NCBI GenBank assembly: GCA_016203175.1
Contig: JACQNH010000091.1
Coordinates: forward strand, 1-36,670
Length of the DNA: 36,670 nt
From: Candidatus Woesearchaeota archaeon
GTDB taxonomy: Archaea; Nanobdellota; Nanobdellia; SCGC-AAA011-G17; JACQNH01
Direction of reading: 5' to 3'
Position numbers and translations under genes: made by a program. Shown one piece after another: positions 1 to 36,670 of this stretch. The notes beneath the pieces were generated by a model. It worked only from the letters and a program-made list of their open reading frames with translations, was not told the DNA's origin and made no database searches. Each line of letters starts with the position of its first letter. The stretch's first letter is position 1.

Positions 1-2
1 AT

Positions 3-212
3 AATTGTGGATTAAAAATAGATAGAGATGTAAATGCTGCAAGAAATGTACTTCGTAGGGCTGGACAAGTCCTAATTAACGCCTTCGGACATCATGTAAG
101 ACCTAAATATCAGGAATCTTTATTAATTCAAAAATTAGGCAGGATGGATGAACAAGGAACTAGACGTGGTGAGTCTTCAAAGACAACAGACGCTGGAAGC
201 CCCCTGCTTTAG
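3..212 (+). pseudogene. tnpB: C-terminal part of an IS605/IS1341-type TnpB (RuvC-like) protein, truncated by the window start
   Basis: Frame 3 reads NCGLKIDRDVNAARNVLRRAGQ...GESSKTTDAGSPLL*; the 'CG...DRDVNAARN' block and the 'AGSP' tail are typical of TnpB C-termini. Confidence 0.85.
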
Positions 213-228
213 TTAGGGAGGATGTCAC
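196..228 (+). ncRNA. Putative right end of the TnpB element / 3' part of the omega-RNA (reRNA) scaffold
   Basis: GAAGCCCCCTGCTTTAGTTAGGGAGGATGTCAC overlaps the tnpB stop and can form a CCCT/AGGG hairpin, as expected for IS605-type right ends. The exact boundary is uncertain. Confidence 0.5.
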
Positions 229-455
229 TAGGTGAAATTAAAGATGATAAAGTTTTAATTGGAGAAGAAGTAAAAGGCTATAAATTAAAAACTAAAGAGC
301 TTAGCAATCCAATCTATGTTTCACCTGGACATAAAATCTCATTAGAAACCTCAAAAACCATTACAGAATACTTTTCCAATAAAGGTCATAAACTTCCAGA
401 ACCATTACATATAGCCCATAAATTTGCTTTAAAGATGAAAAAAGGTATAAAATAG
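222..455 (+). pseudogene. nfi: C-terminal fragment of endonuclease V (deoxyinosine 3'-endonuclease)
   Basis: GEIKDDKVLIGEEVKGYKLKTKELSNPIYVSPGHKISLETS...KLPEPLHIAHKFA matches the EndoV C-terminal pattern (SPGH...SLET...LPEPxxxAH). The N-terminal half is missing and the ORF starts inside the TnpB element end. Confidence 0.8.
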
Positions 456-525
456 ACATTAATAAGCTTTAAAAACCAATCCAAAGAAAGTTTTAAATAG
501 ATTTAGTACATATAAACTATACAAA

Positions 526-1692
526 ATGATAGAAATAATACAAGAAACTATTGATAAGGATTTAGAAGAAAATGTTACAGAACTAGAAACAGATCTTTTA
601 GAAGATCCAAAATATAATGTTGATTATGGTAAAGTCTTGGCTAACCTATTTGCCGGTCGTTATAAAAGTAAAAAAGCATGGGAAGAATTTGAAAAAAATG
701 GTACTAATATCAACTTAGAAGGGAAAGTTATTCAAGCTCATGCTAATAAAGAAGAAAATCTTTACATTAATGATAAACTATTCCATACAGATAAAATTAA
801 AAGAGTAAAGTTTGAAGATAATACGAGTTATGATACTTATGAAAAGGTTTTGACAAAAGCAGTTGATTTGTTGAGTGATAAAGACTTTAATGCTTCGAAA
901 GAATGGTTAGAAATAGCAAAAAAAACCCTAGAAAGTCAAAAAGTAATATGGCAAAAAGGAGTTTACACCAATGGAAAGTCTGTAAGGAATAATAGATTAG
1001 TTGTTAAATTTAGTAACAAAATCGGATTAGTTACAGTATTACAAAATGAAAATGTGTTTAATTATGTACTAGACTTAGTTGATAAGAAAATTGAATCAAA
1101 AGTTAAACCTGAACAATTAATACCTGATTTACCAGCATACCAAAATAAAAATAAGCCAATACCAGAACCAGTTTTAATTCCAATAAAAGAAGAAACCAAA
1201 ACTTATAGAAATGGAAACAATCCTCTAGAAAAAATAATAAGTGATAATGGATTAAACTTCTGGGAAAAGTTATATAGAATAAATAATACTTTGCTAAAAG
1301 ACGAAGCTACAGAAAAACAAGCATCAGAGGTAAATGGTCTATTTAGAGATCTTGTAACTAATTATAAACTTGGAACAAGAAATCCTTGGACCGATGTAGA
1401 GATAAAACGTATACAAACAGTACAAAATTTATTATCCCGTTATATTTTCTATAAAAGAAGTGGTTTTCTTGGTGGATTTAAAAAACACCTTAATCAAGGA
1501 AATAGAACACAAAGAGAATATGTAGTCGTAGAGGGGCAAACATTTGATGTAGAAAGTCTTAACGAACTAGGATATGATATCGCTCTTGCTCAACAAAATA
1601 ATAACGGCCATAAACCAATAAGATTTGTAGAAAGAGCTAAATGTTTATTTGGAAGAATTACAAATTATTTCTCTGCAAGAAAAGCAGCTTAA
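526..1692 (+). CDS. Hypothetical protein (388 aa)
   Basis: Long intact ORF; no family recognised. Confidence 0.7.
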   Translation: MIEIIQETIDKDLEENVTELETDLLEDPKYNVDYGKVLANLFAGRYKSKKAWEEFEKNGTNINLEGKVIQAHANKEENLYINDKLFHTDKIKRVKFEDNTSYDTYEKVLTKAVDLLSDKDFNASKEWLEIAKKTLESQKVIWQKGVYTNGKSVRNNRLVVKFSNKIGLVTVLQNENVFNYVLDLVDKKIESKVKPEQLIPDLPAYQNKNKPIPEPVLIPIKEETKTYRNGNNPLEKIISDNGLNFWEKLYRINNTLLKDEATEKQASEVNGLFRDLVTNYKLGTRNPWTDVEIKRIQTVQNLLSRYIFYKRSGFLGGFKKHLNQGNRTQREYVVVEGQTFDVESLNELGYDIALAQQNNNGHKPIRFVERAKCLFGRITNYFSARKAA

Positions 1693-1736
1693 TTTACTAA
1701 TTAATTTTATAAGTCAGTTATTTCTATTATTTTTAA

Positions 1737-1807
1737 GCGCCGTTGGTTTAGTGGTAGAATTTGAGCTTCCCAAGCTTAAGATGCGAGTTCGATTCTCGCA
1801 CGGCGCA
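1737..1807 (+). tRNA. tRNA-Gly (CCC)
   Basis: GCGCCGT/ACGGCGC acceptor stem, anticodon loop TTCCCAA, T-arm GCGAG TTCGATT CTCGC, discriminator A. Confidence 0.95.
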
Positions 1808-1942
1808 GTTATAATATTTTTAGATTTTAGCTTAATTTAGTAATGATTTTATTGATTATTTGTAAGATTTTACAATTCTTTTATTAGTTTTTACATAAAT
1901 TTAACCGATGATTATATAAATAAGTTATACTTTAAATCAAAT

Positions 1943-2131
1943 ATGGGATTCATAAACTTAAAAAAAGAAAAAATAAGAAGAATATTTTCAATTATACTAA
2001 TATTGACAGGGTTAATTCTATTGATCATTACCCCACCACTTAGGATTACCTTATTAGGGTATACTTTAAGTGGATTTGTTCTTGGGGGAATTCTTGGGCT
2101 TGTTGGGGTCATATTATTCTTAGAGGCCTAA
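1943..2131 (+). CDS. Small membrane protein (62 aa, two predicted TM helices)
   Basis: Hydrophobic segments; closely spaced with the next ORF on the same strand. Confidence 0.6.
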   Translation: MGFINLKKEKIRRIFSIILILTGLILLIITPPLRITLLGYTLSGFVLGGILGLVGVILFLEA

Positions 2132-2132
2132 A

Positions 2133-2381
2133 ATGGAAGATAAACTAAAAATTAAGAATATAAAGGATCTTGAGTTTAGTAGAACTTTATCCGATCAAAA
2201 CATTTTTTTGGTGCTGATTGGTACATTAATCATTTCGGTTTTATTCGCAGATATTAGTAACTTATTTATAAAAACAACAAAGGCGGAGCTTGTAATTGTT
2301 TTAACTTTATTTGCACTATTATTTTATTATTTGACAAGTAGGAGATTAAATTCAACTCTAAATACAATTAAGAACCTTTGA
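2133..2381 (+). CDS. Small membrane protein (82 aa)
   Basis: Two hydrophobic segments; starts directly after the previous ORF. Confidence 0.6.
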   Translation: MEDKLKIKNIKDLEFSRTLSDQNIFLVLIGTLIISVLFADISNLFIKTTKAELVIVLTLFALLFYYLTSRRLNSTLNTIKNL

Positions 2382-2424
2382 TAGAGAAGAAACAATTAAA
2401 AATCATTAAAATTAAGATATAATC

Positions 2425-4248
2425 ATGAAAAAGACATTTTTTATTACCACCCCAATCTACTACGTAAATGCTCCTCCAACAATAGGTTCAGCATATTCTA
2501 CAATAGTAGCAGATGTGTTAGCTAGATGGCATCGTCTTAAAAAAATAGATACATTTTTTTTAACAGGATTAGACGAAAATTCTTCTAAAACAGTTAAAGC
2601 AGCAAAAGAAAAAAACTATACTAATATCCAAAAATATACAAATGATATGGCAAGAATATGGAAAGAAGTCTGGAAAAGACTTAATATTTCTTACGACAAT
2701 TTCATTAGAACAACAGATCCAAAACATAAAAAAATTGCTCAAAATTATTTTAATAAAGTTTACAAAAAGAAAGATATTTATTTGGGAACTTACGAGGGTC
2801 TTTACTGTGAAGGATGTGAGGAATTTAAAAGGGGATTAGATTTAAAAAATGGCTTATGCCCCTATCACAAAACCACCCCAATAAAAATAAAAGAACAAAA
2901 CTATTTTTTTAAGCTTTCAAAATACCAAAATAAACTTATTAATTTAATAGAAAAAAATAAAAAATTTATTTTGCCAGAAAGTAGAAGAGAAGAGATTTTG
3001 AATTTTATTAAAACAGGTTTACATGATTTAAGTGTTTCTAGACCTAATCTTGAATGGGGTATAGATGTACCTTTTGATAAAAAACAAAAGTTGTGGGTAT
3101 GGTTCGATGCATTGTTGAACTATAAAACTGGTGTAAATAAAAGATACTGGAAAGACCAAGTTATCCATTTGGTAGGAAAAGACATACAAAAATTTCATTG
3201 TATAATATGGCCAGCTATTCTCTTAAGTACTAGAGAACCCTTACCAACAACAGTTTTTTCACATGGGTTTTTTACAATAAATGGCCAAAAAATTTCAAAA
3301 TCTTTAGGCAATGCAATAGGTCCAATAGAATTAGCAAATAAATATTCAGTAGATGCCTTAAGATACTATTTAATTAGAGAAATCCCTTTTGGTCAGGATG
3401 GGGATTTTTCAGAAAATGCTTTAAAAAATAGATTAAATAACGAATTGGCAAATGATTTAGGCAATTTGCTTTCAAGAACATTAACATTAGTAGAAAAATT
3501 CTTTGATAAAAAAATAAAAAAAGGAAAAATAGATTCAAAATTAAAAAATAAGTTAAATTTTAAAAAGATAGACTCTTTAATAGAAAATATAAACCCAACA
3601 GAAGCTTTATCAGAAATATGGAGATTCATTAAAGAAGTAAATAAATATATTAATGATAAAAAACCATGGGAAAATGAAAAAGAAAGAAAAGATGTTTTAT
3701 ACACTGCATTGGACAGTTTAAGGATTATAGCCTTGCTTTTATTCCCATTCATACCAGATACGTCAGAAAAAATAAATAAACAATTAAATATAAAATTAAC
3801 AAATTTCAAAGACGCTAAATTTGGTTTATTAAAAGAAGGGAAAATAAATAAAGGTGAAATTCTTTTTAAAAAGATTGAAGAACAAAAAATAAAAGAATTT
3901 AAAAACAACGAAATCAAACAAAAACCAATGGTAAAATATGAAGATTTCCAAAAACTTGAAATTAAAGTAGGTAAAATAAAATCAGCAAAAGAACATCCAA
4001 ATGCAGATAAATTATTAATTCTGGAAGTTGACACTGGTGATAGGGTAAGGCAAATTGTAGCAGGTATTAAAGGTCATTACACTTTAGAAGAATTAAAAGG
4101 AAAAGAGATTGTTGTCTTGACAAATTTAGAACCAAGAGACTTAAGGGGCTTTAAATCAGAAGGCATGTTATTAGCAGCATCAGATGATAACAAAATAGTT
4201 ATTCTAAAACCAGAAAAAGAAATAAAACCTGGATCTGGAGTTAAATAG
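2425..4248 (+). CDS. metG: Methionyl-tRNA synthetase with C-terminal tRNA-binding OB domain
   Basis: FFITTPIYYVNAPPTIGSAYS (HIGH region), KISKSLGN (KMSKS), Zn-type CEGCEEF...CPYH, and a C-terminal Trbp111-like domain (FQKLEIKVGKIKSAKEHPNADKLLILEVDTG). Confidence 0.96.
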   Translation: MKKTFFITTPIYYVNAPPTIGSAYSTIVADVLARWHRLKKIDTFFLTGLDENSSKTVKAAKEKNYTNIQKYTNDMARIWKEVWKRLNISYDNFIRTTDPKHKKIAQNYFNKVYKKKDIYLGTYEGLYCEGCEEFKRGLDLKNGLCPYHKTTPIKIKEQNYFFKLSKYQNKLINLIEKNKKFILPESRREEILNFIKTGLHDLSVSRPNLEWGIDVPFDKKQKLWVWFDALLNYKTGVNKRYWKDQVIHLVGKDIQKFHCIIWPAILLSTREPLPTTVFSHGFFTINGQKISKSLGNAIGPIELANKYSVDALRYYLIREIPFGQDGDFSENALKNRLNNELANDLGNLLSRTLTLVEKFFDKKIKKGKIDSKLKNKLNFKKIDSLIENINPTEALSEIWRFIKEVNKYINDKKPWENEKERKDVLYTALDSLRIIALLLFPFIPDTSEKINKQLNIKLTNFKDAKFGLLKEGKINKGEILFKKIEEQKIKEFKNNEIKQKPMVKYEDFQKLEIKVGKIKSAKEHPNADKLLILEVDTGDRVRQIVAGIKGHYTLEELKGKEIVVLTNLEPRDLRGFKSEGMLLAASDDNKIVILKPEKEIKPGSGVK

Positions 4249-4339
4249 TTTATTTCCTATAAGTTATTTTAAATTCTATACTATTCTCTACGATAATGCT
4301 TATATATTATCCCAATAACAAAAAATAGAGGTTAAGAAA

Positions 4340-4819
4340 ATGTTCGGCTTAAGAAATTCATTAAGAAATTTTGAAAATAATGTAAGAATCTCATTTTTAG
4401 CAGTTAAAAATGATATTGAAGGCTTAAATAAAACTATTTCATTAAATAAAAAACAAATAGAAGAAAATAAATCTCATATTGATATTTTTAAAAAGAGTTT
4501 AGGTAATTTTAAAGACGATATTCATGATAAAATAGATAATTTAAATAAGGAGATTCAGGAAATTAAGGGGTTAATAGAGTCTAAATCTAAAGATAATATA
4601 GCCTTTAATAAAGAGATCAAATCAGAAGTAAAATCTTTAAATAAAAAATTTAATGACCTAGAAGATAAAGTTAAAGTTTTAAAGCCTCAGGAAGAAGTAT
4701 CGGTTGAGAAAATATTTAAAGAAGAAACTCAAAGTAGCAAAACAAGACTTATAGCTGCAATAGTTTTAATTATAATTGTTGTTGGCTTAATTATTTATGG
4801 TATTACAACTTTAATTTAA
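4340..4819 (+). CDS. Coiled-coil protein with C-terminal TM anchor
   Basis: Heptad-rich body followed by the hydrophobic tail LIAAIVLIIIVVGLIIYGITTLI. Confidence 0.7.
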   Translation: MFGLRNSLRNFENNVRISFLAVKNDIEGLNKTISLNKKQIEENKSHIDIFKKSLGNFKDDIHDKIDNLNKEIQEIKGLIESKSKDNIAFNKEIKSEVKSLNKKFNDLEDKVKVLKPQEEVSVEKIFKEETQSSKTRLIAAIVLIIIVVGLIIYGITTLI

Positions 4820-5505
4820 ATCTTTACTAAACCTTTATTCTTAACTTGATCAGGTAAAATTAAAGAGAAGAATTTTACTAAATCCTTATTCATTACAAAT
4901 TCATAACCGAAATTTCCAAATATTATCTTTTTAAAGGCCTTACTACTTTGCATAGAATCGCCTTCTGTTATGAATTTTATATCTGTTGGCTTTCCTAAAT
5001 TTTTGTATAAATCCTCTGTTGTACTACCAATTTTAGTTTTATCTATTAAATATTTATTGAATGGTTCCGCTAATGTTATTCTTGTTAATATTCCTCCTTC
5101 AAAATGTAATAAAATTCCAGTTCCTAAAGTGTCTATTGATGAAGCATATTCCCAATTTAAAATATTAGGTGGATAAGACCTTTGAAAATCTGCATTCCCT
5201 AATTTTTCTTTAACCCTGTCTAAAGTATCTCCTAGTTTAACACCTTTAACACCTACTAAATCTGCAGATATCTTTTCTTTTATAATGTCATTCTCAGTTA
5301 TTTCATATAAATTCTCAACGTCCATAATTTCATTTGCGTTTCTTTTTGAGATGAATATTGCAAATAACACTAAAAGAATTATAACTAAAGCAGGGATTAA
5401 ATAAATCTTGTTAAAACTAGTTTGTATTTTAATTTCAGGTTTAACTTCTTTTACTTCTATAGGAGTTTCTTTTAAATCGACTTTCTTTGTTTTTCTCTTT
5501 GCCAT
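4816..5505 (-). CDS. Hypothetical protein with N-terminal TM segment
   Basis: Intact ORF, TM segment IYLIPALVIILLVLFAIFI; soluble part has two possible BamE/SmpA-like 'GDTLDRVKEKLG' / 'GSTTEDLYKNLGKP' repeats. Confidence 0.65.
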   Translation of the reverse strand: MAKRKTKKVDLKETPIEVKEVKPEIKIQTSFNKIYLIPALVIILLVLFAIFISKRNANEIMDVENLYEITENDIIKEKISADLVGVKGVKLGDTLDRVKEKLGNADFQRSYPPNILNWEYASSIDTLGTGILLHFEGGILTRITLAEPFNKYLIDKTKIGSTTEDLYKNLGKPTDIKFITEGDSMQSSKAFKKIIFGNFGYEFVMNKDLVKFFSLILPDQVKNKGLVKI

Positions 5506-5549
5506 TTTTAAATTTTCAAAATCTACTGTTTATCTACTTTATGATAATA

Positions 5550-5677
5550 TGGGCCCGAGCAGACTTTCAATGTTTTCTTTCCTTTCTTTACGAGGTTTCT
5601 TTTTAAAGAAAACTCTTTTGAACTGCCGACCCCTGCCTTATCAGAGCAGTGCTCTAGCCAGGCTGAGCTACGGACCC
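5550..5677 (-). tRNA. tRNA-Ile (GAU) with a 53-nt intron in the T-loop (59/60)
   Basis: Spliced: GGGTCCG TA GCTCAGCCTGGCTAGAGC A CTGCT CTGATAA GGCAG GGGTC GGCAG TTCAAAT CTGCT CGGGCCC A. Intron at 5564..5616; BHB junction TTCA/TGAA with AA^A and AG^T bulges. Confidence 0.9.
5564..5616 (-). other. tRNA-Ile T-loop intron
   Basis: 53 nt AGAGTTTTCTTTAAAAAGAAACCTCGTAAAGAAAGGAAAGAAAACATTGAAAG; removal restores a 7-nt TTCAAAT T-loop. Inner helix GAGTTTTCTTT:AAAGAAAACAT with one A.A mismatch. Confidence 0.85.
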
Positions 5678-5721
5678 TTAATCTTTTATTAATTCTAAGG
5701 GTTTTTAAAATTTATTAAAAT

Positions 5722-5808
5722 CGCCTCAGGCTGGACTCGAACCAGCGACCCCATGGTTTCTACACAGTCTTTAACAGCCATGTGCTCTACCTGCTGAGCT
5801 ACTGAGGC
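5722..5808 (-). tRNA. tRNA-Asn (GUU) with a 14-nt canonical (37/38) intron
   Basis: GCCTCAG acceptor; CATGG CTGTTA[AAGACTGTGTAGAA]A CCATG; T-arm GCTGG TTCGAGT CCAGC; discriminator G. Confidence 0.9.
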
Positions 5809-5856
5809 TTAGAAAGTAAACTATAAGAACTCATTTAAAAACCTTATCATAAAAGA

Positions 5857-6939
5857 TTATTCTAAAAATTCTTTATTTTTTATCTTATTAGGCAAATAAA
5901 CTTCGGATATAAAACTTATTCCTCTTGTAGCTAAAGCTTGTATTTCAACCTTACCATTCAATTCTTTCATCATTTTAAATTGTCTTTGCCAATCCTTATT
6001 ATTTTTAAACCATTCATATTCTGATACTTGTTTAATCCTGGCTAAATCCTGATCTGTTAATTTAATAAGTTGTTTTTTTAAATCATATTTTATAATATCA
6101 TCACAAGTTACTCCTACATATTTAACATTAGGTATAGTCAATCTTTCTGCTGCATGGGCCAATGCAATAGAACCATATTTCACTACAGAATAAATATATG
6201 CCCCAAAAATATCATTGTCACATAGCACATAAATTGGTAGATCTTTTTCCTCAGAAAGCCTTTGAAGCAATCTTCTTATTCCTCTTGTTGTCTGACCCTG
6301 AGAAGTAACTAAAATACAATTGTTTTTCTGCCAGAATCTATCTTCACTAAGTCGCTCATATATTGCAGCCTTCTCCATGTAAAGGACATATTTTGCATTT
6401 ATCTTTTTAAAATCCAATTCATCTGTAATAGAGGGTATAGAATAACCACCTTTACCTAATTTCGAACAGTCTATCGTATCCCCACTATCCCCTAAAACTA
6501 TATTTCCAACTATACTTCCCATTTTATTTGCAGAAACATGCATCTGTTCTCTAGACAATCCCGTTATAACCTCAAGATCTTCCAAAGCTTTGTCTGATTC
6601 TACTTGATCATCAACTATGTTAACATTAGTCCCTGGAATAGTTCTCTTAGCCATATAGAAAACGCCTCTTAAATGTTCATGCTTCCCACTTTCTAATAAT
6701 TCTTTTTTTAGAATACTTGCTACTTCAACGGTTTGTAAGAATTTCTTTGCATGTGCAACATTAAAAAAACTCCTAGTACCAGTTTTATCTCCTAATTTTA
6801 AGGTTCTAGTTTTTTTATCAAAAACTATATTACTTAAATTCCTTAATGGAAAAGTAATTTCAGGATTTTTAGCTTTTTTTAACTGTTCAACTATTTTTAA
6901 TCCAAATTCTTTTAATATATTTTTTTGATTTTTTACCAT
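5857..6939 (-). CDS. top6A: DNA topoisomerase VI subunit A (Spo11-like)
   Basis: Spo11/Top6A-like sequence: IYERLSEDRFWQKNNCILVTSQGQTTRGIRRLLQRL, VLCDNDIFGAYIYSV; adjacent to subunit B. Confidence 0.96.
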   Translation of the reverse strand: MVKNQKNILKEFGLKIVEQLKKAKNPEITFPLRNLSNIVFDKKTRTLKLGDKTGTRSFFNVAHAKKFLQTVEVASILKKELLESGKHEHLRGVFYMAKRTIPGTNVNIVDDQVESDKALEDLEVITGLSREQMHVSANKMGSIVGNIVLGDSGDTIDCSKLGKGGYSIPSITDELDFKKINAKYVLYMEKAAIYERLSEDRFWQKNNCILVTSQGQTTRGIRRLLQRLSEEKDLPIYVLCDNDIFGAYIYSVVKYGSIALAHAAERLTIPNVKYVGVTCDDIIKYDLKKQLIKLTDQDLARIKQVSEYEWFKNNKDWQRQFKMMKELNGKVEIQALATRGISFISEVYLPNKIKNKEFLE

Positions 6940-6940
6940 T

Positions 6941-8596
6941 TTACTCTAAAGTTTGTTGTTTTTCTCCAAGTGCTATACTTCCTTTAATCTCCTCTTTTTC
7001 ACTTTCTTTTGCTTCAGCCAATAAATCTTTTAAACCTTTCTTTAAAACTTTTTGTAAGCACTCTATGATTATACTTTTCTTTTCTCCACTTAAACTACTT
7101 AAAGCATCAGCTAATTCTGGAATGTACTTTTCAAATAAACTGACTTTCTCTCTTTGTTCTTTAGCTTTTACATTCTTCCTTATGTAAACTCCTAATCTCC
7201 TTCCGCATTCTTGAACAGCTAATTTTATCTCTTTAACAATTTCAGGGTAATGCGCAATTGCCTCTTTAGCCTCAGATGTAAAAGGAACCCAAACAGATGC
7301 AATATGAACAGCTAAAACCACAGGCCCAATTGGTAGATTCCCTGATGATTGTTGTAAACCATAAGCCCTCCAATTAGTTTCTTTAATCGCCTCTGTGGTT
7401 GCACAAGCGCTTTGTTGGTACAATAGTGGAACCCTATTTGCAAATCTCATTACTTTTATTGATTCTTCAGGATTTAATTCCCCCCCATAAGCTAATGCAC
7501 AGTCGATCTGGAATGGATAGCCCCTATAAACAGTTGGTGATCTTGTGATTGAAGTGTAAAACTCAGCCTTTATTTCAGTTTGAACACTTTTCAAAAAATC
7601 ATTCTCACCTATAGGGCTCAAGCAATCTGTCGGTGGCGCAATAACTTTGGCTTCCTGCATAGATTTATACAATTTTTCAACCTGATCATGCATTAAATTC
7701 TGCGGCTTATCATTAATATTTAATAATGCCTTAGTTATAATCTCCTTAGCAGTTCCACCTCCAATTCTGCAAAAATCGGTTGTTAAAAATGACTGTAAGT
7801 TTCTTGATTTAGTTTCCTTTAACATTCTCATTAATACCCCTAATTCAGTTCCATGTGGGTGCGGCTTAATCGCTTTTGGTTCTTTTGGTAAATTATTTGA
7901 AGCTCTTTTAAAAATAATCTTTTCATTATCGGGATTAACGTAACTTAATTGTAAATGTGGATTTGTAATTGAAGTTTGTCTTAAATATTCATCAACACCT
8001 TGTTTTCCTTTTTGATATCTCGCTTCTATTTCTAATTCAACCTTCACCCCGTGTGCTTTTGTTGTATCTAATGTCTCTTCTTTTTTAACTTCAGCTTGAT
8101 TTTTGTGGACATCTATAAACATCTCATAAAAGTGCATTTTCTTGTCTTTCGCAGTCTTACTCCAGACCTTTACAGCTTTTCCAGTTGTTAATTGTGAATA
8201 TAAAACTGCACCAGAAGCACCTATTCCTTGTAATCCTCGAGATTGTTTATTTTTTCCAAACTTACTTCCATATAATAATGAACAAAAAACACTCGGCAGG
8301 TTTTCCTTAACTATTCCAGGGCCATTATCTTCAACAGTAATTAGGAATCTCGTTTCAGTTAGTGTTTTAATAGTTACAATTCCTTCGGGTAATATTCTTG
8401 CATCTTCACATGCGTCAATCAAATTGTCTACTAACTCTTTTACCACAGTTAATAAAGCCTTACTTGGATTATCATAACCTAATAAATGCCTATTCCTCTC
8501 AAAAAAAGCACTAACACTTACTTGCCTTAATTCTTTTGCTAATTCTTCAGCACTTTTTTGCTGTAATTCCCCTTTTTTTTCTTTCATTAAAACCAC
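6941..8596 (-). CDS. top6B: DNA topoisomerase VI subunit B
   Basis: GHKL ATPase motifs ELVDNLIDACEDA, VEDNGPGI, SRGLQGIGASGAVLYSQ. Confidence 0.97.
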   Translation of the reverse strand: MVLMKEKKGELQQKSAEELAKELRQVSVSAFFERNRHLLGYDNPSKALLTVVKELVDNLIDACEDARILPEGIVTIKTLTETRFLITVEDNGPGIVKENLPSVFCSLLYGSKFGKNKQSRGLQGIGASGAVLYSQLTTGKAVKVWSKTAKDKKMHFYEMFIDVHKNQAEVKKEETLDTTKAHGVKVELEIEARYQKGKQGVDEYLRQTSITNPHLQLSYVNPDNEKIIFKRASNNLPKEPKAIKPHPHGTELGVLMRMLKETKSRNLQSFLTTDFCRIGGGTAKEIITKALLNINDKPQNLMHDQVEKLYKSMQEAKVIAPPTDCLSPIGENDFLKSVQTEIKAEFYTSITRSPTVYRGYPFQIDCALAYGGELNPEESIKVMRFANRVPLLYQQSACATTEAIKETNWRAYGLQQSSGNLPIGPVVLAVHIASVWVPFTSEAKEAIAHYPEIVKEIKLAVQECGRRLGVYIRKNVKAKEQREKVSLFEKYIPELADALSSLSGEKKSIIIECLQKVLKKGLKDLLAEAKESEKEEIKGSIALGEKQQTLE

Positions 8597-8637
8597 AAAA
8601 ATATTTTCTATTTATAAAGATATTTAATCTCTAAAAT

Positions 8638-9153
8638 TTATTCTTTGCTTTTAAATCTTTCAATCATCGCATAAACATGGCCATGAGGAGCTCCAGATAA
8701 TAATTTTTCAACAGCTCTTTTTGCAATTTCAACATTATTTATTAAACCAACAATTGTAACAGTTTTTCCATAAATAACAATAGTTGTATCTGTTAATTTC
8801 TCTAATAATTTTCTAACCTTTCCACCCTCACCAATTAATCTTCCTTTAATTCGTTCTTGTTTCTTCTTAGAATCACCAGAAAAATCTTTTATATTAATTA
8901 TTTCTGCACTATAATTTTCATCCAGTAAACAAATTGCTTCTTCAGGAGTTAAACCCCTTCCAATTATTAGGATAATATTCTTTGCTTGAAAAATATTAAA
9001 GCCATCTTCAGAGCTTATCTCAACTAAACCCTCTTTCGAGTCTATTTTAATGTTAACATTTAATTTTTTCTGTAATAATCTTTTAAAACTCCCTTTCTGT
9101 CCAATTAAAACAGCAACTCTTTCCTTTGGTATTCTTATTATTTCTGTAAACAT
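8638..9153 (-). CDS. KH-domain RNA-binding protein (Dim2/Pno1-like)
   Basis: Two KH motifs: VLIGQKGSFKRLLQKK and RLIGEGGKVRKLLEKLTDT; located between topo VI and aIF1A. Confidence 0.9.
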   Translation of the reverse strand: MFTEIIRIPKERVAVLIGQKGSFKRLLQKKLNVNIKIDSKEGLVEISSEDGFNIFQAKNIILIIGRGLTPEEAICLLDENYSAEIINIKDFSGDSKKKQERIKGRLIGEGGKVRKLLEKLTDTTIVIYGKTVTIVGLINNVEIAKRAVEKLLSGAPHGHVYAMIERFKSKE

Positions 9154-9191
9154 ATTTTATTAAAGATTTTATAGCTATTTAAAAATATTCA

Positions 9192-9527
9192 TTAAAACTC
9201 CATTCCCTCTAAACCCTTCAATAAACCCTTTCTCCTTAGCCAATCTACCTGCCCTATCTTATACTTAAATATAACATCCCCTTTTTCATTCCCACCGAAC
9301 TCCCAAGGCTCGACTAAAACCAAATCCCCTTCCCTTACCCATAACTTTCTTTTTAATCTTCCAGGTATTCTACAATTTCTTGTTTTTCCATCTAAGCATT
9401 TAACCCTCATTCTAGAAGCCCCTAATCTTTGTTCTACAACCCCAAAAGTTTGATTCCCCCTAGGCAACATTACCCTACTAAAATCTTCTTGTTCTTCACT
9501 TTGTGCATTATGAGGTTTACGTTCCAT
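9192..9527 (-). CDS. eif1a: Translation initiation factor aIF1A
   Basis: Basic OB-fold: GVVEQRLGASRMRVKCLDGKTRNCRIPGRLKRKLWVREGDLVLVEPWEF. Confidence 0.96.
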   Translation of the reverse strand: MERKPHNAQSEEQEDFSRVMLPRGNQTFGVVEQRLGASRMRVKCLDGKTRNCRIPGRLKRKLWVREGDLVLVEPWEFGGNEKGDVIFKYKIGQVDWLRRKGLLKGLEGMEF

Positions 9528-9551
9528 AAAACATTAGGATATAAGCAGTTT

Positions 9552-9869
9552 TTAAACCTTTTTACGAAAGCAAATAGTCAATCTTGTTAAAACCTTGCTA
9601 GTCCATCTTTCAGTTTTATGAACAGCAGAACTCATTTTTATTTCTCCATTAAAGGCTTTTTTCAATCTTCTAGCTATTTCTCTTGCAAAATCTTTAGAAT
9701 CAACATAGATGTCAACGCCAAATTTTTTTTCTATTCTCTTTGGCACAATAATACCTCTTTTCTTGATCCTTCTTTCAACATAATCTTCAATCTCTTTATC
9801 CCTTGGTCTCAATTGTATTATTGCTTCATAATAATCTTTATGTCGTAATAATTTGTGCATATGGAACAC
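9552..9869 (-). CDS. NMD3-like core domain protein, lacking the N-terminal zinc-binding region
   Basis: YYEAIIQLRPR...FGVDIYVDSKDFAREIARRLKKAFNGEIKMSS resembles the archaeal NMD3 core; sits beside DUF424 and aIF2-beta. Confidence 0.65.
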   Translation of the reverse strand: MFHMHKLLRHKDYYEAIIQLRPRDKEIEDYVERRIKKRGIIVPKRIEKKFGVDIYVDSKDFAREIARRLKKAFNGEIKMSSAVHKTERWTSKVLTRLTICFRKKV

Positions 9870-10128
9870 CTTTTATTTTCAAAACATTTTTTTCATCAAC
9901 TAAACTTAATTTAATACAAACTTGAACAGATTCTTCGCCAACTGCATTAACATTCAAAGCAGTTTTTAAGATTTTACTAGCCTCTTCTTCATTTACCTTA
10001 TCCCCTTTATAAAATCTTTCACTTATATTAATTACCAAATTTCCTTCTTCTAAAGTTTTTCCTACTAAATCTTCATCGCAAATAGCAACAACTTCTGAAT
10101 ATTTATCTTTATGAATTTTTAAATACAT
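9838..10128 (-). CDS. DUF424 family protein
   Basis: VVAICDEDLVGKTLEEGNLVINISERFYKG...IKGVPYAQIITT resembles DUF424; located downstream of aIF2-beta. Confidence 0.75.
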   Translation of the reverse strand: MYLKIHKDKYSEVVAICDEDLVGKTLEEGNLVINISERFYKGDKVNEEEASKILKTALNVNAVGEESVQVCIKLSLVDEKNVLKIKGVPYAQIITT

Positions 10129-10129
10129 T

Positions 10130-10546
10130 TCAAATCTTGGCCCTCACTGGATTTTTTGCGCCACAAGCCATACAATGCATATAGGTTATTCTTCCTTCTT
10201 TGATTAATTTTGTATCTGGTTTTTTACATTCTTTACAAATAACAAAATCATTAGCATATTCAACTAGTTTATTATTTATTGAAATAGCTTGTAATTTCCT
10301 TCCTAATACTAGTCTAGGTCCATCAATGCTTGCAGGAGTTGCCAGTTCTCTTTGTAAATATTTTAATAAATGCTCTTGGGGTCTGTTAAATATCTGACAA
10401 ATTTGATTAAAATTATTAACTATTGTTTTAGCCCCTTGTAATAACCATGAAGCCTTAGGAACTTCAAACCTTTCTGCACTAACAGAAATGCTTTTAGGCA
10501 ATCTTTCTCTTGCTCTTTTCAATAATTCTTCGTATTTAAATTCCAT
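10130..10546 (-). CDS. eif2b: Translation initiation factor aIF2 subunit beta
   Basis: LLKYLQRELATPASIDGPRLVLGRK; C-terminal zinc ribbon CKECKKPDTKL...MHCMACGAKNPV. Confidence 0.96.
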   Translation of the reverse strand: MEFKYEELLKRARERLPKSISVSAERFEVPKASWLLQGAKTIVNNFNQICQIFNRPQEHLLKYLQRELATPASIDGPRLVLGRKLQAISINNKLVEYANDFVICKECKKPDTKLIKEGRITYMHCMACGAKNPVRAKI

Positions 10547-10582
10547 GAATAAAAGAGGTCAATAAGGTTTTTAAATTGTTTG

Positions 10583-10966
10583 TTATTTAAATTTCCAGAT
10601 GTATAACTCACTTAATGATGACCTTTCTGGTAAGCTATACCCTTCGCATCTGTAACCTAAACTATTGTCATGATTAACAATTTGAAAAGCAGTTATTCCG
10701 CCTTCATTTTCAACTATAATCACTTTAAAAGCTTCATGCAACTCCTTAGGAAATTTACTTAAATCTAAATTATTATCTGAAAATATTTCTCTTATATCAG
10801 ATTCTGTTGCTTCTAAATGAATTCTTCCACAAGCAGTTAAATAAGCAAACCCTTCCAAATTCCCCTCTTTAAAATTTCTAAAAATTACTCTTCTAATTTC
10901 TAATCCAGAATAAACTCTTCTAGGTTCAAATTCTTTCTGAAAAACAGTAAGATCGCTTAGTTCCAT
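10583..10966 (-). CDS. Hypothetical protein (127 aa)
   Basis: Intact ORF in the replication/translation gene run; no family recognised. Confidence 0.6.
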   Translation of the reverse strand: MELSDLTVFQKEFEPRRVYSGLEIRRVIFRNFKEGNLEGFAYLTACGRIHLEATESDIREIFSDNNLDLSKFPKELHEAFKVIIVENEGGITAFQIVNHDNSLGYRCEGYSLPERSSLSELYIWKFK

Positions 10967-11014
10967 AATTTAAATTAAAAATTTTCATATATAAAATTAA
11001 CATTATTACTATTA

Positions 11015-11734
11015 CTATCCGATGTATTGCACAAATCCTGGTTTAGGATGGAATATTTCACCTTCTTTAACAAGCTCTCTAATTATATTTTCAGTCTGCT
11101 CTTCAGATAATTGTGTTCTTAAAGCAACATCCACAGTTCTTATCCCTACATCACCAACATTTTCTATTATCGATAAAACTCTCTGCCTTTCAGTTTCAGT
11201 TATAGTATCAGTTTCAGGTTTGGTAAAATCTATTTCTTCAACAGCTTTGCTAATAGAGATTTCTTTTTTAGTTTGAACTTCAATTAATGTATTTACTTCT
11301 TTCTTAACCTCTTTATTTTTAATAGGCTCTCCATATAATCTGATTAATTCTAATCTTCTTAACTTCCCCCAATTAGGATCATCTAAAATCTTGACAATCT
11401 CAGGTAAAACATAAATCTCACTATTAAATAATCTAACTCTCCCAATTACATTAACCAAATCACCAATCTTTACTTTTTCTAATAGTTTAACATCCTCTCT
11501 CCAGGCTTTAACTCGAATCGCTTCTGAACCATCATCTATAGTAATACTAGTATAATTATTATCAGCACTTTTATAAACTAAAACACTACTTGCAATTAAA
11601 TTAACTCTTGAGATCTTTAAATTTCTAACATCCAAATAAGGAGTTTCTTCCACACTATCAGGGATTATAAACTTCCCATTAACTAAATCAGTAATCCATA
11701 ACTTGTAAGCCGTTGCTCTTTTTATTTCTGCCAT
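11015..11734 (-). CDS. OB-fold nucleic-acid-binding protein with C-terminal winged helix (RPA32-like)
   Basis: OB-like region NLIASSVLVYKSADNNYTSITIDDGSEAIRVKAWREDVKLLEKVKIGDLVNVIGRVR; wHTH-like C-terminus; directly downstream of mcm. Confidence 0.75.
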   Translation of the reverse strand: MAEIKRATAYKLWITDLVNGKFIIPDSVEETPYLDVRNLKISRVNLIASSVLVYKSADNNYTSITIDDGSEAIRVKAWREDVKLLEKVKIGDLVNVIGRVRLFNSEIYVLPEIVKILDDPNWGKLRRLELIRLYGEPIKNKEVKKEVNTLIEVQTKKEISISKAVEEIDFTKPETDTITETERQRVLSIIENVGDVGIRTVDVALRTQLSEEQTENIIRELVKEGEIFHPKPGFVQYIG

Positions 11735-14428
11735 TTATATCCTGCTTATAAAACCTTTTTTTGGCTCAAATAATTCGCCTTCTTTTTTTAATTTTTCAAG
11801 TAAATCATAAACTTCAGTCTCAGAAATATCTTTCTTTTGAGCATCTTCAATTATATCCCCGACCGCAACTGTTTTTCCTTTTTTTTCGCTTAAATTAATT
11901 ATAATTTCCCTTAACATTACTATTTTGCTTCTAGTTGATGCAGCTATTCCGGTGCTAATAATATCTATATCCATCTTTCCAGTCTTAGGGTCAATTCCAA
12001 CCTGTTCTAAACATGCAGTCATAATTTTGATTGCTCTTTCAGCATCCTTTGAAGTAACCTTTTTAGCCATTCTTACCCTTGCACTTGCCTCAGATAGCCT
12101 TACAATAGCTTCTAATTGTCTTGCAGATATTGGTATTGGTCTTACACCTTCATCACCTGTACTTCCAGAATTTCTTAAATCAACATAAAACTTCTTAATT
12201 ACTGCAATAGCATTATTAGTTAGTATAGGTTTGCACTTTTGTCTTGCATAAGCAACATATTTTTTAACAAACTCATTAGGTATTTCAGGCGCAGACTTTT
12301 CAACGTTTCTCATAGTTTCTAAAACATGTGAAGCAATTTTTTCATCTTTATCTTTATTTGGAATATCTCTTACAGGGAAGATTAAATCAAATCTATTAAT
12401 CAAAGCAGGAGGTAAATTTATTTGAGCTGCAATTGGTTGGTAAGGATCAAATCTTCCAAATTTAGGGTTTGCGGCAGATAATAATGTTGTTTCAGCCCTT
12501 AAAACAGCTTGAATATTAGCTTTTGAAATAGAAACTTGTTCATTAGCTAAAACCTCATGTAAAGCAGATGTATCTTCAGTAGAAATTTTATCTAGCTCAT
12601 CGATCATTGCATAACCCCCATTAGCTAAAACTAAAGTTCCTGCCTCTAAAGCCCAACCTTTCAAGAATTCATCTTTAACAACTGAAGCAGTATTATGAAC
12701 AATAATCCCGTTGGCTATGAAATTATGCGCTTCTTTTACAGTTATATCATAAACATACTCGTAAGTTGGTTTTATTAAACCTATATATTTAATTCTCTCC
12801 CATAACAGATCCGGTCGACCTAAAATTTTGAGATAGTCTAACTCTTTAAAACTTTTTTGTCGTAAAGATTGTATCCTTGAGATAAATTTATTTAAGTAAG
12901 CCCTACTATTATCTCTTCTCAACAGTGAAGATTTACGTCCGAATATTTTTCTTGAAATTAAGGAGATAGTAGGTATTTTAAAGTCACTTTTAACATTGAT
13001 CTCACGAGCAGTAGCAATATGATCGGACTCTCTTAATTCCATCGCCTTTTTCCATAAAACACCTTCTTTGTTAATTGTCAATAACTTTGTATTTTTTGTA
13101 AGCTCAATCTTTTTACCGCTTTGCAAGGTTATCGATACAATCTCCTTAGGGGCTTTTATCTTCCAAAAATGCTCTACTTCTCTCGTATTAATCTTTAAAT
13201 TGGGATCTACAGAATACACTTTAATACCTGTTTTATTCATTGTTCTATAGATGTCTTTTGAATATTCTTCGCTTCCATTCTCTAACTGTTTCTCAACTTC
13301 ATATTTTATTGGAGTAAGCTCCCCAGGGTTCTTCATAATTAAAGAATCAGGAGCTATACACAAACCAGCTGCAGAAGCCCCCTTACCAGCAACGTATCTT
13401 GCCTTAGGCGCAACTTTTGATAAAGATAATAATAAAGTACTTTTAGCGCTGCCAGGATCACCAACTAATAAAATGTGCATATTTCCCCTTGTTTTAGTAC
13501 CATCTTTCTTTTCTTTCTTAACTCCACCCATTAATTGCAAAATTACAGCATCTTTAATATTCTCATGTCCAAAAATAGAGGGTGCAATAGAATTTCTTAA
13601 TCTTTCATAAACATAAGGATCTTTAGAAAGTTCAATAATCTTTTCCTCATCTTCTTTGTTTATTTCCACATCTTCAAAAGTCTCTTCTATGGGTTCAACA
13701 TAATTTGCATCAATCATTAAATCATATCTTATACTTTGTGCACCAGTCTTCAACATTATAGGCACTTCTCTTACAATACCATTAACTCTTACCTTTGAAC
13801 CAGGAGTAGTTTTCTTTTCTAATTTGGGTTCAACTAAATCCTCTTTAAGAAATACAGAAATTCTTTTAGGCTGCGCCCCCCCTTCTAATTTCTCAGGAAC
13901 TTCTTCTATTACCAATCTTTGAGCATCAACTAAATCACGATGTATTAATCTAAAAGTTCCTCTTCTCCCACAAGTGCATCTTGATGGTTCTTTAAATCTA
14001 GTCTCAACTTGTATTATTGATAGGGTATTTCCGCAACTAGGGCATTCAAATTTTGCCATTGTAACTTGAGGCCTTACATCAGATGTTTGTCTTACAATTC
14101 CATCAACAGCTAAAAATTTATTTAGATGAACACTTCTTATATTTCTTATTTCAATTCTTTGTGATTCAGGTAAATTTTCAAATCTTATTCTCAAACTAAT
14201 TTCTTCAGGAATAAAAATCTGTGACAAAGCAACTTCAGCAGCCTTTGTAGCGTTTTCAGGGTCGTTCAATAAAAATTCAGCTAATTCAATATCAAAGGCA
14301 GCTAATTCTTTAAAATCCAAAACTATAGACTTCTTTCCTTCTGTTAAAATATCATGGATTTTATTCTCATAATGACTCTGTAAAAATTCCTGAAAGTGTT
14401 CTATCTGTTCCTGTACATCTAAAGCCAT
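11735..14428 (-). CDS. mcm: MCM replicative helicase containing an in-frame intein
   Basis: Zn ribbon CPSC...CTCG, Walker A GDPGSAKS, Walker B AMIDELDK, arginine finger region NRFDLIF. Extein GKGASAAGL|TASVVKDEF is interrupted by an intein. Confidence 0.96.
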   Translation of the reverse strand: MALDVQEQIEHFQEFLQSHYENKIHDILTEGKKSIVLDFKELAAFDIELAEFLLNDPENATKAAEVALSQIFIPEEISLRIRFENLPESQRIEIRNIRSVHLNKFLAVDGIVRQTSDVRPQVTMAKFECPSCGNTLSIIQVETRFKEPSRCTCGRRGTFRLIHRDLVDAQRLVIEEVPEKLEGGAQPKRISVFLKEDLVEPKLEKKTTPGSKVRVNGIVREVPIMLKTGAQSIRYDLMIDANYVEPIEETFEDVEINKEDEEKIIELSKDPYVYERLRNSIAPSIFGHENIKDAVILQLMGGVKKEKKDGTKTRGNMHILLVGDPGSAKSTLLLSLSKVAPKARYVAGKGASAAGLCIAPDSLIMKNPGELTPIKYEVEKQLENGSEEYSKDIYRTMNKTGIKVYSVDPNLKINTREVEHFWKIKAPKEIVSITLQSGKKIELTKNTKLLTINKEGVLWKKAMELRESDHIATAREINVKSDFKIPTISLISRKIFGRKSSLLRRDNSRAYLNKFISRIQSLRQKSFKELDYLKILGRPDLLWERIKYIGLIKPTYEYVYDITVKEAHNFIANGIIVHNTASVVKDEFLKGWALEAGTLVLANGGYAMIDELDKISTEDTSALHEVLANEQVSISKANIQAVLRAETTLLSAANPKFGRFDPYQPIAAQINLPPALINRFDLIFPVRDIPNKDKDEKIASHVLETMRNVEKSAPEIPNEFVKKYVAYARQKCKPILTNNAIAVIKKFYVDLRNSGSTGDEGVRPIPISARQLEAIVRLSEASARVRMAKKVTSKDAERAIKIMTACLEQVGIDPKTGKMDIDIISTGIAASTRSKIVMLREIIINLSEKKGKTVAVGDIIEDAQKKDISETEVYDLLEKLKKEGELFEPKKGFISRI
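12692..13360 (-). other. Mini-intein (223 aa) in MCM, no LAGLIDADG motif seen
   Basis: Starts CIAPDSLIM..., block B-like IELTKNTKLLT, blocks F/G VYDITVKEAHNFIANGIIVHN, +1 Thr. Removal restores ...GKGASAAGLTASVVKDEF. Confidence 0.93.
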
Positions 14429-14587
14429 TTTTTAACCCCCGAATTATTCTTATTTATTTAACATCTTTTTAAACATTATTGGGTTTTATTTACTATAATC
14501 TAAACTCATTAAAATAACTTACTGCTTTAAAATTGAAAAAAATACTAAAGAAATTGAAATAAATACGGTTTACTCAGAAAATCTAAT

Positions 14588-15136
14588 TTATTTTCCCTTT
14601 GTAGCCTTTTTCAATACAACAATTAACTTGTCAACAGCCTCATGTAACTTATCTTCAGACCTTGTTCCAGTGCAAACAATCTTCCCATTACTAAATAATA
14701 AGAATGTAGCTCTAGTCCCATCTAATTTGTAAACTAAACCAGGAAATTGTTCAGGCTCATACTCTGTATTCTCCAAAGTCATTGCTAATTTATTTAAATT
14801 TAAATCCATTCCTATACTTCCTGAAGCAACCATATTTTGAACTCTAATCACAGGTTTAACTTTAATCCTGATCCCAATCTTTTCAACGTTTTTAATTATA
14901 TTCTTGACAGATTCCCTCACCTTCAACATCGATTTAGCACCAGTGCAAACAATCTTTCCCGAACTAAAAATTAAAGCACTAGTCTTAGGATCCTTAATTC
15001 TCATAACTAAACCAGGAAATTGTTCAGGATTATACTCTGTATTAGGTAATGTTTCAGCTAATTTTATCAAAGGAATATCATGCTCCAAAGCAGCTGTAGC
15101 AACTATATTTTGAATTCTTATCTCTTTCTTTGCCAT
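14588..15136 (-). CDS. tbp: TATA-box-binding protein
   Basis: Two tandem TBP repeats (NTEYNPEQFPGLVMRI / NTEYEPEQFPGLVYKL; FSSGKIVCTGAKS / FSNGKIVCTGTRS). Confidence 0.98.
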   Translation of the reverse strand: MAKKEIRIQNIVATAALEHDIPLIKLAETLPNTEYNPEQFPGLVMRIKDPKTSALIFSSGKIVCTGAKSMLKVRESVKNIIKNVEKIGIRIKVKPVIRVQNMVASGSIGMDLNLNKLAMTLENTEYEPEQFPGLVYKLDGTRATFLLFSNGKIVCTGTRSEDKLHEAVDKLIVVLKKATKGK

Positions 15137-15221
15137 TTTTAATCAGCTATTCTTATTTAAAAAGGTTTAAAAAGGTATTTATAAAGCAAAGATTTAAATA
15201 CATATACATACATTGAATAAT

Positions 15222-15455
15222 ATGACCACCAAATGTATAACAATAACAAGTGAAGCTTATGAGCGCTTGTCTATGCTTAAAGCTCCTTATGAAAGTTTTA
15301 GCGAAGTTATAACTAAACTTACTAAAAAATATTCTTTCTTTGATCTTATTGGGCTTTTATCTAACAAAGAAGCAGAAGAAATGCGCGAACACGTAGCTGA
15401 TTTAAGAAAAAGGTTAAGGAAAGAAGTTAATCAAACAGCAGAGAGGCTAAAATGA
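15222..15455 (+). CDS. vapB: VapB-like antitoxin
   Basis: MTTKCITITSEAYERLSMLKAPYESFSEVITKL; overlaps the PIN toxin. The track starts at a TTG at 15213; ATG at 15222 is likelier. Confidence 0.8.
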   Translation: MTTKCITITSEAYERLSMLKAPYESFSEVITKLTKKYSFFDLIGLLSNKEAEEMREHVADLRKRLRKEVNQTAERLK

Positions 15456-15844
15456 TATTTGATACAGGGTTCATTATAGACTTAATGAACAAAAACACCC
15501 AAGCATTAAATAAACTTCAAGAATTAATGAATAAAAAAGAATTACAATATATCACATCTCTGACTATTTTTGAATTATTTAGTGGTTTATCTAAAAGTCA
15601 AAAACCAGAAGAAGAAAAAAAGAAAATAACAACCATTCTTATTGGTTTGCCGATCTTTGATCTTGATAATCAATGTGCTGAACTGGGTGGGGAATTAGAC
15701 GGGATCTTAATAAAAGAAGGTAAAATGATTGGTGCTATTGATAGTATGATCGCAGGTATAGCTTTAACAAAAAATATGTCTGTTTTAACCAGAAACATAA
15801 AAGATTTTTCAAAAATAAAAGGTTTAAAGACTGAAACTTACTAA
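15452..15844 (+). CDS. vapC: VapC PIN-domain toxin
   Basis: MIFDTGFIIDLMN..., conserved acidic residues (D4, E in TIFELFSG, AIDSMIAGIA). Confidence 0.88.
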   Translation: MIFDTGFIIDLMNKNTQALNKLQELMNKKELQYITSLTIFELFSGLSKSQKPEEEKKKITTILIGLPIFDLDNQCAELGGELDGILIKEGKMIGAIDSMIAGIALTKNMSVLTRNIKDFSKIKGLKTETY

Positions 15845-15969
15845 ATCTAAATTAAATTTCTTTATTAGCCAGTTATTTCCTATCTCATTTTAAGAGTTTC
15901 ATATTAGCCCTTTTATCGTTGACTAAAAAGAGGCAATATTTATAAATTCTATATAATATCCTTAGATAT

Positions 15970-18810
15970 ATGCCAAATCAACCTCAAGTAGAACAAGAAA
16001 TAATAGCTTATTGGAAAAAAAGTAAAATATTTGATAAATTAAGAAAAAGGAATTCTGGAAAAGAACAATTTTCTTTCATAGATGGCCCTATAACAGCAAA
16101 CAATCCAATGGGAGTCCATCATGCTTGGGGTAGAACTTTAAAGGATTTATATCAAAGATACAAAGCAATGCAGGGGTATGAAGAAAGATACCAAAATGGC
16201 TTCGATTGTCAAGGTTTATGGTTGGAAGTTGAAACTGAAAAAGATTTAGGTTTCAATTCAAAAAAAGACATTGAAAATTATGGCTTAGATAAATTCTCAA
16301 AAGCATGCAGGCAAAGAGTAGAAAAATTTTCTAAAATACAGACAGAACAATCAATTCTATTGGGACAATGGATGGATTGGGGCAATGATTATTTTACAAT
16401 GTCTGATGGAAATATAGAATCTATATGGCATTTTCTTAAAAAATGTTATGAAAAGAAATGGTTGTACAAAGGAAAAAGAATTTTACCCTGGTGTATAAGA
16501 TGCGGTACTTCATCTTCAAAACACGAAATGTCAGATGAAGGTTATGCAGAGTTAATTCATCCATCAGTTTATGTTAAAGCAAAGATAAAAGGAAAAGAAA
16601 ATGAATACTTGTTAATTTGGACTACAACAGAATGGACTTTATCTAGTAATGTTGCAGCTGCAGTAAATCCTAAAATAAATTATATAAAAGCACAAAAAGA
16701 CAATGAAATCTTTTATTTATCAGAGGCTACTGCAAATAAACTTGGAGATTATAAAATTATTAAAAAGTTAAAAGGAAAAGATTTACTAAACTTAGAATAC
16801 GAATCATTTTATCCAGACTTTCCTGTCCAAAAAGGAGTTCCGCATAAGGTTATCCCCTGGGACGAAGTTGGAGAAGAAGATGGTACAGGTATAGTTCATA
16901 TAGCTCCAAACTGTGGTGATGTAGACTACGAATTAGGTCATAAATTAAATCTTAAAATTTTAGATCCAGCAGTTGATGAATTTGGTAACTACAATGAGGG
17001 TTATAATTGGTTGACAGGTAAAAATGTAAAAAAAGCTAAACAAGAGATAGTAAAAGATTTAGAAAAAAGAGGCTTGTTATTCAAAGTAGAAAATGTTCGC
17101 CATCGTTATCCCATATGTTGGCGTTGCAAAGAAGAGTTAGTTTTCAGATTGGATCATTCTTGGTTTATTGCTTGTGATGAAATACGCCCAATAATGAAAA
17201 AAGAAGCAAAGAAAGTTATCTGGTATCCGAAACATACCGGAGATTTAATGCAAGATTGGTTAGATAATATGGAAGACTGGAATATCTCAAGAAGGAGATA
17301 TTGGGGCTTACCTTTAATGTTTTTTGAGTGTTCTAACTGTCATAATATTACTGTTATAGGGTCAAGAAAAGAATTAAAAGAAAAGGCTGTAAATTCAAAA
17401 GAAGTAGATAAATTACCAGAACTGCATAGACCTTGGATAGATAAAATAAAAATTAAATGTAAATGCGGTCAAGAAGTAGAAAGAATAAAAGAGGTAGGTG
17501 ATTGCTGGTTAGATGCAGGTATTGTTCCATTTTCAACATTAAAATACTTTGAAGATAAAACCTATTGGAAAAAATGGTTTCCTGTTGATTTAGAAATTGA
17601 AATGCGTGCTCAAGTAAGATTGTGGTTTTATGCTCAGTTGTTCATGTCAGTTGTTTTAGAAGGAGTTTCCCCATACAAAAAAATCTTAGCCTATGAAGAA
17701 GTAATGGACGAAAAAGGTGAACCAATGCATAAATCAAAAGGAAATGCAATATGGTTTAATGATGCAGTTGAAAAAATGGGTGCAGACATAATGCGCTGGC
17801 AGTATTGTTCTCAAAATCCTCAATATAATGTAAATTTTGGTTATGGTCCAGCTAAGGAAATTGAAAGAAATTTATTGGTCATTAAAAACTTAGCTAATTA
17901 TGTTAAACAAAACTGTATTAAATCAGCAAAAGAGTATAGTAAGGATCCAGCAAGCCTATGGATATTATCAAGAAGAGAAAATTTAAAATTAAACGTTACG
18001 AATTTTTTAGATAATCTAGAATATCATAAATCAATGGATGCAATTAAAAACTTTTTCTTAATAGACATCTCTAAAACTTATGTTCAGTTTATAAGAGATT
18101 CTTTAGACGACCCAAAAGTTCAGAAAGTTTTGTACGACTCTTATTTTGATGCATTAACCTTACTAGCACCATTTTTGCCATTCACAACAGAAAAAATAAA
18201 TTTGGATATTTATAAAAAAGATTCTATACATTTGCAATCATGGCCAAAACCAGATAAAAAATTCATAAATAAAAAAATTGAAGAATCGATGCAGTATGCA
18301 AATTTAGTAATCCAGGAGATAATGTCTATAAGAAGCGAAGAAAAAATTAATGTTAGATGGCCTTTAAGAAAAGCAGTTATACATGTTAATAAAGAAGACG
18401 AGAAAATAATACCTGTTTTAAAAAATGTTAAAGAATTAATTTTGAAGCAAACAAATATCAAAGAGGTAGACTTCGAAATTATTAAAGAACCAAAAAAAGA
18501 AGTTGAAGGAGCCCTTTTTGATTATGGTTATATAACTTTAGATCTTAAAATGGATAAAGAATTAGAACAAGAAGGTTATTCTAGAGAGTTAACTAGAAGA
18601 ATTCAGGCCTTAAGAAAAACAGCAGGCTTGAAGAAGGAAGATTCTATTGAATTATTTATTTCTTTTAATATCGATTTAGGTAAATGGGTTGAACAAATTA
18701 AAGTAAAATGCGGTGTTAAAAAATTGCATTTAAAACCTATAAATGTCAAATTCAAAGAAGAAGATGAAATAAGGGATAAGAAATTTGAAATCGGGTTTAA
18801 TGTTATCTAA
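15970..18810 (+). CDS. ileS: Isoleucyl-tRNA synthetase
   Basis: FIDGPITANNPMGVHHAWGRTLKDLYQRY, WTTTEWTLSSN editing domain, HKSKGNAI (KMSKS variant). Confidence 0.95.
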   Translation: MPNQPQVEQEIIAYWKKSKIFDKLRKRNSGKEQFSFIDGPITANNPMGVHHAWGRTLKDLYQRYKAMQGYEERYQNGFDCQGLWLEVETEKDLGFNSKKDIENYGLDKFSKACRQRVEKFSKIQTEQSILLGQWMDWGNDYFTMSDGNIESIWHFLKKCYEKKWLYKGKRILPWCIRCGTSSSKHEMSDEGYAELIHPSVYVKAKIKGKENEYLLIWTTTEWTLSSNVAAAVNPKINYIKAQKDNEIFYLSEATANKLGDYKIIKKLKGKDLLNLEYESFYPDFPVQKGVPHKVIPWDEVGEEDGTGIVHIAPNCGDVDYELGHKLNLKILDPAVDEFGNYNEGYNWLTGKNVKKAKQEIVKDLEKRGLLFKVENVRHRYPICWRCKEELVFRLDHSWFIACDEIRPIMKKEAKKVIWYPKHTGDLMQDWLDNMEDWNISRRRYWGLPLMFFECSNCHNITVIGSRKELKEKAVNSKEVDKLPELHRPWIDKIKIKCKCGQEVERIKEVGDCWLDAGIVPFSTLKYFEDKTYWKKWFPVDLEIEMRAQVRLWFYAQLFMSVVLEGVSPYKKILAYEEVMDEKGEPMHKSKGNAIWFNDAVEKMGADIMRWQYCSQNPQYNVNFGYGPAKEIERNLLVIKNLANYVKQNCIKSAKEYSKDPASLWILSRRENLKLNVTNFLDNLEYHKSMDAIKNFFLIDISKTYVQFIRDSLDDPKVQKVLYDSYFDALTLLAPFLPFTTEKINLDIYKKDSIHLQSWPKPDKKFINKKIEESMQYANLVIQEIMSIRSEEKINVRWPLRKAVIHVNKEDEKIIPVLKNVKELILKQTNIKEVDFEIIKEPKKEVEGALFDYGYITLDLKMDKELEQEGYSRELTRRIQALRKTAGLKKEDSIELFISFNIDLGKWVEQIKVKCGVKKLHLKPINVKFKEEDEIRDKKFEIGFNVI

Positions 18811-19424
18811 AAATATTCTAAAACTTTTTTTATTTTCACGTTTACTTTATATTTCTTAAAATGGCTGTGAAAAACATTTGTTTTATCTAAAGGAACTAGG
18901 ATACAGCCTTTTCCTAATCTTTCTCCACCATATTTTTGGATTATTCCTTGATAAAATTTTCCCCCTTGTTTAAATCCGAATAACTGTTTATTGAATAATA
19001 CCCTCTTTGAATTTGGCCGAATATTCTCCCAAATAAAAAAGGTCATATGCTTCCCTTCCTTAATTTCTGGTTTATATTTACCATATAACAAAATTCCATT
19101 TGAAATCATACTAAGATTCAAGCTTTTCCATTTAGCTAGTTCTCCCACCATCAACTTTATTTCATTCCTTATCCCAAGTAAGCGCCAATAATCTTTGTAT
19201 TTAATTGAATCGATGAACTTATCTAGGCATAATTGTATATCTCTTTCTAATTCAGGAGTTTCTTTAACTAAATCAACAAAAATATCTATATCGCTTGACT
19301 TCCCAGCTTCTCCTCTTGCAGCAGAACCAAATAAGATAATATTATTGATTTTGTCCTTTTCTTTTACTTTCTGGATCAAAAATGAAGCAAAATCCATTGC
19401 ATAAGCGATTAATTCATATCTCAT
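18807..19424 (-). CDS. MNT-type nucleotidyltransferase (antitoxin-like)
   Basis: ILFGSAARGEAGKSSDIDIFVDL (GSxxRGxxxxxSDID). Confidence 0.88.
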   Translation of the reverse strand: MRYELIAYAMDFASFLIQKVKEKDKINNIILFGSAARGEAGKSSDIDIFVDLVKETPELERDIQLCLDKFIDSIKYKDYWRLLGIRNEIKLMVGELAKWKSLNLSMISNGILLYGKYKPEIKEGKHMTFFIWENIRPNSKRVLFNKQLFGFKQGGKFYQGIIQKYGGERLGKGCILVPLDKTNVFHSHFKKYKVNVKIKKVLEYF

Positions 19425-19812
19425 CTAAACCCGCCTCATGAAATTTTTCTTTTAATATATTTAAATTATTGATTGTTTCTTGGATAATCTCCTTGTTTTG
19501 TGGTTTGTCATAGCAAAGGATATCTCTCTTTTCCTCTATCTTAAAAATTAAATCAAGTATTTCTTTCTTGTTTGGAAAGTCAAATGGCAGTTTTTCCTTT
19601 AACTTATTTTTTGACTTTAACCATTGATGCTTAACAATAAAACCGGGGTCTATTAGATTATTTTTATGTAACAGTATTTCCAGCAGGTCTACACAAGCAG
19701 ATGAAGTGCAAAAACCAATAATCTTCTGCCTTTTCTCTATTCCTTTCTCTATCCCCTCAGCTATTTCTTCAAATAACTCCTTTAAGCTTTCCAAATGCAT
19801 TTCTATCTTCAT
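19414..19812 (-). CDS. HEPN-like protein, putative partner of the MNT protein
   Basis: All-helical 132 aa; EKRDILCYDKP resembles a variant HEPN R-x4-6-H/Y motif; overlaps the MNT ORF by 11 bp. Confidence 0.6.
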   Translation of the reverse strand: MKIEMHLESLKELFEEIAEGIEKGIEKRQKIIGFCTSSACVDLLEILLHKNNLIDPGFIVKHQWLKSKNKLKEKLPFDFPNKKEILDLIFKIEEKRDILCYDKPQNKEIIQETINNLNILKEKFHEAGLDEI

Positions 19813-19851
19813 GGTTCATTTGAAACTATACCTTAGTTTCACTTGTAACTA
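19813..19851. repeat. 39-bp direct repeat copy 1 (internally palindromic)
   Basis: GGTTCATTTGAAACTATACCTTAGTTTCACTTGTAACTA; identical to 19879..19917; contains TGAAACTA-tacct-TAGTTTCA. Confidence 0.97.
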
Positions 19852-19864
19852 TAACATTTTACAC

Positions 19865-19873
19865 TATATAAAT
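19865..19873 (-). promoter_or_regulatory. Putative TATA box of the HEPN/MNT operon, between the two repeats
   Basis: Minus strand ATTTATATA in the 27-bp spacer; expected start site about 25 nt downstream falls inside repeat copy 1. Confidence 0.6.
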
Positions 19874-19878
19874 ATTTT

Positions 19879-19917
19879 GGTTCATTTGAAACTATACCTT
19901 AGTTTCACTTGTAACTA
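19879..19917. repeat. 39-bp direct repeat copy 2 (internally palindromic)
   Basis: Identical to copy 1; start-to-start spacing 66 bp. Confidence 0.97.
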
Positions 19918-20055
19918 AAGCACTTAAGGAGTTTATACAGGTTTAGCCAACTTCCATAAACTATAGAAAAACGTTTTAAAGGAAATCGCAATTCTCTCAT
20001 TCTATGATAAATAGTCGGCATAACATATTTAAACCTTTTCTATCATAAAAGTTTA

Positions 20056-21852
20056 ATGGCAATAGGATTTGAAAATATATTAGGTTTATGGGCTTTACTA
20101 GCTTTAATACCTTTAATTATTTTATACTTAATAAAACCGAAACCGCAGGAAATTCAAGTCCCCTCCTTAATGTTTTTCATAAAATTGGCAGGTTCAAATA
20201 TAAAGTCTTCATTCTTAAGAAATATTTTAAGAGATTTATTATTTATCTTCCAATTTTTAGCTATAGCATTAATAGCTTTAAGTTTTGCAGAACCCTACAT
20301 TCAATATGAAAAGGATGTTATAGGTGAAAATTTAGCATTTATAATAGACATTTCAGCATCTTCTCAAGTAAATGAAAATGGTAAAACAAGATTTGATTTA
20401 TCTTTAGAAGGCGTAGAAAAAATCTTAGGAAATAAAAATAATTTAATATTAGCAAAATCAGTTCCTTTATTTGCTTTAAAACAAAAATCAAAAAAAGAAA
20501 CTATGGATTTCTTAACTAAACTAAAACCAACAGAAAGTAAATCAAAAATAGGCGATGCAATTATTATGGCGGGTGAATCTTTAGAAGGAGATGGCAGAGT
20601 TGTAGTTTTCAGCGATTTTATAAATACCGAAGGAATTTCTCCTATAGTAGCAAAAAATGTTTTAGAATCTAAAGGTATTAAGGTAGACTTCATAAATACC
20701 GGAAAAGCAGAAAAAAGAAATTTTGGAATTGTTAATTTAAACTTAGAAAATGATAAAGGTAGTTTATTTGTTAAAAATTTTAATGATAAAGAAGAAATAG
20801 TGAAATTAAGAATAGGCGATCAAGAAAAAGATCTTAAAATAAGTCCAAATTCTGTAGAAACTTTAAGCTTTCAACCACAAGGAGAGTTTTTAAGTGCAGA
20901 AATATTAAATAAAGATGATTTTGCACCTGACAATAAAATAAATTTAGTATTTCCAGAAAAAACAAAGTTAAGTGCATTATTAATTACAAACAAAAAATCA
21001 ATATATTTAGAATCAGCAGTATTATCCTCTGGTTTAGTAAGATTAGATGTCGCAGAGCCACCAGTAATCCCTACAAATGATTACGATGTTTATGTAATCT
21101 CAAGCATAGATAAAAGTAAAATCTTGGCAGGTACATTTGAAGATCTAGCAAAAAAAGTTGAAAATGGTGCAGGTTTAATAATCCATGTCCAAGAAGATTC
21201 ATCAAGTATAGGCTATAAAGATGTTCTTAATGTTAATCTAGGAAAAAAACAGCAATCTGCTCAAACAACAATAGACCAAGTAAATAAAATTACAAGAGAT
21301 ATTGAAATTGGAAGAATAAAAGATTTCTTTGCAGCAACTTTAAAAGATAAAACTACATCTTTAATATCGACAAATAATCAAACAGTATTAAGCATCGCAA
21401 ATTTAGGAAAAGGAAGAACAGCGTTTTTTAATGTTCAAGAAGCAAATGATTTCAAATTCTCTCCTTCATACCCTATATTAATCTCAAGACTAGTTGAATG
21501 GGTTTCAGGCAAAGAAGATGTAAAGGCATTAAACTATAAAACAGGAGATAGGTATTTAACAGAATCAGATGTTAAAATAGAAACCCCTGTAGGTACAACA
21601 TTAACAAATAATTTATTCTTAGAATATCAAGGCATATATAAAGTAAACAATAAAAAAATAAGTGCAAATCTAATAAGCGAGCAAGAATCTGGCATTAATG
21701 TGGATGAAAAGCTAGGTGATAAAATTGAATCATTCCAATTAAAAACTTTAAAGAAGAAGGAAAAGAAAGACATTAGCTTTTTGATCTTAATTTTAGGTGG
21801 CTTATTTGTCTTACTAGAATTAATCTACGCAAAACTTAGGGGAGATTTCTAA
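20056..21852 (+). CDS. BatA-like VWA domain membrane protein
   Basis: N-terminal hydrophobic region, MIDAS-like IIDISAS, C-terminal TM; part of MoxR/DUF58 operon. Confidence 0.8.
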   Translation: MAIGFENILGLWALLALIPLIILYLIKPKPQEIQVPSLMFFIKLAGSNIKSSFLRNILRDLLFIFQFLAIALIALSFAEPYIQYEKDVIGENLAFIIDISASSQVNENGKTRFDLSLEGVEKILGNKNNLILAKSVPLFALKQKSKKETMDFLTKLKPTESKSKIGDAIIMAGESLEGDGRVVVFSDFINTEGISPIVAKNVLESKGIKVDFINTGKAEKRNFGIVNLNLENDKGSLFVKNFNDKEEIVKLRIGDQEKDLKISPNSVETLSFQPQGEFLSAEILNKDDFAPDNKINLVFPEKTKLSALLITNKKSIYLESAVLSSGLVRLDVAEPPVIPTNDYDVYVISSIDKSKILAGTFEDLAKKVENGAGLIIHVQEDSSSIGYKDVLNVNLGKKQQSAQTTIDQVNKITRDIEIGRIKDFFAATLKDKTTSLISTNNQTVLSIANLGKGRTAFFNVQEANDFKFSPSYPILISRLVEWVSGKEDVKALNYKTGDRYLTESDVKIETPVGTTLTNNLFLEYQGIYKVNNKKISANLISEQESGINVDEKLGDKIESFQLKTLKKKEKKDISFLILILGGLFVLLELIYAKLRGDF

Positions 21853-21853
21853 C

Positions 21854-24226
21854 ATGCAGTTTATTAATTATATTCCTTACGCAAACAATCTTCAATACCA
21901 AATAGTCCTATTAATAATTCCCTTTTTAATACTATTAACTTTAATAATCATATCTAAAAATTTCCTAAAATATCACAGAAGCAGTTTTACATTAAAATTA
22001 TTAGTCTTTATATTAAGATCGCTAACATTTACTTTAATCTTGATTGCTATAGCTTCCCCCTTCACTCAAAAAGAAAAAGTAGTAGAAGGAGAACCAACGT
22101 TAAAAATTTTAGTAGACAACACATCTTCATTTGAATTATTTGATGCAACAATCGCAGATACTTTAAAAGACAAATTAAAAGATCAGATAGATGTCGAATT
22201 AATAAGAATCGGAAGCAAAGATATTTCAAATTTAGGAGATAGCATCTTAAACAATGTTAAATCAGACGAAAGTGTTTTATTAATCTCAGACGGAAGCAAT
22301 AATCAAGGTGCTGATTTAGATGATGTTGCTTTGTTTGCTTCAAGATCTAACATAACAATAAATACAATAAAATTAGAACCGATTAAAGATGATGTTGGTG
22401 TTGAAATAACAGGGCCTTCAAAAACAACAGCAGATGTAGATAATAGATTCTTGATAAAATTAAATAAAGTAGGTAAAAAACTTATTGGCTCATTAAAAGT
22501 AAGTGTAGATGGTAATATAATTCTAGAAACTGATCTTTCAAAAGAAACTTACGATATTGTAAATAAATTTAATCAAGGTTATCATGAGATTAAAGCGGAA
22601 ATATTTATAGAAGATCATTTCAAACAAAACAATGTCTTTTATAAAACTGTTAAAGTAGTTCCAAAACCAAAAATTGCATTTTTATCTTTTGATGAGTCAC
22701 CATTAAAAACATTACTAAAAGATTTATATGAAATAGAAGACATAAATGATTTTATTGATTTAGATAAATACACTGCCTTAATTGTAAATGATGTAAGCTT
22801 CAGCCAGTTAAATAACATAGACAAGCTAAGTAATTTTGTTTCTTCAGGAAATGGTTTAGTTGTTGTTGGAGGAAAACATTCTTTTGACTATGGTGAATAT
22901 AAGGATTCTATTTTTGAAAATATTCTACCAGTATTTGTTGCAAGAGGTGGAAAAAAAGAAGGCGATGTAAATATAGTTATTTTACTTGATATCTCAGGAA
23001 GTACAAGCGCATATGTTGGTGAATTTCAAACATTAGATGTTAATAAAGCACTTGCACTAGAAGCTATTAACGATTTAAAATTTGATAATAAATTAGGAAT
23101 AATTGCTTTTAATGCAGCGGGCTATGTAGTTGAAGATATCTCTTATATCCATGAAAAAAAAGAAAATCTAGAAGATAAGATTACAAGATTGGTTTATGGG
23201 GGAGGGACCAGAATTGACCATGGTATAGAAAAAGCTTTGGATATGTTAAAGAAAACTAAAGGTAGCAAAAATATTATCTTAATCTCAGATGGAAAAACAA
23301 AAGATATCCCAGCATCTTACGAAACCGCTCAAGAAGCAGTAAGACAAGGTGTTGTAATCTATACAGTAGGTGTTGGCCCAGTAACTAATGAAGAGGTCAT
23401 GACAACAATAGCAGACATAACCTCTGGAATTTATTTTAAAATAACAGAAAGAGATAAATTAAAACTCTTATTTGGGGAAAATAATCCAACAAAAGATCAA
23501 AATAAGTTTTCTGTTGTTATTTTAAACACAAACCATTTTATCACACAGGATTTAGCACCAGAAGCATCTGTTTATGGTTTTAATCAAGTAGTCCCAAAAT
23601 CTACAGCACAATTATTAGTAACTACAGATCTAGGAGATCCTTTATTAACAGTTTGGAGATATGGTCTTGGAAGAGTAGCAGCTCTTTCAACCGATGATGG
23701 AAGATTATATGCAGGACAATTATTAAATGAAAAAAATTCTAAACTATTAACAAGAACTTTAAATTATGCAATAGGCGACCCTGAAAGAAAAAATGAAAAA
23801 TTTATCGATATCTCAGATTCAAGAGTTAATGAGGAAACAATAATATTGGTAAGAAGTCCTGAACAGCCAGTATCAAAAGATGTAGCATTCTATAAAACAG
23901 ACAAAAATGAGTATACTGGTTCAAAGAGAATTGACAAAACAGGCTTCCATTCTATTCTTACAGCTACTTTTGCAGTTAATTACGAAAGTGAATATGCTAA
24001 TCTAGGTTATAATCCGCAATTAGATGCTGCAGTTAAAACAACAAATGGGGAATTTTTCAATGCAAAAGATATTCCAGGGATAATCAAAGCGATAAAGTCC
24101 CAATCAAAAAGAGTAGAAAATAGAAAAGTCTACTTTAGATGGCCTTTTTTAGTTTTAGCATTATTGCTGTTTCTATTAGACATTTTAGTAAGAAGGATAT
24201 TCGAAAGAAAACAAACAGCTATTTAG
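21854..24226 (+). CDS. VWA-domain membrane protein with glutamine-amidotransferase-like region
   Basis: Two N-terminal TMs, MIDAS ILLDISGSTS, GATase-like LVVVGGKHSFDYGEY, C-terminal TM. Confidence 0.85.
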   Translation: MQFINYIPYANNLQYQIVLLIIPFLILLTLIIISKNFLKYHRSSFTLKLLVFILRSLTFTLILIAIASPFTQKEKVVEGEPTLKILVDNTSSFELFDATIADTLKDKLKDQIDVELIRIGSKDISNLGDSILNNVKSDESVLLISDGSNNQGADLDDVALFASRSNITINTIKLEPIKDDVGVEITGPSKTTADVDNRFLIKLNKVGKKLIGSLKVSVDGNIILETDLSKETYDIVNKFNQGYHEIKAEIFIEDHFKQNNVFYKTVKVVPKPKIAFLSFDESPLKTLLKDLYEIEDINDFIDLDKYTALIVNDVSFSQLNNIDKLSNFVSSGNGLVVVGGKHSFDYGEYKDSIFENILPVFVARGGKKEGDVNIVILLDISGSTSAYVGEFQTLDVNKALALEAINDLKFDNKLGIIAFNAAGYVVEDISYIHEKKENLEDKITRLVYGGGTRIDHGIEKALDMLKKTKGSKNIILISDGKTKDIPASYETAQEAVRQGVVIYTVGVGPVTNEEVMTTIADITSGIYFKITERDKLKLLFGENNPTKDQNKFSVVILNTNHFITQDLAPEASVYGFNQVVPKSTAQLLVTTDLGDPLLTVWRYGLGRVAALSTDDGRLYAGQLLNEKNSKLLTRTLNYAIGDPERKNEKFIDISDSRVNEETIILVRSPEQPVSKDVAFYKTDKNEYTGSKRIDKTGFHSILTATFAVNYESEYANLGYNPQLDAAVKTTNGEFFNAKDIPGIIKAIKSQSKRVENRKVYFRWPFLVLALLLFLLDILVRRIFERKQTAI

Positions 24227-24282
24227 TAATTCAAACTTAAACTTAACAAACTTTAAATACCTTCCCTTTGATATATAGTTTT

Positions 24283-24864
24283 ATGAATATACTAGCAAAA
24301 TACAGGCTTAGGAAATATCATCAAAAGATAAAGGAAGCTGAAAAAGCCCTCCAGTCTTTAGACTCAAAACCAAAAGAACCACATCATATAATAGAAAAAA
24401 CTCCCCTAATTAAAACAAAATACCCTGAAATAAAGCTTAAGAAAAGAATAGTTAACGAATACAGCTTTATAAATAAAAATGCAAATTTTATCTTACTATT
24501 ATTCATATTAATACTATTAGGAGCAGTATCTGGTTCTAGTATATTTTTTAATCTTAAGTTTTCAGATTTAAAAAAAGATTATGATACAAGTATTGAAAAG
24601 ATAAACAAACTAACCCAGGATCTCACATCAAATAAACAAACATTAACTAGTTTACAACAAAATCTAGAAGTTAAAAAAGAAAGAGAGCAAGGAATAAGCC
24701 AGCAGTTTTTGGATATTAAAAAAGAAAATGAAAATATTAAGCAACAAGTATCTCAATTAACTTCAACAAATGCCAAGCTTTCAAGTGATATTGTAAGCAA
24801 AGATGCAACAATTAAAAGTTTAAAAAATGAGATTGATGATTTAAAACAGCAATTAGGACAATGA
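24283..24864 (+). CDS. Coiled-coil membrane protein of the MoxR/VWA operon
   Basis: TM FILLLFILILLGAVSG followed by coiled coil. Track start is TTG at 24268; ATG at 24283 is likelier (TATA-like tttaaata at ~24252). Confidence 0.7.
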   Translation: MNILAKYRLRKYHQKIKEAEKALQSLDSKPKEPHHIIEKTPLIKTKYPEIKLKKRIVNEYSFINKNANFILLLFILILLGAVSGSSIFFNLKFSDLKKDYDTSIEKINKLTQDLTSNKQTLTSLQQNLEVKKEREQGISQQFLDIKKENENIKQQVSQLTSTNAKLSSDIVSKDATIKSLKNEIDDLKQQLGQ

Positions 24865-25640
24865 GTCAAATAATCCATGTAATCAATGAAATTAAGAAGG
24901 AATTATTCAAAATAGGGATATTCCAAAGTTTATTACATTCAATAATAGTATTCTTAATTTCTTTCATAGTTTTAATACCCTTCACAATAAAATGGTTTTT
25001 CGCATTTGCTCCAGCAGGTATATGGTTTATTGGAAATTTATTTTATTACACAAAAAAAAGAAACTTAGAGTATGTTGAATCTTTGTTTCCTTTAATTAAT
25101 GAACAATTAAGAACAGCAAAAGATAATTTAGGAAAAGATAATGAAATAATAAGAAGGTTAAATCAGGATGTATTAGAAAAGGCAAGAAGAATAAAAACAT
25201 CATTTTTTATAAATCTTAAAGCATTAAATATAGCAGTAGTAGTAATAATGGCCTTAAGTTTTTCAATATTTTTCACAAGCTATTTCGATATAAACAAAAT
25301 AAATTTTAAAGATTTTAATTTCAAAGATCCAGCAGATAGTTTCAAAAAAATAATCTCCGGAGATAAAGCTTCAGGAGGCTCAGGTGAAGGAAAAAATGAA
25401 GATATTTATGGCAAAGGATCAGTTGCTATTTTAGGAAATAATGAGTTAAATCTCCAATTAAACCCTTCAGGCACAGAATTAAACCCAGAAGACCTAAAAG
25501 ATCCCGAAAAAAAGAATTTTGACAGCGCATTTCCACAAGATATAAAAAGCAGTGCAGAAGCTAATTTTAAAGAAGATATCCCAAAAGAAAACCAGGAAAT
25601 AGTTAAAAAATACTTTGAGAAAATAACAGGTGGAAAATGA
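24861..25640 (+). CDS. Membrane protein of the MoxR/VWA operon
   Basis: TM segments; ATGA start/stop overlaps with both neighbours. Confidence 0.7.
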   Translation: MSQIIHVINEIKKELFKIGIFQSLLHSIIVFLISFIVLIPFTIKWFFAFAPAGIWFIGNLFYYTKKRNLEYVESLFPLINEQLRTAKDNLGKDNEIIRRLNQDVLEKARRIKTSFFINLKALNIAVVVIMALSFSIFFTSYFDINKINFKDFNFKDPADSFKKIISGDKASGGSGEGKNEDIYGKGSVAILGNNELNLQLNPSGTELNPEDLKDPEKKNFDSAFPQDIKSSAEANFKEDIPKENQEIVKKYFEKITGGK

Positions 25641-26560
25641 GACTAGAAGAAGCAAAACAAAACTTGGATTTAGTAATTTCAGAAGTTAGAAAAGTAGTTG
25701 TAGGCCAAACAGAAATGGTAAAAGACGTTTTAGTAGCTGTTTTAACAGATTCTCACGCTTTATTAGAGGGTTATCCTGGCTTAGCTAAAACCTTAACAGT
25801 TAAAACAATTGGTAGTTTAATGGATTTAAAATTCTCAAGAATCCAAAATACACCCGACTTAATGCCATCAGATATTACAGGTACTTATATTGTAAATGAA
25901 AAAAGAGAATTCAAGTTTCAACCAGGTCCAGTATTTGCAAATATAGTTTTAGCAGATGAGATTAATAGGGCTGCTCCCAAAACTCAGTCTGCTTTACTAG
26001 AAGCAATGCAGGAAAGACAAGTTACAGTTGGAAATGCAACCTATAAATTAGAAAGACCTTTTTTCGTTTTAGCTACGATGAATCCTATCGAGCAAGAAGG
26101 AACGTTCGCTTTGCCAGAGGCCCAAGCAGACAGATTTTTATTAAAGATTAAAGCACCTTACCCTTCAATGGAAGAAGAATTAGAAATAGTTGAAAGGTAT
26201 GCTGAATCAAATAATCAAGTAAGGCTTAAACCTGTAATGAAAAAAGAAACTATAGAATATTTGCAAGAATTAACAAGACAAGTTCCAATTGCAAGAGATA
26301 TTAAAAGGTACGCAGTTGATTTAATTAGACTAACAAGAACTAAAAAGGATTTAATTGAATATGGTGCATCTCCAAGAGCTTCTATAGGTTTAATATTAGC
26401 TTCCAAAGCAAGAGCGTTAATGGAAGGAAGAAATTATGTTTCTAAAGAAGATATTAAAAACATGGCATTCCCAATTTTAAGGCACAGAATAATATTAACA
26501 TTTGAAGCAGAAAGAAATAATCTATCAGAAGATGATGTAATAAGAGAATTAATAAAATGA
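25637..26560 (+). CDS. moxR: MoxR-family AAA+ ATPase
   Basis: LLEGYPGLAKTLTVKT (Walker A variant), VLADEINRAAPKTQSALLEAMQERQVT (Walker B), NPIEQEGTFALPEAQADRF. Confidence 0.96.
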   Translation: MRLEEAKQNLDLVISEVRKVVVGQTEMVKDVLVAVLTDSHALLEGYPGLAKTLTVKTIGSLMDLKFSRIQNTPDLMPSDITGTYIVNEKREFKFQPGPVFANIVLADEINRAAPKTQSALLEAMQERQVTVGNATYKLERPFFVLATMNPIEQEGTFALPEAQADRFLLKIKAPYPSMEEELEIVERYAESNNQVRLKPVMKKETIEYLQELTRQVPIARDIKRYAVDLIRLTRTKKDLIEYGASPRASIGLILASKARALMEGRNYVSKEDIKNMAFPILRHRIILTFEAERNNLSEDDVIRELIK

Positions 26561-27408
26561 TTAACCAAGACTTTTTAAAAGCTTTAAATAAATTAAGCAT
26601 AAAAATAAATAAAAGAACTACCTCCCCTTTAATTGGCGAAAGAGAGTCTGTCTATAAAGGTCAAGGTTTAGTATTCGCTGATAGAAGAATGTATGTTGTT
26701 GGAGATGATACAAAAGCTATAGACTGGAAGGTTTTTGCAAGAACTGGTCAATTGCACATTAAACTATACGAAGCAGAAAGAAATCTTACAAGTCATATTA
26801 TTATAGATTTTAGTGCAAGTATGGGTTTTGGAAAACAAATTAGTAAAACAAACTATGCTTCAATGTTAGGTTTAGGGTTTGCTTACATGGCATTAAGAAA
26901 AAATGAAAAATTTGTTTTAAGCACATTTTCAGATAATTTAGATGTTTTCAGGCCAAAAAAAGGAAAAAAGCAATTAGTTTCTATAGTTGATTATCTAAAC
27001 AAGAAAAAACCATCAGGTCATTCAAGGTTATACTATTCATTAAGTAATTATAAAAAATTAATAAAATCCCGGTCTTTAATAGTAATAATTTCAGACTTTT
27101 TATATGATACTCAAGAGATTAGAAATGCAATTTACTCTTTAAAGAATAATGAATTAGTTTTAATACAATTATTAGACGCTTCAGAAAGAGATTTAAACTT
27201 TAAAGGTGATTTTCATTTAAAAGATTCTGAATCAGGCACTAAATTAAGAACTTTTATAGGTCCTTTACTAAAAAAGATTTATTCTAAAAATCTCCAGGAA
27301 CATCAATCTGGTATTCAAAAAGTTGCTGATGAAGTAAAAGCAAAATTTTATAGGGTTTTTACTGATGAATCTATCTTCGATGTTTTCTATAAAATTGCTT
27401 CTAAATGA
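26557..27408 (+). CDS. DUF58 domain protein
   Basis: DRRMYVVGDDTKAIDWKVFARTGQLHIKLYEAERN, IIDFSASMGFG. Confidence 0.93.
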   Translation: MINQDFLKALNKLSIKINKRTTSPLIGERESVYKGQGLVFADRRMYVVGDDTKAIDWKVFARTGQLHIKLYEAERNLTSHIIIDFSASMGFGKQISKTNYASMLGLGFAYMALRKNEKFVLSTFSDNLDVFRPKKGKKQLVSIVDYLNKKKPSGHSRLYYSLSNYKKLIKSRSLIVIISDFLYDTQEIRNAIYSLKNNELVLIQLLDASERDLNFKGDFHLKDSESGTKLRTFIGPLLKKIYSKNLQEHQSGIQKVADEVKAKFYRVFTDESIFDVFYKIASK

Positions 27409-27433
27409 AAAATAAAATTTGGGCCCGAAGGGA

Positions 27434-27487
27434 CTTTCATAACCTTCCTTTTCTTTCACCAACGTTTCTTTTTTAAAGAAAGGTTGT
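27434..27487 (-). other. tRNA-Lys intron 3 (54 nt, T-loop 59/60)
   Basis: TTCAAA^ACAACC...GGTTATGAAAG^TCCCTT; BHB: GAGGG/CCCTT, TTCA/TGAA, bulges AA^A and AG^T, inner helix AACCTT/AAGGTT. Confidence 0.87.
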
Positions 27488-27509
27488 TTTGAACCCTCGA
27501 CCCCCTGGT

Positions 27510-27536
27510 ATCCCCAGAGTTAGCTGCTGGTTATCT
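27510..27536 (-). other. tRNA-Lys intron 2 (27 nt, canonical 37/38)
   Basis: CTCTTA^AGATAACCAGCAGCTAACTCTGGGGAT^ACCAGG; removal closes the CCTGG/CCAGG anticodon stem. Confidence 0.85.
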
Positions 27537-27543
27537 TAAGAGC

Positions 27544-27591
27544 TTCACCATTTCTTTCGCCAACGTTTCTTTTTTAAAGAAAGGTTGTGTT
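27544..27591 (-). other. tRNA-Lys intron 1 (48 nt, position 30/31)
   Basis: CCTG^AACACAACC...TGGTGAA^GCTC; BHB: GAG/CTC, CACC/GGTG 4-bp helix, bulges TG^A and AA^G. Confidence 0.85.
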
Positions 27592-27731
27592 CAGGTGCTC
27601 TAACCAGACTGAGCTACGGACCCCCAATCTAAAAAGCATAGATTAAGCTTTAAAATCCTTTTGCTTTATAATTTTCTATATAACACACTATCACAGAAAT
27701 ATTTAAAAGTAATCCTCCAAAGGCTTAAAAT

Positions 27732-28667
27732 ATGTCCAATATCTTTGTAAACAGCTTTGCTTCTCTTAAAGATATAAAAAAAGAACCTTTTTCTAATAGA
27801 TTAAGAAATAAAGTTTTCTCAATCATGTTTAAGCAAAGTGAAAAATATAATACAAATATGTTTTTATCAAGATTAGAATATTATAATTCAAGAAAAAAAG
27901 AATTAAAAAAAGCATGGGTTCTTAAAAATGACAAATGGCAAAAAGTATTTAATCAAAAGGTAAATTTAATGTACTATCATGGAAAAAATGAAAACAGTTA
28001 TGAAATTTGTAAAAATATAAACTTAAAAATTGTTAATGATCCAAAATTTGAGCGATTATGCGATGATAAATTAAAATGTTACAATTTTTTTTCAGAGATT
28101 ACGCCAAAATCTTTCTTAATAAATAATCATTACGAATTAGCTAAAGCTTTAAAATTAATAGAAACAGAAAAAGTTGTTTTAAAACCAAGATTTGGAAGCT
28201 ATGGCAATGGAGTTATAATAATAAATAAAAAGGATCTAAGAAATGGTATTACTAAAAATACAATCTTACAAGAGTTTATAGATTCCTCAAGTGGTTTAAC
28301 TGGAATGGGAATCAAGAGCGTTCATGATTTAAGAGTTGTTGTAATAAATGGAAAAATTGATCATTGTTATGCAAGAATCCCTAAAAATGGATCTCTAATA
28401 AGTAATGTTACAAGAGGGGCTTCTAAAATTTATTTCTCTCCTTCTGAAATTCACTCAAAAATTAAATCTTTATTAAAAAGAATAGATAATGAAGTTAAAG
28501 ATTATCGTCCAAGAATTTATTCAGCAGATTTTATGATGGATAATAATAAAGATTTTTGGTTAGTTGAAATGAATTCAAAGCCAGGAACATTATATTATGA
28601 TGATAAACCAAGAATAAGAGAAAGGTATTATTCAAATGTGATTAAAGCCTTAACAAAAGCAATTTAA
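27732..28667 (+). CDS. ATP-grasp family protein (YheC/D- or RimK-like)
   Basis: VVLKPRFGSYGNGVIIINKKDL...TILQEFID...DFMMDNNKDFWLVEMNSKPG. Confidence 0.82.
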   Translation: MSNIFVNSFASLKDIKKEPFSNRLRNKVFSIMFKQSEKYNTNMFLSRLEYYNSRKKELKKAWVLKNDKWQKVFNQKVNLMYYHGKNENSYEICKNINLKIVNDPKFERLCDDKLKCYNFFSEITPKSFLINNHYELAKALKLIETEKVVLKPRFGSYGNGVIIINKKDLRNGITKNTILQEFIDSSSGLTGMGIKSVHDLRVVVINGKIDHCYARIPKNGSLISNVTRGASKIYFSPSEIHSKIKSLLKRIDNEVKDYRPRIYSADFMMDNNKDFWLVEMNSKPGTLYYDDKPRIRERYYSNVIKALTKAI

Positions 28668-29464
28668 TTTGCTGCTATAGAAATGTCAAATGGGCTTCTA
28701 ATTTTCTTAAGTTGCTCCTTTGAAAGTTTTGTAATTCCAGAATATCCTAATAAACCATTTATCATTCTGTCATCATTCCCCTCTTCCAATAAAATTCTCT
28801 TAAAATAAGCTCTTAATAAATGGCAATAAACTCTTTTCCCTAGTTTAGTTTTTTTTGCAGCCTTATTTACTATTTTTTGCGCCATTCTTATAGATAAATG
28901 TCCTTGTTTAGTTGGAAATAAAAATTCAGACTCCTTATTTCTATTTGCTAAATAATCTTTTAAATTATGCAATAAACTTTCTGATAAAATTATATATCTT
29001 TCTTTTTTATTAGAAACAATTCTCCCAATCTTTTCATCAATATCGCTAATCTTTAACTTAACAACCTCAGAAACTTTCAAACCAGATACATACATGAAAT
29101 TTACCATTAACTTATGTTTTGGATTATGAATAACTTCTAGAATATGTTCAATATCTCCTTTAGTTAGTTCCTCAGTTATTCTCTTTTCAGATTTTTGTAT
29201 CTTCACATTAGAAAATATTTGCTTTTTCAAAATCTCACTATAATAAAACTTTAAAGCACATAAAACTAAAGAAATAGAACCTGACCTTAATTTTTTCTCA
29301 GTTAAATACGTTAAATATTTCTGAATGTCATCCTGTAAAATTTCCTCAGGGTTTTTATTAATAAATTTAAGAAACTCTTTATTATGTCTTATATATGCTT
29401 TTAATGTTAAACTAGAAAAACCTCTTAGTTTCAATTCTTCTTCTAAATTATTTAAATTTACCAT
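28664..29464 (-). CDS. XerA-like tyrosine recombinase with degenerate catalytic residues
   Basis: SAM-like N-domain; MYVSGLKVSEVVKLKISDID, CHLLRAYFKRILLEEG, LLGYSGITKLSKEQ. R-I is K, LGH is LGY, catalytic Tyr not seen. Confidence 0.85.
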   Translation of the reverse strand: MVNLNNLEEELKLRGFSSLTLKAYIRHNKEFLKFINKNPEEILQDDIQKYLTYLTEKKLRSGSISLVLCALKFYYSEILKKQIFSNVKIQKSEKRITEELTKGDIEHILEVIHNPKHKLMVNFMYVSGLKVSEVVKLKISDIDEKIGRIVSNKKERYIILSESLLHNLKDYLANRNKESEFLFPTKQGHLSIRMAQKIVNKAAKKTKLGKRVYCHLLRAYFKRILLEEGNDDRMINGLLGYSGITKLSKEQLKKIRSPFDISIAAN

Positions 29465-29567
29465 CTTATTTCATAATTTTAAAGCCCTTTTTAAATATTA
29501 TACCTAATTCCTAGTGGTAAATCATATTTATAAACTTTTAATATACAAGATATTAAGGTGATTTAAA

Positions 29568-29762
29568 ATGACAATGAAATGGTATGATTGGGTTTCTTGG
29601 GTTTTAGTTTTTGTAGGAGCATTAAATTGGGGTCTAGTGGGCGTGCTTGAATGGAATCTAGTAGAAACAATATTTGGAACAGGTTCACCAACAAGAGTTA
29701 TCTACATCTTAGTTGGTTTCTCAGCACTATATGAATTGTATAAAATAGCCTCAAAAAAATAA
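29568..29762 (+). CDS. DUF378 family small membrane protein
   Basis: VSWVLVFVGALNWGLVGVLEWNLVETIFG...RVIYILVGFSALYELY. Confidence 0.9.
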   Translation: MTMKWYDWVSWVLVFVGALNWGLVGVLEWNLVETIFGTGSPTRVIYILVGFSALYELYKIASKK

Positions 29763-29766
29763 ACTT

Positions 29767-30165
29767 CTACATTTTTTCTTTTTTTAATAATTCTTCAAAA
29801 TTTATACCTTTAGATTTAGCTAATTCCAAATTTATTGTATAACCATTTGAAGTTTTTTTCAAATCTTCAGGAATTAAAAAATACCATCCTTCATGATTAA
29901 ATCTTATCCCAATATAAGCCTCAGCACCAAATAAATTTGCAAATTCAACAATCTGTTTTATATCTTCTTCTTCTAGGTATTTTGTACCACCTTTAATACC
30001 CTTGCATTCAACTGCAACATATCTTTTACCATTACTAGCAATTAAATCGGGATTTGGATTAGAACTTAAACCGCTTCCAGCTGATCTGACAACAGCCCAC
30101 TCTTTAGTATCCCAAAAAAGGTTTACCAATTCCCTTTCAATCCTAGACCCCTTTTTCTTGCTCAT
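29767..30165 (-). CDS. hjc: Archaeal Holliday junction resolvase Hjc
   Basis: KGSRIERELVNLFWDTKEWAVVRSAGSGLSSNPNPDLIASNGKRYVAVECKG. Confidence 0.95.
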   Translation of the reverse strand: MSKKKGSRIERELVNLFWDTKEWAVVRSAGSGLSSNPNPDLIASNGKRYVAVECKGIKGGTKYLEEEDIKQIVEFANLFGAEAYIGIRFNHEGWYFLIPEDLKKTSNGYTINLELAKSKGINFEELLKKEKM

Positions 30166-30212
30166 TGTCAGAATTAAATTAGTATATTATAAAAAGATAA
30201 TGCTTTTCTAAA

Positions 30213-30638
30213 CTATTTTGAAGCCCAATAAACAGCTAAAAACAAAATAACTAAGCTTACTAATTTTATCCATGGACCGCCAAGAATTCCCCCTGTTGCT
30301 CCTGCACCTAATCCAACCCATGACAATAATATTAAAGGACAAGCTGGGCAACCAACAGTTATAATACCCGCTATTCCCCCCAGGATTCCGCTGGAGGTAG
30401 CACTCGTAGGGCACGTCTTTCTTTCAGATAGATTATAAACCTGCAACGAAACGATTAAGCCAACTAAGATAGGGAACAGAATAGCAAATATCCATCCAAC
30501 AGCATCATACACCTCTTGATTTGTTAATGGGCCTATATATAACCAACCTACTAAAATAGCAACCACGAGGAATATTAGTAAGTATTTTAGTTTGCTTAAT
30601 CTCACAATAATATTATTAAAGCTCATTTTTAACACCAT
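30213..30638 (-). CDS. Polytopic membrane protein with GCPACP motif
   Basis: Several hydrophobic segments; GIITVGCPACPLILLSW. Confidence 0.65.
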   Translation of the reverse strand: MVLKMSFNNIIVRLSKLKYLLIFLVVAILVGWLYIGPLTNQEVYDAVGWIFAILFPILVGLIVSLQVYNLSERKTCPTSATSSGILGGIAGIITVGCPACPLILLSWVGLGAGATGGILGGPWIKLVSLVILFLAVYWASK

Positions 30639-30714
30639 TATTTTGCTAGGTATAAAATCCTTCTCTTTAATTGTTAAAGGTTAATTTTGAATAGTTTGTT
30701 AATTAAAGTACGCT

Positions 30715-31377
30715 ATGGGTTACATTACAATAGCCCCCATAAGCACCAATATCGATCCAATTTACATAGGAATAAAAGAATTTTCTACAGAAAGAATTAT
30801 CTTACTTTGTAACAATGAGTATTCTAATGAAGCAAATAAAATAAAAGAAGATCTAAAAAAAATTTAAAATACCAATTGTAATTAAATTAATCCAGAGCTA
30901 TATTTGGGAAGAATTATTTAGGTTGGTAAGCGAAATAGCAACTTACGAAGATAGAAATAAAATAATTGTAAATGTTGGCTCTGGCGATTCTACAGCAAAA
31001 TGTGCTTTGTTAAGCGCTGCCTTTGTTAATGGGCTAAAGGCATTCGATGTTGTTGGAGATAAAGCCATGTTACTACCAATATTAAAATTCTCATACTATA
31101 AACTATTAACAGAAAAAAATTATCTATTTTAAAGGTACTTGAGGAACAGAAGGTTTATAGTGCTTCATTAAACTTTTTATCGGAAAAAACTAAAATGAGC
31201 ATGCCTTTATTATCCTATCATATAAATGGAATTCTAAAGTCTGAAGGGTTAAAACAATTGGGATTAATTGACGTTAAAGAAGGCAAAGGTAGCTTGGTAA
31301 TAGAATTAAATACATTAGGGAAATTGCTTGTAAAAGGGTACATCGCTGGAGATTCAATCTTAAAAGTAGGAAATTAA
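30715..31377 (+). pseudogene. CARF-like domain + winged-helix regulator (DUF6293/HFX_2341-like), two apparent frameshifts
   Basis: Joined frames: MGYITIAPISTNIDPIYIGIKEFSTERIILL... / KIPIVIKLIQSYIWEELFRLVSEIATYEDRNKIIVNVGSGDSTAKCALLSAAF... / KVLEEQKVYSASLNFLSEKTKMSMPLLSYHINGIL... Frame 1 to 2 near 30855-30870, back to 1 near 31120-31132. Confidence 0.65.
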
Positions 31378-31548
31378 ATTCTTAGAGAACAACAATGTAG
31401 GGTCTTAATATTTTTTCCGCTTTTGTTTAATTTTGTCATCAAAACAGAATCATTTAAGTATTTAAAATTAAGGAAATAATTTCCGAACACTACCTTTTTA
31501 TTCGCCTTAATACATTAACTTTTTAAATAGTTTCTTTTAAAAAATTCT

Positions 31549-31956
31549 ATGGAAGATAATCAATATTTTTTAATGGTAAGATCCTCTGAAAAAGGTAATA
31601 TTTATTACTTTTCAAAAGGTTATGAACATAATGATGATGTACTTGTAGCTGGATTTAAATCAAGGGGGGCTATACCAGAACATAAATTAAATATGGCCGC
31701 CAGTCTAATAAACAAAAGGTGTATAGAATTTAGTAAAATCCCTAAACTGTTCACGCTCTTAACATTCCCCTATCACATAATAGAATTAAGAGAGGGATTT
31801 TATAATTGGGTAAAATCAGATTCTTTTGATCTCCAGCATATAACCAATGAAGATCTTGAAAAAATAGTGGAATCCTTTAAAGAAGATGAAGTAACTGAAA
31901 ATCAGCTTAATGCTATTGTTTCACATAGAAATATTTTACGTATAAGTGAATTTTAA
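31549..31956 (+). CDS. Hypothetical protein (135 aa)
   Basis: Intact ORF; no family recognised. Confidence 0.6.
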   Translation: MEDNQYFLMVRSSEKGNIYYFSKGYEHNDDVLVAGFKSRGAIPEHKLNMAASLINKRCIEFSKIPKLFTLLTFPYHIIELREGFYNWVKSDSFDLQHITNEDLEKIVESFKEDEVTENQLNAIVSHRNILRISEF

Positions 31957-31973
31957 AAAAAATAAAAAAAGAC

Positions 31974-32141
31974 TTAAAGGTCTATATCCTTTATTGTCTT
32001 TCTACCATTTCCTTTTGCTCTTTTTTCAGCCTCTTTAATCATACCTTCTACCCTCTTACTTAAGGCATCAGCAAAAGTACCTGCTACATTGCATTCTGTG
32101 CATTCCTTAATCTTAGATCTAACTACCAATAAATCTGCCAT
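31974..32141 (-). CDS. Short histone-fold-like protein (55 aa), absent from the ORF track
   Basis: MADLLVVRSKIKECTECNVAGTFADALSKRVEGMIKEAEKRAKGNGRKTIKDIDL*; resembles DUF1931/archaeal histone pattern; Shine-Dalgarno GGAGGTG before ATG. Confidence 0.75.
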   Translation of the reverse strand: MADLLVVRSKIKECTECNVAGTFADALSKRVEGMIKEAEKRAKGNGRKTIKDIDL

Positions 32142-32301
32142 TTATTCCACCTCCGAATATAGTCTGTTTTTCATTTTCATACAATCCCATAATTTATGCT
32201 TTTTTATAAGCTTAAACTACAAGATTTAATTTTTATGCGTTAAAACCTATATATAAAGGTTTTTATGCCCTTTTAGATAAATTTTCACCATTTAGGAATA
32301 A

Positions 32302-33789
32302 TCATTTATCTTCTTTTTCAGGCTTCATAAAAGGGAATAATATCACATCTCTAATAGAGGGAGAATTAGTCAATAACATTGTTAACCTATCTATACCCAA
32401 CCCATAACCTGCGGTTGGTGGCATCCCGACTTCTAGAGCATAAATAAAATCTTCATCAAGAGGCATTGCACCTTCAGCCCCTTCTTGTAATAATCTTTGT
32501 TGCTCTAAAAGCCTTTCTTTTTGGTCTATAGGATCATTTAATTCATCATAAGCCTTAACAATCTCAGCCCCATCAACTATTAATTGAAAGGTATTTATCT
32601 TTGTAGGATCTTTTTCGTTCCTTTTTGCCAAAGCTATCATCTCAACTGGGTAGTGTGTTAATAAAGTTGGTTGTACAATCTTTGGTCTGCAAACTCTTTT
32701 ATATAATTCATCTAATAAATCCCCATAATGTTTGCAATTATTTATCTGAACATTCTTTAAATTTTTACTTTTAATAGCCTCTTTTAAAGATTTGAAATCC
32801 TTAGTTTTATTTATGTCAATCCCACTTTCTTTTAATATCAAATCCCTAAATGTAATTCTTTTAAAAGGAGTTGTGAAATCTAATACTTTATCTTGATACT
32901 TTACCTTTTTACTTCCAACAATTTCTTTTATTAATCTTGAAAAAAGATCTTCAGTCATTCTTATAAGATCTTCATAATTTTGATAAGCGTAATAAAATTC
33001 TAGCATAGTAAATTCAGGGTTATGTTGCCTGTCAATGCCTTCGTTTCTAAAATTCTTACAAATTGTGAATACTCTTTCAAAACCACCAGTAATTAATCTC
33101 TTTAAATATAGTTCAGGGGATATAGATAAAAATAAATCTATATTTAGCGCATTTAAATGAGTCTTAAAAGGTTGTGCACTTGCTCCACCATAAATTGTTT
33201 GTAGCATTGGTGTTTCTACCTCTACAAAATCTCTTTCTTTCAGATAATCTCTAATAAAGTCTATAACTTTTGATCTAACTTCGAAAACTTTTTTTACTTC
33301 AGGGTTCATTACTAAATCTAAATATCTTTTTCTATATCTTATTTCAACATCCTTCAATCCATGCCACTTTTCAGGCAAAGGCCTCAAACCCTTAGTTAAA
33401 AAATCATACTCTTTAGCTCTTATAGTTACTTCCCCAGTTTTAGTTTTGAAAACATAACCTTTTATTCCAACAAAATCTCCAATATCGGTCAACTTAAAAA
33501 TTTTGTACGCTCTTTCTCCAACTTCATCTTCTCTAATATAAAATTGTATTTTGCCTTTTGCATCTTGGATATGTCCGAAACTAGCCTTTCCCATTTCTCT
33601 TAAAGCTATCACTCTTCCAGCTATACTAACAATTTGTTTTGTTCTTTCATCATTTTTTAACGACTTAAATTCCTCTAAAATTTCATTAGAATTATTTTTC
33701 TTTCCAAAAAAGTGAGCATAAGGGTTGATATTTAATTTCCTAAGTTCTTCTAATTTTTTTAATCTTTGTTTTATTAATTCCTCTTCCAT
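32302..33789 (-). CDS. lysS: Class II (bacterial/eukaryotic-type) lysyl-tRNA synthetase
   Basis: RYRKRYLDLVMNPEVKKVFEVRSKVIDFIRDYL, FRNEGIDRQHNPEFTMLEFYYAY, GYGLGIDRLTMLLTN. Confidence 0.97.
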   Translation of the reverse strand: MEEELIKQRLKKLEELRKLNINPYAHFFGKKNNSNEILEEFKSLKNDERTKQIVSIAGRVIALREMGKASFGHIQDAKGKIQFYIREDEVGERAYKIFKLTDIGDFVGIKGYVFKTKTGEVTIRAKEYDFLTKGLRPLPEKWHGLKDVEIRYRKRYLDLVMNPEVKKVFEVRSKVIDFIRDYLKERDFVEVETPMLQTIYGGASAQPFKTHLNALNIDLFLSISPELYLKRLITGGFERVFTICKNFRNEGIDRQHNPEFTMLEFYYAYQNYEDLIRMTEDLFSRLIKEIVGSKKVKYQDKVLDFTTPFKRITFRDLILKESGIDINKTKDFKSLKEAIKSKNLKNVQINNCKHYGDLLDELYKRVCRPKIVQPTLLTHYPVEMIALAKRNEKDPTKINTFQLIVDGAEIVKAYDELNDPIDQKERLLEQQRLLQEGAEGAMPLDEDFIYALEVGMPPTAGYGLGIDRLTMLLTNSPSIRDVILFPFMKPEKEDK

Positions 33790-33866
33790 AAATCCCTAAA
33801 TAAAATCTAATTTAAATACTTTTGCAAAAACAAAATTAATATAAATCTCAAAAACATCAAATAAGT

Positions 33867-34250
33867 ATGGAAGAAAAGAGGTTTATCTTTATTTTAGCAT
33901 TAGTATCTATTTTTGTAGTAGCAAGTCATTTTCTAAAACTTGAAACAACCACAACAAGTGCAGTAATGGAAAAATATACCATAGAAGTAACTTCATCAAG
34001 TTGTGATTTAACTGAAGAAGGCTATAATACCTGCGTAAATGTAAAATGGGATGCACCAGAAGGTTACTATGTTAAAGTGTTCATTCCTGGTGGAGAAAGT
34101 TTGTCAGAAACACCTAAGTTTTATACAAAGGAATTTACTTATTGTCAGCAAACTGATAAAGATCTAATAAAGAGAATAGCCAATATTTACTTGCACAATG
34201 AAAAAGGAAAATGGGTTAAATTTATTAAAGGTTATAAAATTGAATGTTAA
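33867..34250 (+). CDS. Hypothetical secreted/membrane-anchored protein
   Basis: N-terminal hydrophobic segment FIFILALVSIFVVAS; four Cys in the rest. Confidence 0.6.
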   Translation: MEEKRFIFILALVSIFVVASHFLKLETTTTSAVMEKYTIEVTSSSCDLTEEGYNTCVNVKWDAPEGYYVKVFIPGGESLSETPKFYTKEFTYCQQTDKDLIKRIANIYLHNEKGKWVKFIKGYKIEC

Positions 34251-34609
34251 ACCTCAGACAGCTCTCTTATTCTAAACTTTATATCTCCCAATTCTTTTTT
34301 TGAAGCAGTATCTAAACCTTCTCTTTCAATTACTAAATTCAATCTATAAATTTCAGTTTTTGTTTCAATCTTATAACCATAAGAACCTTTATCTAAAAGT
34401 TTTTGTAAGCCTTCTTGTTCAAAAGATATACACCATTCAGAAAATGCATTTGTAACACCTATATTATTACTTAATGTCAAATGAGCAGCTTCTACAAATT
34501 GATCATCTCCTAAAACTAAACCCTTAACCAAATGACCTTCTTTTAGTAATCTACATTGATCAAGACCTAGGTAAAATGTTAAATTTGTTCTTCTTCTTAT
34601 TCCGTACAT
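34247..34609 (-). CDS. Hypothetical protein (120 aa)
   Basis: Intact ORF; no family recognised. Confidence 0.55.
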   Translation of the reverse strand: MYGIRRRTNLTFYLGLDQCRLLKEGHLVKGLVLGDDQFVEAAHLTLSNNIGVTNAFSEWCISFEQEGLQKLLDKGSYGYKIETKTEIYRLNLVIEREGLDTASKKELGDIKFRIRELSEV

Positions 34610-34655
34610 ATTATTTAAATTTAATTCTCTGTTTTAAAATTTTTCGTTATTACTA

Positions 34656-35564
34656 TTATCTCAAAATACCCAAATAATAATCCATTTTACCAATCATAAA
34701 CTTTTTCTTAACAACTTTAAAATCCTTGCAATAATCATAAAATTTATCGTTTCCTGAAATTAAAACAATCTTCCCTTTAGCTACATCTTTAACCTCTTTA
34801 AAAAATTCTTTATACAAATTCAAAATCTCCTTACTATGCCTAGAAAAAGGTAAGCTACTTACAATTCTTATCTCTTTTTCTTTAAATTTAGTCCCTAACC
34901 AGCTAACATCCCCTTCAATGAAATCAACATTAGCATTTGCAATATTAGCGTTCAATCTGCTTGAGATTATATTATTTCTATTATAATCTAAACCATAAAC
35001 TCTTTTGCAGCCCATTAAAAAAGCTTCAATGCAAATTGTTCCATCTTTACAAAAAGGATCAACTAAAATCTCATTTAATTTTATATTAGCAATCTTAAGA
35101 ATAGTGTAAGCAATACAGCCATTAATACTTTGATTATGTAACCTAACCCTATAATCTCTTTTACATAAATCTGAAAATTTTAAAATCCCGCAATAACATT
35201 TATTCTCAATTATATCAATAAAAATTATAGTTTCTGGATTTTTAAGACTAACCTTAAATCCCTTCTTAAACAATATTTCACCAAGAGTTCTTTCAACTTC
35301 TAAACTCCTGAATTCATGCTTGCCTTCTCTATTGCATCTTACTAAAAATGTTCCTTTTATATCAAATTTAATATCTTTAATGTTTTCAATTAAGTCTTCA
35401 AAATTTTTAAACTTAAAATCTTTTGAATATTCATAAACATCATCAAAAAATTTTATATCCTTTAAATCGCTAAAAAGAACTCTACCTTTGTCAATTGTTT
35501 TTCCTTTAACAAATTTACTTGCAAATTTCTCTAATCCTTTAACGCAAATTCCTATATATTTCAT
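34656..35564 (-). CDS. Trm11/Trm-G10-like RNA methyltransferase family protein with atypical motifs
   Basis: ILVDPFCKDGTICIEAFLMGCKRVYGLDYNRNNIISSRLNANIANANVDFIEGDVSWL; motif IV position reads SSLPFSRHS. Confidence 0.75.
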   Translation of the reverse strand: MKYIGICVKGLEKFASKFVKGKTIDKGRVLFSDLKDIKFFDDVYEYSKDFKFKNFEDLIENIKDIKFDIKGTFLVRCNREGKHEFRSLEVERTLGEILFKKGFKVSLKNPETIIFIDIIENKCYCGILKFSDLCKRDYRVRLHNQSINGCIAYTILKIANIKLNEILVDPFCKDGTICIEAFLMGCKRVYGLDYNRNNIISSRLNANIANANVDFIEGDVSWLGTKFKEKEIRIVSSLPFSRHSKEILNLYKEFFKEVKDVAKGKIVLISGNDKFYDYCKDFKVVKKKFMIGKMDYYLGILR

Positions 35565-35836
35565 TAATACTCAATCAAGAAATCCTCAAATTCATTTTTA
35601 AATCCTTCTCTCTTGACTTTCATATTTTCAACAATTGCCCCTTCAGGGCCTTTTTTACAGAAATAAACTAACCTTTCAATAGCTTTTTCCTCTCCCTCTG
35701 CAACGATCAATAAACAATCATCAGGAGTGTTTTGAACATAACCTTTGATTCCCAATTCCTTAGCAAGATCCCTAACATGAGCTCTAAAAAAAACTCCCGT
35801 TACCTTTCCCATTATTGTAATAGACACCCTTTTCAT
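35564..35836 (-). CDS. acyP: Acylphosphatase
   Basis: ITIMGKVTGVFFRAHVRDLAKELGIKGYVQNTPDDCLLIVAEGEEKAIERLVYFCKKGPEGAIVENM. Confidence 0.93.
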   Translation of the reverse strand: MKRVSITIMGKVTGVFFRAHVRDLAKELGIKGYVQNTPDDCLLIVAEGEEKAIERLVYFCKKGPEGAIVENMKVKREGFKNEFEDFLIEY

Positions 35837-35921
35837 TGTGTAATATAGAATTTTTTACATTAAAAACATTTTGTATCTCAAGTATATAAAAAGTAGCTGA
35901 TAATAAATCAGCCATTAAAAA

Positions 35922-36257
35922 TTAGTTTCTTGCTAAAACATATATAGCCTTAATTGCTACAATAGCGCTAGCTGGAGATAAAAACAACAATAGGTTGTTA
36001 AGTATCGTCCCTAAAGCTCCAGGGTTTAAGTTTAAGTTAACCACAGCCATCATTAATGCAATTACAGCAATTAAAAATGGTCCTGTTTCTATGGCGGTTA
36101 TGTTCAAAAATCCTACAACTATACCTAAAACAAGAGCTACAACCTTAACTATATCACTTGGAAAATTAGGAATCCCGCTTAATATCACCACTATAAGGCC
36201 TATAATAAAAGACCATCTTCCAATTAATGCTACATTACTCACACCTGCCTTTGCCAA
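35922..36257 (-). CDS. Small polytopic membrane protein
   Basis: Several hydrophobic segments. Track start at 36266 (GTG) overlaps a Shine-Dalgarno AAGGAGGT; TTG at 36257 is better placed. Confidence 0.65.
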   Translation of the reverse strand: MAKAGVSNVALIGRWSFIIGLIVVILSGIPNFPSDIVKVVALVLGIVVGFLNITAIETGPFLIAVIALMMAVVNLNLNPGALGTILNNLLLFLSPASAIVAIKAIYVLARN

Positions 36258-36317
36258 TTTACCCACCTCCTTAAGGATTTAATTATAATTTGGATATATA
36301 AAATTTATTCACTATGT

Positions 36318-36629
36318 TTGTGTTGTAAATTATCCAGTATTCTGCAATTATTAAAGGGGCAAAGTGATTTTGAGAAATATCTAGAGAAAGAAGGAATTAA
36401 GCATATTCTCTGCAGGTATAAGCATCCACAAACAAATGGAAAAATAGAAAAGTGGTTTGATACATATGAGCGGCATAGAAAAAGATTTAAGACCTTTGAA
36501 GAGTTTGTTAAGTGGTACAATGAAGTTAGGGTACATGAAAGCTTGGATCTTGAAACACCAGAAAGAGTATTCTGGCTTAAGTTACAGGAGCATATATTTG
36601 AAAAGGCTGTAAAACTATTTGGATGGTGA
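36318..36629 (+). pseudogene. C-terminal fragment of an IS transposase (rve integrase fold, IS481-like)
   Basis: SDFEKYLEKEGIKHILCRYKHPQTNGKIEKWFDTYERHRKRFKTFEEFVKWYNEVRVHESLDLETPERVFW; N-terminal catalytic part not present. Confidence 0.85.
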
Positions 36630-36670
36630 TAAATATGAACTTAAAAATATATAATAAAAAGGTGGGAAAT

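Follow-up and report, generated by a model that had tools for sequence, protein, structure and literature searches.

A probable mobile palindromic element in predicted tRNA introns of Woesearchaeota-like genomes

The origin of archaeal tRNA introns is an old open question, on which several described systems bear. In the Thermoproteales, similar introns are found in different tRNAs, a pattern interpreted as transposition of introns on a large scale (Fujishima et al. 2010, as summarised in PMC4090602, PMC4033280 and PMC3293823). In Caldiarchaeum, disruption of tRNA genes has been linked to integrated mobile elements, with an integrase-bearing element and attachment-site recombination being proposed (PMC3293823), and Rickettsia palindromic elements (RPE) are known for in-frame insertion in proteins (PMC5656822). 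For the DPANN archaea, our literature search—with subscription journals largely outside its reach—found no account of one repeat having all of the habits described below, and its novelty is unproven.

The locus lies in a window of 36,670 nt (the whole stretch of DNA analysed) from a Candidatus Woesearchaeota archaeon, whose genome we designate G000; G001 denotes a relative of the same genus. The minus strand carries a tRNA-Lys(CTT) gene with three introns, two of which share a 38-nt repeat core, and a second gene interrupted by the element, for tRNA-Ile(GAT):

27623-27421, minus strand: tRNA-Lys(CTT) gene with three introns
27592..27623, minus strand: exon 1 (positions 1-30); the exons agree with the intron-poor G001 ortholog, L062
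27544..27591, minus strand: 30/31 intron, 48 nt, with a BHB; included in the fold of the whole pre-tRNA
27551..27588, minus strand: 38-nt repeat core in the 30/31 intron (hairpin 27587-27561, mirror tail 27560-27551)
27537..27543, minus strand: exon 2 (31-37, anticodon CTT included)
27510..27536, minus strand: canonical 37/38 intron, 27 nt, without the repeat core; a 37/38 intron is also present in the G001 ortholog
27488..27509, minus strand: exon 3 (38-59)
27434..27487, minus strand: 59/60 intron in the T-loop, 54 nt, with a BHB and the intron helix AACCTTTCTTT/AAAGGAAGGTT
27450..27487, minus strand: 38-nt repeat core in the 59/60 intron (hairpin 27486-27460, mirror tail 27459-27450)
27421..27433, minus strand: exon 4 (60-72)
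5551..5677, minus strand: tRNA-Ile(GAT), whose 59/60 intron (5616-5564) consists of a further copy of the element (5615-5580)

Excising all three introns in silico leaves an intact 74-nt tRNA that ARAGORN calls as tRNA-Lys(CTT); in the unspliced window, the gene was missed both by ARAGORN and by the Rfam tRNA model at gathering score. The two core-bearing introns each have the 4-bp helix between 3-nt bulges that defines a BHB: at the 30/31 junction, exon CACC faces intron GGTG with TGA as the 5′ bulge, AAG as the 3′ bulge and GAG/CTC as outer pairs, whilst at the 59/60 junction, read by sequence, exon TTCA faces intron TGAA between bulges AAA and AGT. Folding the full-length precursor, we see the 30/31 junction paired by CACC/GGTG plus the GAG/CTC outer stem, and the 59/60 intron closed by AACCTTTCTTT pairing with AAAGGAAGGTT; the fold thus predicts two structures for one core, its own local hairpin in one of the introns and, in the other, a long helix that closes the intron. 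G000 has two EndA genes (PF01974) for the splicing endonuclease, and BHB splicing is the predicted route by which the tRNA-Lys introns are removed. The introns measure 27-54 nt, and Rfam gave no match to a group I or group II catalytic core; searched at gathering score and at E<=10, the gene hit no family of relevance, the sole matches being of low-complexity microRNA type and far under threshold, and the phage collection gave no match.

Elsewhere in the window, an MCM helicase ORF (11735-14428, minus strand) has an apparent intein between GASAAGL and TASVVKDE (first residue C, last residues HN), a gene pair at 15213-15844 (plus strand) resembles a VapBC-type antitoxin and PIN toxin, and a fragment at the contig edge (36318-36629, plus strand) resembles the C-terminal part of a DDE integrase/transposase.

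The initial annotation had pointed to near-identical blocks at 27450-27487 and 27551-27588, one in a T-loop intron and the other in a 30/31 intron. The coordinates are exact and the assignments correct (introns 27487-27434 and 27591-27544, respectively): each block is 38 nt long, the lone mismatch falls at position 9 (A/G, plus strand), and identity ends abruptly outside, with 0 extra matching bases in either direction. By our estimate, the chance of a 38-nt, one-mismatch match within 36.7 kb is far below 1e-6. The further proposal, that an intron core moved within the gene, is supported as regards a defined mobile core, the shared block ending exactly at the borders of a repeat known from dozens of other loci and both introns being missing from the syntenic tRNA-Lys of G001; ‘within the gene’ is too narrow, since two separate insertions, each from any member of one subfamily, are equally possible and several other tRNA genes hold at least two copies. 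We infer either two recent insertions, or one insertion plus its copy. The palindrome TTTCTTtaaaAAGAAA, put forward as the possible mobile part, does lie within the conserved unit, but not alone, its conservation being shared by stem 1, the C.C mismatch and the mirror tail GAAAGAAA. The search with the core that had been suggested, across G000 and its relatives, recovers copies in many tRNA genes at 59/60, 37/38 and 30/31-type positions, and also outside tRNA introns, within ORFs, next to stop codons and inside 23S rRNA.

The element measures about 35-44 nt and is laid out as stem 1 (3-4 covarying pairs), a conserved mismatch (C.C or C.U), a stem of pyrimidines facing purines, a short loop and then a 3′ purine tail, this last being the mirror image of the hairpin’s purine arm. 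Stem 1 occurs as CAAC/GTTG, GAAC/GTTC, TAAC/GTTA, GAG/CTC, AAG/CTT and other variants. Its pairs are formed in 147/162 cells (shuffles 112 ± 4, max 126), 62/77 copies have an A-run in the tail as long as the T-run in the stem (shuffle mean 33.5, max 46), and a mirror of the arm lies within the tail in 29/48 informative copies (shuffle mean 10, max 17); as the copies are related by descent, the shuffle figures are not probabilities. An ordinary alternative antiparallel fold was rejected as an explanation for the tail, its full-length antiparallel complement being found in only 9/48 copies, at shuffle level, against 29/48 for the mirror; a short CT(m)C/GA(m)G helix is possible. Because a mirror cannot come from ordinary copying, we infer a structural constraint, perhaps a triplex. 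Covariation of a mirror tail with a hairpin arm is an unusual constraint, and could point to such a triplex or to the recognition mode of a mobility factor.

A covariance model built from six copies, with E-values that are rough and copy counts that, coming from searches, are lower bounds, gives 24 matches at E<=0.1 in G000 (about 20 copies), 15 in G001 and 28 in G043; matches occur in 31/61 relatives, copy number ranging from 0 to 28 inside one order. Class-wide, under stricter filters, 28/238 genomes have matches at E<=0.001, and occurrence is patchy. Within G000, further copies are located in tRNA genes and between ORFs, and the two tRNA-Lys copies are mutually closest (37/38), every other copy found in the genome being more distant. 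Near-identical copies sit at unrelated loci in G039, and inverted copies are nested inside tRNA introns at L091 and L138; to judge from these sequences, both features speak for movement.

A variant element is seen at L192-L199 (G039, G011, G028) as near-identical copies at unrelated loci, several of which have a longer upstream repeat in common (ATGGACAAC..GTTTTCCAT..). L060 (G001:C27:6582-6719) has the element three times in tandem, repeating every 48 nt, in or beside an antisense ORF. Another hairpin repeat (AAGGATTGCATCCTTATCAACCTG) occupies T-loop introns at L158, L170, L176 and L180 (G016, G043) and is also found 3′ of a stop codon (L134), making it a second family that behaves in the same way.

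Excision followed by ARAGORN classification recovered only 6 tRNA introns, and a T-loop search was used in its place. This yields 32 BHB intron sequences at 59/60 with a paired T-stem, most of them containing a hairpin of element type; among them are those of tRNA-Val, Ile, Gln, Leu/Arg-type and Lys from G000. By inspection, 37/38 copies are present in tRNA-Pro of G000 and tRNA-Trp of G001. In all single-copy tRNA introns the element is in sense orientation. Two or more copies are carried by tRNA genes L136 and L138 of G043 and L270 of G095; L270 and L271, both of G095, seemingly have at least four, including an inverted one. The tRNA sets of these genomes are under-counted: like the tRNA-Lys, the tRNA-Ile(GAT) at 5551-5677 escaped both ARAGORN and Rfam when the window was searched. 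Close to it, the minus-strand gene at 5722-5808 is called tRNA-Phe(aaa) by ARAGORN; by reading, its anticodon loop CTGTTAA is that of Asn (GTT), with a 37/38 intron.

Copies outside tRNA genes occupy several kinds of site. In G078 and G095 they lie within the LSU_rRNA_archaea match of the 23S rRNA, where no BHB was established. At gene junctions, of 19 copies with a same-strand stop no more than 60 nt upstream, 13 start between -2 and +4 relative to it. Genic copies are more often in sense than in antisense orientation (35 v 16, p=0.011; a rough set, indicative only); both counts include a few tRNA copies and some pattern hits from outside the family. Within proteins, the GGR-like reductase of G043 has an exact 12-residue in-frame insert relative to three orthologs, a presenilin-type protease (PSH) gains an extra loop from an in-frame copy missing in its orthologs, and the GrpE C-terminus in G000 and G001 lies in the element.

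Comparison within the genus reveals both filled and empty sites. The syntenic tRNA-Lys(CTT) of G001 has the 37/38 intron only, its 30/31 and 59/60 sites being empty; the same tRNA-Lys locus as in G001 is found on a contig of ‘Candidatus Woesearchaeota archaeon isolate nzgw36’, to which a neighbouring gene has an 86% match, and the tRNA-Lys(CTT) of G010 is intron-free. Lys-type tRNAs of G017 and G016 have 30/31 introns with different cores, so that the 30/31 site may represent an older intron that lost or swapped its core. In Gln(CTG), Gln(TTG) and one further tRNA, G000 has a filled T-loop where that of G001 is continuous; Glu and Ala(GGC) show the opposite, filled in G001 and continuous in G000, and for a Leu/Arg-type tRNA both genomes have the T-loop filled. 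At the Kae1 stop site, G000 has the element and G001 lacks it.

We consider it probable that the tRNA-Lys 38-mer is one subfamily of a short, non-autonomous mobile palindromic element, dispersed in Woesearchaeota-like genomes and tolerated in tRNAs through predicted BHB splicing. Together, a defined repeat and filled versus empty orthologous sites in one genus tie intron gain to a dispersed palindromic element, and the sequences suggest a mobile hairpin repeatedly turned into a spliced intron. Two patterns sit uneasily with this reading, the clustering at stop codons (13/19) and the sense lean (35 v 16), neither of which is predicted by random insertion of DNA. Both would be accommodated if mobility acted on RNA, the excised intron being reverse-spliced or ligated into pre-tRNA, mRNA or rRNA, copied to DNA and recombined into the genome, as would the sense orientation in single-copy tRNA introns and the presence of abundant RNAs (tRNA, 23S) among the targets. 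A route of this sort is conceivable for the transposed tRNA introns of Thermoproteales as well. For the present element it is nonetheless unlikely: no reverse transcriptase domain was found in G043 or G032, both of which carry copies, inverted copies are nested in tRNA introns (L091, L138), and many insertions lie in ORFs that apparently keep the element.

The same stop-codon position and sense lean, with the strong covariation of stem and tail, might also be expected of a conserved functional RNA element, a protein-binding or processing hairpin selected at gene junctions and introns with little or no mobility. We regard this as very improbable, given that orthologous tRNAs and the Kae1 locus vary in occupancy within one genus, that the in-frame GGR and PSH copies are missing in orthologs, and that copy number runs from 0 to 28 within one order. 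Scarcely better placed is intragenic duplication or gene conversion, with copying of the core confined to the tRNA-Lys gene, from one intron to the other; the mutual identity of 37/38, above that with any other copy found in the genome, is what such copying would leave, but the identical block stops exactly at the borders of the genome-wide repeat and multi-copy tRNA genes recur (L136 and L138 of G043; L270 of G095). Weakened by the dispersed copies, this explanation concerns only the origin of the second copy.

For the dispersed mobile element that we favour, spread would occur by insertion of the whole unit, probably as a single-stranded DNA hairpin moved in trans by an enzyme. A copy landing in a tRNA gene would be tolerated where exon and element end jointly make a BHB motif, which would in turn permit removal by splicing endonuclease and ligase; the T-loop may be favoured because its invariant TTCR can pair with an intron-terminal YGAAAG, which the element tail resembles. 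Elsewhere, copies would be tolerated in-frame in proteins or, at gene junctions, with the stop codon at the element start. By eye, no target-site duplication was seen in several copies, and no enzyme encoded by the element was found. As agents of mobility, two enzymes were considered and rejected, neither being linked to copy number: the Y1 transposase is absent from G043 (28 copies), G003, G028, G032 and G033, and a reverse transcriptase domain was not found in G043 or G032, absences to be taken with caution for G043, the most copy-rich genome of its set, which is 92% complete. More tentatively, and with the balance tipping somewhat against it, this may be a new class of archaeal mobile element: a self-contained hairpin with a triplex-compatible mirror tail and ends that complete a BHB upon insertion. 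If so, tRNA (perhaps rRNA) genes would carry the ~38-nt unit as an intron to be spliced out, protein genes and stop-codon sites would tolerate the same unit as an insert, and the class would be a continuing supply of new archaeal introns.

Among known systems, the element recalls the REP/MITE hairpins derived from IS200/IS605 in being a short imperfect hairpin with a mismatch and many copies, though Y1 transposase does not track copy number here. Like RPE, it is a dispersed palindrome, found in-frame in protein genes (here GGR, PSH and the GrpE C-terminus) and without a transposase of its own; unlike RPE, which are about 100-150 nt in length, it is, at about 36-40 nt, much shorter, is archaeal, is equipped with a mirror tail and doubles as a predicted spliced tRNA intron, the likeness being one of description. 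It shares with Caldiarchaeum recent tRNA intron gain in a close population and a link to mobile DNA, the difference being that we see a 38-nt repeat without any gene. The Thermoproteales tRNA introns, in the summaries cited above, likewise come several per tRNA with BHB junctions; here too, the same intron sequence is found at several tRNA genes and positions and is missing in close relatives. In contrast to that system, the repeat reaches beyond tRNA genes to in-frame positions of ORFs, stop-codon sites and 23S rRNA, it belongs to another archaeal branch, and the shared unit is a defined hairpin-plus-mirror-tail repeat.
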